Position numbers and translations under genes: made by a program. Positions 1 to 64,000 of a stretch of 64,000 nucleotides of DNA are shown here, piece after piece (positions within the stretch are counted from its first letter, which is position 1; each line of letters begins with the position of its first letter). Where the stretch lies: the NCBI GenBank assembly GCA_026625165.1, contig CP112999.1, positions 620,001 through 684,000 of the forward strand, given 5' to 3'. The notes under the pieces are model-generated. The model did no database searches. It saw only the letters and a program-made list of their open reading frames with translations, and was not told where the DNA came from. This DNA comes from Methanoregula sp. Lineage in GTDB: Archaea > Halobacteriota > Methanomicrobia > Methanomicrobiales > Methanospirillaceae.

Positions 1-696
1 CAGGGTGAGTTTGCCAATATACAGGAAAACATCGCAGCTGCTGAAGGACTTGCGGTCCCGCTCTGCCAGGACACCGGTGTGCCGGTCATCTACCTTACCC
101 TTCCACCGGATGTACCGCTGACCAAGGACTTGTACGACGCCGTTATTGAGGGTGTCCGCAGGGCGACCAGGTCCGTCCCGCTCCGCCCAAATGTCGTTGA
201 CCCTCTTTCCCGGCATAACACTGGTGACAATACCGGTGATGGCATGCCTGCAGTACACGTGAGACCTGGCGACAAGCTTACCGTGACAGTACTTCCCAAA
301 GGGGCGGGCGCCGAGAATGTGTCGCGCATCACAATGCTCCTGCCTTCCCAAAAAGACGAGATCGGGAAGTTTGTTATCGAGACGGTGCTGCTTGCCGGGG
401 GAAAACCCTGTCCGCCGGTAGTGCTCGGGGTCGGGATCGGCGGGACTTTTGATGGCGCGGCGACGCTCGCAAAGGAGGCGCTGCTGCTCCCCATTGATTC
501 GATGACAGAGTATGAGCAGCAGCTCTGCAATGCGGTAAACCGCCTCGGGATCGGCCCTATGGGGCTTGGGGGTAAAACGACAGCTCTCGCCGTCAAGGTC
601 AGGACTGCCGCGTGCCATACAGCATCTCTCCCGGTCGCTGTCAATGTCCAGTGCTGGGCATGCCGCCGGGCCACTGTCGAGGTGAAGAGGACATGA
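1..696 (+). CDS. fumarate hydratase (class I) alpha subunit, 5'-truncated by window edge
   Basis: The frame is open from the first base, so the start lies upstream of the window. It encodes the N-terminal-type subunit of the oxygen-sensitive [4Fe-4S] fumarase/tartrate dehydratase family, which interconverts fumarate and malate. Visible family signatures are the CQDTG motif near the left edge, one of the cluster-binding cysteines, and the later GVGIGGTFD segment. The stop overlaps the ATG of the beta-subunit gene (ATGA), and Kor and succinyl-CoA synthetase genes follow, which places it in a reductive TCA branch. A tartrate dehydratase cannot be excluded from sequence, but the context favours fumarase. 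Confidence 0.9.
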   Translation, partial: QGEFANIQENIAAAEGLAVPLCQDTGVPVIYLTLPPDVPLTKDLYDAVIEGVRRATRSVPLRPNVVDPLSRHNTGDNTGDGMPAVHVRPGDKLTVTVLPKGAGAENVSRITMLLPSQKDEIGKFVIETVLLAGGKPCPPVVLGVGIGGTFDGAATLAKEALLLPIDSMTEYEQQLCNAVNRLGIGPMGLGGKTTALAVKVRTAACHTASLPVAVNVQCWACRRATVEVKRT

Positions 697-1250
697 AAAA
701 GCCGGCACAGCTCAAAACCCCGCTTGGCAGTGAAGTGCTCGGGCTCCATGCCGGCGACCATGTCGAGCTCTCCGGGATGGTATACACCGCACGGGACGAA
801 GCGCACCTGCGCATGCAGGAGGAGGGTATCCCCTTTGACCCGGACGGCGCTGCAGTATACCACTGCGGCCCGGTCGTGCAGGATAACCGGATCATCGCAG
901 CAGGGCCTACGACATCGTCGCGGATGAATGCTCTCTCCGGCTTCCTCATCGCAAGGGGTGTACGGGCGCTGATCGGGAAAGGAGGTATGGGCAGCGCGGT
1001 GCGTGAGCAGCTCCGGGGAAAGGGAGTGTATCTCGCGTTCACGGGCGGGTGTGCTGCGCTTGCCGCCTCACACATGGCGCTCCGTGGCGTTTATTTTGAA
1101 GACCTCGGGATGGCGGAAGCGGTCTGGGCAATTGAGCTTGACAGACTGCCCCTCGTCGTGGGGATCGATGCACAGGGAAACGACATCTTTGATCTCATCC
1201 GCGCCCGTGCGGAAAAAGAGTTTGAACGGTATTGCAGGGGCCAGCCCTGA
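693..1250 (+). CDS. fumarate hydratase (class I) beta subunit
   Basis: This 185-residue protein is the C-terminal-type partner of the class I fumarase. Typical segments are the early LHAGDHVELSG and GMVYTARDEAH, then GPTTSSRMN and IGKGGMG. The ATG at 693 is chosen because it overlaps the preceding stop by four bases and follows a GAGGTGAAGAGG purine run; a longer in-frame start at 612 would lie deep in the alpha gene. The two subunits form the cytoplasmic Fe-S enzyme. About 70 bases separate it from korD; that gap may carry a separate promoter. Confidence 0.92.
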   Translation: MKKPAQLKTPLGSEVLGLHAGDHVELSGMVYTARDEAHLRMQEEGIPFDPDGAAVYHCGPVVQDNRIIAAGPTTSSRMNALSGFLIARGVRALIGKGGMGSAVREQLRGKGVYLAFTGGCAALAASHMALRGVYFEDLGMAEAVWAIELDRLPLVVGIDAQGNDIFDLIRARAEKEFERYCRGQP

Positions 1251-1323
1251 ACCAACCATAATGTGTATTACAATAAATAGGTTTTATTCGTCCGGGCTTT
1301 CACATTATACGATAGGACGCTCC

Positions 1324-1596
1324 ATGAAGCTCGCCATTGACGAGGCCCGGTGCAAAGGGTGCAACCTGTGTACAAAAGTCTGCCCTTACAAAATCTTTAA
1401 GGAAGGAAGAAAACCCAACCGCCGGGGGATCCTGATGCCTGAACTGGACCGTCCCGAACGGTGCGCTAACTGCCGGCTCCAGAAGCTGTACGGGCGCAGG
1501 CTCTGCGGCATCTGCGAGCTCACCTGCCCGGATCAGGCCATTCACTGGACAGATGAAGAACCATACGAACCGCACAAGGTGGCGATTGAGTATTGA
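1324..1596 (+). CDS. korD: 2-oxoglutarate:ferredoxin oxidoreductase, delta (ferredoxin) subunit
   Basis: The product is a 90-residue two-cluster ferredoxin. The first motif is CKGCNLCTKVCP. The second is interrupted, with CANC followed after an insert by CGICELTCP, as usual for the Kor delta subunit. It would carry electrons between the thiamine-diphosphate core and external ferredoxin. The ATG at 1324 sits right before the conserved LAIDEARCKGC start; in-frame starts farther upstream would run through the fumarase gene. The stop overlaps a TTG start for korA by four bases, so the subunits are probably translationally coupled. Confidence 0.9.
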   Translation: MKLAIDEARCKGCNLCTKVCPYKIFKEGRKPNRRGILMPELDRPERCANCRLQKLYGRRLCGICELTCPDQAIHWTDEEPYEPHKVAIEY

Positions 1597-2693
1597 CGCG
1601 CACTGAATTCTGGCAGGGTAATACCGCTTCCGCAGAGGGAGCACTTGCGGCTGGCTGCAACTTCTTCGGGGGATACCCGATCACGCCTTCCACGGAAGTT
1701 GCCGAGCACATGGCAGTCAGGCTGCCAAAGAAGGGAGGTGTCTTCATCCAGATGGAAGACGAGATCGCAAGCATGGCAGCGATCATCGGCGCTGCATGGA
1801 CCGGTGCCCGGGCGATGACGGCGACAAGCGGCCCGGGCTTTTCCCTGATGATGGAGAATGTCGGGTTCGCTGTAATGACCGAGACGCCGTGCGTTATCGT
1901 CAATATCCAGCGCGGCGGCCCGTCCACCGGCCAGCCCACGATGGCGGCTCAGGGCGACATGATGCAGTGCCGGTTCGGCTCGCATGGCGACTACTCCATC
2001 ATTGCGCTGTGCCCGTCCAGCGTGCAGGAGATGTACGAACTGACGGCAAAGGCGTTCAACCTTGCCGACTGGTACCGGGTCCCGGTTTTTCTCATGGCTG
2101 ATGAGATCATCGGTCACATGCGGGAACGGATCACGGTTCCGGACTCAGTTGAACGCGTGCCACGGCGGGAACTTGAAAAGGGCGTGCTGCCATTCCACCC
2201 GGAACCGGACCTCGTGCCCGGCTTTGCGACGTTTGGCAAGGGCCACAGGGTCCATGTGACGGGCCTGACGCACGACGAGCGCGGGTATCCCTGCACAACG
2301 AACGTGAAACTCCACCACCAGCTGGTACAGCGCCTTGTCGACAAGATTGAAAACGCCCGGCATGACATCGCTGACTTCGACTTCATCAATCCTGACGCAG
2401 AACAGGTCTTTGTCGCGTACGGCGCACCCGTCCGCACCGTGCAGCAGGTATTTCACGATCATCCCGATAACAATGTCGGGTTCCTGCGCCTGCGCACCGT
2501 CTGGCCGTTCCCCGAATCCGCCCTTGCGCAGTTTAAGAATGCCCGCCGGTTCCTCGTTCCCGAGCTCAACCTTGGCCAGATGGCCCGGGAGATCGAACGG
2601 CACGTGAAGGTCCCTGTCATCTCCATCCCTAAGCTGGGGGGCGATCTCCACCTCCCTGAAGAGCTGGTTGCCGCACTGGAGGCAGGCCGATGA
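1593..2693 (+). CDS. korA: 2-oxoglutarate:ferredoxin oxidoreductase, alpha subunit
   Basis: The protein has 366 residues and resembles the alpha subunit of 2-oxoacid:ferredoxin oxidoreductases. It carries the pyrimidine-binding domain with GNTASAEGALAAGCNFFGGYP and PSTEV at the N-terminus, TATSGPGFSLM near residue 75, and a C-terminal domain II. The enzyme carboxylates succinyl-CoA with reduced ferredoxin in methanogens running the reductive partial cycle. The start is TTG, the only codon that fits the four-base overlap with korD and the conserved N-terminus. KorB follows with an ATGA overlap. Confidence 0.92.
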   Translation: MTRTEFWQGNTASAEGALAAGCNFFGGYPITPSTEVAEHMAVRLPKKGGVFIQMEDEIASMAAIIGAAWTGARAMTATSGPGFSLMMENVGFAVMTETPCVIVNIQRGGPSTGQPTMAAQGDMMQCRFGSHGDYSIIALCPSSVQEMYELTAKAFNLADWYRVPVFLMADEIIGHMRERITVPDSVERVPRRELEKGVLPFHPEPDLVPGFATFGKGHRVHVTGLTHDERGYPCTTNVKLHHQLVQRLVDKIENARHDIADFDFINPDAEQVFVAYGAPVRTVQQVFHDHPDNNVGFLRLRTVWPFPESALAQFKNARRFLVPELNLGQMAREIERHVKVPVISIPKLGGDLHLPEELVAALEAGR

Positions 2694-3478
2694 CCTTTGA
2701 GGACTGGTTCCGTACAGATCGGCTGCCCCACATTTACTGTGCCGGCTGCGGGAACGGGACGATCATCAACTGCACGCTCGCGGCAGTCGACCAGATGGGC
2801 TGGAACAAGGACAAGACCGTGTTCATCTCGGGCATCGGCTGCTCGTCGCGTGCACCGGGCTATATCCTGACCGATTCCCTGCATACGACCCACGGGCGGG
2901 CGCTTGCGTTTGCGACCGGCGTCAAGATGGCAGACAACGGGTTAAACGTCGTCGTGTTTACCGGCGATGGCGACCTTGCGGCGATCGGCGGAAACCACTT
3001 TATCCATGCGTGCCGGCGCAATATTGATATAACCGTTGTCTGCATGAACAACCAGATCTACGGCATGACCGGGGGGCAGGGCAGCCCGACAACCCCGCTC
3101 AGATGCCTCTCGACGACAACACCGTATGGCTGTTCCGAACAGCCGTTTGACCTGTGCGAGCTTGCAATAGCGGCAGGGGCTAACTTCGTAGCCCGGTGGA
3201 CATCGTACCATGTAAAGGAGCTTGAAAAAGCAGTCAGAGCCGGCCTCGAGACTCCCGGACTCTCCTTTATCGAGGCCCTCGTGCAATGCCCGACGGCGTT
3301 CGGGCGCAGGAACAAGTTCAAGCAGGTCGCCGACCATGTGGAGTACTTAAAGACCCACTCCCTGCTGAAGGTGAAGCGCGATCGGCTCCTGGAGAACGGC
3401 GAAGCGGTGCCGCCGGACATGTTTGTTGTCGGGGAACTGGTAAAAAGAAAACGGCCCGCACTGGGGGTTAAGGCATGA
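2690..3478 (+). CDS. korB: 2-oxoglutarate:ferredoxin oxidoreductase, beta (ThDP) subunit
   Basis: This 262-residue subunit binds thiamine diphosphate. It shows HIYCAGCGNGTI near residue 12, the GDGD(L)AAIGGNHFIHA ThDP/Mg motif near residue 92, and NNQIYGMTGGQ near 120. Together with KorA it forms the catalytic core in the cytoplasm. It overlaps both neighbours by four bases. The Kor assignment, rather than pyruvate or 2-oxoisovalerate oxidoreductase, rests on similarity to the Kor group and on the adjacent succinyl-CoA synthetase genes, so substrate specificity is partly inferred. Confidence 0.9.
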   Translation: MTFEDWFRTDRLPHIYCAGCGNGTIINCTLAAVDQMGWNKDKTVFISGIGCSSRAPGYILTDSLHTTHGRALAFATGVKMADNGLNVVVFTGDGDLAAIGGNHFIHACRRNIDITVVCMNNQIYGMTGGQGSPTTPLRCLSTTTPYGCSEQPFDLCELAIAAGANFVARWTSYHVKELEKAVRAGLETPGLSFIEALVQCPTAFGRRNKFKQVADHVEYLKTHSLLKVKRDRLLENGEAVPPDMFVVGELVKRKRPALGVKA

Positions 3479-4029
3479 GGCACGAGGTCCGGTTCTCAGG
3501 ATTCGGGGGGCAGGGGATCATCCTGTCGGCAGTTATCGTCGGGCGGGCAGCGGTCATGTACGACAACAAGTTTGCCATCCAGACGCAGGTGTACGGCCCG
3601 GAGGCGCGGGGCGGGGCATCGATGAGTGCGGTGATCATCGATGACGAACCGATCCTGTTTCCCAAGGTTGTAAATCCTGACATCTTAGTGATCATGTCGC
3701 AGGAAGGGTTCGAGAAGTACGGTGGCGGTGCTCAGGAGAACGCCGTCATGGTGCTGGATTCCTCCCTTGTCCATTCCCGCCCGGCATGCAGGTTTGTCGA
3801 GATCCCGGCAACCCGCGAGGCAAAGCAGGCGCTTGGCAGGGACATCGTGGCAAACATCGTGATGCTCGGTGCGCTGGTGAAAACCACCGGGATCGTCAGT
3901 GAGACAGCACTGGAGAAGGCAATTCTTGACTCCGTGCCGAAAGGTACCGAGGCTCTGAACACGAAGGCTATGAAAAAGGGCATCGAGCTTGCAGCAGTTG
4001 CTCTAAAAGGAGGAGCAAATAACCCATGA
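3475..4029 (+). CDS. korC: 2-oxoglutarate:ferredoxin oxidoreductase, gamma subunit
   Basis: The product is a 184-residue gamma domain of the 2-oxoacid oxidoreductase family. The N-terminal RFSGFGGQGIILSA motif and the QTQVYGPEARGG segment near residue 40 are diagnostic. The gamma domain helps bind coenzyme A and closes the active site. This completes the four-subunit order D-A-B-C. Its stop overlaps the sucC ATG by four bases. Confidence 0.92.
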   Translation: MRHEVRFSGFGGQGIILSAVIVGRAAVMYDNKFAIQTQVYGPEARGGASMSAVIIDDEPILFPKVVNPDILVIMSQEGFEKYGGGAQENAVMVLDSSLVHSRPACRFVEIPATREAKQALGRDIVANIVMLGALVKTTGIVSETALEKAILDSVPKGTEALNTKAMKKGIELAAVALKGGANNP

Positions 4030-5111
4030 AACTGCGCGAATACGAAGCAAAGAAAGTCCTCAGGGAGGCAGGGATCCCTGTCCCTTCAGGGTTCCTGATC
4101 CAAACGGCAGAGGAACTCATCCCTCACCTTGACGCACTGGGCGATGCGATCGTTTTAAAGGCACAGGTGGACATTGGCGGCAGGGGAAAGGCCGGAGGTA
4201 TACTGATGGCCGATAAGAACACGGCCTTCGCAACCGCCCGCGAGCTCTTCAAAAAGCAGATCAAAGGGCTGCCGGTCAAAGAGATCCTCGCTGAGCAGAA
4301 GCTGGCAATCCAGAAAGAATATTACCTCTCGATCACGGTAGACCGTTCGTCCAAACAACCGCTCGTCCTGTTCTCGGATGCCGGCGGGGTCGAGATCGAG
4401 ACTACGGCAAAGGAGAACCCGGAGGCGATCCGGCGTGTCGTTTCCCTCCCGCTGATGCGCGACCTCCCTCCGTTTATGCTCCGCGAACTTGCCGGAAAAG
4501 CCCCAAAGGAGGTCATGCCGGTCATCAACAGGCTCTACAGGATCTTCCTTGACAAAGACGCACTACTTGCGGAGATCAACCCGCTGGTCATAACACCGCA
4601 GGGCGTGTACGCGGCGGATGCCAAGATCATCGTTGACGACAACGCCCTTGCCCGGCAGGGGATCACGGTGAACCGCGATCTTTCCGAGCGCGAACGCGAG
4701 GCGGAGAAGAATGGTTTTTCGTACGTAGAGCTTGAGGGCAATATCGGCGTGATAGGCAATGGCGCCGGCCTCACGATGTCAACCCTTGACTTAATCGAAT
4801 ACTTCGGCGGAAAAGCGGCAAACTTCCTCGATGTTGGTGGTGGTGCGGAGAGCGAGCGGGTTAAAAACGCGGTGCAGCTGGTCGCAAGCGTGCCTTCGGT
4901 CAGGGTCATTGTTGTCAACCTGCTGGGCGGGATCACCCGGTGCGACGAGGTTGCCCGGGGGATCATCGCAGCAGGCATCTCCCAGAAGGTGATCGTTCGG
5001 CTTGCAGGCACCAACGAAGCGGAGGGGAGAAAACTGCTCGCCGAGAAAGGGTACGAGATGCTGGACACCATGGACCTTGTCGTGAAAAAAGCCGTTGAGG
5101 TTGCCGCATGA
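4026..5111 (+). CDS. sucC: succinyl-CoA synthetase (ADP-forming), beta subunit
   Basis: The 361-residue protein has an N-terminal ATP-grasp domain, with LREYEAKKVL at the start and GGRGKAGGI near residue 55, and a C-terminal CoA-ligase domain containing GNGAGLTMSTLD and FLDVGGGAE. With SucD it makes succinyl-CoA from succinate, CoA and ATP, supplying Kor with substrate in the reductive direction. The length is slightly shorter than the bacterial enzyme, as is common in archaea. It overlaps korC and sucD by four bases each. Confidence 0.94.
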   Translation: MKLREYEAKKVLREAGIPVPSGFLIQTAEELIPHLDALGDAIVLKAQVDIGGRGKAGGILMADKNTAFATARELFKKQIKGLPVKEILAEQKLAIQKEYYLSITVDRSSKQPLVLFSDAGGVEIETTAKENPEAIRRVVSLPLMRDLPPFMLRELAGKAPKEVMPVINRLYRIFLDKDALLAEINPLVITPQGVYAADAKIIVDDNALARQGITVNRDLSEREREAEKNGFSYVELEGNIGVIGNGAGLTMSTLDLIEYFGGKAANFLDVGGGAESERVKNAVQLVASVPSVRVIVVNLLGGITRCDEVARGIIAAGISQKVIVRLAGTNEAEGRKLLAEKGYEMLDTMDLVVKKAVEVAA

Positions 5112-5986
5112 TCTACGGCGATAAAAAGACCGGAGTGCTCGTGCAGGGGGCAACCGGCAAACAGGGCGAGTTCCACATCGGCCTGATGAACGCGTACGCA
5201 AAACAGGTTGGCGGCCGGGGCGTTGTTGCCGGTGTTACACCGGGAAAAGGTGGCCAGCAGGTGCATGGCGTTCAGGTCTTTAATACCGTGAAGGAAGCGA
5301 TGCGTGAGCACGATATCGGGGCTGCGGTCATCTTTGTCCCGGCCGGGGCGGCAGCCGACTCGATCATGGAGGAGGCAGATGCCGGCATCCCAACCATTGT
5401 CTGTATCACAGAGCACATCCCGGTCCACGACACCATGAAGGCGGTCGCTTATGCAAAGGTGCAGGGCAGTTCGGTCATAGGCCCAAACTGCCCGGGACTG
5501 CTCTCGCCTGGCGAGGTCAAGATGGGAATCATGCCGGCCCAGCTCTTCAGCCGGGGCAGTGTGGGCGTCATCTCCCGGAGCGGGACGCTTACTTACGAAG
5601 TTGTCGATGAGCTCACCCGGGCCGGCATCGGGCAGAGCACTGTTGTCGGGATCGGCGGCGATCCTGTCATCGGGCAGACATTTGTCGACGTTCTTGAACG
5701 GTTCGAAAAGGATCCGCAGACAAAGGCGGTCGTGCTGATCGGCGAGGTGGGGGGGAACCTCGAGGAGGAGGGTGCGAACGCAACCGATCTCCCGATCGCT
5801 GCATACATTGCCGGCAAGTCCGCCCCACCGGACAAGCGGATGGGGCATGCCGGGGCAATTGTCGAAGGTGGCGAAGGCGATGCACGCTCAAAGATTGCCC
5901 GGCTCACAAAACTTGGCGTACCTGTTGCATCCCGGCCGTCAGAGATCCCGGATATGGTGCGGGGACTGTTTAAACATCACTGTTGA
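5108..5986 (+). CDS. sucD: succinyl-CoA synthetase (ADP-forming), alpha subunit
   Basis: The 292-residue alpha subunit has a CoA-binding Rossmann domain, GATGKQGEFH near residue 15, GPNCPGLLSPGE near residue 127, and the phospho-histidine loop MGHAGAIVEGG near residue 245. It is the last gene of the coupled reductive TCA operon; a T6 run follows 12 bases after the stop. Confidence 0.95.
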   Translation: MIYGDKKTGVLVQGATGKQGEFHIGLMNAYAKQVGGRGVVAGVTPGKGGQQVHGVQVFNTVKEAMREHDIGAAVIFVPAGAAADSIMEEADAGIPTIVCITEHIPVHDTMKAVAYAKVQGSSVIGPNCPGLLSPGEVKMGIMPAQLFSRGSVGVISRSGTLTYEVVDELTRAGIGQSTVVGIGGDPVIGQTFVDVLERFEKDPQTKAVVLIGEVGGNLEEEGANATDLPIAAYIAGKSAPPDKRMGHAGAIVEGGEGDARSKIARLTKLGVPVASRPSEIPDMVRGLFKHHC

Positions 5987-6004
5987 AATAAAATTCCCTT
6001 TTTT
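5986..6004 (+). terminator. T-run terminator of the fum-kor-suc operon, with overlapping TATA-like element for the next gene
   Basis: Six consecutive T residues lie at 5999-6004, twelve bases after the sucD stop, which fits archaeal oligo-T termination. An AATAAAAT element at 5986-5993 lies about 20-25 bases before the next ATG, so the following gene may have its own, nearly leaderless promoter. Both readings are inferred from spacing only. Confidence 0.4.
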
Positions 6005-6009
6005 ATTGC

Positions 6010-7371
6010 ATGCCAGCCCCTCATTATCTTCCAATCCCCCCGGATCTGCATACTCTCGCGTGCGATACGGTGAGCCGGTGCATTGCACCAATGCCATTTA
6101 TGCGGGATGGCATCAAGGTATCCTGCGAGATTGTCGCGGCGGTAATGGAGTCGCTCAATGCCGAGGCAACCCGGACGCTTGCGCTCAAGGAGAGGACCGG
6201 TGAGGACAGACGTGTGCACACCGATGGTCTCGATCGGCACCTTGCCAGGCGGGGTTTTGGAGATCCCGGGGTTGCTGAGACGATTGCCGGGATACTCACA
6301 GAGGCAGGTATCACTGAGAAGGCATCGGTCAGGGACTGGTATTCCCGGAAGTTAATCCGTGGAATCCGGCTTTTGTCGGGGTGGACCTGGACTATCGCAA
6401 CAACGGGACAAAAATCTTTTTTATTGCCGGTTGAAGGTAAAGGGGCGTGTGATGAGGTCCTTGCATGGACCGATCTCTGCCCGGCCTGCCGTAAAGGTTC
6501 GCTGATCTTGGTAACCGGGCAGCGGCTCTTTGGAATTCCGGAAACGGATTTTTATGTGTGCAGAGGCTGCGGGGCAAAGTATGTACCGGATGGCGGTCGG
6601 TTCCGGCTGGTTGCCATCACCAGAATTGAGGATCCTCTCTGGAAACGGCACCTGAACAAAACATATACAGCGGATGAATGGGCAGCGATTGCAGCTTACG
6701 CTGAAACCGGTAAAACCCCGGCGCCCAAAAAGACGTCAGTGAGTCCTAAAACGACAGCACCCGGTACCGGGTCCGCCCCTTTCACCCGAATGAATGACGG
6801 GACACTTGGGTTTACCTGCGAAAACCAGACATATTATTTCCGGCCCCTGAGGCTGGATATTTCCCGTGGATCCTCAGGAGACCTTTTTTCAAAGGCAACC
6901 GAAAAGGTGCGTGACCTCATCCGGCGTCCCGAATATAACGAGGTCAGGCCGGTTGTGGAAGCACAATACAACGGCTATCTTGACCTCAACTCCGGGGCTT
7001 TTATTTCAGAGCTCAAAAGGAACCATAACCCCCTGTACCTGTCATTTCTCAACCCGTACGGCGACAGGGAGTACTGCAGGTTCAGGATCACATGCCCGGA
7101 ATCTCCGGGCACGAAGGGGGTCTGGATCGTGGTCATTGGGAAAAATCTGCGGGCTGCCGGGATCTGTCGCGAAAGATTTGCACATGTTTTCAATGACCGG
7201 GTCGGGTCGATCCTGCCGGCTGCATGCTACCGCGACGGGGACCCGGAATCCTGCCGGACAAACGCGCTGATCTGCAGGAACCGCAAAGATGCCGGCGTCT
7301 ATGTTTACCCGACGGCGGATGAAAAAGAGATGGGGCTGCTCTCTGCCGCACTCCTGCCCCTGTGCATATGA
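6010..7371 (+). CDS. uncharacterised protein with central zinc ribbon
   Basis: I do not recognise this 453-residue protein. There is no signal peptide or membrane segment. A treble of CPAC (about residue 158) and CRGCG (about 186), separated by roughly 27 residues, looks like a zinc ribbon in the middle. The N-terminal 150 residues are helical and charged, a short Pro/Lys/Thr-rich linker follows near 235-255, and the C-terminal 200 residues are mixed alpha/beta with many aromatic residues. Codon use matches its neighbours. It lies only 23 bases after sucD but behind a T-run, so cotranscription is doubtful. A nucleic-acid-binding role is possible but not shown. Confidence 0.7.
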   Translation: MPAPHYLPIPPDLHTLACDTVSRCIAPMPFMRDGIKVSCEIVAAVMESLNAEATRTLALKERTGEDRRVHTDGLDRHLARRGFGDPGVAETIAGILTEAGITEKASVRDWYSRKLIRGIRLLSGWTWTIATTGQKSFLLPVEGKGACDEVLAWTDLCPACRKGSLILVTGQRLFGIPETDFYVCRGCGAKYVPDGGRFRLVAITRIEDPLWKRHLNKTYTADEWAAIAAYAETGKTPAPKKTSVSPKTTAPGTGSAPFTRMNDGTLGFTCENQTYYFRPLRLDISRGSSGDLFSKATEKVRDLIRRPEYNEVRPVVEAQYNGYLDLNSGAFISELKRNHNPLYLSFLNPYGDREYCRFRITCPESPGTKGVWIVVIGKNLRAAGICRERFAHVFNDRVGSILPAACYRDGDPESCRTNALICRNRKDAGVYVYPTADEKEMGLLSAALLPLCI

Positions 7372-7495
7372 GATATTACAAGTAATGATATACGACAAGT
7401 GCAGAGTTCACGTACCGGATTGGGCCAACCAGAGAATTTTTCTTATGTCATGAGAACATTATAGTTACCTGCCTTTAGTACATTGGAGTACACTG

Positions 7496-8848
7496 ATGAA
7501 ATGCCCTCACTGTGGAATTGAAGTCCGGGATACTACGGTCATCTGCGGGTACTGCGGGGGAAAAATACCGCAGAGAACAGCGAAATCGCCTGCTGCTCCA
7601 CAAACCCGGGCAGACCTCGCAGGAAGCATAGGCCCGAAAGGGGGGGCAAAGAAACAACTGCCCGGAGGTGAAGATGAAGGAGAGGACGAAGAGGAAGGAG
7701 GGCTCTCTGCGTACTTACAGCCCGGCGAACAGGTGCTGATCGGATCCCTCAACATCTCGGTAAAAAAATTCTTTTTCCATGCATACCTCACCGACCGGCG
7801 CATATTCCTGATCGATACCCAGGAAAAGAAGCTCAAGGTGACGGCAAAGGACATCACCCTTGACACAATATCCGGGAGCATCGTGGAATTTTCCGAGGCT
7901 TCAGACCCGGTACTGGTCCTCTCGATTCGTTCTGCAGACGATGAGATCAAGACGATGAAACTCGTGTTTGCACAGAACGGTGTCGACAGGTCGTCTGAGA
8001 TTGATGAGTGGATCACCCTCCTAAACGAGCAGACCCAGCCAAAAAAGCACAAGAAACCAGCTGCAAGGAGCATTCCGGAGCCGGAACCCGAAGAGGAAGA
8101 AGTGGAACCCGCGGACAAGCATGTACCGGCACGTGTGACAAAACCGGCACCGGTGCGGCAGGAACTCCACCCCGCAAAAAAACCGGTCAAAGACTATGAA
8201 CGACAACCCCCGGTAAAGAGGCTCCTGTCAATGTACCAGTCCCCAAAAGAAGTCCCAAAAGAAGTGGAGCCGGAAGAACCTGCACCGCGCCGCCCCGAAA
8301 CCCGGGCTGTTGAACAACCGGTCCGCAGGGCGTCGCACCAACCGGTCGCCTACCGGGAGATCCCGCCCACAACCCCACCGGTTGCCCAGCCGGTAAAAAA
8401 GGTTGAGGTGCATTCCGCAATGAAGAGCGCCATGAAAACGGCGATGCAGCCGCCACGGCAACCGCTTGCCCAGCCGGTGAAGCGGACGGTTCCCGAACTG
8501 CAGAAAAAAGTCCGGCCGGAACCTGAACATTTGCCCGCACCGGAACCAAAGGAAGAACCTGCCGTGCAGGAAGAGATTGTGCAGGAGGATGAAGCCGAAA
8601 GCCCGGTCTTCTGCCAGAACTGCGGAAAAAAACTGCCGGCCGCAGCAAATTTCTGCCCTGGCTGCGGGTCCAAACTCGGGTATCACAAGCCTGTGCACGA
8701 AGCAAAGCCATCTCATGAAAAGAAGTCCCGGAAAACTGAGGACGATCATGATGAGGAAAAACCGGAACGCCCGCCTGCAAAGCATCCGGCAAAAAAAGCT
8801 CCCAAGGGAAGTGAAATGACAATCCTGCACAAATTTTTACGGCGTTAA
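7496..8848 (+). CDS. zinc-ribbon protein with PH-like domain and Pro/Glu-rich linker
   Basis: This 450-residue protein has a zinc ribbon at each end: CPHCGIEVRD...CGYCGG at residues 3-23 and CQNCGKKL...CPGCGSKL near residues 372-393. Between them is an acidic stretch, then a compact beta-rich segment (about 78-180, with YLQPGEQVL and LTDRRIFLID) that resembles bacterial/archaeal PH-like domains, and a long Pro/Lys/Glu-rich linker likely to be disordered. No membrane segment is seen. The family of zinc-ribbon/PH proteins is often linked to signalling or membrane association, but the function here is unknown. Confidence 0.75.
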   Translation: MKCPHCGIEVRDTTVICGYCGGKIPQRTAKSPAAPQTRADLAGSIGPKGGAKKQLPGGEDEGEDEEEGGLSAYLQPGEQVLIGSLNISVKKFFFHAYLTDRRIFLIDTQEKKLKVTAKDITLDTISGSIVEFSEASDPVLVLSIRSADDEIKTMKLVFAQNGVDRSSEIDEWITLLNEQTQPKKHKKPAARSIPEPEPEEEEVEPADKHVPARVTKPAPVRQELHPAKKPVKDYERQPPVKRLLSMYQSPKEVPKEVEPEEPAPRRPETRAVEQPVRRASHQPVAYREIPPTTPPVAQPVKKVEVHSAMKSAMKTAMQPPRQPLAQPVKRTVPELQKKVRPEPEHLPAPEPKEEPAVQEEIVQEDEAESPVFCQNCGKKLPAAANFCPGCGSKLGYHKPVHEAKPSHEKKSRKTEDDHDEEKPERPPAKHPAKKAPKGSEMTILHKFLRR

Positions 8849-8969
8849 ATTAAAATCCCGACTTTTTTCGTAGTAAAAACGACACTCATTAAACCGTGCC
8901 AGAAGATAATTGTTATAACATATCCAATCCCTTTATTAGTACGACTGATTAAGAAGCCCGAGGAATCAG

Positions 8970-10172
8970 ATGAAGAGAAATATCAAAGTCGAAGCACTGA
9001 ACCAGATCCCGCTGGAGAAGCAGCAGGTTGAGGTTGTTGAACGGAAATGTCTCGGCCACCCCGACAGCATCGCCGACGGGATTGCAGAATCAATCAGCAG
9101 GGCGCTCTGCAGGGAATATCTCGAGGAATTCGGGGTAGTCCTCCACCACAACACCGACCAGGGTGAAGTGGTTGCCGGGGAGTCCAACCCGAAATTCGGT
9201 GGCGGTAAGGTGATCCGCCCGATCTTTATCCTGATCGACGGGCGTGCTACCAAGAAATTCAACAACGTATCGATCGCCGCAGACACGATTGCCGTGGAAG
9301 CGACACGGGATTACCTGCGCAGGCATTTCAAGAGCTTAAACCTTGAACGCGATGTCATCATGGACTGCCGGCTCGGCACCGGCTCAACGGATCTCCAGGA
9401 CGTATTCAAACTCTGCGAGGGAAAAGTGCCCCGGGCAAACGACACCTCGTTCGGTGTCGGACACGCGCCGTTCTCGGATGTTGAAAACATCGTCAAGGGG
9501 GTGAGCGATTTTATCGATGATAAACTGCGGGTGAAATATCCTGCAATCGGGCAGGACATCAAGATCATGGGTCTGCGGGACAATGACACCATCACGCTCA
9601 CCGTTGCCTGTGCCGTGGTCGACAAATACTGCGCAGATATCGGGCAATACAAGGAATACATGGCGCTCCTCAAAAAAGAGATCGGAAGGATCGCCCAGAA
9701 GCAGACCAGACGCAAAGTCGTCGTCCATATGAATACAGGCGATGATATCAAAAACGGGAGCATATACCTGACCGTGACCGGGACATCCGCCGAGATGGGT
9801 GATGACGGCTCTGTCGGGCGCGGCAACCGGTGCAACGGGCTGATCACGCCGAATCGGCCCATGAGCATGGAAGCGACGAGCGGGAAGAACCCGATCAACC
9901 ATATCGGCAAGATCTACAACCTCCTCTCGACCCAGATCGCGAACGACTGCGTTGCGAAAGTGGAAGGAATTGAGGAGATGTATATCCGCCTCCTCTCCCA
10001 GATCGGCCAGCCTATCGACCGGCCGCTGGTGGCAAGTGTACAGGTGCTGCCGCAGCCGGGTGTCAGGATGCAGGCTATCAAGGGGGAGATCGAGGGCATT
10101 GTCGACTGCTGGCTTGAGAACGTGACCGATGTAACCGAGAAGGTAATCCGCGGTGAGCTCAAGACTTTCTGA
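8970..10172 (+). CDS. mat: S-adenosylmethionine synthetase, archaeal type
   Basis: The 400-residue product belongs to the archaeal methionine adenosyltransferase family, which is distinct in sequence from bacterial MetK. It makes S-adenosylmethionine from methionine and ATP. Recognisable segments are ERKCLGHPDSIADG near residue 25, HHNTDQGEVVAGES near 52, GTGSTDLQ near 139 and GDDGSVGRGNR near 272. The ATG at 8970 follows GAGGAATCAG, a well-placed ribosome site. The gene is monocistronic by appearance: a hairpin follows the stop. Confidence 0.95.
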   Translation: MKRNIKVEALNQIPLEKQQVEVVERKCLGHPDSIADGIAESISRALCREYLEEFGVVLHHNTDQGEVVAGESNPKFGGGKVIRPIFILIDGRATKKFNNVSIAADTIAVEATRDYLRRHFKSLNLERDVIMDCRLGTGSTDLQDVFKLCEGKVPRANDTSFGVGHAPFSDVENIVKGVSDFIDDKLRVKYPAIGQDIKIMGLRDNDTITLTVACAVVDKYCADIGQYKEYMALLKKEIGRIAQKQTRRKVVVHMNTGDDIKNGSIYLTVTGTSAEMGDDGSVGRGNRCNGLITPNRPMSMEATSGKNPINHIGKIYNLLSTQIANDCVAKVEGIEEMYIRLLSQIGQPIDRPLVASVQVLPQPGVRMQAIKGEIEGIVDCWLENVTDVTEKVIRGELKTF

Positions 10173-10187
10173 TAAATCACAAAAAAA

Positions 10188-10209
10188 AGCCGGTACAAAA
10201 AAACCGGCT
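10188..10209 (+). terminator. hairpin after mat
   Basis: AGCCGGT at 10188-10194 pairs perfectly with ACCGGCT at 10203-10209 across an A-rich 8-base loop. It starts 15 bases after the mat stop and lies between mat and hisG. No T-run follows on the plus strand, so termination strength is uncertain. Its presence argues against the long hisG start at 10153, which would translate through it. Confidence 0.4.
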
Positions 10210-10236
10210 CGTCAGGGTCCGCCCCCTTTTTCCCCC

Positions 10237-11097
10237 ATGGTCCGGCTTGCGATACCTAACAAGGGGAGGATTGCAGGGCCTATCATGGACCTTATGGAAA
10301 AAAGCGGGCTCCACCTCCCTGAAGCCGGGAGCGAGCGCCGCCTGATCACAAAGACCCTCGACCCCCATGTCGAGATCCTGTTTGCCCGCCCTGTCGATAT
10401 CCCTGAATATGTCGCCACAGGAGCGGCCGATCTGGGGATCACCGGCCGTGACATGGTGCTGGAGCGGGGTTCTGATGTAAGGGATCTCCTTGACCTCCAG
10501 ATCGGCAGGGCGAAACTTGTCCTTGCTGCGCGGGAGGACTCCGGCATCAGTACGGCACGGGACCTTGAAGGCGCCAAGGTTGCCACGGAATTTCCCGTGA
10601 TAACAAAAGATTTTTTCAAAAAACTCGGGGTTTCGGTGAATATCGTCCTTGTAGGGGGGGCCTGCGAGGCAACACCCCATCTGGGCATCGCCGATGCGAT
10701 TGTCGATCTTTCCAGTTCAGGGACAACGTTAAAGACCAACCGGCTCCGGGTCATCGCCGATGTCCTTGAGACCAGCACGCACCTCATTGCAAACAAGAAC
10801 TCCATCAGGGCAAAAAGCGAGAAGATCGATGAGATCATGCTTGCCCTTGAGAGTGTTGTGCGGGCACGCGGGCAGTGCTACCTGATGATGAACGTGAAGC
10901 GCTCCTCGCTTGACACGGTGAAAAGCGTGCTGCCCGGCCTTTCCGGCCCGACGGTCATGGACGTTGCATCGACTGAAGACCTCGTTGCTGTGCATGCGGT
11001 CGTCAGCGAAGAACGGGTCTATGCGCTCATCAACGCGCTCCGCCGTGCCGGTGCAAAGGATATCCTCGTCATGTCGATCCAACGGATGATCCGCTGA
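10237..11097 (+). CDS. hisG: ATP phosphoribosyltransferase, long form
   Basis: This enzyme commits ATP and PRPP to histidine synthesis. The 286-residue length, with a C-terminal ACT-like regulatory domain (from about residue 215), marks the long, HisZ-independent form. The N-terminus [12 protein letters not shown] is the family start, so the ATG at 10237 is preferred over the in-frame ATG at 10153, which lies inside mat and precedes a hairpin. [10 protein letters not shown] near residue 65 and the PRPP loop region [10 protein letters not shown] near 158 are visible. No clear Shine-Dalgarno precedes it. hisA and hisB follow closely. Confidence 0.93.
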
Positions 11098-11102
11098 ACA
11101 TT

Positions 11103-11813
11103 ATGAAAATATTGCCTGCAGTTGATATTCTGGATGGGCAGTGCGTCCAGCTGGTGCAGGGCAGGCGCGAGACTGCGACGGGTTACGGTGACCCGCTCCG
11201 CTGCGCCGGCCGATGGATTGAAGAAGGGGCGGAAGCGCTCCATGTGGTCAACCTTGACGGTGCGTTTGGCACCGCAACAAAAAATGCCGGCCTGATCCGC
11301 GACCTCATCAAAAAGACCGGGGTTGAGATCGAGCTCGGCGGCGGGATCCGGTCAGTGCAGGATGGGGCAGGCTGGCTTTCGACCGGTGTCTCCCGGATCA
11401 TCATCTCCACCCTTGCCACGCAAAAACCGGAGAGTATCCGGCAGCTTGCCGACGAGTTCGGGAGCGACAGGATCATGGCAGGAGTAGATGCAAAAGGGGG
11501 TCAGATCGCAGTTGAAGGCTGGCAGAAGACCGCCGGTGACGTTCTTCTCTGGGCGGGACTCTTCGAATCGCTGGGTGCCGGATCGTTCCTTTACACCAAT
11601 GTGGACGTGGAAGGGCTCCAGCAGGGTGTCAGGCTCGGGCCGGTCAGGGACCTGATCAAAAGGACAAAACTTCCCGTTGTCGTCGCCGGGGGGGTTTCAA
11701 CACCGCAGGACGTTGCCGGGCTCCGGGATGCCGGTGCCTGGGGGGCGGTGCTGGGCTCGGCACTCTACAGCAACAGGATCACGTTAAAAGCGGCTATGGA
11801 GGTTTGCAGATGA
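11103..11813 (+). CDS. hisA: phosphoribosylformimino-5-aminoimidazole carboxamide ribotide isomerase
   Basis: This (beta/alpha)8 isomerase of histidine synthesis has 236 residues. It begins with [19 protein letters not shown], where Asp8 is the catalytic base, and has the mirror half-barrel phosphate motifs ELGGGIRS near residue 77 and [10 protein letters not shown] near 195. It starts five bases after the hisG stop and overlaps hisB by four bases, so the three his genes form an operon. Confidence 0.95.
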
Positions 11814-12388
11814 GGAAGGTAGAACTGAACCGATCGACAAAGGAAACGAAAATTATCGTAAAATTCACCATTGATGGCACAGGAAAAGGGAGCATAAAGA
11901 CGGGCATCCCGTTCTTTGACCACATGCTCCATGCGATGGCAAAGCATGGCGGGTTTGACCTTGCGTGCACGGTGAAAGGCGATCTGAACGTCGACTGCCA
12001 CCACACGGTGGAAGACACCGGCATCGTCATTGGCGATGCGATAAAACAGGCAATTGGCGACGGAAAAGGGATCCGGCGGTTTGCCCACGCGATCATCCCG
12101 ATGGATGAATCGATCGCGCAGGTGGCGCTGGACTGCGGGGGCCGGGGATACCTTGTGTACGATGGTGAGTTTAACGGCGCATCAGTCGGCGGCATCCAGA
12201 GCGACATCTTCGAGCATTTCTTCTACACCCTCTGCACAAAGGCCGGCATCACCGCCCACATCACGTTCTCCGGGAGAAACGACCACCACCAGTGCGAGGC
12301 GGTCTTCAAGGCGTTCGGGATTGCTTTAGCCCAAGCGGTTGCATTAACCGGAAAGAAGGGAGTACCGAGCACGAAGGGAAGACTGTAA
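11810..12388 (+). CDS. hisB: imidazoleglycerol-phosphate dehydratase
   Basis: The 192-residue dehydratase has its metal-binding motifs DHMLHAM near residue 40 and HHTVEDTG near 64, and the mirrored C-terminal set DHHQCEA near residue 160. It is the stand-alone archaeal form without a phosphatase domain. The ATG at 11810 is chosen because it overlaps the hisA stop and follows a perfect GGAGG at 11798-11802 with seven-base spacing; the TTG at 11804 is less likely. Confidence 0.95.
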
Positions 12389-12396
12389 GTCAATTC

Positions 12397-12405
12397 TTTT
12401 TTTTT
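12397..12405 (+). terminator. T9 terminator after hisGAB
   Basis: Nine consecutive T residues begin nine bases after the hisB stop, a classic archaeal oligo-T terminator. The following 208 bases to the next gene hold no convincing coding frame. Confidence 0.55.
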
Positions 12406-12613
12406 CTGTGCCAGATATTGTTTCATCAGATTCGGGTGTCCCCTGTGGGGAGGAACCGTATCTGGATCATATGTAATCCTCAACACCCCCTCATGTGGGC
12501 TATGAAAGAGTTTCTCATCAGGGTATTCTGAAAGCAGGTATCTCCGGTTCATATCCGGCAGTACAAAAACATTCATGATACAGTACTTTACAGATACTGA
12601 TTTGTGACCGGAG

Positions 12614-13243
12614 ATGATTGAACCCGGAAGTGATTGTATCCGGCTTGCCAAGGAACAGATCAGCCCGGCATCTGTCCTGCTGGCCCGGGCTTTTTTCAAT
12701 GATCCGAAGCTGACTCACCTGATCCCGGATCCGAAAGAACGGGCGGTACGGGCACAATACCTTTTTGAATTTGAACTGATGTACGGCATGATCTATGGCG
12801 ATGTAATTGCAACGTCAAAGAACATGGAAGGTGTCGCGGTCTGGATCCCATCCCAAAAGTCTGAGATCACATTCTGGCGGGCATTTCGCTCTGGCGGGTT
12901 CAGGTTACAAAAACAGCTGGGAACGGAGATCATGGATCGGCTGATGTCTTTTTCTTCTATGGTAGATTCCCTGCACAACAGGCATGTTCCGGGCAACCAT
13001 TCCTATCTCTTTTTCATCGGGGTCGACCCGTCGTTTCAAGGGAGAGGATATGCCGGCCGGCTTGTCAGACCGGTGCTGGCACAGCTTGATAAGAAGAAGA
13101 TGTCCTGTTATCTGAATACCCAGGAACGGAAAAACATCAGCCTGTACGAACATTTCGGGTTCCAGGTAATCGATCAGGTTCCGATGCCCGGCACTGATAT
13201 CATCTATACGGGTATGATACGACCACCCGGGGAAACAGCCTGA
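12614..13243 (+). CDS. GNAT-family N-acetyltransferase
   Basis: The 209-residue protein has the GNAT fold. The acetyl-CoA pyrophosphate loop is seen as VDPSFQGRGYAGRL near residue 138, followed by the LNTQERKNISLYEHFGF strand-helix that ends the fold. The N-terminal half resembles acetyltransferases of the puromycin/aminoglycoside-like group, but the substrate cannot be named. The gene stands alone between the his operon and the histone gene. Confidence 0.85.
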   Translation: MIEPGSDCIRLAKEQISPASVLLARAFFNDPKLTHLIPDPKERAVRAQYLFEFELMYGMIYGDVIATSKNMEGVAVWIPSQKSEITFWRAFRSGGFRLQKQLGTEIMDRLMSFSSMVDSLHNRHVPGNHSYLFFIGVDPSFQGRGYAGRLVRPVLAQLDKKKMSCYLNTQERKNISLYEHFGFQVIDQVPMPGTDIIYTGMIRPPGETA

Positions 13244-13320
13244 ATCGTTCCCGGTGGAAAAAATACCATCTGGACAGTAACGGTTGACCAGATCGCAATA
13301 GGGGGAAAAAAGAGTTGATT

Positions 13321-13524
13321 TTATGACTTTGCTGCAAGATCAACGTCTTCTTTCTTGATCGTCTTTCTGCCGGCGTGTTCTGCCAGCTTGTTGGACTCCT
13401 TGGTCAGCTGGGCGATGTATTTCTCTGCCTTCACGACAAGGGCCTCTGCCGCGTCGCTGCCGACCCTCTCTGCTCCGTTCTTCTTTGCAATCCTTACAAC
13501 TGCGGCGATGGGTAAATCTGCCAT
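13321..13524 (-). CDS. archaeal histone
   Basis: The 67-residue protein is a single histone fold without tails. It begins MADLPIAAVVRIAKKNGAER and ends with HAGRKTIKKEDVDLAAKS, covering the three helices and the conserved KKED loop. It would dimerise and wrap DNA in nucleosome-like particles. The ATG at 13524 follows GAGGT and a strong TATA box; the in-frame starts farther upstream would read through the promoter. A histone-deacetylase-family gene lies 6.6 kb away. Confidence 0.96.
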   Translation of the reverse strand: MADLPIAAVVRIAKKNGAERVGSDAAEALVVKAEKYIAQLTKESNKLAEHAGRKTIKKEDVDLAAKS

Positions 13525-13556
13525 GTTTCGTACCTCAAAAAATAAGTATATCGATA

Positions 13557-13564
13557 TATATAAA
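13557..13564 (-). promoter_or_regulatory. TATA box of the histone gene
   Basis: The minus strand reads TTTATATA within a longer AT run, 33-40 bases before the histone ATG. Initiation about 25 bases downstream would leave a leader of roughly ten bases carrying the GAGGT site. This is one of the strongest TATA matches in the window, as expected for an abundant protein. Confidence 0.6.
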
Positions 13565-13720
13565 TACTTTCTGTAAAAAAGGCTCAATTTATCCTCCAAT
13601 GGAGCATCGGAAGGCATGCTGCAACGGTATGCGAAATCGAGCGGCAGAATTTCGCAGAATATTTTTAATTCCGATTAAATAGGACAATTCTTGAAAATAA
13701 AGATTTAAACCGGTTTTAAT

Positions 13721-14476
13721 TTAATCCAGCAAAGATGCTGCAAGCAATAGCGCATTGGTGTAATCCGGTGAGGCGCGCGAAGTATCCACGAATATTTTAT
13801 CGATATTTAGCACAGGCGCGCCATGTCCGTGCCCGTCCCCGAGAAATATGAGTGTCCTGAAGATTAAATTGCCGGAAATGCCATCCGGTGCGATAATTAT
13901 CCCGCACTCTTCAATCGCGTCCTCGATTAGGATCTCGTAGTGGCGGGCGCCGCTTAGCCGGGCGACCAGTTCTGCGTCAGCCATGCTTGCATCGACCTGC
14001 GGGTGCCTGCCGACATCCCCGAACCTACCGCCGGATAGTACCCCGACGTCCTGAGATAGGCCGAAACGCCCGGCAATATCTTTGCCTTTTTTTATCAGTA
14101 CAAGCTTCTCCTGCACCGTCCATCCCTCGTCCACACCGACCGGGGCAAGCAGGAACTTTTTGCCCGTGGCTGTCTCCAGGAGGGCAATGCGCTCGAGATG
14201 GTCGGTACCGGTCTTAAGTTTCAGTGCCCTGAGGGTGGCGTTTGACGGAAGCGTACCCCTGACAGCTGCATCGATTGTGCCTGCCATCAGGTCAGCGACC
14301 AGCGCCTCTTCCGGTTCCCCGCACTCAGCGATCGTTACAGGGCCCGCAGCCAATGTTTTGGGGTCAACCGTGGACGGCTGGCAGTAGCAGATGACGCGAA
14401 TCCTGCCGGCAACGGCCTGTGCACTCGCGATCACTTTTCCTGCGTCGTCACCGATCCCGATACCGATACGTTTCAT
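13721..14476 (-). CDS. methanogenesis marker protein 4 (MtxX-like)
   Basis: The 251-residue protein matches the methanogen-specific marker 4 family, formerly called MtxX, which is distantly related to phosphate acyltransferases. Seen segments include [11 protein letters not shown] at the start, [11 protein letters not shown] near residue 95, and [12 protein letters not shown] near residue 148. Family members occur only in methanogens; the reaction is not established. The ATG at 14476 is preferred because it overlaps the upstream stop by four bases (ATGA); the ATG at 14488 is an alternative. It is coupled to marker protein 2. Confidence 0.85.
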
Positions 14477-15489
14477 TTCAGGTGACATGGGAGGTCTTCT
14501 GAGAACAGGTGCATGATGCCATTTTTTATAAAGTCAAATACCTGGGTCTCGTCACCCTGGTAGCAGATCCGGAGTGTTTTTGTCGTGTCTACAGTCCCGA
14601 TCGCCTTTGCATCCATGCCGACCGATGCAAACCGCCGGATGAGTTCGGGCAGGTCCTTCTCTTTTGCTGTCAGCACAAAACCCATACCGGGATACATCCT
14701 GACCCACTGTTCAAATGTCATGTTGTTTGCAGCAAGGTCAGGCTTCGGGATACGCCCGAGGTCAACACTTGCCCCCTTCCCGCTCACTTCAAGCAGCATC
14801 CCGAGAGTGCCGATGAGGCCGGGGTTGCTGATGTCCTTTCCGGCAGTCACGAGGTGGTCTCTGCCGATCTGCTCGAGCAGGGCGATCTGTGCCCTGACCA
14901 CTCCCGCAGGTTTCATGGTGACCGAATCCCAGTTGAGCAGGCACGATGGGTGAACCCTGCCAGAAAGGTCGATTGCCATCACTACGAGGTCCCCCTCTTC
15001 TGCTGTATGGCTGTAGATGACCGAGTCAAGCCGTGCACACCCTAGGATCGAGACGTCGATCACGCTGTTGGGCGCATCCGGGTGCAGGTGCCCGCCGACG
15101 ATAGGAACCCCGAACTGGAGCGACGCGTCGTGCATCCCTTTTACCACCTGCTCGTGGATCGTGCTCTCTTTTGTGATAGAAAAGACATCTACCATCGCAA
15201 GCGGCCGGCCTCCCATGGCGGCGATGTCATGGATGTTGACCAGTACCGAGCAGTACCCTGCCCAGTAGGGGTCTGCCTCCATCAACCGGCTCCAGATGCC
15301 GTCAGCAGCGAGCAAGAGCGCCTCACCGTGGTGCTCGATCACGGCTGCATCCTCCCCAAACGATGCGATGACATGGGGAGCATCGATCTTTAAGGCGTTC
15401 ACCATCTCGCCGATGGCATGCTTCCTCCGGACACCTTCGTATTCCCTGACCACGTTCGCTATTATCTCGGTGGAGCAGCTCTTTTCCAC
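14473..15489 (-). CDS. methanogenesis marker protein 2 (AIR-synthase-like)
   Basis: This 338-residue protein belongs to the PurM/ThiL/HypE ATP-binding superfamily and specifically to methanogenesis marker 2. Visible segments are SFGEDAAVIEH near residue 43, NIHDIAAMGGRP near 85, and VGGHLHPD near 131. Such enzymes use ATP to activate a carbonyl or carboxyl group; the substrate is unknown. The start is GTG after GGTGAT. It heads a two-gene operon and diverges from rfcL across 94 bases that must hold both promoters. Confidence 0.87.
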   Translation of the reverse strand: MEKSCSTEIIANVVREYEGVRRKHAIGEMVNALKIDAPHVIASFGEDAAVIEHHGEALLLAADGIWSRLMEADPYWAGYCSVLVNIHDIAAMGGRPLAMVDVFSITKESTIHEQVVKGMHDASLQFGVPIVGGHLHPDAPNSVIDVSILGCARLDSVIYSHTAEEGDLVVMAIDLSGRVHPSCLLNWDSVTMKPAGVVRAQIALLEQIGRDHLVTAGKDISNPGLIGTLGMLLEVSGKGASVDLGRIPKPDLAANNMTFEQWVRMYPGMGFVLTAKEKDLPELIRRFASVGMDAKAIGTVDTTKTLRICYQGDETQVFDFIKNGIMHLFSEDLPCHLK

Positions 15490-15583
15490 GACATCACCTG
15501 CATACCCGGCATTTCAGGATTGCGTGTATGGTATTGGAGGCTCATCAGACATAATTTATTTGATATACGGTCAACGTGTTGGT

Positions 15584-16960
15584 ATGGACTGGGCTGAGAA
15601 ATACCGTCCCGTGCGCCTGGCAGACATTGTCGGCAACGCCAGCGCGGTCCAGCAGGTTGCACGGTGGGCACGGGACTGGACGCATAAGTCAAAACCGCTC
15701 CTGATCTACGGCAAGCCCGGTATCGGCAAGACATCGTGCGCCACCGCGCTCGCAAACGATATGGGCTGGGAAGTAACAGAGCTGAACGCAAGCGACCAGC
15801 GGACGGCTGCGGTTATCGAAAGAATTGCCGGGGGCGGGAGCACTACGGCAAGCCTGACCGGCGCAGCACGGAAACTTATCGTCCTTGACGAGGCAGACAA
15901 CCTGCAGGGGACTGCGGACCGGGGCGGAGCCCGCGCAATCGTCGAATGCATCAGGTCTGCCCGGCAGCCGATGATCCTGATCGCAAACGACCTCTACGGT
16001 ATCGCCCCTGAGATCCGGCTCCGGTGTGAACCGGTGCAGTTCAAAGCGCTCCCCGCCAGGTCAATCGCCCCCCATCTCAAGTATATCTGCGCCGCAGAAA
16101 AGGTCGAGTGTACGGACGCGGCAGTCCGGCAGATCGCGGAGAGCGCGGAAGGCGACATCAGGTCTTCTGTCAATATGCTCTATGCGGCTGCCATCGGGAG
16201 GCAGCGCCTTGATGACACGCATGTGCACACCTCGCAGAAAGACGAGCGGATCTCCATCTTCTCCCTCATCTCCGCCATGGGGTCAAAGACCTCGGACGAA
16301 GACCTGCTCCGGCTCTCCCGCGAAGTGGAGGACACACCCGAGACCATCGAGCAGTGGATCGAGGGCAATATCCACCTGCTGGTGGGCGATGCATCCTTGC
16401 AGGGAGCGTACCATTATCTTGCACGGGCAGACGAGTACCTCGGGTATACATACCGGCGCCAGTACCACATGCTCTGGCGGTATGCAAATGCCGTGATGCT
16501 GCTTGGGGTTGCTGATATGGCGGCAGGAAAGGGGGTTCATTCCCGGATCATGCCGCCGGCACGCTGGCATAAGATGGCGGGTGCAAAAAAGCAAAAGGCG
16601 ATCCGTTCGGCCCTGCTGAACAAAATTGCGGGGATGATGCAGGTCCCGCAGAATACGCTCCGTGAAGAATACCTTGGCATAATCTCGCAGCTTGTCGAGA
16701 ACGACCCCGCTGGGTTCACAAGGGCACTTTCGATGGACGCCGAATCGCTCAACTTTTTTTTAAATGACAAGGTACGATCATCAGAAATTGTAAAGAAAGT
16801 GGCACTTGAGATCCGGGAAGAGGAAAAACAGAAAGAAAAAGAATCCAAGGCAAAAAAGATCCCCCCGGCTGAACCTCCCGTGCCTGAAGAGCAACCCCCT
16901 GAGGCGCAGAAAAACTCTGAAAAGAAACCTCCCTCAGAGCACCAGGCTACCCTTTTTTAG
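15584..16960 (+). CDS. rfcL: replication factor C large subunit
   Basis: RfcL works with the small subunit to load the PCNA clamp on primed DNA. The 458-residue protein begins MDWAEKYRP, has Walker A GKPGIGKTS near residue 42, Walker B VLDEADN near 103, an AAA+ lid and a C-terminal collar domain. A Lys/Glu-rich tail ends in QATLF, a PCNA-interacting peptide. The ATG at 15584 matches the family start; the longer frame from 15296 would overlap marker protein 2. Its stop overlaps the convergent UPF0146 gene by four bases. Confidence 0.95.
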   Translation: MDWAEKYRPVRLADIVGNASAVQQVARWARDWTHKSKPLLIYGKPGIGKTSCATALANDMGWEVTELNASDQRTAAVIERIAGGGSTTASLTGAARKLIVLDEADNLQGTADRGGARAIVECIRSARQPMILIANDLYGIAPEIRLRCEPVQFKALPARSIAPHLKYICAAEKVECTDAAVRQIAESAEGDIRSSVNMLYAAAIGRQRLDDTHVHTSQKDERISIFSLISAMGSKTSDEDLLRLSREVEDTPETIEQWIEGNIHLLVGDASLQGAYHYLARADEYLGYTYRRQYHMLWRYANAVMLLGVADMAAGKGVHSRIMPPARWHKMAGAKKQKAIRSALLNKIAGMMQVPQNTLREEYLGIISQLVENDPAGFTRALSMDAESLNFFLNDKVRSSEIVKKVALEIREEEKQKEKESKAKKIPPAEPPVPEEQPPEAQKNSEKKPPSEHQATLF

Positions 16961-17364
16961 GGAATCCGGCGTGCGTGATACAGGTGGAGCAGCACACCGC
17001 AGTCCACCGTATCCCCGCCATTGCCATAGAGTTCAAATCCGAGGTGATACACGAGGAGATCAGCGTTGACGCGCTCTGCAAGTGCGATCATGGGCGGTAC
17101 CATCTCGATTGCCGGCCGGATCGCATAGATGACCTCTGCGCCCGCGTAGATCCCGGTGTCGGGCTCAAAGATGTCATCTGCAATAATTTCGAGGTCATGG
17201 TCTGGCACTATTTTTTTTATATCCGTGCACCGGATGACCTTATTGGCTCCGGCAATGATTCTTGCTGCGGTTGTATTCTGCCCGATCCCGACCTCTACTG
17301 CGGAGTTGTAATGCGCGGCGATATATGCCCCTACGCACTTCTCAATATGTTTATGCTCGCCCAT
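16957..17364 (-). CDS. UPF0146 family protein
   Basis: The 135-residue protein is a small Rossmann-like domain conserved in methanogens. It has CVGAYIAAHY followed by AVEVGIGQNTTAA near residue 20, which resembles the SAM-binding glycine loop of methyltransferases, then IADDIFEP near 58. The function is unknown. The ATG at 17364 matches the usual family start (EHKHIEKCVG); an in-frame ATG at 17394 would overlap the divergent archaemetzincin gene. Confidence 0.85.
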   Translation of the reverse strand: MGEHKHIEKCVGAYIAAHYNSAVEVGIGQNTTAARIIAGANKVIRCTDIKKIVPDHDLEIIADDIFEPDTGIYAGAEVIYAIRPAIEMVPPMIALAERVNADLLVYHLGFELYGNGGDTVDCGVLLHLYHARRIP

Positions 17365-17382
17365 TTTAAACAAATTATAGCG

Positions 17383-17928
17383 ATGCATATCCATATTTTT
17401 TGGGATTTGGCTGCGCCGGCGGGGTTACAGGTGCCGGTGGGACGCACAATATCTGCCGTGCTCGGGGTGGAATCAGGCATCACCGAGAACCCCGTGCGCA
17501 TGATGGGCTATGACCATGCGCGAAAGCAGGTCAATGCCCGGGTGCTGCTTGACAGTGTTCAGGCATACAAGCACCGGCATAAAATTTCCGATCCTGTGCT
17601 CCTCGTCGTGTCCCAGGACCTCTTCCGGGACGGGCACCGGTTCGTGTTCGGGCTGGCCCGGGAACCAGTCGGCGCAGCGGTGGTATCATGTGCCCGGCTC
17701 GGGAATGAATTTTACGGGAAGCCGGCACACGACGATGACCTGATCGACCGGCTTTCCAAGGAAGGGGCGCACGAGCTGGGGCACCTGCTCGGCCTTAACC
17801 ACTGCGCCGTGCCGGAATGCATCATGTTCCTGCCCAACTCGCTTGACGAACTTGACTGCAAGAAAAAGATGTTCTGTGATGCCTGCAGCCAGGAGCTGGA
17901 GAACCGGAAACAGGCATTACCCGGGTAA
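17383..17928 (+). CDS. amzA: archaemetzincin, zinc metalloprotease
   Basis: The 181-residue protein carries the archaemetzincin signature HELGHLLGLNHC near residue 128, a metzincin zinc site with the extra cysteine, followed by CIMF and the CDAC pair that binds a second zinc. It is a cytoplasmic metallopeptidase with unknown substrate. It diverges from UPF0146 with only 18 bases between start codons, so promoters overlap the coding starts and at least one transcript is probably leaderless. Confidence 0.94.
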   Translation: MHIHIFWDLAAPAGLQVPVGRTISAVLGVESGITENPVRMMGYDHARKQVNARVLLDSVQAYKHRHKISDPVLLVVSQDLFRDGHRFVFGLAREPVGAAVVSCARLGNEFYGKPAHDDDLIDRLSKEGAHELGHLLGLNHCAVPECIMFLPNSLDELDCKKKMFCDACSQELENRKQALPG

Positions 17929-18028
17929 CACAGCGGTAACGTTTTTAAAATAGTAATCCTGCCATTGTCCCGGTAATGGGACAGGAATTCACTTTTTTGA
18001 TTGAACAATCGGATTAATTAAAAAAAAA

Positions 18029-19006
18029 TCAGATCGGCGGCTCCGGCATTTTTACCGTAATATAGTACGCATGGATGCCGAGCAGGAGGTAGAGCGGGAA
18101 CAGGATGCTGTAGGTATTGGTCTCGCCCCCGAACTTAAAAAGCCAGACCGTGGCGGTGATATCGATCTGGAAGATCATCACACCCCACCATTTGCCCAGA
18201 TAACCGTACCCGAGACCGGGAAGCATGAAGTTTAAAAACCCTGCGACCAGCGGGTTTTTTGTCATCTTCGGCCGGCGGGCCAACCCGCGGGGCAGGTGCA
18301 TCAACTTGATCCGGCACCGGGGCGAGGAGAGAATCGTTTTCCAACGCACCTCAGTGTTCTCATCTGCAAGCGAGCGGATAAGCGCCGGTGTCGCATCGGG
18401 ATCGCCGATCTCGCCCAGGATCTCGATGACTTTCTGACGGACATTGCTGTCCCGGTCATTGAGGATGTGGGAAAGGGCAGGGATCGCGGATTTTCCCATC
18501 ATTTTTACCGCTTTCCATTCCTGCATGCCGGCAAAATAGAATGCCTTCTCAGTATCATCCGCGGGCTTCCAGCCAATTTTCGCAAGGGCAAATGCAGCCC
18601 CGAACCGGACATATTTGTCATGGTCCTTTAAAGCTTGGACAAGAGGCACGGTTGCGAGTTCATCGCCGATCTCACCTAGCGCGATCGCCGTTTCCCACCG
18701 TACTTCGCTGCTCTCGTCCTTAAGCGTCTCGGTGAGGGCTGCCACCGCATCTGGATCACGGATTATGGTGAGCGCTTCGATGATGCCCAGCCGGATGTGC
18801 TTGTCCTTCTTCTTCAGTGCCCGGACAAGCGCGTCCATTGCCGGAGTGCCCAGTGATCCAAGCGCCTGTGCAGCGTGCGACTGCACCGTAATATCGTGGA
18901 ACTGGAGCGCTTTGACAAGGCCCGCAATATCTTTTTTTGCCGCCAGAGCCTCAATATCCGGCTTTTTTTTGGTTAATATGCCAGGAAGGTTGATCGTTTT
19001 GTTCAC
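18029..19006 (-). CDS. HEAT-repeat protein with C-terminal membrane domain (copy 2)
   Basis: The 325-residue protein has about six HEAT/PBS-lyase-like repeats (to about residue 240), each with an ALG-x-IGD type helix turn such as ETAIALGEIGD. The last 80 residues hold two or three hydrophobic segments starting FLNFMLPGLGYGYLGKWWG, similar in style to TM2-type membrane hairpins. It is a paralogue of its upstream neighbour with the same architecture. The GTG start overlaps the neighbour's stop by four bases. The HEAT part probably binds a protein on the cytoplasmic face; the partner is unknown. Confidence 0.82.
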   Translation of the reverse strand: MNKTINLPGILTKKKPDIEALAAKKDIAGLVKALQFHDITVQSHAAQALGSLGTPAMDALVRALKKKDKHIRLGIIEALTIIRDPDAVAALTETLKDESSEVRWETAIALGEIGDELATVPLVQALKDHDKYVRFGAAFALAKIGWKPADDTEKAFYFAGMQEWKAVKMMGKSAIPALSHILNDRDSNVRQKVIEILGEIGDPDATPALIRSLADENTEVRWKTILSSPRCRIKLMHLPRGLARRPKMTKNPLVAGFLNFMLPGLGYGYLGKWWGVMIFQIDITATVWLFKFGGETNTYSILFPLYLLLGIHAYYITVKMPEPPI

Positions 19007-19995
19007 CCCGTCATCTCCGATTCACGTTTTGCCATGAAATAGGTCTGAGTAGCAAACACTGCGGTGACAGGATACGCGAGAATAAATGGCAGGAACGGCC
19101 CAAGGTCGAGCTGCGCGAAAACAATGAGAGTCATGTAACTCATGAAGATCAAAAATCCCCACCATTTTCCCATGTAGTTGTAACCGAGCCCGAGGAAGAA
19201 GAAGTTCAGCAGCGCTGACCCAAAGGGGCTGGGCCCGCTTTTCGGGCGCTGTGAGAGCCCTACGGGGAGCCGGGTGATGGGGATCCCGCATTTTCGCGAT
19301 GCAAGCACCGCATTCCACCGGACACTGCTGTCGCTGTCCTGCAATGCGAGGTTGCAGGCTGCCTTTGCATCCGGGCCCCCGATGCTCCCGAGGAGTTCTA
19401 CCATCCTTGCCCGGGTCGCGGGGTGTTTCTCTTTAAGGAGGGAGATGATGGGGCCGGTGGCTTGTCTGCCGATCTTTTTTGCGCCGTCCCAGTTCTGGTG
19501 GGCAAGGAGATAATATGCCTTGTCAGCATCGCTCTCCGGTTTCCAGCCAAGTTGCTCGAGCGCTTTTGCCGCCCCGTAGCGCACGTACCGGTCCATATCC
19601 TGGAGCGATTTAACAAGAAGCGGGATGCTGTTCGTATCGCCGATCTCCCCGAGAGCAAGGGCAGCCGCCCATCGGATTTCACTGGTCTCTTCGGACTTTA
19701 AGAGGGTAGCGAGCGGGCCGGTCGCACGGGCATCCCTGATGGCGGCAAGCGCCTCTATAGCACCCACCCGGGTGTTGATGCTCCGGTGGTGAAGGGAGGC
19801 AAGCAAAACCGGGACCGCTTCCGCCCCAACAGTACCCAGCGCATCAGCGGCACGCCACTGGATATCAAAATTACCATGGTCAAGCAATGAGTTCAGGCCG
19901 TTGATATCCCTGGCCTCCCTCATCGCGCTGATATCAGGCTGTCGTATATTGAGAGATCCGAATAACGGCATCAGAAGGCCCCGAGTGTCACTCAT
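19003..19995 (-). CDS. HEAT-repeat protein with C-terminal membrane domain (copy 1)
   Basis: This 330-residue paralogue shows the same plan: HEAT repeats such as WAAALALGEIGD and RYGAAKALEQLGW, then a Pro/Arg linker (LPVGLSQRPKSG) and a membrane domain opening FFFLGLGYNYMGKWWG. A shared oddity in both copies is a stretch after repeat four in which an aromatic-rich helix (AYYLLAHQNWDGAKKIG here) breaks the repeat spacing. The ATG at 19995 is used. It is first of a two-gene operon divergent from the deacetylase gene. Confidence 0.82.
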   Translation of the reverse strand: MSDTRGLLMPLFGSLNIRQPDISAMREARDINGLNSLLDHGNFDIQWRAADALGTVGAEAVPVLLASLHHRSINTRVGAIEALAAIRDARATGPLATLLKSEETSEIRWAAALALGEIGDTNSIPLLVKSLQDMDRYVRYGAAKALEQLGWKPESDADKAYYLLAHQNWDGAKKIGRQATGPIISLLKEKHPATRARMVELLGSIGGPDAKAACNLALQDSDSSVRWNAVLASRKCGIPITRLPVGLSQRPKSGPSPFGSALLNFFFLGLGYNYMGKWWGFLIFMSYMTLIVFAQLDLGPFLPFILAYPVTAVFATQTYFMAKRESEMTG

Positions 19996-20100
19996 TCAAT
20001 ATGGCATGCAGTCAATATTTTAATTTATGGACGGTGTTGAATATAACCTGAAATGTGGGGATCTGCCAAAGGGGCAGTCCCACGCTGTTTTGCCAATAAG

Positions 20101-20121
20101 AATAAAACGGAATGTTTTATT
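20101..20121. promoter_or_regulatory. 8-bp inverted repeat upstream of the deacetylase-family gene
   Basis: AATAAAAC at 20101-20108 and GTTTTATT at 20114-20121 form a perfect inverted repeat with a five-base spacer, 33 bases before the ATG at 20154 and in the shared 158-base divergent promoter region. It overlaps the likely TATA position, so it could be an operator. A symmetric AT-rich promoter element without a regulator would look the same. Confidence 0.35.
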
Positions 20122-20153
20122 GTTGACGGGTGGTATCGACTGCTTGATCGACC

Positions 20154-21137
20154 ATGCGCTGCTCTGCGATCACAGGGACGCAGTTCTCTGCCCATGACTG
20201 TGCCGGGCACCCCGAGTCCAATAACCGGCTGATAACTGCCTGCAGCGGGCTGGATCCCCGGTGCCCTGTGTATCCCCCGCAGGCATGTCCGATGGAAGAT
20301 CTCGGACGCATCCATTCTCCTTCTTATATCGCCATGCTGCAGCAACGGTGTTTAGGCACAAACGGTGTGGCATTCCTTGATCCCGACACCTATATCACGC
20401 GGCATTCCTTTGATATCGCAAATCTCGCGGCCGGGAGCGCTGTTGCCGCTGCGGACCGTGCCCTTTCCGGTGAGCACTGTTTTGCGCTGGTGCGACCCCC
20501 CGGCCATCATGCGGAACATAACCGGGCGATGGGGTTCTGCCTGTTGAACAATGCCGCTGTTGCTGCCGCTGCTGCGTTGAAAAGCTCGGACCGCATTGCG
20601 ATTGTCGACTGGGACAATCATCATGGCAACGGCACCCAGCACGCATTTTTTTCCAGCAACCAGGTGTTATACTGTTCTGTGCACCAGCGGGATGCTTTCC
20701 CCTGCACCGGCAGTATCGGTGAGACCGGGACCGGAGACGGTGCCGGGTTCAACATCAATGCCCCGATTTATGCCGGCGCCGGCATTGCAGATTACACATG
20801 CGTCTTTTCTGATGTATTTGTCCCGGCTCTTGTCCGGTTCCGGCCGGAATTGATCATTGTTTCTGCGGGTCAGGACATACTCTTTGATGATCCGCTTGGC
20901 ATGATGGAAGTCATGCCTCAGCATTTTGAACTCCTCACAAGGATGCTTGCGGTATCTACCGGTGCCCCGATCGCCCTTGTTCTGGAGGGCGGGTACAGCC
21001 CGTCCCATGGAAAAGCGGTTGCGGGCATCTTTGCTGGTCTGCGGTCTGAACGCGACACTGGAGATGAGGTACGACAACCGCAGCGAAGCACTCAGGAACT
21101 GGTTTCACACCTCAAAAAGATCCACCGGATTGGATGA
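20154..21137 (+). CDS. histone deacetylase family (class II-like) hydrolase
   Basis: The 327-residue protein belongs to the arginase/deacetylase superfamily. It has RPPGHHAE near residue 112, GFCLLNNAA near 124, the zinc ligands in DWDNHHGNGT near 145, and the third ligand in SAGQDILFDDPLG near 242, so the zinc site appears intact. Substrates may be acetyl-lysine proteins, acetylpolyamines or similar amides. In this organism a histone is present, but archaeal histones lack acetylated tails, so the name does not prove the substrate. Confidence 0.92.
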   Translation: MRCSAITGTQFSAHDCAGHPESNNRLITACSGLDPRCPVYPPQACPMEDLGRIHSPSYIAMLQQRCLGTNGVAFLDPDTYITRHSFDIANLAAGSAVAAADRALSGEHCFALVRPPGHHAEHNRAMGFCLLNNAAVAAAAALKSSDRIAIVDWDNHHGNGTQHAFFSSNQVLYCSVHQRDAFPCTGSIGETGTGDGAGFNINAPIYAGAGIADYTCVFSDVFVPALVRFRPELIIVSAGQDILFDDPLGMMEVMPQHFELLTRMLAVSTGAPIALVLEGGYSPSHGKAVAGIFAGLRSERDTGDEVRQPQRSTQELVSHLKKIHRIG

Positions 21138-21142
21138 CTGTT

Positions 21143-21565
21143 TCAGGGAGACGGCAGGACATCGATCTCCATGTGACTGATCCGAAAGTAAATATTTTTC
21201 GTCTGGATAATCGGCCAGAGCTCATAGAGGAGAACCGTTACGGGTTCCCACATCGCAGCCCACCCGATGATCAGGAGTGCATCGGCGAAGAGCTAAGCAA
21301 GCACCCCGGGGATCCCCGATCAAGTCTGGTGCCTGTGTCACTTATGTTCGCACTCGGAAACTCTCATCAAACAGTGCATCGAGGAGCGCACCTGTCGCCC
21401 GGAAGTCCCCCGGCCTCCCGGGGGATTCAGTGGCTTTCTATCGGTTTGAAGGCTCTCATCCGCAAGCATCCTGAAATGATGGCCAATCCGTTTATCAGGT
21501 TCACCCTCAGGTTCTGGTTCTTTTATATCCGGCCGGGAGGACATATCAGGATCCTGCTCTGCCAT
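21143..21565 (-). pseudogene. decayed membrane-protein gene (frameshifts and stops)
   Basis: Reading the minus strand in three frames recovers one coherent protein. It starts at an ATG at 21565 (MAEQDPDMSSRPDIKEPEPE) behind a GAGG site, continues in a second frame as ATGALLDALFDESFRVRT, hits TAA, resumes as VTQAPDLIGD, shifts again, passes a TAG, and ends with ALLIIGWAAMWEPVTVLLYE and WPIIQTKNIYFRISHMEI before TGA at 21143. The last part looks like a membrane helix with a cytoplasmic tail. At least two frameshifts and two stops are needed, so it is dead. It abuts the convergent deacetylase gene and a MITE-like element. Confidence 0.6.
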
Positions 21566-21617
21566 CAGTCCCTCACTATTTTGAACAGGTCACCGGCATT
21601 CGATAAATAAAAAAATA

Positions 21618-21625
21618 TAAAATTC
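21618..21625. repeat. target-site duplication, left copy
   Basis: TAAAATTC directly precedes the left inverted repeat of the MITE-like element. An identical copy is at 21782-21789, directly after the right end and just before the stop codon of the RDD-family gene. Confidence 0.75.
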
Positions 21626-21781
21626 GGCTCTGTAGAAAACCTCGTTTCTATTATCCATATTGCCCTAACTTGTTCCAGTGATATCGCATTGTGGGGGATG
21701 CGGCAGCGGCGGGGGCGCAAGCATCAGCCGAAGCCCCCAAGAGCGTTAAGAGCTGGGATTTCTAAGCATTTTTACAGAGCC
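21626..21781. mobile_element. MITE-like element, 156 bp, with terminal inverted repeats and 8-bp target duplication
   Basis: The left end GGCTCTGTAGAAA (21626-21638) is repeated inverted at the right end, TTTTTACAGAGCC (21769-21781), with one mismatch in 13. The element is flanked on both sides by the identical octamer TAAAATTC (21618-21625 and 21782-21789), a target-site duplication. It encodes no protein, so it is a non-autonomous element moved by a transposase elsewhere. An 8-bp duplication occurs in several IS families, including IS6 and IS1595; the parent is not in this window. Confidence 0.8.
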
Positions 21782-21789
21782 TAAAATTC
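21782..21789. repeat. target-site duplication, right copy
   Basis: TAAAATTC directly follows the right inverted repeat of the MITE-like element and matches 21618-21625 perfectly. Confidence 0.75.
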
Positions 21790-21790
21790 G

Positions 21791-22303
21791 TCACTCCTTT
21801 TCCTTCACATAAACGATCCCGGCTGGCTCCCGGTAGTCCGTCCTTATAACGATGGTGTTGGAGATCCGGTTGAAGAGCCGGAGCTTGGTTCCGGGCATCC
21901 CGAACCAGCCGATCAGGCAGTCGACCGGAAGAAGGATTGCTTTACCCATGCTTTCAATTGCAGCAGATCCGTATTTTATTTTTGTCCCATCCCGTTTTAC
22001 GACCTTGATGTTCATCACCATTTTACCAAGGGACTGCCCGCAGTACCCTTCCATACTCGTCCAGTAAAAAAAGAAGAACAGGGTCTGGAACCCTACTTCA
22101 AATGGGTTCCAGTTTTTATAGTCAAGGATCTGGTGTATGGTCCAGAATGGTTCCAGGGCCCCTCTGATAATATTTAAAAATAAGATGACAAGGATGATAT
22201 CGATCAGCCATGCCCAGAAACGGGTGCTCCACCTGGCCAGATACAAGGTATTGGCTGGAACCTGTTCGGGAAGACCACCTGCCCCGTTGAATGATTCTGC
22301 CAT
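21791..22303 (-). CDS. RDD family membrane protein
   Basis: The 170-residue protein has the RDD pattern: RFWAWLIDIILV near residue 27 opens the first membrane helix, a second hydrophobic segment (FQTLFFFFYW) follows near 90, and GQSLGKMVMNIKVV near 108 is the conserved loop before the last helix. RDD proteins are small membrane proteins; some act in ion transport, most are uncharacterised. The gene ends one base after the MITE target duplication, so the insertion just spared it. Confidence 0.88.
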   Translation of the reverse strand: MAESFNGAGGLPEQVPANTLYLARWSTRFWAWLIDIILVILFLNIIRGALEPFWTIHQILDYKNWNPFEVGFQTLFFFFYWTSMEGYCGQSLGKMVMNIKVVKRDGTKIKYGSAAIESMGKAILLPVDCLIGWFGMPGTKLRLFNRISNTIVIRTDYREPAGIVYVKEKE

Positions 22304-22525
22304 GCTATTATCACCTATTGAACACGTTTATGAATGAATGTTACTCTTGGATATGAGGATGAGTATATTTCCCGGAAATGCCTGTAATGCATCAAGGACC
22401 CCCAATCCGGGTAACATCGTTTCTAAAAAAACTATCATAATATTAATAACCGAATTGAGCCATCAGTAGATATGCCGCCATGAGGGTCAGGACTTTTCCT
22501 GTAATACCCTTATTATGGACTGGAG

Positions 22526-23560
22526 ATGGTTCCGATTAGTACGAAAATCCAGCAAATAACAAATGGTCAACGAGGAAATACGGCTGTCAGGTATCTCGCA
22601 GTGTGTATCGGGATTCTATTGATCTTTCCTTTGGCATCAGCGGGAGGATCCAGCTCGGGGATGTCCTATGCAGAACTGAAACATCCTGCCCCGCCCCCTC
22701 CGCTTCTGCCTGGCCAGTCTGCCGGGACGTATCCTGTCGGATTTTTCGGACTGAACTTCAATGTGGATAATGCAAATACCCTGGAACTCGATCTCGGGGC
22801 AGCGCAGACCGCGGGTGCTGAAGTCACCCCTCATCCTGACCGGGTTGAAGTATACCAGCACGGTTCACCATCAGTTTTGATCACGTTTTACGGGACAAAT
22901 TTTGAATTTAAGAACGGGAAAATTGTCGGAAAGGTGACCCGCGCAGATTTTATAACAAGCCCTCTTATCGGGAAGATCGATGCCGGGGAATTGACGGGGA
23001 CCGTCCGTGTTGACCTGATCGGGCTGACCGGAAAAGGATCCCTGACAAAAACCATTGATGCCAATGTCTCTTCCACTATAAGCGATCTCTTCAAGGCCGA
23101 AGCTGAAAGGGAGAACCTCGGTTACAACTCGGCAGCATTTATGATGAACATCACAAAAGTGAACCTCGAACAGACCGGTGCTGCGAACCTGACATTTACA
23201 GTTCCCTCCGGATGGGTCATCTCGAACGGCGGGATTGAGAGCGTCCGCATTGCGCGGATCAGTGAGAAGGATCATACTACACAGGTTCTTGACACCCGCT
23301 ATTTAGGGACGACACCGCAGGATGCCATGAAATTCACGGCTTATTCTCCTGACGGGACCTCTATCTTTAGCATAATTACCACAAAAGCCGTGATGGCAAA
23401 AGGGGGGAAGCCTTCTGAAGGGCCACTGATGACGGATATCGGTATGTTCATATGGCTCTCCCAGATGGGGATTACGAACCTGCATCTTGTCGCAGTCGGA
23501 GCAATCCTGCTTGCCGGTATCCTGTTTGTCGGCTGGAGCCGGAGGAGAGTCCAGAAATGA
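22526..23560 (+). CDS. secreted, C-terminally anchored surface protein
   Basis: The 344-residue protein has an N-terminal signal peptide (hydrophobic YLAVCIGILLIFPLASA, residues about 23-39), a Ser/Pro-rich start of the mature part, a beta-rich exterior, and a C-terminal membrane helix (AVGAILLAGILFVGW) followed by RRRVQK. The segment near residues 230-290 resembles PGF-pre-PGF-type domains found in archaeal cell-surface proteins. It is probably anchored at the cell surface facing outward. Function unknown. It diverges from the RDD gene across 222 AT-rich bases. Confidence 0.72.
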   Translation: MVPISTKIQQITNGQRGNTAVRYLAVCIGILLIFPLASAGGSSSGMSYAELKHPAPPPPLLPGQSAGTYPVGFFGLNFNVDNANTLELDLGAAQTAGAEVTPHPDRVEVYQHGSPSVLITFYGTNFEFKNGKIVGKVTRADFITSPLIGKIDAGELTGTVRVDLIGLTGKGSLTKTIDANVSSTISDLFKAEAERENLGYNSAAFMMNITKVNLEQTGAANLTFTVPSGWVISNGGIESVRIARISEKDHTTQVLDTRYLGTTPQDAMKFTAYSPDGTSIFSIITTKAVMAKGGKPSEGPLMTDIGMFIWLSQMGITNLHLVAVGAILLAGILFVGWSRRRVQK

Positions 23561-23679
23561 ATCAGATCTTTCCTGCCAGGAGTGTTAACCAGTGGATATC
23601 GACAGTTCCTGTAATTGCCCTCATGGCATGATCTTAATCTCAACAGGTACTCCTTGAACTCAAAGCAGAGGTGGAAAAG

Positions 23680-24140
23680 ATGAGTGACCTTATCTGTTAC
23701 CTGTCTGTCCATCAAGGGAATACAAAAAAAATTGCTGAAGCGATGGCACAGGCAATCGGTGCGGAACTGTGCGGGCCAAAGGAATTGGCGGAAAAGATCT
23801 GTCACAGTCTAACCTGATCGGGTTCGGCTCCGGGATCTATTTCGCAAAACACCATAAGGAGCTGCTCATGGCAATCGCTGCCCTACCGGCCCTTGCCGGA
23901 AAGAACGTCTTTGTCTTCTCGACAGCCGGGTCCTGTGCAGCATGGTTCCTCTTCCACCGGGCGATCAAAAAGGAGATGGCTGCAAAAGGTGGAGTTCTTG
24001 CCGGAGAGTTCTGCTGCAAAGGGTATGATACGTATGGGCTCTTTGGAAAATTCGGCGGGATCAACAAAGGGCACCCGGATGTGCGTGATATTTGCCGGGC
24101 GGTCACCTTTGCAAAAAAGATGGCTGGAATGACCAATTAG
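23680..24140 (+). pseudogene. flavodoxin family protein, frameshifted
   Basis: Frame one from the ATG at 23680 reads MSDLICYLSVHQGNTKKIAE, with the flavodoxin FMN-phosphate loop (SVHQGNTKKI), and stops early. The continuation lies in another frame as DLSQSNLIGFGSGIYFAKHH and runs to 24140 with the second FMN loop (FSTAGSC). Restoring one A to the GAAAAG run at 23792-23795 would give one 154-residue flavodoxin. It may be a true loss, a slippage site or a sequencing error. The 3' end overlaps the convergent tautomerase gene by four bases. Confidence 0.75.
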
Positions 24141-24325
24141 TTGGTGTCGGACCGGAGTCTTCCGGCTTTTCCGATGTTCTCCAGTTCATGTTCATCGATC
24201 ATGATGGTCACAAGCTCGGGCTCGATCTTCAGTGTACTGACAAGCGTATCTGTGAACTCTTTTACGATCCTTGCCTTCTGTTCAACCGACCAGCCTTTTT
24301 TCATCTTGAGAATTACAACGGGCAT
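24137..24325 (-). CDS. 4-oxalocrotonate tautomerase family protein
   Basis: The 62-residue protein begins MPVVILKMKKGWSVEQK; after Met removal Pro1 would be the catalytic base of the tautomerase superfamily. The remaining EFTDTLVSTLKIEPELV and IMIDEHELENIGKAG fit the beta-alpha-beta fold, which assembles as hexamers or dimers. The substrate is unknown. The ATG at 24325 is required to place the proline at position 1; longer upstream starts would abolish it. Confidence 0.88.
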   Translation of the reverse strand: MPVVILKMKKGWSVEQKARIVKEFTDTLVSTLKIEPELVTIMIDEHELENIGKAGRLRSDTN

Positions 24326-24545
24326 AATGGCACCAGCATATCCGGAATCGTTGGACGCGGGAGTATTTAGGACAATTGATGATGAACTGACCGAGACAGA
24401 TAACGACGATACGAGATCCCCACCACCCGACCGCCTTATCGGGGTCGGAGGAGGCAAGGCGGTGGAAATGATTTTTTAAAATTCCCCCCTTTTTATTTAT
24501 TGCCCGTCAACTGTGAATGTTTTTAAATAAACCTGCCATATCTCT

Positions 24546-26159
24546 TCAGGACGGCCGCAGTTTCTCCCCAAACCACGGGAGGATGTCCTTCTTTCTGGAC
24601 ATCATGTTCTCAAGCAGGACAGGCTGGTCCCGGATTCCCAGCGTTGTGAGGACATGGCTTTCCGCTGCCGCAAAGAGCATGCTCCCGTTTTCGATGACGC
24701 TTGTGTACATCCCTATGTAGAAGTCCACACCCTGCTGCACCCGGAGTCTTGCCAGCTCCCGCCGGATCTCATCCGCATGTGCCAGCGGGAACGAGAAGGA
24801 AGGGACCATCACCTGTGCAATGATTACGTTTTTGCCAAAGAGTGTGTAACGTTTCGTGTCCCGCATTAAAAGTTCCTCCGTCGTTGAACTGTCAAGGTTC
24901 ATTCCTTTCTCCAGCAGTTCCTGCCCGAACGCAGCCGGATCGACTCCCGCGATCGGTGCAAGGTATGCCACCGCCTCCAGGTCATCCGGTGTGGTAGTAG
25001 ACATCTTCAGGACTAATGTATCGGAAAGGATGCCGGCAAGGAGGATACCCGCGATCGCGGGCGACGGAGAGATACCGCCCTCGCGGTATTTCTGGGTGAT
25101 GATGGTGGAGGTGGACCCGACCGGGTCGTTTAAAAATTTCACCGGTTTCAGGGTCGACATCGCGCCGAGCCGGTGGTGGTCGATGATCTCGAGGATCTCT
25201 GCCCCGTCAATCCCGTCCACTGCCTGGACAAACTCGTTGTGGTCGAGCAGGATTACCGGTTTATGCACGTCCGAGAGGAGCGTGGTCCTCGTCACGATGC
25301 CGAGGAGATTCCCGTCCCTGTCAACGACGCAGGCGGAACGGAACTTGGAGTTGTACACGGTCTGTTTTGCCTGTGTGATGGTATCGGAAAGCGAGAGCCT
25401 CGGGATGTCTGTCTCCATCACCATCCGTACCGGTAGCGACAAGCTAATCATAGTCCCTATACCATATGCATCAAGGTCTGTAGCAAGGAGAGGCACTCCC
25501 CGCGCCTCTGCCTCGCGGATTACCTGTGCACTGACCGGTGCGCCGTCCGCAACGATCAGTGCCGCAATGCCGGATGCAATAAGGGCGAGCTGAAGCGGTT
25601 TGTTGTCACCGGCCACAGCGATATCCTTGTCAGTAATCTTCTTTCCGGCAACATCAGGCGTGTCGAGTGCAATCAACACCCTGCCCTCAAGTGTTTCCGC
25701 TGCACTCACCAGCACCCGTGCGGAGAGTATCCGCGCGAGGGTATCCGGGGGGAGCGGCGCAATTGCAAGCGCACCGATCTTCAGCCGGCGGACGTAGGCA
25801 CGGGCGAGCCCGTGCTCACCCACAACGCCGACGAGTCTCCCCTCATCATCCGTGATCGGCACGTTCCGGATATCGTGCGTGTCCATGAGTTCCGCAACCT
25901 CGACCGTCGGTACATCGAGGGTTACGCTGATCCGTGCAATCTTCAGGTCGGAAACGCGGGGCTCAACACTCTCAATCAGAACAGGGGGATCCATCCCGAA
26001 TTTACGGAGGGCAAAACAGGTCTCAGAGTTCAGTTCACCACAGCGGGCTGCGACATACACTCCCGGCTCCGCAAGGTTCCTGAATTCCGCGTACGCGATC
26101 ACGCTCGCGATGCAGTCCGTATCCGGCTGCCGGTGACCGATGATAAGAATCTTTTCCAT
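24546..26159 (-). CDS. family II (DHH) inorganic pyrophosphatase with CBS-DRTGG insert
   Basis: The 537-residue protein is a manganese-dependent pyrophosphatase of the DHH superfamily. Metal-site motifs are GHRQPDTDC near residue 9, LLDHNE near residue 303 and the DHH motif in IIDHHRLG near 322. Between the N-terminal motif and the later ones sits a regulatory insert of two CBS domains around a DRTGG domain (about 65-290), known in such enzymes to bind adenine nucleotides. The ATG at 26159 matches the family start (MEKILIIGH); a GTG at 26180 is an alternative. Confidence 0.88.
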   Translation of the reverse strand: MEKILIIGHRQPDTDCIASVIAYAEFRNLAEPGVYVAARCGELNSETCFALRKFGMDPPVLIESVEPRVSDLKIARISVTLDVPTVEVAELMDTHDIRNVPITDDEGRLVGVVGEHGLARAYVRRLKIGALAIAPLPPDTLARILSARVLVSAAETLEGRVLIALDTPDVAGKKITDKDIAVAGDNKPLQLALIASGIAALIVADGAPVSAQVIREAEARGVPLLATDLDAYGIGTMISLSLPVRMVMETDIPRLSLSDTITQAKQTVYNSKFRSACVVDRDGNLLGIVTRTTLLSDVHKPVILLDHNEFVQAVDGIDGAEILEIIDHHRLGAMSTLKPVKFLNDPVGSTSTIITQKYREGGISPSPAIAGILLAGILSDTLVLKMSTTTPDDLEAVAYLAPIAGVDPAAFGQELLEKGMNLDSSTTEELLMRDTKRYTLFGKNVIIAQVMVPSFSFPLAHADEIRRELARLRVQQGVDFYIGMYTSVIENGSMLFAAAESHVLTTLGIRDQPVLLENMMSRKKDILPWFGEKLRPS

Positions 26160-26477
26160 GGCCAAAATCCTGTCGCTCACTCTTGTCTCCCAGTATTGGG
26201 AGCGGGCGGATAAATACTGTAGGAAAGCCTAAAAAAACGGGTTCTGCAGAAATCATCGGTTTTCATAATGTTCCCTGGGGAATCGGTCATTGCAGAGCGG
26301 TGATTAACCTGGGAACCTATCAGAATGTTTTTTGCATGTCTGCTTTTTTAAAAATGGCAGACAGGAGAAGATATCCTTGCTGCCAGCCCCTGCCGCAGCC
26401 GCAGTCGACCCGGCCGCACCCATGCCCCAAAATAAATCTCTTTAATGTCTGGAAACGATTGGTACAGCGCAACAGCT
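26160..26477. other. divergent intergenic region upstream of uvrA
   Basis: This 318-base gap separates the pyrophosphatase and uvrA starts. It contains a stem TGTCTGC/GCAGACA (26337-26343 and 26357-26363) around a T6A5 loop, which could be a terminator or an operator, and an AATAAATC element about 45 bases before the uvrA ATG. No coding frame is convincing. Confidence 0.4.
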
Positions 26478-29285
26478 ATGAAAAATATCATCATCAAAGG
26501 CGCGCGCCAGCACAACTTAAAAAATATCAGTGTTGAAATCCCTCGCGACAAACTCGTTGTAATCACCGGTGTCTCCGGCTCCGGTAAATCGACGCTTGCG
26601 TTCGATACGCTCTATGCAGAGGGGCAGCGGAGGTATGTCGAGTCGCTCTCTACGTATGCACGGCAGTTTTTAGGGCTGATGCACAAGCCGGACGTGGACA
26701 GCATCGAAGGGCTCTCGCCCGCGATCTCGATCGAACAGAAAACAACGAGCAAGAACCCCCGCTCGACTGTCGGGACCACCACTGAGATCTACGATTACCT
26801 CCGGCTGCTTTTTGCCCGCATCGGGACGCCATACTGCCCGGAACACAATATCCCTATTGCGTCCCAGACGCCGGACCGGATTGCCGACCAGATCGCAGCT
26901 GAGCACGCAGGGATGGTTACCATACTCTCGCCGGTTGTCCGGCAGAAGAAGGGCACTTACCAGCAACTCCTCCGTGATCTCAACCGGGAAGGGTACGCCC
27001 GCGTCCGGGTTAACAGGGAGATCATCCGCACCGATGAGGAGATCAATTTGGAGCGGTACAAGAAGCAGGACATCGAGATCGTGATCGACCGTTGCGAGAC
27101 ATCCGACCGGTCACGGCTCACCGAGGCTGTGGAAAACGCCCTGAAAAAGTCTGAAGGGCTCGTACTGGTTGTCGGTGAAGAGGGCAACGAGGTGACATAC
27201 TCCTCACTCATGGCATGCCCGGTCTGCGGGCTCGCATTTGAGGAACTCCAGCCCCGCATGTTCTCGTTCAACAGCCCATTTGGCGCCTGCGGGGAGTGTC
27301 ATGGTCTGGGTGTAAAGATGGAGTTTGACCCCGACCTGATCATCCCGGACAAGAACCGGTGCATCGCAGACGGGGCCGTTGCCCCGTACCGTAACCCGAT
27401 GGACGGTTTCCGGGGACAATACCTCGCAACCGTTGCAAAACATTTCGGTTTTGATGTGCTTACCCCGGTAAAAGACCTCACAGAGGTCCAGTATAATGCG
27501 CTCATGTTCGGCTCTTGTGAACGGATGAAGTTCTCGATGAGCATGAAGAACGGGGACGCACACTGGTCGCATACGGGTGAATGGGAGGGGCTTCTCCCCC
27601 AGACGGCACGGCTCTACAGCCAGACCCAGTCCGAGTACCGGAAGCGCGAGCTCGAGAGCTATATGCGAGTCTTTGACTGCCCGACATGCAGGGGAAAGCG
27701 GCTCAAGGAAAAAGTGCTTGCGGTACGGATCAACGGCAGGTCGATTATCGACGTGACCGATCTTTCGGTCAGCGGGTGCATTGCGTTCTTTGAGTCACTC
27801 CGCCTCACCGGCAGGGAGCAGGAGATCGCGCACCAGATCATCAAGGAGATCCGGTCCCGGCTTGATTTCCTTGAAAAGGTGGGGCTCGGTTACCTCACAC
27901 TTTCGCGCAATGCCGGAACGCTGTCAGGTGGTGAGGCGCAGCGTATCCGGCTTGCCACACAGATCGGCTCGAACCTGATGGGTGTTCTGTACGTGCTGGA
28001 CGAACCCTCTATCGGGCTCCACCAGCGGGACAACCGGAAGCTGATCGGCACCCTGCGTACGCTCCGTGACCTCGGTAACACCCTGATCGTTGTCGAACAT
28101 GATGAGGACATGATCCGTTCCGCCGACCATGTGATTGACATGGGACCTGGCGCCGGCCTTCACGGCGGGGAAGTCGTTGCGGAAGGAACGCCGCAGCAGA
28201 TCGAAAAGAACAAAAAGTCCTTAACCGGGCACTATCTCTCCGGTCAAAAACGGATCGAAGTCCCAGCGGAGCGCCGGAAGGCAGAACGGTACCTGACGGT
28301 TAAAGGCTGCCGGGAAAACAATCTAAAAAATATCGATGCAAAAATCCCGATCGGCCTTCTCACCGTAGTAACCGGGGTCTCGGGAAGCGGGAAATCGACG
28401 CTCATCTACGAAACCCTTTACAAGGGTATGATGCGGGTCCTCCACCAGTCTCGGGAACCTGTCGGCGCACATGACGCAATTACGTTCGATTCGGCGATTG
28501 ACAAAGTAATCGTGATCGACCAGTCGCCAATCGGCAGGACGCCACGGTCAAACCCCGCGACATATACGAAGGTCTTTGACGAGATCCGAACGGTCTTTGC
28601 AGGGACAAAAGAGGCAAAGATGCGGGGATATAAACCGGGCAGGTTCTCTTTTAACCTGCGTGGCGGCCGGTGCGAGGCATGCGAAGGTGACGGCCTGATC
28701 CGGATCGAGATGAACTTCCTGCCCGACGTATATATTGAGTGCGAAGAGTGCAAGGGGAAGCGTTACAACCGCGAGACGCTCGATGTGAAGTACAAGGGAA
28801 AGTCCATTGCGGATGTGCTTGGTATGAGTGTGGAAGAGGCACTTGTACTGTTTGCAAACATCCCGTCCATCCGGAGCAAGCTGGAGTTGCTCACCCGCGT
28901 CGGCCTTGATTACATCAAGCTCGGGCAGAGCGCGACCACTCTTTCAGGTGGCGAAGCGCAGCGGATCAAACTGACCCGCGAGCTTGCAAAGCGTGCGACG
29001 GGAAAAACATTGTACCTGCTCGATGAACCGACGACCGGGCTCCACTTTGACGACACGAAAAAGCTGATCAAGGTTCTCGACGACCTTGTCGCCAAGGGCA
29101 ACACCGTTGTCGTGATCGAGCACAACCTTGACGTGATCAAGTCCGCCGACCATATCATTGATATCGGCCCCGATGGCGGGGATGCAGGCGGGGAGATCAT
29201 CGCGACAGGTACACCTGAGGAAGTCACCGGTATTTCAAAAAGCTATACCGGGCAATTTTTAAAACCGATACTACAGCTTCCATGA
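26478..29285 (+). CDS. uvrA: excinuclease ABC subunit A
   Basis: UvrA scans DNA for damage and loads UvrB in nucleotide excision repair. The 935-residue protein has two ABC ATPase modules: Walker [10 protein letters not shown] appears near residues 32 and 645, and the signatures LSGGEAQRI near 490 and 828. Zinc modules CPVC...CGEC near 253 and CEAC...CEEC near 740 are present. The ATG at 26478 is chosen because [13 protein letters not shown] is the family start. The stop overlaps the uvrC ATG by four bases; uvrB lies 25 kb away. Confidence 0.96.
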
Positions 29286-30856
29286 TCACCCTCCCCGACA
29301 TCCCCCATGCCCCCGGCTGCTACCTTTTCTCTGACCAGTCCGGCACGATCATCTATATCGGGAAAGCAAAAGACCTCAGGAAGCGCGTTGCCGGTTACTT
29401 TTCAAGGACCGATCATGATACAAAGACCAGGAGCCTCGTTGGGCATACCGCATCGGTCGATTTTGTCGTGACCACCAGCGAAGTCGAGGCATTTATACTT
29501 GAGAACAACCTCATCAAGAAACACCTGCCGCGGTACAATATCGATTTAAAGGACGCGAAACGGTTTGCATACATCGGGATCTCACGCGACCCGTTCCCCC
29601 GGATCGGGATTGCACGGCGCATCACGAAAGGAGAGGGGACATTCTTCGGGCCGTTTGTCTCTGCTGAAGAGCGCGACCATGTGCTACGGGTCATAAAAAA
29701 GGTTTTCTGCCTGCGGTCGTGCCGGAAGCTTCCCAAACGGGCATGCCTCCGGTACCATATGCAGTCATGCAGCGCCCCCTGTATCGGGAAGATCAGCAGG
29801 GAGGAGTACCTGATACAGGTCGAGCGGGCGGCCACATTTTTGAAAGGGAGATCGGGCGAGCTGCTCAAATCCCTTCAGGCAGAGATGGAGGAACGGTCGG
29901 CAGCACAGGATTTTGAATACGCGCTTGTACTGCGCAACCAGATCGCCGCAATCGGGCACCTCGCAGACCGGCAGCATGTGGAACGCCCCAAAGAGACCGA
30001 TCAGGACATCATAGCGTACACGGTCGCAGGCGAAACGGTTTTTTTGATGGTTTTTTCTGTGGAAAAGGGGCTTCTTATCGGAAAACAGGAGTACTCCTTT
30101 GATTCCCGCAAGGATTTTTTTGAAGAGTTCCTCGTGCAGTTCTATGCGGACCGCACTCCGCCAGCAGAGCTCGTCGTCCCGGTCGGGATCGGTATTGCGC
30201 TCACCGAATACCTGTCGCAGAGAAAGGGGTCGCGGGTCCGCGTGACCGTGCCAAGGATTGGCGAGAAGAAGAAGCTGCTCGATCTCGTGTATAAAAATAT
30301 TGAACATGCGTTCCTCCGTGACGGACTGAAGGTGCCGGGCCTGCAGGCAGCGCTTGATCTCAAAACCCCCCCGTCAGTCATTGAGTGCTTTGACATATCG
30401 CACCTATTCGGGACATCGATGACCGGGTCAATGGTGCAGTTCCGGGATGGGAAGCCGGACAAGAAGAATTACCGCAGGTTCAGGATCCGGACGGTTGAGG
30501 GAATCGATGATTTTGCCTCCATTGCGGAGGTGGTGAAGCGCAGGTATTTACGGCTGACAGGCGAGGGTGGGGAACTGCCGGACCTTGTCATCATCGATGG
30601 CGGGAAGGGGCAGCTCGGTGCTGCACGCGATGTCTTGGTAAGCCTCGGCTGCGACATTCCTGTGATCGCGATCGCAAAACGGGAGGAAGATGTTTACGTC
30701 CCCGGGGAAATACTCCCGCGCCGGCTCGATCCCAAAGGAACCGCGCTCCAGTACCTGCAGGAGATCCGGAATGAGGCCCACCGGTTCGCGATCGCGTACC
30801 ACAAGCTTCTCAGGAGCAAACGGGCGGCGGGCAGGGATGCTCCCCGCCACCGGTGA
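29282..30856 (+). CDS. uvrC: excinuclease ABC subunit C
   Basis: UvrC makes both incisions around a lesion. The 524-residue protein has the GIY-YIG domain at the N-terminus (PGCYLF then IIYIGKAKDLRKRV, residues 10-36), a UVR motif near 195-225 for UvrB contact, and the RNase H-like C-terminal nuclease (ECFDISHLFG near 366, LVIIDGGKGQL near 435). It is shorter than many bacterial UvrC proteins because it ends soon after the RNase H-like part and appears to lack the terminal double helix-hairpin-helix. Confidence 0.95.
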   Translation: MITLPDIPHAPGCYLFSDQSGTIIYIGKAKDLRKRVAGYFSRTDHDTKTRSLVGHTASVDFVVTTSEVEAFILENNLIKKHLPRYNIDLKDAKRFAYIGISRDPFPRIGIARRITKGEGTFFGPFVSAEERDHVLRVIKKVFCLRSCRKLPKRACLRYHMQSCSAPCIGKISREEYLIQVERAATFLKGRSGELLKSLQAEMEERSAAQDFEYALVLRNQIAAIGHLADRQHVERPKETDQDIIAYTVAGETVFLMVFSVEKGLLIGKQEYSFDSRKDFFEEFLVQFYADRTPPAELVVPVGIGIALTEYLSQRKGSRVRVTVPRIGEKKKLLDLVYKNIEHAFLRDGLKVPGLQAALDLKTPPSVIECFDISHLFGTSMTGSMVQFRDGKPDKKNYRRFRIRTVEGIDDFASIAEVVKRRYLRLTGEGGELPDLVIIDGGKGQLGAARDVLVSLGCDIPVIAIAKREEDVYVPGEILPRRLDPKGTALQYLQEIRNEAHRFAIAYHKLLRSKRAAGRDAPRHR

Positions 30857-31151
30857 GGAGGGTGGTTAAAAAGAGCGCGACATTGACAACTGTCCTGTTT
30901 GTCTGCTTTCCTGTGTCCGGAATCATTGCCATCGATATCAGGGTGGTAATATTACACAGATCCTGCCATTGTAAAATTCCGGGTTAATATAAAACCGCTC
31001 CCCTGCAGGATCTATTGTCTAACCGATCAGCTCAATCATGTTCCTTTCTGTTCAGGCTGTTGAACCGCGCCTATTTTATTAATAGATAAGCAGCAGCGCC
31101 CGACAGTTGTACGGGTGAGACACCCCCACGATACAAAAAAGGTGAACGAAG
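30857..31151. other. intergenic region uvrC to secreted-protein gene
   Basis: This 295-base gap holds no convincing gene. Near its right end, CTATTTTATTAATAG (31070-31084) is an AT-rich near-palindrome that may include the TATA box of the next gene, which has the ribosome site GGTGA before its ATG at 31152. Confidence 0.35.
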
Positions 31152-31622
31152 ATGAAAGCAACACAACTGATCGCAGGTGCATTCCTCGCCTGCTGTTTAA
31201 TCGGCATGATGGTGCTGCCGGCCTCGGCGGCATCCGGTGTACAGGGAATGAACGTAAAGGCAGCAAAGATCGATTCGGGCCTGCAGGACGATCTCTGGAA
31301 GGCTCATGCGGAGAACCGGCTGGAGACGTTCGACATGCACGTCCGGCACGCAAAGGACATCATCGATGTACTTGAAGCCCACGGGATCAACACAAGCGGG
31401 CCGCAGGCAGTGCTTGACCAGTTCGCTGCTATGCGCCCCGAGCTCGAGCAGGCGCTCAACAACCATGACCGCGAAGCGTTAAAGACTGTCAACCAGAAAC
31501 TGATCGAGCTTACAAAGCAGTTCCTCCGGTCTGTCCGCGACGCGATACGGGCATCGGCCGGTACCGCAACCGCATCGGAATCCGGTATCGCGATCCCGCT
31601 TGCCGGTACCGCAGCGATCTGA
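31152..31622 (+). CDS. small secreted helical protein
   Basis: The 156-residue protein has a clear signal peptide (LIAGAFLACCLIGMMVLPA with ASA cleavage motif near residue 29). The mature part is helical and charged, with HAENRLETFDMHVRHAKDII and a second helical pair ending SVRDAIRAS, then a Thr/Ala/Ser-rich tail. It resembles small extracytoplasmic helical-bundle proteins common in Methanomicrobiales genomes. The function is unknown. Confidence 0.72.
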   Translation: MKATQLIAGAFLACCLIGMMVLPASAASGVQGMNVKAAKIDSGLQDDLWKAHAENRLETFDMHVRHAKDIIDVLEAHGINTSGPQAVLDQFAAMRPELEQALNNHDREALKTVNQKLIELTKQFLRSVRDAIRASAGTATASESGIAIPLAGTAAI

Positions 31623-32128
31623 TGGTGAGGTCCGGGAATAATCTGCCACACCTCTTTTTTACGATACCGGTTTTATTCAGATCTTCGCTATTTTGAAAGG
31701 GTACATTCAGGCCGGATTACAACACGTACACTGGCAGAATCATACCTCTCTTACTGGGTGATAACGTTGAATTTTATCAGGCAGTCCGTTGTATCGCTCA
31801 ACAACGAGATCCGGAAATTGTCAGAGGGGCCCGCCGACGATTGAACGTTCCTGTCCGATCCGGCTTTGGGAATATTTCCTGAGCAAAAAAATTCCGGTTT
31901 TTTCTCACGCAACCTGACATTTTCCCAATCGTTTTTTTATGGTCAGTCCGATCCCGTTCGAAAACGCCTTTCTCTGCATCCGGACCCCCTGTCCGGTAAC
32001 ACCACCCAGCTCGATCACCTTCAGTGAGCCTGAGGCAATCCGGGCCCGATACGGGCTCCGATTGGTGTCTGACAAGGTGAAAAGAAGTTCGTATCGGGCT
32101 CTGTTTCCCAAAGTTCGCGTAAAAGGCT

Positions 32129-32144
32129 TATTTTGGCAAACGGA
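32129..32144. repeat. 16-bp direct repeat, copy 1
   Basis: TATTTTGGCAAACGGA occurs here and again at 32286-32301, 157 bases apart. In both copies it is followed by a TTTTA run on the plus strand, giving TATA-like TAAAA elements at the same distance on the minus strand. The pair may be a duplicated promoter or protein-binding site. Confidence 0.5.
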
Positions 32145-32285
32145 CGATTTTATAGATCCCCAAAACCTGCATGGAAATTCGGGAATCCGGAAGCCAGCTG
32201 ATGGATTGGACATTCTGGAAACAATCCTTGTACAGAACGCTTTGGCAGGTCATTTGCGGGCATTTTAATCTCTTCAGATATTGGG

Positions 32286-32301
32286 TATTTTGGCAAACGG
32301 A
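32286..32301. repeat. 16-bp direct repeat, copy 2
   Basis: An exact second copy of TATTTTGGCAAACGGA; compare 32129-32144. Confidence 0.5.
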
Positions 32302-32420
32302 AGGTTTTAAATGGCACTAATCTATCATGATTTATCATTGCCGGGGAGCCGGAAGGGTCTCTTCTCATTCCCAGATGGCCATCCCGTTTCCGGACGCGAA
32401 ACCGTCCTTCCGATACCCGG

Positions 32421-32530
32421 GAAAAAATATTTTTGAAAAAAATTCAGAATCGAAAAAAAAATTTGAAAAAATCGCGAGCAGTGAAAAAAAATTTTCAATT
32501 TTTTTTGATCACGGAAAAAAGTTCTGAAAA
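32421..32530. other. low-complexity A/T tract
   Basis: About 110 bases are dominated by runs of A and T up to nine long, including an AAAAAAAATTTTCAATTTTT segment. On the minus strand this gives several T-runs after the HicB-like remnant and could terminate transcription. Open frames through it encode only Lys/Phe/Glu-rich sequence and are not genes. Confidence 0.55.
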
Positions 32531-32562
32531 GTTCAAAGAAATTAAAGCGTTGGGGTGACAGA

Positions 32563-32769
32563 TTACCGGCAGATGGGAATGCCCCGGCGCAGCCGCACGA
32601 TGATCCAGCCATCGATCACTTCGATGAGGTTTTTGCGGCACTCTTCCAGCGTTTTACCTGTCGCCCAGACACCGGGCAGTTCGGGCACTTCGCCGTAATA
32701 GGGCTCCTCGTCCTTGATCACATCGTAGCGTGCATGGGCGAGTGCTTTTTCGATATACTGGAGTATTAT
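32563..32769 (-). pseudogene. HicB-family antitoxin-like gene lacking a start codon
   Basis: The minus strand reads a HicB/UPF0150-type domain: ILQYIEKALAHARYDVIKD, then YYGEVPELPGVWATGKTLEE and IEVIDGWIIVRLRRGIPI, ending at TAA (32563). At the position where Met is expected the codons are ATA ATA (32764-32769), preceded by AGGGGAAAA that would suit a ribosome site. The only in-frame GTG is at 32721, which would drop the first strand. I see no hicA next to it. It is probably an inactivated orphan antitoxin, though a GTG-started 52-residue form is possible. Confidence 0.6.
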
Positions 32770-32983
32770 ATTTTTCCCCTGCGGTTTGCCGTGGCTCCCT
32801 TGTACTCAACCGGTTATGTACCTGTCCTCAAATACATTCTGGTACCGGACAAAACCCGAACATAATAGAACACGAATCGAATGCAAGCCGGCGTTGTGCG
32901 GCTCTGTGAATGGTTTTTCCGTGGATGAGCACAACTGAATGCATATATCCCGGAAGAAGAGTACATAACACGAGGAGAAAACA

Positions 32984-33175
32984 ATGGAAACTGAAGTCCT
33001 GAAAGAGCTGAAACTAATCCGAGCAGACCTGAAATATATCAGGAAACACATGGTCGATCAGGACATGATCCTCGCCCCGGATGAAAAAAACCTCCTTGAA
33101 GAATCCCGTCGCGAACTCAGGGAAGGAAAAACCCGTTCGCTTGATGAGATACTGAAGAGCCGGCATGTCACGTGA
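32984..33175 (+). CDS. RelB-type antitoxin of a RelE module
   Basis: The 63-residue charged helical protein (METEVLKELKLIRADLKYIR...) precedes and overlaps a RelE-family toxin by 11 bases, the standard order for this module. The C-terminal part, LEESRRELREGKTRSLDEIL, is the kind of segment that wraps the toxin. A TATA-like GCATATAT lies about 40 bases upstream and a GAGGAG site precedes the ATG. Assignment as antitoxin rests mainly on position. Confidence 0.75.
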   Translation: METEVLKELKLIRADLKYIRKHMVDQDMILAPDEKNLLEESRRELREGKTRSLDEILKSRHVT

Positions 33176-33425
33176 AATACGGTTCGGTTCGAAGGCGGAC
33201 CGGTTTTTACAGGATGCGGATCAGAGGATCGTGAAAAGAATTGCCAGAAAAATCGAGGCCCTTGCCAAAAATCCGTTCCCTCGCGGGGCTAAAAAAGTCC
33301 TTGGCGAGGAGGGTGTCTTCAGGACAAGGGTGGGAGATTACCGGATTCTTTTCTCACTCGAAAACGATGACCGGACGCTTCTTATCGTGAACATCGACAA
33401 ACGGTCCCGTGTTTATAAACGATGA
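33165..33425 (+). CDS. RelE/ParE family toxin
   Basis: The 86-residue protein has the RelE fold pattern: a helical N-terminus (SKADRFLQDADQRIVKRIAR), then VFRTRVGDYRILFSL near residue 50 and IVNIDKRSRVYKR at the end, with the basic Arg/Lys residues expected for mRNA cleavage on the ribosome. It overlaps its antitoxin gene. It lies 256 bases before cas3, so the pair guards the upstream flank of the CRISPR-Cas locus. Confidence 0.88.
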   Translation: MSREIRFGSKADRFLQDADQRIVKRIARKIEALAKNPFPRGAKKVLGEEGVFRTRVGDYRILFSLENDDRTLLIVNIDKRSRVYKR

Positions 33426-33470
33426 CATCCAGTCCCGGCCGCGCCTTTTTCAACTCTCCACTGAGAGCAA

Positions 33471-33581
33471 CTATCTCCCCGCCCCCTGCTCTTTCTTTCC
33501 CGCCGCACTTCTCTTCTGGATCTCCTCCGGTGACGGGACGGGCCCTTTTGGCAGGGCGATGATTGCCTCGATCACTTTCAC
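33471..33581 (-). other. short coding-like fragment, unknown
   Basis: On the minus strand a frame open from about 33620 reads RLNLASRAVKVIEAIIALPK and GPVPSPEEIQKRSAAGKKEQ before TAG at 33471; a GTG at 33581 could start a 36-residue peptide. The composition looks coding and may be the end of a lost gene. The rest of the 256-base gap before cas3 holds only an AT-rich promoter-like stretch at 33650-33670. Confidence 0.25.
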
Positions 33582-33681
33582 GGCGCGGGACGCAAGGTTT
33601 AATCTGTAGGGGGATGAAAGGGGATCATCTCAGCAATATCTGGAGTGTTGAATAATTTTGTAATTTAAAGAAGTCGCCCTT

Positions 33682-35862
33682 ATGTATTACGCTCATTCCA
33701 CAGGAAATCCGGAGAAATCCGACTGGCAGCTCCTCAAGGATCACCTCATCAATGTTGCAACTATTTCTGAAAATTTTGCCAATGATTTTCATGCCGGTGA
33801 ATTGGCATACACAAGTGGACTACTTCATGATCTTGGAAAATATTCCCCGGAATTCCAGAAACGTCTCGAAGGTGAACGATTTCACGTTGATCACTCGACC
33901 GCAGGAGCGATTGAAGCCAGGAAAAAATATCATAAATCGTACGGTCTGATTTTCGCGTATGTAATCTCCGGACATCATGGGGGCCTCTTGAATTTTGGCA
34001 GCAGCGAAAGTGGCCTTTATGAGCGTATGCAAAAATCTGATTTACCGGATTATTCTTTTTACAAGCATGAGATCACCATTCCCGATCAAAAAACGTTTCA
34101 TCTCGCATTGAAACCATTTCCCCAAAAAACCGGCTATTGTATTTCATTTTTCACACGGATGCTTTACTCGTGTCTAGTGGATGCGGACTCGCTCGATACG
34201 GAAGAGTTCACCAACCCGGAAAAATCTTCAGTGCGTGGACAGTATGAATCGTTCGAAGCACTTAGTAAAAAATTCGAAACTTTCATGCGGGAAAAAAATT
34301 CCGGTGCGGAAAATTCTCTGATTAACCGCGAGCGGAAAAATATTTTCAGCCAGTGTGTTGAGGCCGGCTCGCTGCCACACGGCATTTTCAGCCTGACGGT
34401 TCCGACCGGCGGGGGAAAAACCCTCTCTTCAATGGCATTTGCGCTCGAACACCTGAAGAAACATAATCTGAAACGAATCTTCTACGTTATTCCCTATACC
34501 AGTATCATCGAACAGAATGCCAAGGTGTTCCGGGACATTTTCGGGAGCCGGAATGTTCTGGAACATCACAGCAATTTTGATCCGGCAACGATTGAAACCG
34601 ATGATATGGATAGTGGCAAAGAATCTCTCCGGCTTGCAACGGAAAACTGGGACATGCCGGTCGTTGTCACGACCAATGTCCAGTTCTTCGAATCGCTCTT
34701 CTCCAACAAACGGTCCCGCTGCCGGAAACTGCACAGCCTGGCAAAGAGCGTGATCATCCTTGACGAAGCTCAGATGCTGCCGACCGGGTACCTGTTACCC
34801 TGTCTTGCCGCATTGTCCGAGCTGGTCCGCAACTATGGCTCAACGGTTGTCATTTGTACTGCGACCCAGCCGAAACTGGGCGATCTGCTGGACGAGAGCA
34901 TCCGGCCCCAGGAGATCATGGACTCGCCGGATAAATTGTATGAATCTTTCAAGCGGGTACGCGTGACTGACCTCCGTTCACTCAGTGATGCTGAACTATC
35001 AGCCAGACTGAAAGAGCATCGTCAGGTCTTATGCATTGTGAATACCCGGAATCATGCGAAGAAATTGTATGATGCGCTTGCCGGTTCCGGGAACTGTTTT
35101 CACCTTAGCGCAAGGATGTGCCCGGTCCACCGCAGAAAAAAGATTATGGAGATCAAGAATCGTCTCAAAGAGGATAAGGACTGCCGGGTTGTCTCGACGC
35201 AATTGATCGAAGCCGGTGTGGATATTGATTTCCCGGTTGTGTATCGCGCGATGACCGGGATCGATTCGATCGCACAGGCTGCCGGCAGGTGCAACCGCGA
35301 AGGGAAATTAAATGAGGGCGAGGTTTTCATTTTCAAATCCACGGAGAGTTATGGCAAGGCAACGTCATGGCAGAATCTTGTTGCGGAAATCGGCGAGATG
35401 GCCCTGAGTTATTCCGATGATCCGCTCTCGCTCTCAACTGTGACGGACTATTTCCAACGCTTATATCACTACAAGGAAGATGGAGGACTGGATGAGAAAA
35501 AAATCTTACAACAACTCGAAGAGCGTTCCGATGAACTTGCATTCCCATTCGTGGATGTCGCGGATAAATTCCGGATAATCGAGGGAGGAACAAAAGACCT
35601 GATTATTCCCTATGATGAGAACGCCAGATCGAAGATAACGGATCTTCGTGCAACAGAATTTCCCTGGATGTACATACGGGATCTTCAGGGATATTCGGTC
35701 AGTATCTATCCTAATGAATTTCGGGAGATGGAACGCATGAACCTGATTGAGACGATTGCCGACCGGTTTTATGTATTGAGATCCTGTGAGGATTATTCCG
35801 ATGAAACAGGATTGAAAATCCGGGAGAATGCCGGATATGATGGATCATTGTGGATCATTTAG
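33682..35862 (+). CDS. cas3: CRISPR-associated helicase-nuclease Cas3 (type I-C)
   Basis: Cas3 unwinds and degrades DNA captured by Cascade. The 726-residue protein has an N-terminal HD nuclease domain (GLLHDLGKYS with His49-Asp50, and SGHHGG near 97), then an SF2 helicase: Walker A PTGGGKT near residue 241, DEAQ motif II near 361, TATQPKLG near 393, and the motif VI region with AAGRCNREG near 533. HD and helicase are fused, as usual in I-C. It is the first gene of the cas operon; cas5 starts four bases after its stop. Confidence 0.95.
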   Translation: MYYAHSTGNPEKSDWQLLKDHLINVATISENFANDFHAGELAYTSGLLHDLGKYSPEFQKRLEGERFHVDHSTAGAIEARKKYHKSYGLIFAYVISGHHGGLLNFGSSESGLYERMQKSDLPDYSFYKHEITIPDQKTFHLALKPFPQKTGYCISFFTRMLYSCLVDADSLDTEEFTNPEKSSVRGQYESFEALSKKFETFMREKNSGAENSLINRERKNIFSQCVEAGSLPHGIFSLTVPTGGGKTLSSMAFALEHLKKHNLKRIFYVIPYTSIIEQNAKVFRDIFGSRNVLEHHSNFDPATIETDDMDSGKESLRLATENWDMPVVVTTNVQFFESLFSNKRSRCRKLHSLAKSVIILDEAQMLPTGYLLPCLAALSELVRNYGSTVVICTATQPKLGDLLDESIRPQEIMDSPDKLYESFKRVRVTDLRSLSDAELSARLKEHRQVLCIVNTRNHAKKLYDALAGSGNCFHLSARMCPVHRRKKIMEIKNRLKEDKDCRVVSTQLIEAGVDIDFPVVYRAMTGIDSIAQAAGRCNREGKLNEGEVFIFKSTESYGKATSWQNLVAEIGEMALSYSDDPLSLSTVTDYFQRLYHYKEDGGLDEKKILQQLEERSDELAFPFVDVADKFRIIEGGTKDLIIPYDENARSKITDLRATEFPWMYIRDLQGYSVSIYPNEFREMERMNLIETIADRFYVLRSCEDYSDETGLKIRENAGYDGSLWII

Positions 35863-35865
35863 GAG

Positions 35866-36534
35866 GTGGTGGATATCGGATTTGGAATCAAACTGAGAGT
35901 CTGGGGGGATTATGCCTGCTTCACGCGCCCCGAGATGAAGGTCGAGCGGGTCAGCTATGATGTGATGACCCCTTCGGCTGCCCGGGGAATTCTTGAAGCG
36001 ATCTATTGGAAGCCCGCGATAGTCTGGGAGATCGACCGGATTCATGTCATGAAGCCGGTGAAGTTCGACAACATCCGCAGGAATGAAGTGCTCGGAAAAA
36101 TTCCGCTCGCTCCGGTTAAAAGTGCATTTCAGGGGAAGGAGGCCGTTCTCTTCAAGGATGCAAATGACGAGCGGGTCCAGCGGGCCTCCCTTATTCTCCG
36201 GGATGTCTGTTATTACATCGAGGCACATTTCAATCTCACCGACAAGGCCCGCCCCGATGATACGGTACAGAAACACTACAATGTCGCCCTCAGGCGAATG
36301 CGGAAAGGGCAGTGCTTCCACCACCCGTACTTTGGATGCCGCGAGTTCCCGGTGCAGTTCGAATTCGTTGAGGGAGAGATTCCCAAATCAAAACTGAACG
36401 GGAAAAAAGATCTCGGGCTCATGCTCTGGGACATCGATTTTGCCAACAACATGAACCCGGTCTTTTTCCGGGCTGATATGAATGATGGCGTGATCGATGT
36501 GCAGAACTGTCTTAAGGGAGGTGTTCACTCGTGA
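35866..36534 (+). CDS. cas5: CRISPR-associated protein Cas5 (Cas5d/Cas5c), pre-crRNA endonuclease
   Basis: In type I-C systems, which lack Cas6, Cas5 cleaves the CRISPR RNA at the repeat hairpin base and stays on the 5' handle. The 222-residue protein shows LRVWGDYACFTRPEMKVERV at the N-terminus, the Cas5d start, and SAARGILEAIYWKP near residue 45. The GTG at 35866 is taken; a second GTG follows directly, and the AGGAGG at 35861-35866 overlaps the first, so the exact start is uncertain. It overlaps cas8c by four bases. Confidence 0.92.
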   Translation: MVDIGFGIKLRVWGDYACFTRPEMKVERVSYDVMTPSAARGILEAIYWKPAIVWEIDRIHVMKPVKFDNIRRNEVLGKIPLAPVKSAFQGKEAVLFKDANDERVQRASLILRDVCYYIEAHFNLTDKARPDDTVQKHYNVALRRMRKGQCFHHPYFGCREFPVQFEFVEGEIPKSKLNGKKDLGLMLWDIDFANNMNPVFFRADMNDGVIDVQNCLKGGVHS

Positions 36535-38420
36535 TTGTACAATCCCTTGCCCGGTATTATGATATTCTTGCCGGGGATCCCTCCGTGAAAATCCCGAAAA
36601 CCGGTTACAGCCCGGCAAAAATTTTATTCGCTCTGGTAATTTCGAAGGATGGTGATCTTACCAACATCATTGATCTCAGGAGCGATGGAAAGAAAAAGCA
36701 ACCGAAGATGATGGAAGTCCCGTACCAGAAATCCCGGGCAGTCTCGATTATCCCGTATTTTGCATGTGATAATGCAAAGTATATATTCGGCCTCGAGAAG
36801 GTAAAAGAAGATCCGCGAAAGGGTTTTTCTTCAGAGGAATTCCTTTCAGTTCTGGAAGAAAAGGAAAAAGAAAAGATCGTGATAACGAAACGTTCCCGGG
36901 AATGTTTCGAGCAATTCAGGAGATTACATCATTCGCTCCTCGACTCTGTGCCGGATGCCGAAGTTCGATCGTTCCTTACATTCCTTGATACCTGGATCCC
37001 GGAAAATTCCCTGAAATATCCCAAGTTTTCCGAATACAAGGAGGAGTTGCTTGCCGGTGGTTTTTTTGTATTTGATGTGGGGGGTATGTATATTCATCAG
37101 AATCCGATCATCCGCCAGATATGGGATTCAAATTACGAAAGCTCTTCGGAAGAAGGATCAGAGATTGCTCAGTGTCTGGTCAGCGGCAGAAAGGAAAAGA
37201 TTGCAACGACGCACCAGAAGATCAAAGGGGTATATGATGCTCAACCTGCAGGTGCATCTCTTGTTAGTTTCAACAATGATGCATTTTGGTCATATGGAAA
37301 CAACGAAAAAAAGCGATTTTATAATGCCCCGATTAGCGAATCAGCGATGTTCAAGTACACAACAGCGCTGAATTACCTTCTTGAACGTGAGAGTGAGAAC
37401 AGGGTCCAAATCGGCGATACTTCAACCGTGTTCTGGGCCGAGACCACCAAAAAGACCTGTGAGAATCTTGCCCATTTCCTCATTGATCCTGTTGAGGAGC
37501 CGGAAGATACCGGTGGAGATGATATCCAAGCAGAAGGAAAGAAACAGGATCTCCAGGCCCGCCAGCTTGTCAGCGATATTCTCCAGAAAGTCAGGAGCGG
37601 GAAGCATCTGGAGGAAAAAGATCTTGGCGTGGATCCTGATAAGACGAATTTCTATATTCTCGGACTGGCACCGAACAACGCCCGGCTTGCCGTCCGTTTC
37701 TGGCATGAGGACAGTTTCGGAAATTTCATCACCCGGGTTGCACGCCATCATCTCGATATGGAGATCGAACGGGATGATCACGGGCCGCAATATATCTCCG
37801 TGTACCGTTTGTTGAAAGAGACTATTCCCAAGAATTCCAGCGACAAGGCAGCATCCCCCCTTCTCGGGGGACTTCTCATGCGTTCGATCCTTGAGAACAC
37901 CCCATACCCTGTACCGATGTACAATGCGATCCTGAACCGGGTGAAAGTCGAACGTTCGATCAATTATGCCCGGGCCGGTTTCATCAAAGCCTGCCTGATC
38001 CGCCTTGCACGAACCAGAGGAAAACATGAAGAGGATATGATTACCGTGAGTCTGAACGAAGAAAGCCAGAATGTCCCGTACCGTCTTGGAAGATTGTTTG
38101 CGGTACTGGAAAAGACGCAGAGCGATACGAACAGGGAGATGAAGAGTACCATCAACAGCAAGTACTTCAGCAGTGCATCGACAACGCCGGCAGTCGTGTT
38201 CCCGGTCCTGCTGAAACTTGCCCAGCACCACATTGCTAAATCGGACTGGGGATTCAAGTCAAACCAGTGGATTGAGGATGTCCTGATGGGAGTCGATGCC
38301 TTCCCGGCATATCTGAACCTTGAGGAACAGGGGATGTTCATGCTCGGGTACTATCACCAGAGAAAAGCGTTTTTCAAAAAGAAAGAAAGCAGCGAGGAGA
38401 AAAAGGAGGTTAAACCATGA
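36531..38420 (+). CDS. cas8c: CRISPR-associated protein Cas8c (Csd1), Cascade large subunit
   Basis: The 629-residue Csd1-type protein is the large Cascade subunit that recognises the PAM and, through its C-terminal part, supplies the small-subunit function. Landmarks are IVQSLARYYDILAGDP at the start, GASLVSFNNDAFWSYG near residue 240, and the ILGLAPNNARLAVRFW segment near 378, all typical of Csd1. The GTG start overlaps the cas5 stop; the stop overlaps cas7. Confidence 0.94.
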   Translation: MIVQSLARYYDILAGDPSVKIPKTGYSPAKILFALVISKDGDLTNIIDLRSDGKKKQPKMMEVPYQKSRAVSIIPYFACDNAKYIFGLEKVKEDPRKGFSSEEFLSVLEEKEKEKIVITKRSRECFEQFRRLHHSLLDSVPDAEVRSFLTFLDTWIPENSLKYPKFSEYKEELLAGGFFVFDVGGMYIHQNPIIRQIWDSNYESSSEEGSEIAQCLVSGRKEKIATTHQKIKGVYDAQPAGASLVSFNNDAFWSYGNNEKKRFYNAPISESAMFKYTTALNYLLERESENRVQIGDTSTVFWAETTKKTCENLAHFLIDPVEEPEDTGGDDIQAEGKKQDLQARQLVSDILQKVRSGKHLEEKDLGVDPDKTNFYILGLAPNNARLAVRFWHEDSFGNFITRVARHHLDMEIERDDHGPQYISVYRLLKETIPKNSSDKAASPLLGGLLMRSILENTPYPVPMYNAILNRVKVERSINYARAGFIKACLIRLARTRGKHEEDMITVSLNEESQNVPYRLGRLFAVLEKTQSDTNREMKSTINSKYFSSASTTPAVVFPVLLKLAQHHIAKSDWGFKSNQWIEDVLMGVDAFPAYLNLEEQGMFMLGYYHQRKAFFKKKESSEEKKEVKP

Positions 38421-39268
38421 GCGAAGCAATCAAGAACCGGTATGAATTCGTATTGTTATTTGATGTCGAGAACGGGAACCCGAATGGCGATCCCGATATG
38501 GGAAACATGCCTCGGGTCGATCCCCAGACCGGATACGGTATCGTGACAGATGTCTGTCTCAAGCGGAAGATCCGGGACTATGTCGATATGGTGAGAGAGG
38601 GTAAAGAGGGGTATGATATTTACGTAAAGGAAGGTGTTGTGCTTAACGAGCAGCACACGAAAGCGTATGCCGCCCTCGGGAGGAAGCCGGACTCAAAGAA
38701 ACCCAAGGATGACGAACTGACAAAATTCATGTGCAAGAATTTCTTTGATATCCGTGCATTCGGTGCTGTCATGGCGCTTGAAGTGAACTGCGGTCAGGTA
38801 CGAGGGCCGGTCCAGCTCACATTCGCCCGGAGCCAGGATCCGATCTTCCAGCAGGAAGTGACGATTACCCGGCAGGCTGTGGCGAATGCCAAGGATGCCG
38901 AGAAAGGCCAGACGATGGGAAAGAAACAGATAGTCCCGTACGGTCTGTACCGGGCAGAAGGGTACATCTCCGCACATCTCGCAAAGAAAACCACCGGCTT
39001 CTCTGAAGACGATCTCGCCCTTCTCTGGGACAGCCTCGTCAATATGTTCGAGCACGATCACTCGGCAGCCCGGGGAAAACTCTCTGCAAAGAAGCTGATT
39101 GTGTTCAAGCATGACAGCGAACTCGGATGCTGCCAGTCTCACGTCCTCTTCGACAAGGTCAAAGTCGAACGGCTCTCAACGGATCTGCCGCCACGCTCGT
39201 TCAAGGATTACAAGGTCACCATCTCTAAAGATGTACCGAAGGAAGTCGAAGTCATCGAAAAACTATGA
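38417..39268 (+). CDS. cas7: CRISPR-associated protein Cas7 (Csd2), Cascade backbone
   Basis: The 283-residue Csd2-type Cas7 polymerises along the crRNA spacer. It begins with the family pattern YEFVLLFDVENGNPNGDPD, then MPRVDPQTGYGIVTDVCLKR. FDIRAFGAVMA near residue 110 is also characteristic. It overlaps cas8c and cas4 by four bases each, keeping Cascade subunits under one translation-coupled unit. Confidence 0.95.
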   Translation: MSEAIKNRYEFVLLFDVENGNPNGDPDMGNMPRVDPQTGYGIVTDVCLKRKIRDYVDMVREGKEGYDIYVKEGVVLNEQHTKAYAALGRKPDSKKPKDDELTKFMCKNFFDIRAFGAVMALEVNCGQVRGPVQLTFARSQDPIFQQEVTITRQAVANAKDAEKGQTMGKKQIVPYGLYRAEGYISAHLAKKTTGFSEDDLALLWDSLVNMFEHDHSAARGKLSAKKLIVFKHDSELGCCQSHVLFDKVKVERLSTDLPPRSFKDYKVTISKDVPKEVEVIEKL

Positions 39269-39951
39269 GCGATAAACGCTATACCGATGACGAGCTGCTC
39301 TTGTTATCCGGTATCCAGCATTTTTGTTTCTGCAAAAGGCAGTGGGCGCTGATTCATGTCGAGCAGCAATGGCAGGACAACCTCCGCACGCAGGAGGGGC
39401 ATTTTGTCCACGAACGGGTCGATGATCCGTTCTTCAATGAGTCGCGGGGAGATGTTGTCATCTCCCGGGCATTTCCCCTTGTCTCGTATTCTCTCGGCCT
39501 GACCGGAATCGCCGATGTGATTGAGTACACCCGTTCCGATGCCGGTATCCCGATTCCGGATCATGACGGCCGGTGGCTGATGAAACCGGTGGAATACAAA
39601 CGCGGCAAGCCGAAGATCGATGAGCGCGACGAAGTCCAGCTCTGCGCACAGGTCATGTGCCTTGAGGAGATGTTCGGGATCCGGATCGATGAGGCGGATT
39701 TGTATTACAATGAGATCCGCCGGAGGCAGCACCTAAAAATTACCGAGGATTTACGAAGCCTCGTTGTATCACTGGCTGACGAGATGCACGAACTTTTCCG
39801 GAACGGTATCACACCGGAAGCCGAGACTGGGAAGAATTGTTCCTTATGTTCTTTAATCGATGTGTGCGTCCCGAAACTGACGAAGAAAAAGACCCCTGTC
39901 CGTAATTATATCGGGAGACACGTTCAGGAGGCTTGCGTCCATGACTCCTGA
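39265..39951 (+). CDS. cas4: CRISPR-associated exonuclease Cas4
   Basis: Cas4 trims prespacers and helps set PAM-correct orientation during spacer capture. The 228-residue RecB-type nuclease has the first cluster cysteine region in QHFCFCKRQW near residue 20, nuclease motif residues in KPVEYKRGKP near 112, and the C-terminal Fe-S cysteines CSLCSLIDVC near 193. It overlaps cas7 by four bases. A 54-base gap then separates it from cas1. Confidence 0.94.
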   Translation: MSDKRYTDDELLLLSGIQHFCFCKRQWALIHVEQQWQDNLRTQEGHFVHERVDDPFFNESRGDVVISRAFPLVSYSLGLTGIADVIEYTRSDAGIPIPDHDGRWLMKPVEYKRGKPKIDERDEVQLCAQVMCLEEMFGIRIDEADLYYNEIRRRQHLKITEDLRSLVVSLADEMHELFRNGITPEAETGKNCSLCSLIDVCVPKLTKKKTPVRNYIGRHVQEACVHDS

Positions 39952-40005
39952 AATTACCCTCTCATATTGGGGGCAACATCAAATTGTCCCCGGGATTTTT
40001 ACTTT

Positions 40006-41037
40006 ATGAGAAAATTGCTCAACACTCTCTACGTGACAACTCCTGAATCCTATCTTCACCGGGATGGCGAGAATGTTATAATCAAAGTCGGCAGTGAGGA
40101 GCGATTCCGGATTCCTGTCCATAACCTTGAAGGGATCGTTTGTTTCGGCTATATGAGTGCGAGTCCTCAACTTATGCGATTGTGCTCGGACAAAAATGTC
40201 GGGCTCTCATTCCTCACGCCGTATGGAAAGTTTCTTGGGCGAGTGAATGGCCGGGTCAAGGGCAATGTCCTTTTACGACGAACCCAATATCGTATCGCGG
40301 ATAATATCGAGGAGTCACTGGATATCGCAAAATGTTTCATCGCGGGAAAGATAGTCAATTGTCGGATTGTTCTTGGACGGAGTATCCGTGACCATGGTGA
40401 AGTGATAGGATACGAAAAGATCCGGTGTGCTGATAATCTCCTCATTGAGAACCTGATGAAGATAGATAGCTGCACGACACCCGACACACTCCGGGGCATC
40501 GAAGGAAACTGTGCGAAATTCTATTTTGATGTTCTGGACGAGCTGATCCTCAAACAGAAAAATGACTTCTTTATTCGCGAACGGAACCGGCGACCTCCCC
40601 GTGACAACATGAATTCCCTGTTATCTTTCCTTTACACCCTTCTTGCACATGATGTCGAATCGGCGCTAGAGACAGTGGGACTTGATCCGTATGTCGGATT
40701 CTTCCATACTGACCGGCCCGGGAGGGCAAGTCTCGCGCTCGATATGATGGAAGAACTCCGGCCGTTCATCGCGGACCGGCTCGCGCTCAACCTTGTGAAC
40801 CTGCAACAGGTATGCGGTGACGATTTCCTGAAAAAGGAAGGAGGCGGGATTCTCCTGACTGATAAGGGACGCAAATCCGTGCTTGCCGCATGGCAGAAGA
40901 GAAAACAGGACGAGATCACTCACCCGTACCTCGACGAGAAAATCCCGATCGGGCTCCTTCCCTATGTCCAGAGCCTGCTGATGGCGCGGTATTTGCGCGG
41001 TGATATCGACGGTTATCCGCCGTTCTTTATGAACTGA
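40006..41037 (+). CDS. cas1: CRISPR-associated integrase Cas1 (type I-C)
   Basis: Cas1 with Cas2 inserts new spacers at the leader-proximal repeat. The 343-residue protein begins MRKLLNTLYVTTPESYLHRD, the usual I-C start, which is why the ATG at 40006 is preferred to the TTG at 39967. The catalytic Glu lies in the RGIEGNCAKFYF segment near residue 165, and the metal-binding His and Asp around FFHTDRPGRASLALDMMEE near 240-255. The ribosome site is weak, unlike for cas2. Confidence 0.95.
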   Translation: MRKLLNTLYVTTPESYLHRDGENVIIKVGSEERFRIPVHNLEGIVCFGYMSASPQLMRLCSDKNVGLSFLTPYGKFLGRVNGRVKGNVLLRRTQYRIADNIEESLDIAKCFIAGKIVNCRIVLGRSIRDHGEVIGYEKIRCADNLLIENLMKIDSCTTPDTLRGIEGNCAKFYFDVLDELILKQKNDFFIRERNRRPPRDNMNSLLSFLYTLLAHDVESALETVGLDPYVGFFHTDRPGRASLALDMMEELRPFIADRLALNLVNLQQVCGDDFLKKEGGGILLTDKGRKSVLAAWQKRKQDEITHPYLDEKIPIGLLPYVQSLLMARYLRGDIDGYPPFFMN

Positions 41038-41047
41038 GGTGTTGAAT

Positions 41048-41338
41048 ATGATGGTCCTGGTTACCTATGATGTAAATACGGAAACGCCGGAGGGAAGGCG
41101 AAGGCTCCGGCAGGTTGCACGCGAATGCGTAAATTACGGGCAAAGGGTTCAGAATTCCGTATTCGAATGTCTTGTCGATCCGGCACAGTTTGCAAAACTT
41201 AAACATTCCCTGAACAGTATTATGGATAAGGATCGGGACAGTATCCGGTTCTACTATCTGGGTGCGAATTGGCAGAACCGGGTCGAACATTTAGGTAACA
41301 AGACCGGATACGATCCTGAAGGATTATTAGTTGCGTGA
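41048..41338 (+). CDS. cas2: CRISPR-associated protein Cas2
   Basis: The 96-residue Cas2 has a ferredoxin-like fold and bridges two Cas1 dimers. It begins MMVLVTYDVNTETPEGRRRL with the conserved Asp after the first strand, and FECLVDPAQF near residue 40. The ATG at 41048 is chosen since GAGGTG at 41036-41041 gives six-base spacing; the TTG at 41042 and upstream starts fit worse. The CRISPR leader begins right after. Confidence 0.95.
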   Translation: MMVLVTYDVNTETPEGRRRLRQVARECVNYGQRVQNSVFECLVDPAQFAKLKHSLNSIMDKDRDSIRFYYLGANWQNRVEHLGNKTGYDPEGLLVA

Positions 41339-41568
41339 TTGCCGCGAACCTGAAGCAAACATCCTTTTCCCAAGACCTTCGCAGGAAAGATTGGATTATG
41401 CTATTTACATTTTATGCCGGATTCAACAAGTCTGGTGGTCACGGATCATTATCACGAAATATTCCTAGTTGGAAAAATTTTCCAATCCGGGTTCAAATTT
41501 TCATTTATTACGGGTTTGATGAATGATTATCCTTTAATTCTATGCGAACATTGATCTGATCATTTGCG
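41339..41568 (+). promoter_or_regulatory. CRISPR leader
   Basis: These 230 AT-rich bases lie between cas2 and the first repeat. They must hold the pre-crRNA promoter and the integration-recognition sequence. TATA-like candidates are TTTATTAC near 41505 and CTTTAATTC near 41532, the latter about 35 bases before the first repeat. A perfect palindrome is centred at 41477. No coding frame is credible. Confidence 0.75.
41469..41485. promoter_or_regulatory. 17-bp perfect palindrome in the CRISPR leader
   Basis: TTGGAAAAATTTTCCAA is perfectly self-complementary around its central A and ends 83 bases before the first repeat. It could bind a dimeric regulator or an architectural protein that bends the leader during spacer insertion. 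It could also form a weak hairpin ending cas2 transcription. Confidence 0.5.
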
Positions 41569-46839
<5,271 letters not shown>

Positions 46840-46875
46840 ATGGTTACTGATTTTTCGGTGTATTAATCAACCTTC

Positions 46876-46903
46876 GAGCGGCACATCCAAGAGAACAAGG
46901 ATT
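46876..46903. repeat. 28-bp direct repeat flanking hicBA, left copy (also a possible second degenerate CRISPR repeat)
   Basis: The sequence GAG-C-GGCACATCC...AAGGATT recurs at 47372-47399 with one C/T difference in 28. This left copy continues into GAAAT, so 46899-46908 equals the last ten bases of the CRISPR repeat (GGATTGAAAT). The 31-32-base stretch ending at 46908 also keeps GCAC near its start, and begins 69-70 bases after the previous degenerate repeat, in phase with the array. Confidence 0.8.
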
Positions 46904-46925
46904 GAAATAAATAAGGAGAAAACTG

Positions 46926-47159
46926 ATGAACTCGAAGCGCGTACACAATGGCATGAAGATCGTGGTTCAGCTGGTGCCGGAAGAAACGGGTGGATTCTCT
47001 GTTTTCGTTCCCGGCCTGCCCGGCTGCATGTCGCAGGGTGAGACCGAGGAGGAGGCTCTGGCAAATATGAAAGAACTGCTTCCGGAGTACCTCGAAGTCC
47101 ACACGGCTCGCAACGCCAAATTCCTGCCAAACACCCGCGAGCTCATGATCGAAGCATGA
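46926..47159 (+). CDS. hicB: HicB family antitoxin
   Basis: The 77-residue protein has the HicB fold: MKIVVQLVPEETGGFSVFVP then GLPGCMSQGETEEEALANMK, the usual strand-helix of the partial RNase H-like domain. It ends with a short tail rather than a full DNA-binding domain. The ATG at 46926 follows AGGAG. The gene precedes and overlaps hicA by four bases. Confidence 0.9.
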   Translation: MNSKRVHNGMKIVVQLVPEETGGFSVFVPGLPGCMSQGETEEEALANMKELLPEYLEVHTARNAKFLPNTRELMIEA

Positions 47160-47368
47160 GATTACCGGTGATCTCGGGGCGGGAGATGATCAAGGTCCTG
47201 CACCGGAAAGGGTGGATCGTTTCCCGTAAGACCAGACGGGGAAGCCACGTTATCATGCAGAAGGAGGGGGTTATTGATGAACTCAGTGTACCTCTCCATG
47301 ATGAGTTGAAACCCGGGATCGTCCATCGGTGCATTGCGATAGCGGGATTGACCGGGGACGACTTTTAA
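47156..47368 (+). CDS. hicA: HicA family mRNA interferase toxin
   Basis: The 70-residue double-stranded-RNA-binding-fold toxin has REMIKVLHRKGW near residue 9 and the catalytic-histidine segment RRGSHVIM near residue 27. It cleaves mRNA when free of HicB. The stop lies three bases before the right copy of the 28-bp repeat, so the two genes fill the interval between the repeats. Confidence 0.92.
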   Translation: MRLPVISGREMIKVLHRKGWIVSRKTRRGSHVIMQKEGVIDELSVPLHDELKPGIVHRCIAIAGLTGDDF

Positions 47369-47371
47369 TTT

Positions 47372-47399
47372 GAGTGGCACATCCAAGAGAACAAGGATT
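47372..47399. repeat. 28-bp direct repeat flanking hicBA, right copy
   Basis: GAG-T-GGCACATCC...AAGGATT matches 46876-46903 at 27 of 28 positions. It fills the space between the hicA stop and the stop codon of the convergent YkgJ-type gene. The CRISPR-like GAAAT extension seen at the left copy is absent here. Confidence 0.8.
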
Positions 47400-47401
47400 C
47401 C

Positions 47402-47872
47402 TTATTGGATCCGGTACCCCTTTCCCTCTAGGAATTCCTTCAGCCGATCTTCTGCATCCGGATCAGTCGCAGGGATACCCCGCATGGCCTCATCGTATGC
47501 CTCCCATAGCCCGGGATCTTCCGAATGGAGCGCGAACGTTCCGGTGATCGTCCCGATCTGTTCGTCTGGCCCGGAAAAGACCCGCATCACCACGCACCGG
47601 AATGACTTGCACTGGGCGGGGCTGTGGCAGTGGATGGTGCATCGTGTGAAATCGCCATCTGGCCGGAGAAACCGGCAGGCGGTGGGGTGCTTGTCGATCC
47701 ATGCATGATCTGAAAAGAGGTGCCGCTTATCCCCGTCAACTTCAGCGGTGAATGGTGTCCCTGTCGAAACAGAGCAGCACTTAAATCCAAATGGGCTGAT
47801 CTGCTTCTCGATTACGATGTAATCGCCAATGTGCATACAGCATGACCCGCACTGCCGGCAATGGAATGTCAT
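47402..47872 (-). CDS. YkgJ family cysteine-cluster protein (copy 1)
   Basis: The 156-residue protein begins MTFHCRQCGSCCMHIG, the CxxCxxCC pattern of the YkgJ/UPF0153 family, and later has CRFL, CTIHCHSP and CKSFRC. These cysteines probably bind zinc or an Fe-S cluster; the function is unknown. The ATG at 47872 aligns with the conserved start and overlaps an upstream short frame by four bases. It is a paralogue of the gene at 48154-48636. Confidence 0.85.
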   Translation of the reverse strand: MTFHCRQCGSCCMHIGDYIVIEKQISPFGFKCCSVSTGTPFTAEVDGDKRHLFSDHAWIDKHPTACRFLRPDGDFTRCTIHCHSPAQCKSFRCVVMRVFSGPDEQIGTITGTFALHSEDPGLWEAYDEAMRGIPATDPDAEDRLKEFLEGKGYRIQ

Positions 47873-48087
47873 GTTCGCCCTTTCTCCCTGTCCCACTCAG
47901 GTGTCTCGCAGCTTCGCATCCGATACAGCACCATCGGGCTCATCTCATTATATTCGTCTGGCGCAGTGCTTGGGATCGCGTTGTCCCCACCAACAATATC
48001 CGCCACGGGGTCGCAACGGGGGCCGGTTCCCCCGTTAGCACAGCGGGTAGCATAGTCAGGGAAATTCCCGTGTCGGGTGGTCCTCAT
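47869..48087 (-). CDS. small hypothetical protein, possibly leaderless, coupled to YkgJ copy 1
   Basis: The 72-residue frame ends in a four-base overlap with the YkgJ ATG. Its ATG at 48087 lies about 28 bases after a TATA-like TCTTTAATAC on the minus strand (48111-48120), the spacing of a leaderless archaeal transcript. The C-terminal half (TAPDEYNEMSPMVLYRMRSC...) looks protein-like. I do not recognise it; it may instead be untranslated leader. Confidence 0.4.
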   Translation of the reverse strand: MRTTRHGNFPDYATRCANGGTGPRCDPVADIVGGDNAIPSTAPDEYNEMSPMVLYRMRSCETPEWDREKGRT

Positions 48088-48153
48088 TCACAGGAATATG
48101 GAAAAGCCCGGTATTAAAGAAGGACTGTCTGGTTCAAACGGGTGTTGTAAGGT

Positions 48154-48636
48154 TCACGTCCGCACCGCGTAACCGGCCTTGGAGAGGATGCGGATCATCT
48201 CGTCCTGCCATACGGCATCGTTCTCTATGGGGAGTGGATCGATGCACGTTTCCCAGAGCCGGGTGAGCAGCGGGTCTTCTGAGACAAGTGTCCGAATAAA
48301 CATGACCCTGCCCACCCGCCTGCCCCGCCAATCGAGGATGAGCAGGCGCCAGCAGGAAAAGTCACGGCAGATCTCCGGGCGGGTTCTGTGGATGGTGCAG
48401 TACCCTTTTTTGTCTGCCGGGCTTACCCGGAAAAACGGACATGCTTCCGGTTCGCGATCAAAGATGCTTGTATCAGAAAAAAGGGCAATCTTATCGTTGT
48501 CGATAACGACTTCGTTCTCCTCGCCCGTGTACTGGTTTGCCAGCAGGAATGCGTAGTTGCCGTGCTCTTCTTTTATCCGGTGGACAAGCCCGAGGTGGCT
48601 GCAGCACTCCCCGCACTGGACGCATTCGAATGCCAG
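48154..48636 (-). CDS. YkgJ family cysteine-cluster protein (copy 2), no AUG/GUG/UUG start
   Basis: A 160-codon frame encodes LAFECVQCGECCSHLG, then CPFFRVSP, CTIHRTRPEICRDFSC and a C-terminal helix ending SKAGYAVRT. It aligns with copy 1 so that CTG at 48636 falls exactly where copy 1 has its ATG. Upstream in frame there is only a stop, no usual start. AGGAGG lies ten bases before the CTG. An out-of-frame ATG at 48658 would need a one-base shift to join. It is either a CUG-initiated gene or one with a damaged start. Confidence 0.7.
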   Translation of the reverse strand: MAFECVQCGECCSHLGLVHRIKEEHGNYAFLLANQYTGEENEVVIDNDKIALFSDTSIFDREPEACPFFRVSPADKKGYCTIHRTRPEICRDFSCWRLLILDWRGRRVGRVMFIRTLVSEDPLLTRLWETCIDPLPIENDAVWQDEMIRILSKAGYAVRT

Positions 48637-48845
48637 ATGACTCCTGCCTCCTGTTCATCGTAACTGGTGCGCTGATCGCTTTTAACACATCCGCAGGATA
48701 ATGGTATTTCCTGCCGTTTTTGAGTTTTTTTTGGCGGAGGGATTCTTATGTATAATTGTACTGACAGTGGGTCAGCCGCACTCATTTTCACCCCCCTCCA
48801 GCTCAATGCTTAAACGCTCCGGCGGACAATGTTGTGGTCGCAGAC

Positions 48846-49316
48846 ATGGACGAGATCACCATCGTTGACATTCCGGACCAGAGGGTCCTTGGCATAACAA
48901 GGAAAGGAAACTACACACTGATTCCGGAACTCCTGATGAAAGTGTACGAATTTGCTGTATTCAACAAGGTCACGATTGCCGGCCCGCCGGTCTTTGTCTG
49001 CCATGAGACATCACCGGAATCCGTTAAAGAGGCAAACGAGAAGGGAACGGCAATCATCGAAATTGCGTGGCCGGTTGCCGGCAACGCAAAAGGGAACCGG
49101 GAGGTCCGGCTCTATGACCTTCCCGGAAAAAAGATGGCTCAAAGGATTCACCGTGGGCCATACGAGGCATGCGAACCGACGTATCTTTCGCTCTTTGCCT
49201 GGATTTTTAAAAAGGGCCTGACGATCGCCGGGCCAATCCGCGAGGTGTATCCAAACGATCCGCGGGAGGTAAAACCAGAAGAGGTCATCACCGAGATCTA
49301 CGTGCCGGTAAAATGA
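48846..49316 (+). CDS. GyrI-like / AraC effector-binding domain protein
   Basis: The 156-residue stand-alone domain has the two-fold SHS2-type pattern: ITIVDIPDQRVLGITRKGNY at the start, AGPPVFVCHE near residue 47, and the mirrored KKMAQRIHRGPYEACEPTY near 98 followed by AGPIREVYPNDPREV. Such domains bind small hydrophobic ligands or act as esterase-like sinks. No DNA-binding part is attached. The ATG at 48846 matches the fold start; the GTG at 48834 is an alternative. Confidence 0.85.
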   Translation: MDEITIVDIPDQRVLGITRKGNYTLIPELLMKVYEFAVFNKVTIAGPPVFVCHETSPESVKEANEKGTAIIEIAWPVAGNAKGNREVRLYDLPGKKMAQRIHRGPYEACEPTYLSLFAWIFKKGLTIAGPIREVYPNDPREVKPEEVITEIYVPVK

Positions 49317-49357
49317 TCGGGACTCACACCGGCCAACCCGATAACGGAAATGTTCCA

Positions 49358-49385
49358 TTTTTTTGGTGTTGATACCAACAAAAAA
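49358..49385. terminator. bidirectional terminator hairpin
   Basis: A T7 run with GGT pairs with ACCAACAAAAAA across GTTGAT, giving a stem with a T-run on both strands. It lies between the convergent genes at 48846 and 49485 and probably ends both transcripts. Confidence 0.5.
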
Positions 49386-49484
49386 TCATCCATCCCGATA
49401 GAAATCCCAATTCTTATCTTAATAATACCGGATTGGAAGCGCTTACTCCTGAAAATGTCGCAGTGTGAAAAAAAGTGGAAGGAT

Positions 49485-49898
49485 TTATGCAAAGATGGAG
49501 AAGTCGTTCTTGATCCCGATCGCTTCGATGATCGGCTTCATAGTCGCTTCTGAGACTTTGAACTTGTCCATGTACATCTGGAGGATCTTCTGCTCGCTTC
49601 CGGCAAGGACGCCGTCTGCCATTGCAAGGTCGCAGAGGACTGCAAGCGTTGCTACTTTCTGCTTCTCGTCAAGGCAGGCTGCAACAAGGTCAATGACACC
49701 CGGGAAAGGATTTTGTCTCATGACCGCGATCGCGGTGTCGACGGCTTTCTTGTCGCCCCGGACGATCTTTGCAAGGTCGCCCATTTCGGTCTCATCAATA
49801 ACGCCGTCTGCGGCGACAACGGTCAGTGCCGAGAGCACGAGCGCGGATTTCGGGGTCAGCTGTGCAGGTTTTCCGGTTAATTTGTCAAAAATTCCCAT
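49485..49898 (-). CDS. TerB-like helical protein
   Basis: The 137-residue all-helical protein has acidic repeats like those of the tellurite-resistance TerB fold: VVAADGVIDETEMGDL near residue 30 and LAMADGVLAGSEQKIL near 90, both with the xADGxx(D/E)xE metal-binding look. TerB domains are cytoplasmic and often link to stress or surveillance systems; the role here is unknown. The ATG at 49898 follows AGGTGA; the GTG at 49907 is less likely. Confidence 0.78.
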   Translation of the reverse strand: MGIFDKLTGKPAQLTPKSALVLSALTVVAADGVIDETEMGDLAKIVRGDKKAVDTAIAVMRQNPFPGVIDLVAACLDEKQKVATLAVLCDLAMADGVLAGSEQKILQMYMDKFKVSEATMKPIIEAIGIKNDFSIFA

Positions 49899-50015
49899 AT
49901 GTTTCACCTGGTTTTCCCGTCATAGTTGGATGTAATGGGACATCACCTTTTCGGGTATGGGGAAAAATTGTTATTATCCTGTTTCCGGGTCCAGAAACGA
50001 TAAAAGAAAAAATAT

Positions 50016-50744
50016 TCAGGACGGCCGGCGCAGCACGAGGAGCCCTGCGCCGATTGCAGGCAGGACAATGAGCAGATCCAGTGGTACCGGGTGTGTTGTT
50101 GCCGGGACCGGTGTTGACGGGGAAGGGATGACCGGTACCGGTGGAGCAGTGATCACAGTCTCTTCTGCCAAAGCGGTTGTCACGGGCGGCAAGGGTGCAG
50201 AAGTGACTGCACGTGGAACTGTATCTCCCGTGATGGACACCTTCCTTTCGGGCACTCCAAGTGTTACATATACCGTATCCCCGGGCGACTGCGGGTTTTG
50301 TGCTGCAATGGAGAATTTCTTGTCAGCCGTGGCAGACGATGTCCTGAACCCGACGATGGCGACTCCGTCAATATCGGTGGTCACCTGCGCGTAATACCGT
50401 GTGTTCGATGTTGTTGACGAGGATGGCGCGACATCGTCAATAATTGTCCGCCCGTTGCCGTTGTAGTACTGGTACGAGCCGATCACATAGGGGCCTTCCG
50501 GCGGGTCCTGCACCACGTTCACCAGATTGCTGTTGATGACCGGGGGCTGGTCGCCCGGCTCACCGCTCATCGAAAACGTCCGGGCGACCCAGACATAATA
50601 CGCGGTGTTCGGCTTGCCGGTGATCGTGACCGTAAACCCACTCCCCCGTGTCAGCGTGTCCTCGGCAGATGCGATGGGGACCATCGCAATAAGTGCAGAA
50701 CAGACCACTATGATGATAAGAGATCCAAAAATCCGGTGTCTCAA
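50016..50744 (-). CDS. secreted surface protein with C-terminal anchor
   Basis: The 242-residue protein has a signal peptide (FGSLIIIVVCSALIAMVPIA, then SAE), a beta-rich exterior containing TVTITGKPNTAYYVWVARTF near residue 40 and GDQPPVI, a Pro/Thr-rich stalk (about 180-215) and a final membrane helix (LLIVLPAIGAGLLVL) ending RRPS. The exterior resembles repeated surface-layer-type domains seen in Methanomicrobiales. Role probably structural or adhesive (inference). Confidence 0.7.
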   Translation of the reverse strand: MRHRIFGSLIIIVVCSALIAMVPIASAEDTLTRGSGFTVTITGKPNTAYYVWVARTFSMSGEPGDQPPVINSNLVNVVQDPPEGPYVIGSYQYYNGNGRTIIDDVAPSSSTTSNTRYYAQVTTDIDGVAIVGFRTSSATADKKFSIAAQNPQSPGDTVYVTLGVPERKVSITGDTVPRAVTSAPLPPVTTALAEETVITAPPVPVIPSPSTPVPATTHPVPLDLLIVLPAIGAGLLVLRRPS

Positions 50745-50869
50745 GAGAATGCTCCTGGTGCTCCTTTACCAGACGATTGTTGTTTTTCGCGGGTATTGGA
50801 TATTGTGGTCTTGTTATCCGCCCCTCACCTTTTTTACCAATCCTGCCCTCAAGTGATACAGGGATCTGT

Positions 50870-52162
50870 ATGGCAATCGACTGGTATAACGAATTTGTGG
50901 ACCTGAACTATTCGCCTGCAAAAGACGACCTTGTCTGCCTCTTCTATTTCGAACCGGCTGCCGGCATCAGCAGGGAGGAGGCCGTGGGCCGGATCGCGTC
51001 TGAGAGCTCGACGGGCACATGGACAACGCTCTTTTCTATGCCGCCGCGGATGAAGAAGCTGCAGGCGACCGCGTTTGATATTGACGGGAACTTTGTCAGG
51101 ATCGCGTACCCTCTTGCGCTCTGGGAAGAGGGAAATGCCGTCCAGCTCTTAAGCGGGATTGCCGGAAACATCTTCGGGATGAAAGCGGTAAAAAACCTCC
51201 GGCTTATCGATGCCACGCTGCCGCCGGCATACCTGAAGCACTTTAAAGGCCCGCACTTCGGAAACGACGGGATCCGGAAGATGATGAATATCCATGGCCG
51301 GCCACTGACCGGCGCCGTCCCAAAGCCCAAGATCGGGTTTACCGCAAAGGAGCACGCTGAAATCGGGTACGAGACATGGATGGGCGGGTTCGACTTTGTC
51401 AAAGACGACGAGAACTTAACCTCAACCTCGTTCAACCGGTTCGAGGACCGGGTCAACCTGATGACCCGGAAGCGGGAGAAGGCGGAGAATGAGACCGGTG
51501 AGAAGAAGTCCGCGTTCCTCAACATCACGGCTGACGTGGATACGATGAAGAAGCGTGCCGATCTCCTTGCGGAATACGGCTGGAACTACGCGATGATCGA
51601 TGTGGTCGTGGTCGGGACAGCCGGTGTAGCGACCATGCGGGACTACTGTTCGGATCTCGGCCTTGCGATCCACGCCCACCGTGCGATGCACGCGGCGTTC
51701 GACCGGAACAAAAAGCACGGGATGACGATGTATTTCCTTGCCAAGATCATGCGCCTGCTCGGCGTTTCGCAGATCCACACGGGAACCGCAGTCGGGAAGC
51801 TGGCCGGGACAAGGAAGGAGTCCATGCTGCTTGCCGGCCTTTTGCGGGAGAAGAAGGTGGACGCTGTTGAAAAGCTATGCCTTTTTCAGGACTGGGGGAA
51901 GATCAGGAACGCCTTCCCCGTTTCCTCCGGAGGGCTGCACCCCGGCCTTGTGCCGGATGTAATGGACATCTACGGCACCGAGCTCGTGCTGCTGGTCTCC
52001 GGCGGCATCCACGGCCACCCCAAAGGCACCCGGGCCGGGGCAAGGGCGACCATGCAGGCGATCGAGGCATGGCAGGAGGATGTCACGCTCGATGAAAAAG
52101 CAAAGAAGGCAAAGGAACTCTCACAGGCACTGGAGAAGTGGGGATACTACAAGCCGAAGTGA
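50870..52162 (+). CDS. rbcL: ribulose-bisphosphate carboxylase, form III large chain
   Basis: The 430-residue protein is an archaeal RuBisCO. Visible active-site parts are GAVPKPKIG near residue 148, the carbamylated-lysine motif GGFDFVKDDE near 178, HAHRAMHAAF near 268, HTGTAVGKLAGT near 303 and VSSGGLHPG near 352. Methanogens of this order can use form III RuBisCO with phosphoribulokinase in the reductive hexulose-phosphate pathway, or in nucleotide salvage; no kinase gene is in this window to decide. The ATG at 50870 is the family start. Confidence 0.95.
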   Translation: MAIDWYNEFVDLNYSPAKDDLVCLFYFEPAAGISREEAVGRIASESSTGTWTTLFSMPPRMKKLQATAFDIDGNFVRIAYPLALWEEGNAVQLLSGIAGNIFGMKAVKNLRLIDATLPPAYLKHFKGPHFGNDGIRKMMNIHGRPLTGAVPKPKIGFTAKEHAEIGYETWMGGFDFVKDDENLTSTSFNRFEDRVNLMTRKREKAENETGEKKSAFLNITADVDTMKKRADLLAEYGWNYAMIDVVVVGTAGVATMRDYCSDLGLAIHAHRAMHAAFDRNKKHGMTMYFLAKIMRLLGVSQIHTGTAVGKLAGTRKESMLLAGLLREKKVDAVEKLCLFQDWGKIRNAFPVSSGGLHPGLVPDVMDIYGTELVLLVSGGIHGHPKGTRAGARATMQAIEAWQEDVTLDEKAKKAKELSQALEKWGYYKPK

Positions 52163-52177
52163 GTACCGGGTGAAATC

Positions 52178-52615
52178 ATGACACCGGAAGTCCGCGAGCT
52201 GAAACACGAAGAATTTCCTCGTGCTGAGAAATTGTGGGAGCAGTACCGGGGCCAGAAAGCGGACCCGGTGCACGAGCGGATCTTCGGCGTCTTTGCGGAG
52301 GGGGAACTCGTGGCAACGGCCCGCTACACCCGGCACCTGGACGGAAACGAGATGGACTGCGTCTTTGTCCCTGACAAGTTCCGGGGGAAAGGCTATGCGA
52401 GGGATGCCGTGGAAACCCTCATACAAACGTGTGGTTCAGAGACAATTCATATCCATTCGACGATCGTGCTGATCTCCTTTTACAAGACCTTCGGGTTCAC
52501 CCCGATTCCCGAAGAGCAGCTCCCTAAAAGCATCCGCGAGCGGTTCCTCTTCTGCTTTGGCGAGATGCTGGGCTGCAATGTCTGCCCGATGGTGAGGAAA
52601 GGGGATGGGAAGTGA
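52178..52615 (+). CDS. GNAT-family N-acetyltransferase
   Basis: The 145-residue protein has MTPEVRELKHEEFPRAEKLW at the start, the CoA loop VPDKFRGKGYARDAV near residue 68, and ISFYKTFGFTPIPEEQL near 100. The C-terminus carries extra cysteines (CFGEMLGCNVC). It starts 15 bases after rbcL on the same strand, so the two are probably cotranscribed; the substrate is unknown. Confidence 0.82.
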   Translation: MTPEVRELKHEEFPRAEKLWEQYRGQKADPVHERIFGVFAEGELVATARYTRHLDGNEMDCVFVPDKFRGKGYARDAVETLIQTCGSETIHIHSTIVLISFYKTFGFTPIPEEQLPKSIRERFLFCFGEMLGCNVCPMVRKGDGK

Positions 52616-52695
52616 TCATGACACCTCTTTTTATCACTTTCACCACACGCAGTGCCTAAGAATATCAATCCATGTGACAAGGTCTTCACCGGTAA

Positions 52696-53112
52696 ATGAT
52701 GATACTCAACCTCAATCTTGCGCAGCGTCGTGTCCTGTTGCTGCTCCAGCGGGAAGGCCCAAAGGATGCAGAGGTCATTGCCGATCGTCTGCGCATCCCG
52801 TTGAGCGAAGCCCGGGAAGCGATCGCAACACTGGCAGAAGAAGATCTGGTCACAACTCCGGACCAGAGTGTTGCTGAACTAACAGAATCGGGGGAGAAGT
52901 ATAACCTCCTTTGCGATGAGAGTATTGAGGAAGAGCTTGGTCGCCTGAAAGGATGCAGGGCCGGCATTCTCCGGTATATTCAGGAAACGGAACGGCACCT
53001 GGTTACCCTGCAATCGCTGTCTGTACATCTCAATTGTCCGGAGGGGGAGATCTCCAAAGCACTGGATGCCCTTGAAGATCTTGGGTATCCGGTACTGGAC
53101 ATCGTATCATAA
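52696..53112 (+). CDS. winged-helix domain protein
   Basis: The 138-residue protein appears to hold two helical DNA-binding-like modules: LNLAQRRVLLLLQREGPKDA then EVIADRLRIPLSEAREAIAT near residues 6-45, and SLSVHLNCPEGEISKALDAL near 110. The first resembles winged helices of archaeal regulators and of the PheS N-terminal region. Adjacent ATG codons at 52696 and 52699 are both possible starts. It precedes the uncharacterised gene at 53291. Confidence 0.68.
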   Translation: MMILNLNLAQRRVLLLLQREGPKDAEVIADRLRIPLSEAREAIATLAEEDLVTTPDQSVAELTESGEKYNLLCDESIEEELGRLKGCRAGILRYIQETERHLVTLQSLSVHLNCPEGEISKALDALEDLGYPVLDIVS

Positions 53113-53290
53113 TCACGGGTCCGGATCCGCGATGACAGGAACAGATCACAATCCTAATGATAGGGAAAATCCCTACAGTGCAAACAGAGCCGGTAGTCCG
53201 GACTATTGTTATATCCCGGCCGTGCCGGGCTGCATCGGCATCCTGATACTATAAGAAATCCCTGAGATTAGGAATACGGGTTCATGCACC

Positions 53291-54547
53291 ATGGCATCCT
53301 TGAGCCAGAGAATGTACGGGTACAGCTTCTCCGAGATCGAAAAGGAGATCCTGTTCCGTAAAAATAATATGGGCTTTGTCCGCCCCGCCAATACGGAAGG
53401 CACCGTCTTTTATCTCGACCCTTCCCCATTTTTGAAAACACCGAAGCGGGAGGTGTATGTCGCCCTCTGCCCGCCTCCCCAAAAAGGAGCACTCATCCGG
53501 GTATCCGTTTCGGAAACCCGGGAAGAGATATTCAAGGATCATGTCGGGTATTTCCGGCTCCTGATCCACTGCATCACGTCCTTTGAACCCATCGATCCAA
53601 ACACCCTTATCCGGCACCATTCCCTGCTCCATCCTGATGAAGTAACCGGTTTCTTCAGCCTGCCGTACACCGGGGAGGAGGAGATCGTCAATGAGATTGC
53701 CATGTGCTCTGCCCTGTATACGATCTCTTCGCCCCCGCTTCCGGATCAGAAAGGGGGGATCAATGCAGCTGTACTGGGAAGATCAAAACCGTGGGCCGGG
53801 TTCAAGCGCAGCATGGACATCATCCCCTCTGAACTGAAACGGGAATCATCAGACTACTTCTACAGGCTCTCCATGCAGGAAGAGGATTATGCAAACCTGA
53901 AAAGCCGGGAGATCAGCCTCGCCTTCCTCAATCCGGAACGTGTGCCTATGCACATCCCGCTCGTCCTGGATGTTGAGATCAAAAATCTTTCAAAATACAA
54001 AGAAACACTTCAGGTTCAAAAACCGCTGGTAACGGCATTCATGCTCGATGCGCTGCTGATGCAACCGGTATTACCGGATAACCTTCAGGGGTCAATCGTT
54101 GACACAATGTACGAGCTGGTCTCTGACGTCAAAGGATCGGGTAGTATCCCCTATACCCAGGATTTCAACACCCTCATACCCCGGCTCGGCGCCTCGTTTG
54201 CCCGGTATAACTCACGGTTCAATGTCAGCAGTGACGATATCAGGAAAGGTGTCGACCTGTGGTCTGACATGTTCTACCGGGCGAAAAAGATCGTCTCGAC
54301 CCAGCATCCCGTTGCCCGGCTGTACCGGCTGAGCGATGCGGCAAGGAGATTGTATGTTGACTTAAACGATGTCTATGGCATCGAAAATCCGATCATGGTT
54401 GCAGAGATCCCCGCGCATATCGCAGGAGCAAAAAATCCCGATAAATATGAAGAGGCGATGGAAGACCTCAACCGACAGGGGCTTATCATCCGTCTGAACC
54501 ATTGCACAATCAAATTACTTGATTTCGGGAAACAGTGTCTGACCTAA
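53291..54547 (+). CDS. uncharacterised 418-residue protein
   Basis: I do not recognise this protein. It is soluble, with no signal peptide, membrane segment or Walker motif. The N-terminal third is beta-rich (MYGYSFSEIEKEILFRKNNM, VFYLDPSPFL). The C-terminal part holds RLGASFARYNSRFNVSSDDI and YEEAMEDLNRQGLIIRL, which in spacing resemble the lid helices and winged helix at the end of MCM/AAA+ proteins, but no ATPase core precedes them. It sits between a winged-helix gene and uvrB. Confidence 0.65.
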   Translation: MASLSQRMYGYSFSEIEKEILFRKNNMGFVRPANTEGTVFYLDPSPFLKTPKREVYVALCPPPQKGALIRVSVSETREEIFKDHVGYFRLLIHCITSFEPIDPNTLIRHHSLLHPDEVTGFFSLPYTGEEEIVNEIAMCSALYTISSPPLPDQKGGINAAVLGRSKPWAGFKRSMDIIPSELKRESSDYFYRLSMQEEDYANLKSREISLAFLNPERVPMHIPLVLDVEIKNLSKYKETLQVQKPLVTAFMLDALLMQPVLPDNLQGSIVDTMYELVSDVKGSGSIPYTQDFNTLIPRLGASFARYNSRFNVSSDDIRKGVDLWSDMFYRAKKIVSTQHPVARLYRLSDAARRLYVDLNDVYGIENPIMVAEIPAHIAGAKNPDKYEEAMEDLNRQGLIIRLNHCTIKLLDFGKQCLT

Positions 54548-54643
54548 AATGGCAGTACATGGCCGATCCTCATTTTCACAACCGCTTTCATCGTTGATTC
54601 AGCACCTTTCTTCCACACACTTTCCAGCCGCAAGCCGATCCCT

Positions 54644-54653
54644 TTTAATATCC
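54644..54653 (+). promoter_or_regulatory. TATA box of uvrB
   Basis: TTTTAATATC lies 22-31 bases before the uvrB GTG. That spacing places the transcription start at or next to the start codon, so uvrB is probably leaderless; no Shine-Dalgarno is seen. Confidence 0.5.
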
Positions 54654-54674
54654 TAGTCAGACATCCTAAGCACC

Positions 54675-56615
54675 GTGACCAAATTCCAGCTCACCTCCAC
54701 ATTCGCACCGGCCGGCTCCCAGCCGGAAGCGATAGCGGAGCTGAAAAAAGGAATGGAGAAGAACGACCGGTTCCTGACACTGCTCGGCGTCACCGGCTCA
54801 GGTAAGACATTTACGATGGCAAACGTGATTGCAGCTGTTAACAGGCCGACGTTGGTCATCGCCCACAACAAGACGCTCGCCGCCCAGCTGTACCAGGAGT
54901 TCTGCGACTTCTTCCCCAAAAACCGGGTCGAGTATTTCGTCTCGTACTATGATTACTACCAGCCTGAGTCCTACATCCCGGCCAAAGACCAGTATATCGA
55001 GAAGGATTCTGCGATCAACCCGAAAATTGAGATGATGCGCCTCTCTTCCACCGCCTCGCTCTCGCACCGGCGCGACGTGATTGTCGTCGCCTCGGTATCC
55101 TGCATCTTCGGGCTCGGGAACCCGGAAAACTTCCGGAACATGGGATTTGAACTGGCGGTGGGCCAGAAGGTCTCACGGAACGAAATTATGAGCCGGTTGC
55201 TTGACATCCAGTTCGAACGCAACGATATCGACCTCTCGCCCGGCAGGTTCCGTGTCAAGGGCGACACGATTGATATTGTGCCCGGTTACTTTAACGAGAT
55301 CATCCGGTTCGAGATGTTTGGCGACAGTATCGAGCGGATCCGGGAGGTGGACAAAAATACCGGTGCAAAGAAGGAGGAACTGAAGTACTTCCATGTCTAC
55401 CCGGCCCGGCACTTCGTGACGCCAGAGAGCGCAAGGAAGACGGCAATCGCCTCGATAAAGGATGAGCTGGATAAAGTACTGCCAACGCTCGGGATGATCG
55501 AGGCACACCGGCTCGAACAGAGGACCCGGTTTGATATTGAGATGATTGAAGAGACGGGTTCATGCAAAGGGATCGAGAACTATTCCCGGCACTTCGACGG
55601 CAGGAAATCAGGTGAAAAACCGTACTGCCTTCTCGACTATTTCCCCGATGACTTTCTCATGATCATCGATGAGAGCCACCAGACCATCCCCCAGCTCCAC
55701 GGTATGTACAACGGCGACCTTTCCCGGAAAAAAACACTCGTCGATTACGGGTTCCGGCTCCCGAGTGCGCTGGACAACCGGCCGCTCAGGTTTACAGAGT
55801 TTGAGCAGTATATGCAGCAGGTGGTCTTTGTGTCGGCAACACCGGGCCCGTACGAGCTTGCGCAATCGGTGCAGGTTGTCGAACAGATCATACGCCCCAC
55901 CGGGCTTGTCGACCCGGAGGTGGAGGTGCGCCCCACTGAAGGGCAGACAGATGACGTGATCCGGGAAGTGCACTCAACGATTGCAAGGGGCGACCGGGTG
56001 CTGGTGACCACGCTCACCAAAAAACTTGCCGAAGAGTTATCGGAATACCTCGCCGACCGTGGTGTCCGTACCCGGTACCTCCACTCCGAGATCCAGACGC
56101 TGGAACGATCCGAGATCATCCGCGAGCTCCGGCTGGGCAAGTTCGATGTGCTCGTCGGCATCAACCTTTTACGGGAAGGGCTTGACATCCCCGAGGTCGG
56201 GTTCATCGGGATCCTCGACGCCGACAAGGAAGGGTTTTTACGTGATGCACGGAGCCTGGTCCAGATTATCGGGCGGGCAGCGCGCAACGTCAATTCACGG
56301 GTAGTCCTGTATGCCGACACCATGACCGACTCGATGAAGAAGGCCATTTCAGAGACAAAGCGACGGCGGGACCTGCAGATCGCGTACAACCGTGAGCATG
56401 ATATCGTCCCGCAGACGATCAGAAAACCGGTAAAGGAAAAGGAAGTCGATATCAAAGATACAAAGCATGTGCCCAAGAGCGAGATCCCCAATGTCACGAT
56501 TGAGCTCGAGAAGCAGATGCGGGACGCAGCGGAGAACCTGGACTTCGAGCGGGCGATCGCGATCAGGGAACAGATAAAAAAGCTCAACGAAAGGCTCAAA
56601 TCAGCAGGGAAATAA
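54675..56615 (+). CDS. uvrB: excinuclease ABC subunit B
   Basis: UvrB verifies damage and recruits UvrC. The 646-residue SF2 helicase-like protein has Walker A GVTGSGKT near residue 38, the beta-hairpin region YYDYYQPESYIP near 92, motif II region IDESHQT near 333, LLREGLDIPEVG near 493, QIIGRAARN near 533, and the C-terminal UVR motif MRDAAENLDFERAI near 617. The start is GTG, supported by a TATA box at leaderless distance. It is separated from uvrA-uvrC by 25 kb. Confidence 0.96.
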   Translation: MTKFQLTSTFAPAGSQPEAIAELKKGMEKNDRFLTLLGVTGSGKTFTMANVIAAVNRPTLVIAHNKTLAAQLYQEFCDFFPKNRVEYFVSYYDYYQPESYIPAKDQYIEKDSAINPKIEMMRLSSTASLSHRRDVIVVASVSCIFGLGNPENFRNMGFELAVGQKVSRNEIMSRLLDIQFERNDIDLSPGRFRVKGDTIDIVPGYFNEIIRFEMFGDSIERIREVDKNTGAKKEELKYFHVYPARHFVTPESARKTAIASIKDELDKVLPTLGMIEAHRLEQRTRFDIEMIEETGSCKGIENYSRHFDGRKSGEKPYCLLDYFPDDFLMIIDESHQTIPQLHGMYNGDLSRKKTLVDYGFRLPSALDNRPLRFTEFEQYMQQVVFVSATPGPYELAQSVQVVEQIIRPTGLVDPEVEVRPTEGQTDDVIREVHSTIARGDRVLVTTLTKKLAEELSEYLADRGVRTRYLHSEIQTLERSEIIRELRLGKFDVLVGINLLREGLDIPEVGFIGILDADKEGFLRDARSLVQIIGRAARNVNSRVVLYADTMTDSMKKAISETKRRRDLQIAYNREHDIVPQTIRKPVKEKEVDIKDTKHVPKSEIPNVTIELEKQMRDAAENLDFERAIAIREQIKKLNERLKSAGK

Positions 56616-56650
56616 TCGTCCACCGTTAAGGAGAAATAAGAGGTAAAATC

Positions 56651-57652
56651 TTATTTTGTGACCGGATCCGTGCCTGCAACCGGTCCGGGATCTGCTTCGG
56701 TCTCTAGTATATCATCCGCCCCGATCCCGTAATATTTCTTGATAATGTTTCTCACTTTGTCGGATTCGATCCAGCCTATATCGATCTGGGTGATGATCCG
56801 GTCGATCTCTTTTGCTTGTGCCAGCACTTTATTTGCCACATCCTCGGCAAGCATGCAGGTGAGCCCGACGATGACTGCGAGAGGGTTCCGGATATGATCC
56901 CCTAGGATTGCAAACTGCTCGATGTTCTTCTCGATCTGCTTTAATGCAGTGCGCTGTGCCGCCTCCATCTGCTTGCGCTGGGTGATATCCACCATGGTGC
57001 AGACCATCTGGTTGTCAGGCAGCATTCCCGCGGCTAGGAGCACCCAGCGGATATCCGATGTTTTTGCGGTAAAGCGCGTCTCGAAATTCTCAACGCCCTC
57101 TTCTTTTACCAGGGCAAAGAACCCCTCGCGTTGGGAAGCGTCAACCCACAGCACGGAGAATGGCACGTCACGGATCTCCTGCATGGAATAGCCAAGTATT
57201 GATGCAAACCGCTGGTTCGCCTCGATGATGGAGAGGGTATTGGCATCGATCAGCCCGGTGCCGGCTTCTGAGTTGTTGAAGATACCCCGGTACTTTGCCT
57301 CGCTTTTCTGGAGGTTCAGGGCAAGGCTTGAGACAACCGCAGCTACACCGATCATAATTATCGCTTTGAACAGGCCGGTTACCAGATCAGGAGTGGAGCC
57401 GCCCATAAGAACATAAATCATGAGCAGGTAGATCGCGGTGACAAGAAATGCAAACAGCATCCCCTTCTTCGGGTACCAGTAGGCAGTGATGACGACAGGG
57501 ATAAAGAACAGTCCCGGGGTTACCTCAGTCATTCCGAAAGACAAACTGAAAATATTGACAAGGATGGAAAGGATGGTGGTATTTACGATAATGAAGAACC
57601 AGATGCCGACAAAGCTTTCGTCCCGGATGCCGGGTTCCTTGGTGTTTTCCAT
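56651..57652 (-). CDS. membrane PAS sensor with histidine-kinase-like dimerisation segment but no ATPase domain
   Basis: The 333-residue protein has four or so N-terminal membrane helices (residues about 15-110), a PAS domain (YRGIFNNSEAGTGLIDANTL near 122 to MVDITQRKQMEA near 225), and an H-box-like LGDHIRNPLAVIVGL near 252. No N, G1 or G2 box follows: the last 60 residues are a short helix with EIDRIITQIDIGWIESDKVR. It may be a truncated kinase or a sensor that relies on a partner. Confidence 0.8.
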   Translation of the reverse strand: MENTKEPGIRDESFVGIWFFIIVNTTILSILVNIFSLSFGMTEVTPGLFFIPVVITAYWYPKKGMLFAFLVTAIYLLMIYVLMGGSTPDLVTGLFKAIIMIGVAAVVSSLALNLQKSEAKYRGIFNNSEAGTGLIDANTLSIIEANQRFASILGYSMQEIRDVPFSVLWVDASQREGFFALVKEEGVENFETRFTAKTSDIRWVLLAAGMLPDNQMVCTMVDITQRKQMEAAQRTALKQIEKNIEQFAILGDHIRNPLAVIVGLTCMLAEDVANKVLAQAKEIDRIITQIDIGWIESDKVRNIIKKYYGIGADDILETEADPGPVAGTDPVTK

Positions 57653-57798
57653 CGTGTATCAACCTTTTTTTGAGGCAGGTATTTTTGTCAACAATCAATT
57701 TTTTTTAATCCCTAAACTTACTCTCTGTGCCGGTATAAATGCTCACATCATTAAGGTTAATAATATTTGCTTCTGTGGGGAAAAACAATATTCACTGG

Positions 57799-58356
57799 CT
57801 ACAACCCTGCATATTCAAGCAGCAGGAGAAATCCTGCCAGGAGGATGACCGCGGGGATGATCACGAGCCACTCGTTGACCTTCAGGAATTCGGGAAGTGT
57901 CGTATTTTTAAATTTACCCTGGTGCAGGAAGCGGGAATTGAGGAACGGATAGAAACGGGCAAAAAGTCCGGCACCGATCAGTATCCCGGTAAACCCGCCA
58001 GCCAGCGCATCGAGCGCACCTTGTCCTGCTGCCCCGGCAACCGTCCCGGGACAGTAACCCAGCAATGCAAACCCGAGCCCGAAGATAAGACCTCCGTATA
58101 CGCTCGAACCGATAGAGCCTGTCACTACATGTGGCTGTGCCAGCCCCGCCCGTTTCAACAAATGAAACCCGATCATCCCTACAATGACCGCCGAGAGCAT
58201 CATCTTTGTGACGGTAAAATCGTTAAGCAGCAGCTGTCCGACGATCACATCGTAATTTGTGACACCGGATTTCTGGAGCAAAAAGCCAAACGCGATGCCG
58301 ATAATTACCCCGAGCGCGAGCTGGGCGTATGCATTCCGGTGAAGGGTTGTCAGCAT
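57799..58356 (-). CDS. YeeE/YedE family membrane protein (half 2)
   Basis: The 185-residue protein has about five membrane helices and the YeeE-type loop GYCPGTVAGAAGQG near residue 105 with its conserved Cys. YeeE/YedE proteins take up thiosulfate or move sulfur-containing compounds. It follows its partner by 16 bases; together they match the two halves of a full-length YeeE, each carrying one re-entrant Cys loop. Confidence 0.85.
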   Translation of the reverse strand: MLTTLHRNAYAQLALGVIIGIAFGFLLQKSGVTNYDVIVGQLLLNDFTVTKMMLSAVIVGMIGFHLLKRAGLAQPHVVTGSIGSSVYGGLIFGLGFALLGYCPGTVAGAAGQGALDALAGGFTGILIGAGLFARFYPFLNSRFLHQGKFKNTTLPEFLKVNEWLVIIPAVILLAGFLLLLEYAGL

Positions 58357-58372
58357 ATCCTGCCACCACCTC

Positions 58373-58897
58373 TCATGCCCCGATCACCCGGAAGAGTAAC
58401 ATGGCCGTCAGGATGCCGCTGATAAAAAAGCAGGAAGCCGCGGTGATGCCTGCACACGAGAGCTGCGATGTCCCGGAGATCCCGTGCCCGCTTGTGCAGC
58501 CACCTGCCCAGCGTGCTCCAATTTCAAGAAATATACCGCCGATGACAGCGACAAGGACCCTGACGACAGGGTTGGAGCCAAAGGTATCCCCCCAGAGCGC
58601 CGGCACCCATACCATCTCAAAGGAACCCGAGAGCATTGCCGAGATAAACGCGCCGATGACGATGCCCGGGACAACCGCAAGCTTCCAGTCAAGTGCAGGG
58701 GGAATGGTACGGTAATACTCGTTTTTTTCAACCATATCAGGCTGGAACAACAGGGCAATCAGCCCGCTTATCTTGACATATCCCGTCGAACATCCCAGCC
58801 GGCGGTCCGAGAGCAGGAAGCTTATGCACACAAGGACGCCAATTGCGGCACCCGTAATATACGGTGACCATGTCACCTGGGTAAAATACGATAGCAT
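58373..58897 (-). CDS. YeeE/YedE family membrane protein (half 1)
   Basis: The 174-residue protein has about four membrane helices, RRLGCSTGYV near residue 32, and ARWAGGCTSGHGISG near 130, the signature GGCxxGHGxSG of the family. It is first of a two-gene operon likely to form a sulfur-compound permease. A methanogen could use it for thiosulfate or sulfide supply; the substrate is inferred from family only. Confidence 0.87.
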   Translation of the reverse strand: MLSYFTQVTWSPYITGAAIGVLVCISFLLSDRRLGCSTGYVKISGLIALLFQPDMVEKNEYYRTIPPALDWKLAVVPGIVIGAFISAMLSGSFEMVWVPALWGDTFGSNPVVRVLVAVIGGIFLEIGARWAGGCTSGHGISGTSQLSCAGITAASCFFISGILTAMLLFRVIGA

Positions 58898-59064
58898 GTC
58901 CTATCCTACAAATACCGGAGTATGGTGTGATACAAAAAATGTCCCATTCGTGCAAACGGTATCCGGTGAACAAGGATGTTCCCGCACGATGCCCGCGCCA
59001 CTTTTCATGGCGGCGGATATGACCGGCAGAACACCGATAAAAAAAGGGTCCGGATATTGTAAAA

Positions 59065-59913
59065 TTACCGCCAGGTGATGTCAGCGGGATTGCGCTCGAT
59101 CCATTTTTTGAATTTTACCTTCGGATAGCCAAGTGCCAGGGCAGCGTGGATCTCACAGGTATCAGGTATTTTGAGGATCTTTTTAAATTCCGGATTGTGC
59201 CGGATGGCAAAGAGAACAAACCCGGAATAGAAAGCCCCGACGCCCAGTGTCTCCGCTGCCAGAAGGGCATTCTGGACGGCAAGGTTTGCATTGATCCCGC
59301 CCATACTCGCATGCCTGTCTGAATAGAACAGGACGAGTGCGGAAGCATTGTGGAGGAACACATCCCTCCCCGCATCCTGCACCTCTGAGACCTTCTTTGC
59401 TATCACATTGAATGCATGATCCTGCTCGAGCTCCTCTTTTTTGTGGATTTTGCGGAGTTCTGTGATGGTCTGTTTGAGAAATTCAGCTGCATTTTCAGAA
59501 ATTTCCGTGAGGAGAACGACGTCCTGAATTACAAGATATTTCGTGCTCTGTGAATTGAGAGCTGACGGGGCAAACCGGGCAGCTTCAATAATGCGCTGTA
59601 TCTCCTTTTCTCGGACCGGACGGCTTGTAAAGTAACGCTGTGACCTCCTGTTCCGTAAAAGTCGCATCAGCTGTTCAAATGACGGTGTCACCCCCTTCTT
59701 AATGGTGCGGATCGATCCTTTCGGAAAGTCGCTGTGGGTGAGAGCATCATGCGGGCAGGCCGCGACGCACTGGCCACAGGAGATGCAGAGAGCATCATGC
59801 AGGGGGTCCGGAACAGATTTTTCATCTTTCTGGACAAAGACAGCTTCCGGACAGACCTGAACACATATCCCATCGTGTTTGCAGATTGCAGGATCAATCG
59901 AGATCGTGACCAT
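59065..59913 (-). CDS. ferredoxin-nitroreductase fusion protein
   Basis: The 282-residue protein has an N-terminal two-cluster ferredoxin part and a C-terminal FMN nitroreductase domain (MRLLRNRRSQRYFTSRPV near 83, AARFAPSALNSQSTKYLVIQ near 111, and ETLGVGAFYSGF near 222). The second cluster motif CISCGQCVAACP is normal, but the first, CKHDGICVQVCP, has Asp in place of the second Cys. The ATG at 59913 follows GAGGT; the minus-strand CATATATTTTATT upstream is a plausible TATA box. Substrate unknown; it could reduce a flavin- or quinone-like acceptor with ferredoxin. Confidence 0.88.
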   Translation of the reverse strand: MVTISIDPAICKHDGICVQVCPEAVFVQKDEKSVPDPLHDALCISCGQCVAACPHDALTHSDFPKGSIRTIKKGVTPSFEQLMRLLRNRRSQRYFTSRPVREKEIQRIIEAARFAPSALNSQSTKYLVIQDVVLLTEISENAAEFLKQTITELRKIHKKEELEQDHAFNVIAKKVSEVQDAGRDVFLHNASALVLFYSDRHASMGGINANLAVQNALLAAETLGVGAFYSGFVLFAIRHNPEFKKILKIPDTCEIHAALALGYPKVKFKKWIERNPADITWR

Positions 59914-60303
59914 GATATACCTCAATTTCATGCATTGCTGTAATAAAATATATGTTCTTTCATCTGGTTGTTTCCTTGCTCTCCCGCGATAATATCTGCA
60001 GTTATTGCCCGGCAGGTTATTACGCACCCGTGCCCCTCTTCCAGCCGCAGCTGCTGTTTCAGGTCTTGTATATAAAAAATGGTTTTTCTGCTTTGATCCG
60101 GGTCCGGAACTGCAGTCCGGACGATTCGGGACTGACTGAACTGCTGAACGGGAACCGGTGGACAGTTCACAGACAATCGGACGCTCACGACCCTTAAACT
60201 GGAAAAAAACAATAGATTATTGCCAGAAATGCGCCAGGTCACCAGTGGCCGGAGAGCGCGGATGGAAAAGTAAAAGAAATGGTTCCATTAAGAAACTGGC
60301 AGA
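59914..60303. other. 390-base divergent intergenic region with an unassigned strong TATA box
   Basis: The left end holds the nitroreductase promoter. On the plus strand TGTATATAAAAAATGG (around 60067-60082) is a strong TATA match, yet the next gene starts over 220 bases later. Either that gene has a long leader or a small RNA or peptide is made here. No convincing frame was found. Confidence 0.45.
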
Positions 60304-61563
60304 ATGGTGAAGATGATGGTCAAGGAAAAAACCGGTAGATATGTTACACTCATTGCAGTGATGGCAATTGCTGTCTGCCTGATTATGGTCCAGACCGCAG
60401 TTGCGCAACAGGAAACTCTGGCAACTGCACAGCCTCTCAATACAGTCAGCTCCGTCTCAGCCTGCCCTGCGGGCTGCGAGTGCATGACCGAGGCAATGGC
60501 AAAGGCAAAGTATGGAACATTCTCTTACTGCAGCAATGCTGCCTGCGGGTACGAACAGGCATCAGTCAGCACACAGGCGACGGCCGGAAAAGCGGCAGTG
60601 CCTAAGTACTGCGTCCGTAAGATCGAAGAACAGGCAACTCCTGTCCCGATCTGTCCGGCAGGGTGCGCCTGTCTCCCCGAGGCAGACGCAAAAGAGAAAG
60701 GGTATGTCCCATGCGGAGGAGTACAGAAGATCTGCGGGTACCAGTCCCTGACAGGAACGTCAGCGGAAACCAGCACGACCCGGCCGCTGTACTGCTACGG
60801 CAAGCCGGTACCATCGGTATGCCCCGCGGGATGCGACTGCATGACAGAAGCGCAGGCAAAGGAGAAATTCGGCACATACGTCCGGTGCTCCAATGCGCCC
60901 TGCATGAATGCGCCGGTGGCATCTGCAGCGCAGGTGGCATACTGCTTCAGGAAAGCGGGGGAACCGACAGAAACGCCATCTGTCGGCACGGCCAACTGTG
61001 CGTGTTCGTGCAGGAATTCTCCGGACACAGCTGCGGTAAATCTCCCTACCTGTTCCTGCACCTGTACAAAATGTGTCTATGACTATCAGAACAACCGCTG
61101 CACCGGGTCTTGCGGGAACACAAATGAAGCGTGCCAGATCAATACGGTCGTGAATAACGCTGATGGAACTATTGCGTATGCAGAGTGCCATTGCAAAAAG
61201 CCTGCAGGCAGCATTGTTCCGCAAGCCGTCGCCACGCCGTACGTGATCTCGGCATCGTGCGATCCTGCATCAGGGATCTGCCGCTCCGAAAATGGGGTGG
61301 AGTTAGGCAACGTGAGTAAAAATCCCACAGTATCGGAAAAAGCCTTGGGCAGGGATGAGGTCGTTGTTCAGGAGCGCGTGCGGCTGGCAGGGAGCGGTGA
61401 GCTTGGCAGCAGTCCGGATGTATCCACAGTCCTACAAAAGGAAATTACAGGAAAAGATCAGGAGCAGGCAGGAGAAGGTAACTCTGCACAGCCATCACCC
61501 GACATCATCCGCTCGATTGGAAATATTATCCGCTCGTTCTTCAACTTTGGATCCAGCGGCTGA
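60304..61563 (+). CDS. secreted cysteine-rich protein with three repeated Cys modules
   Basis: The 419-residue protein has a signal peptide (VTLIAVMAIAVCLIMVQTA then VAQ). Three copies of a module begin CPAGCECMTEAMAKAKYG (about residue 54), CPAGCACLPEADAKEKG (about 118) and CPAGCDCMTEAQAKEKFG (about 174), each followed by two paired cysteines and a closing Y-C-x-R/G-K. A fourth Cys-dense block follows (CACSC, CSCTCTKC, CTGSCG). The tail is polar and ends with IIRSFFNFGSSG. It is extracellular and probably disulfide-bonded or metal-binding. Function unknown. In-frame ATG codons at 60304, 60313 and 60316 compete as start. Confidence 0.75.
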   Translation: MVKMMVKEKTGRYVTLIAVMAIAVCLIMVQTAVAQQETLATAQPLNTVSSVSACPAGCECMTEAMAKAKYGTFSYCSNAACGYEQASVSTQATAGKAAVPKYCVRKIEEQATPVPICPAGCACLPEADAKEKGYVPCGGVQKICGYQSLTGTSAETSTTRPLYCYGKPVPSVCPAGCDCMTEAQAKEKFGTYVRCSNAPCMNAPVASAAQVAYCFRKAGEPTETPSVGTANCACSCRNSPDTAAVNLPTCSCTCTKCVYDYQNNRCTGSCGNTNEACQINTVVNNADGTIAYAECHCKKPAGSIVPQAVATPYVISASCDPASGICRSENGVELGNVSKNPTVSEKALGRDEVVVQERVRLAGSGELGSSPDVSTVLQKEITGKDQEQAGEGNSAQPSPDIIRSIGNIIRSFFNFGSSG

Positions 61564-61576
61564 TTTTTTTAATAAA

Positions 61577-62515
61577 TCATTTTTTACCGGCCGGATTTTC
61601 ATTTCGGACGAGCCGGATTAAGTTTTCCCGCCCTTTGCGTACCTTGACGATATGCCCGTTTTCATGGAGCACGGCAAGTGCCGAGCTCACCGTGGATTTG
61701 GGTGCTCCGAGCCGGGCGATGATCTCGGACTGGTAGACCTCGCCGTCGTTCTGCTGCAGAAGCAGGACAATCCGTTCCTCAATGGTTGCAAGATCCGGAT
61801 CCTGCTGCTGCTGGGCAGGAACGGGTTCCGCGTGGGCCGGCCGCAGGGATTTCCTGCGCCGGATGACAAAGACGGCGATCACGATCCCGGTAGCGGAGAT
61901 GATGAGGATGGTTGTCGCCGTCTCCAGTAAAGGGAAAGCCGGGGGCGCCAGCACGATCTGTGGCTCTCCCGGTACAAACGAGCGCAGGCCGTACCACGTG
62001 AGATCGTCTCGGGAGAGGTCCGGTGGGGGCGTCGCGGCCGTTACCTTGTATCCCTTTGGGAGATGGACTGTCAGTGTTGTCTCCTTGGAGAGGTAAAGGC
62101 CTCCAATAAAAGCATCACCGATCGAAAGGTCGCTTCCGGCCTGTGCAAAACCGGTCCAGATAAACGAGTACCGGATCACGCCATATGTGCCTGTCGGGGT
62201 TGTCTGAACCGATGTCGCAGTGGAGAAGTTCCTGATCTCCATGGCACGCCCGGTTACAGTCGCGGCGTTGCTGGCAGATTGTTCCATTACCAGCCGTACC
62301 TCATCTGCGGGAATGGCGGCAGCATCGGTAATGTCCCGTTCGAATGCACCGACATCCTCTTGGGTGGGGAGAAGCGCCCGGTATTCGACATTCCAGAGCG
62401 CCGATCCGTCAGGTGCAGGATCGATTGAATATCTGATCGTATATGCCGGTGCTGCAGCAGCAGGGATGCAGATGCAGAAGAGAATGCTGATCAGAACTAT
62501 GCCGGCCCGGACCAT
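61577..62515 (-). CDS. membrane-anchored winged-helix regulator with extracellular domain
   Basis: The 312-residue protein has a signal peptide (GIVLISILFCICIPAAAA), an extracellular beta-rich domain (about 25-195), one membrane helix (TTILIISATGIVIAVFVI near 205), a basic RRRKS stop-transfer, and a cytoplasmic winged helix (EERIVLLLQQNDGEVYQSEI then GAPKSTVSSALAVLHENGHI near 250-290). This is the layout of archaeal one-component membrane regulators that pass an outside signal to DNA. The target is unknown; the convergent Cys-rich gene is a candidate neighbour. Confidence 0.83.
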   Translation of the reverse strand: MVRAGIVLISILFCICIPAAAAPAYTIRYSIDPAPDGSALWNVEYRALLPTQEDVGAFERDITDAAAIPADEVRLVMEQSASNAATVTGRAMEIRNFSTATSVQTTPTGTYGVIRYSFIWTGFAQAGSDLSIGDAFIGGLYLSKETTLTVHLPKGYKVTAATPPPDLSRDDLTWYGLRSFVPGEPQIVLAPPAFPLLETATTILIISATGIVIAVFVIRRRKSLRPAHAEPVPAQQQQDPDLATIEERIVLLLQQNDGEVYQSEIIARLGAPKSTVSSALAVLHENGHIVKVRKGRENLIRLVRNENPAGKK

Positions 62516-62754
62516 GGTTCCTCGTTATTGTTAACTTGTCTTTTTATTCCTTAAACAATTGCACGGGTGCTTGTCCCTGTCCGCAGATTACGGTTGTTTA
62601 AAATCGACAGGAATGCCTGAAGGCACAACCATGAACCGGGCCGTCTGTGGATCAGAAAGACATCTCGTCGATGAAATGCCCGGAACCGATCGGGCATCCG
62701 GAATGATTCCATGAATAGCGGTAATGGTGTCTCTCTCCCATTGCTGCTTTACTT

Positions 62755-63645
62755 TCAGATAACCCCAGTATGTGAAATTACGGCTGCATGCCTGGGAAAT
62801 GCCTTGTTTGCATCCTGCATCATCCTGACCTTATCCCCGGGTACGCGAATCTCGAATCTCGCTCCTTTTCCCGGCTCGCCGGTTTCACGGATCATCATTC
62901 CGGTAATGGCAAGGATCTCCCGTACGAAAAAAAGGCCAAGACCGGTATGTTTGCCGTAACCCTTTTTAAAAATCCGTTCTTTTTCTTCAGTCGGAATCCC
63001 GATCCCGTCGTCCTCGCAGGAAATAACAAGGTTCGGTCCATCCATGCCTGCAGTGAAAACAAGGCGGGTGATCTTCCCGCCATGGCGGATCGCGTTTTCA
63101 ATAATTGTGTAGAATACCCGGTAAATGAGCCGATCGGCATGGATCTGGACCTTGGGCAGCCGGTTGATGACTGTCATGGTAGACGGGCTTAGCGACATCG
63201 ATCCCATATCAACGAGCATTCCGGGCTCCTGCCAGACAGGACATTCTGTCCCGATCTCCTGGTAATCCCTTGTAAATCTCATGATTGCAGAGATGCTGTC
63301 GGCTGTCAGGAAAAGTTTGTTGAATAATTCCCGTTGGGCCGGGTCATGCAGGGTACTGTTATGGAGGATCCCGATATAGCACTGGAGGGCGGTGAGCTGG
63401 TTAAAGACGTCGTGACGCGTGACGGATAAGAGGAGGTTTAATTTGTTGTACCGCTCGGTTATCGTTGCCGGTTCCGGATAGGATCCTGCAACCGGCTCCT
63501 GATCGCCATTCTGCCCAACAACCTTCCCTGCTTGGTGCCCTGGAACAGGACACGCTGACCGGGGAGTGCAGTCCGTGCCATGCAGGCTCTCAGGATAAGC
63601 GATCTCGTTTTGTCCACGGTTATCTTCGGGCGTCATGAACATCAC
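62755..63645 (-). CDS. cytoplasmic sensor histidine kinase
   Basis: The 296-residue protein has a disordered-looking N-terminus, the H-box SVTRHDVFNQLTAL with His78, the N-box ENAIRHGG near 187, G1 box CEDDGIGIP near 214 and G2 box HTGLGLFFVREI near 234. It resembles methanogen kinases of the HisKA_7-like type with an RHD motif. No sensor or receiver domain is present. The GTG start overlaps the stop of a secreted Pro/Thr-rich protein gene upstream, so the two are coupled. Confidence 0.85.
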   Translation of the reverse strand: MMFMTPEDNRGQNEIAYPESLHGTDCTPRSACPVPGHQAGKVVGQNGDQEPVAGSYPEPATITERYNKLNLLLSVTRHDVFNQLTALQCYIGILHNSTLHDPAQRELFNKLFLTADSISAIMRFTRDYQEIGTECPVWQEPGMLVDMGSMSLSPSTMTVINRLPKVQIHADRLIYRVFYTIIENAIRHGGKITRLVFTAGMDGPNLVISCEDDGIGIPTEEKERIFKKGYGKHTGLGLFFVREILAITGMMIRETGEPGKGARFEIRVPGDKVRMMQDANKAFPRHAAVISHTGVI

Positions 63646-64000
63646 TTTGCGTTCCCTGTGTTGCCCCCTGTACCGGTTCCTGATGTTGGTGTTGGCTGGG
63701 GGGTGACTGATACTACCGGTTTCGTGGTCGGCACCGGGGTAACCGGGGTCGTTAACGCAGGTGTCGGGACAGGTGTTTCTGCCGGGGTTACCTGTGGTGT
63801 AACCGGGACCGTTGTCCTGGTGGTCTGGGGTTGGGGAGTTAATGCAGGCGATGGCGCCACATTAGTGACCACCGGCTGAATTGAGGGTGTGACCAGGGAT
63901 TTTACAGGAACTTTTGTGGGTACAGGTGTTGGAACAGGTGGGGTGGATGTCGAAGTGGCGATGATTGTCGGGATCTGTTGCCCGGTGACGGAAACCGGCC
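63642..64000 (-). CDS. Pro/Thr-rich secreted-type protein, C-terminal part (5' end beyond window)
   Basis: The minus-strand frame is open to the window edge, so the start is outside. The visible 118 residues are nearly all Pro, Thr, Val and Ser (TPVPTTKPVVSVTPQPTPTS, ending GTGTGGNTGNAK), a glycosylation-prone stalk typical of archaeal cell-surface proteins. An internal ATG/GTG near 63872 is not the true start. It overlaps the following kinase gene by four bases. Confidence 0.7.
   Translation of the reverse strand, partial: PVSVTGQQIPTIIATSTSTPPVPTPVPTKVPVKSLVTPSIQPVVTNVAPSPALTPQPQTTRTTVPVTPQVTPAETPVPTPALTTPVTPVPTTKPVVSVTPQPTPTSGTGTGGNTGNAK

Follow-up and report, generated by a model that had tools for sequence, protein, structure and literature searches.

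MITEs are usually regarded as remnants of insertion sequences (IS), with an interior that carries no information. Better-known systems with which the element described here can be compared come from bacteria. The streptococcal BOX elements are composite, with a variable number of boxB modules, and in S. suis two kinds of end module occur around the same boxB (PMC3049150). Two reports on bacterial REP sequences describe tagged repeats, among them CGTC families that lack a transposase and dimers embedded in larger palindromes (PMC3733652), and REPINs, which are inverted REP doublets (PMC3116915). Archaeal MITEs have been listed in several genera in a 2024 review of prokaryotic MITEs, and the words ‘methanogen’, ‘modular’ and ‘nested’ are absent from its text (PMC10969869). 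Among open-licence papers, we found nothing recognisable as the description of an archaeal repeat of the core type reported below.

The element studied here lies in a window of 64,000 nucleotides (the whole stretch of DNA that was analysed) from the genome of a Methanoregula sp., which consists of one contig of 2,174,862 bp (G000:C1). Direct reading placed an element of 156 bp at window positions 21626-21781, flanked on both sides by TAAAATTC. The left terminal inverted repeat GGCTCTGTAGAAA (21626-21638, plus strand) and the right terminal inverted repeat TTTTTACAGAGCC (21769-21781, minus strand, where it reads GGCTCTGTAAAAA) are complementary at 12 of 13 positions, the single mismatch being that between GGCTCTGTAGAAA and GGCTCTGTAAAAA, and the two target-site duplications (21618-21625 and 21782-21789, without strand) are identical at 8/8 positions. 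The length of 156 bp, the 13-bp inverted ends and the perfect 8-bp duplication of the original prediction were thus all borne out; the ends and the duplication were also recovered independently by a repeat finder, and comparisons of copies and of flanks agreed with the left end and with both octamers, respectively. Across the whole genome, the end 13-mer with at most one mismatch occurred 20 times on each strand, compared with 1 and 0 occurrences on the two strands for the reversed-pattern control, and many of these matches pair up as the ends of additional elements; chance is therefore no explanation for the inverted ends. Between the ends there is no ORF of 70 aa or more. A left arm (21626-21681, plus strand), common to a group of copies in the genome that we call family 1, and a right arm (21747-21781, plus strand), delimited by comparison with other genomic copies, together form a shell around a GC-rich structured repeat, the core (TATCGC...GAGCGT; 21682-21746, plus strand).

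Our reading of the insertion site agrees with the predicted placement between a dead gene and the very end of an RDD gene. Only 1 bp separates the second octamer from the stop codon of a gene for an RDD-family membrane protein (Pfam PF06271; 21791-22303, minus strand), an open reading frame identified by its profile match. On the other side, a gene fragment (21131-21294, minus strand) shows an alignment of 164 bp to the sequence after the histone-deacetylase gene of a relative (G006), where the counterpart is a longer, open frame, and the similarity then stops; this supports the description of the neighbour as a gene remnant. The first 700 bp after the RDD stop contained neither element ends nor the core in any of the four relatives with an orthologous RDD gene (4/4), which is an absence and not a clean empty site, since the relatives' sequence past the stop showed no alignment by eye with the window. 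These sequence comparisons support an insertion specific to this lineage.

The same genome contains seven 1,009-bp copies of an IS with like ends, six of which were examined individually and show no more than one base of difference. The motif GGCTCTGTAGAAAACCT of the left terminal inverted repeat of the window element matches the right end of this IS. Its frame matches DDE_Tnp_1 (PF01609) and the NCBI model for IS5-family transposases (NF033579) with 195.6 bits, above the cut-off of 140, and five of the seven copies have perfect 8-bp duplications, a length reminiscent of the ISH1 subgroup of the IS5 family. Two copies in opposite orientation, at genome positions 911197-912205 and 1207597-1208605, have exchanged the halves of their duplications (GAAAAATC/GTTTTTTT and GATTTTTC/AAAAAAAC), as expected from an inversion of about 295 kb between them by recombination. 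The search for a full IS with the same ends and a transposase, as the original prediction proposed, was therefore successful, and the finding set out in advance as evidence against a MITE (the same sequence in all relatives and no IS with matching ends) was not what we observed, given this intact IS and the absence from the four relatives. Short, without a transposase, bounded by terminal inverted repeats and a duplication and accompanied by an autonomous relative, the window element has the features of a MITE, a reading that is well supported by the seven near-identical IS with like ends in the same genome. Transposition of a non-autonomous, MITE-like element thus stood; the description was incomplete in that the middle is an independent structured repeat and not simply an IS remnant.

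The element would be mobilised in trans by the IS5-family transposase; the distribution of the enzyme among relatives counts against this reading. At a threshold of 1e-20, the IS5-family transposase was present in 14 of 61 genomes and gave no match in G001, G002, G005, G006 and G007, five of the six relatives in the genus with matches to the window element, nor in G019, where copies with GGCTCTGTTGA ends occur. In these genomes the mobiliser may have been lost, may be a different one or may have gone unsampled. Several contigs of another relative in the genus (G004) together gave 17 matches to the IS5-family transposase, many of them fragments or interrupted by stops, which suggests an older burst of this IS.

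Besides the window copy, family 1 includes elements at genome positions 235481, 862673, 1299609 and 117253 (the last with one decayed end), and its copies range from 156 to 462 bp, with lengths of 156, 203, 256, 315 and 462 bp. They share with the window element a left-hand stretch of as much as 98 bp and a right-hand one of about 48-56 bp, and differ in the middle; the left-hand matches in the four other copies (84-98 bp, 96-100% identity) extend into the core. The extra palindromic hairpin modules of the sister copies sit in the core loop (pocket B; 21717-21732, plus strand, in the window copy), and in the 462-bp copy four modules of a single type follow one another, built on GAAGACATCC..GATGTCTTC. 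In single-strand folding, this longest copy is far more stable than its shuffles (z -9.1); for the window element the margin is moderate (z -2.6). A second family (867411, 968651, 1885628, 2022590, 1241416 and 914975) has the same terminal bases, different arms and related middle modules in reverse orientation. The flanks of 12 MITE copies, a set without the copy at 117253 and without a chimera at 852198, revealed four perfect duplications (the window copy included) and two at 7/8, and at most three of eight bases matched in three copies; among mismatched flank pairings used as a control, 1 of 342 reached 8/8. Single ends occur at 1025574, 1396660 and 1628933. Near the family-1 copy at 1299609, at approximately 1298882-1298945, an element of about 63 bp has no core and is bounded by a GGGTAAGGTA-type end and a GGGTATAGTCCC-type end.

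When relatives were searched with the whole element, the widespread part proved to be the middle and not the ends. An alignment of 20 core examples spans 66 columns (TATCGCATnnTGGGGGATGCCnCAGCGGCGGGGGCG..CGAAGCCCCCAAGAGCGT), and a covariance model gave core matches in 23 of the 120 genomes searched from the order, and none in the other 97. Four genomes had from at least 39 to at least 44 matches each (these counts are lower bounds, with 44 candidates scored per genome), and the source genome had 12 at E <=0.1. A pattern scan of one genome per species in 84,980 species gave 109 stretches, nearly all in Methanoregula, Methanolinea or other Methanomicrobiales. Five matches were bacterial (L113, L157, L158, L160 and L171) and were taken for chance; two of these loci, L113 and L171, both in Treponema MAGs, match the core pattern exactly. 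As to a viral carrier, we rejected it on finding no match in a phage collection and no occurrence of the core pattern in viral contigs.

This distribution bears on one alternative, namely that the IS lost its interior to give a common MITE whose GC-rich middle is mere chance filler. Such elements do exist in this genome: two of 93-94 bp (1231740 and 1368359) are plain IS derivatives of exactly this kind, with 78-82% identity to the first 68-69 bases of the IS, and the ends of the window element match the IS as well. The core interior of the window element has no match in the IS, however, and the IS used as a query retrieved, besides its own copies, these two deletion MITEs only and no core elements. 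Moreover, the interior has conserved counterparts in further families of the order and occurs within different shells, which disfavours filler and makes the deletion origin quite improbable. The preferred reading, to which we give a probability of roughly 0.78, is that of a composite MITE, in which an IS5-type shell moved in trans encloses a 65-bp core that is not IS-derived and belongs to a dispersed repeat family of the Methanomicrobiales.

The core of the composite element is organised around a stem of GGGGGC (21711-21716) and GCCCCC (21733-21738), within which the loop holds an inner hairpin (21720-21722 pairing with 21727-21729; all on the plus strand, from the alignment and its covariation). 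Among core copies, this inner hairpin remains paired although its bases vary: 95.9% of cells were paired compared with 90.5% in shuffled alignments, none of 500 shuffles reached so high a value, and the pair at columns 41-48 is GC in nine rows and CG in eight. For two of the five covariation measures, change on both sides and further pair types, shuffles equalled the alignment in 163 and 127 of 500 cases, respectively. In the window copy one of the three pairs, 21720 (A) with 21729 (C), is unpaired, and in other genomes longer core loops extend the inner hairpin by more complementary bases. RNAalifold alone recovered only seven pairs from the core alignment, and the single-strand fold of the window core is only modestly better than shuffles (z -1.85). 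Identity with a known RNA family was considered and discarded, with nothing credible in Rfam for the window region or the core-bearing loci: 12 such loci gave no match for the core among 4,227 models at E <=0.1, and the sole match in the window region (E 0.92) lay outside the element.

The core might also be a functional structured RNA, or a signal resembling a terminator or a 3' end, that is kept by the host and for which the shell is a vehicle. Covariation of the inner hairpin would be consistent with this, as would the unpaired bases of the core, which are strongly conserved across two families. Genomic context could be read in the same way, given that cores are mostly intergenic: 19 of 86 fell within a frame of at least 110 aa, compared with 698 of 860 random points (the five bacterial matches and cores longer than 140 bp were dropped from this count). 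Few intergenic cores lie between divergent genes, with 27 tandem, 22 convergent and 6 divergent neighbour pairs among 55, against 84, 48 and 43, respectively, in a baseline of 175 gaps longer than 100 bp. An intergenic bias is nevertheless expected of any repeat that is costly within genes, and a host-maintained signal sits poorly with the 97 genomes of the order that gave no match, the high and variable copy number, the tandem arrays, the absence of the element from the orthologous RDD site in the relatives and the lack of an Rfam match. We consider a host function of this kind unlikely, and the core would appear to be mainly selfish rather than useful to its host.

Many cores occur close together. 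Among neighbouring matches no more than 250 bp apart in a model search of 99 loci (154 matches, 150 of them aligned), the members of 22 pairs were inverted relative to each other, in 20 cases with the GAGCGTC ends outward, and those of 11 pairs shared one orientation, a few pairs being counted twice since some of the 99 loci overlap. The inverted doublets are found mainly outside the genus of the window, where the copy is a single core. At one locus (L282, G015:C46:52300-54600), core-bearing tandem units of about 215 bp each also have an inverted TATCGC half. The doublets invite comparison with REPINs and with the explanation of the core as a REP/REPIN of archaea that a Y1 transposase of the RAYT type would move. 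We ruled out RAYT mobilisation, which has only a minimal probability in our view, because Y1_Tnp (PF01797) was present in 0 of 11 core-bearing genomes and in 5 of 9 genomes without a core match; furthermore, the IS200-type Y1 subclass is the only one reported from archaea in a survey (PMC6006769).

The shells around the core are of more than one kind. Around 158 core places, a set that is biased because part of it was gathered by searches with whole elements, and in which some places located by regular expression are merged or doubtful (long pockets) and were kept in the counts, inward IS5-like ends (GGCTCTGTWGA) were found on both sides within 350 bp in 17 cases and GGGTAWAGTV ends in 7, with none for either motif in the wrong-strand control; the reversed GGGTAWAGTV pattern gave 0, and 1 on the wrong strand. 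A shell-neutral subset of 92 places from the pattern scan, which excluded the five bacterial loci as unlikely cores, included four with IS5-like and two with GGGTAWAGTV ends on both sides (controls 0 and 0). At least one IS5-like end was present at 20 of these places and at least one GGGTA-type end at 9 (controls 2 and 4), which leaves most cores without a recognisable shell. A blind search for inverted ends proved weak, with 13 of 158 places exceeding the 99th percentile for mismatched pairs and GGCTCTGTAGAAA ends accounting for several of these, and the directed motif counts with controls were used for this reason. The second shell, GGGTATAGTCC...CTATACCC, measures 269-270 bp and occurs twice in the source genome and in two relatives of the genus. 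Its GGGTATAGTCC-type ends are unrelated to the IS5-like ends, and no autonomous IS was found for it, the pairs of such ends in the genus being 194-272 bp apart. One locus of the source genome (L248, G000:C1:1963304-1963366) has a diverged core within a decayed GGGTAT-type shell. In a different genus of the same family (G019, L280), an inverted core doublet lies between GGCTCTGTTGACATC ends.

The chimera at genome position 852198 (404 bp) combines the right half of family 1 with a third type of left end, GGGTAAGATACC..., and the switch between end types lies inside the core. The element has no shared flanks. Recombination within the core would account for this arrangement, although two abutting events could also have produced it.

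Taken together, these observations would be consistent with the following mechanism for the composite MITE. The ends of the shell match the host's IS5-family element, and its DDE transposase, supplied in trans, would act at the GGCTCTGTAGAAA ends and generate 8-bp AT-rich duplications; in this way the window copy would have inserted with the gene remnant on one side and the end of the RDD gene on the other. Its cargo is the 65-bp structured core, a member of the dispersed Methanomicrobiales family and not a product of the IS. No transposase of the core's own was found, and within the genus IS-ended shells would carry the core along inside them. Where two elements have the core in common, recombination may swap one end for another, as in the one chimera seen, and the core loop carries hairpin modules in varying number and order, much as BOX elements do. 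A further proposal, which we advance tentatively and rate at somewhat less than even odds, is that the core is a lineage of its own, conserved in structure and lacking a transposase, that survives by moving from shell to shell, taken into successive IS-ended MITE families by recombination inside the core, and grows or shrinks through the hairpin modules of its loop.

Comparison with the systems described above reveals likenesses and differences. Like IS5-family MITEs, the window element is short, non-autonomous and intergenic, with the ends of a resident IS and 8-bp duplications; unlike them, its interior is a separate, modular repeat family rather than the remnant of an IS deletion. Like the Streptococcus BOX (PMC3049150), the core elements are composite, with a variable number of modules and differing shells round the same core. 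The likeness is one of architecture, namely variable modules between constant ends, as found here in family 1. However, the element is archaeal, its ends are traced to an intact IS, and the core is also found without recognised ends, as inverted doublets and in tandem arrays. As in the REP and REPIN systems (PMC3733652, PMC3116915), the core is dispersed, intergenic, palindromic and often present as inverted doublets, and, like the CGTC REPs (PMC3733652), it has no dedicated transposase. A further likeness is that some bacterial REP dimers lie within larger palindromes. It differs from them in its greater length (about 50-65 bp), its two-part stem, the lack of a Y1 transposase and its archaeal host. 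In addition, the core stem is followed by AAGAGCGTC, and the CGTC-like end lies beyond an AAGAG spacer, unlike the stem-adjacent tags of GTAG/CGTC-tagged REPs.

In the window element, no part is more widely conserved than the interior, which outlasts its ends. The finding goes beyond a routine MITE in that a conserved and independent repeat family makes up the interior, with shells that appear exchangeable. If the core does form an independent lineage, archaea would have an equivalent of the BOX and REPIN elements, and the chimera would offer a direct view of shell exchange. The complete source genome with its apparently young IS makes shell swapping testable, and, if true, such swapping would show that repeats without a transposase, for example the bacterial CGTC REPs, can spread by borrowing the ends of successive IS.
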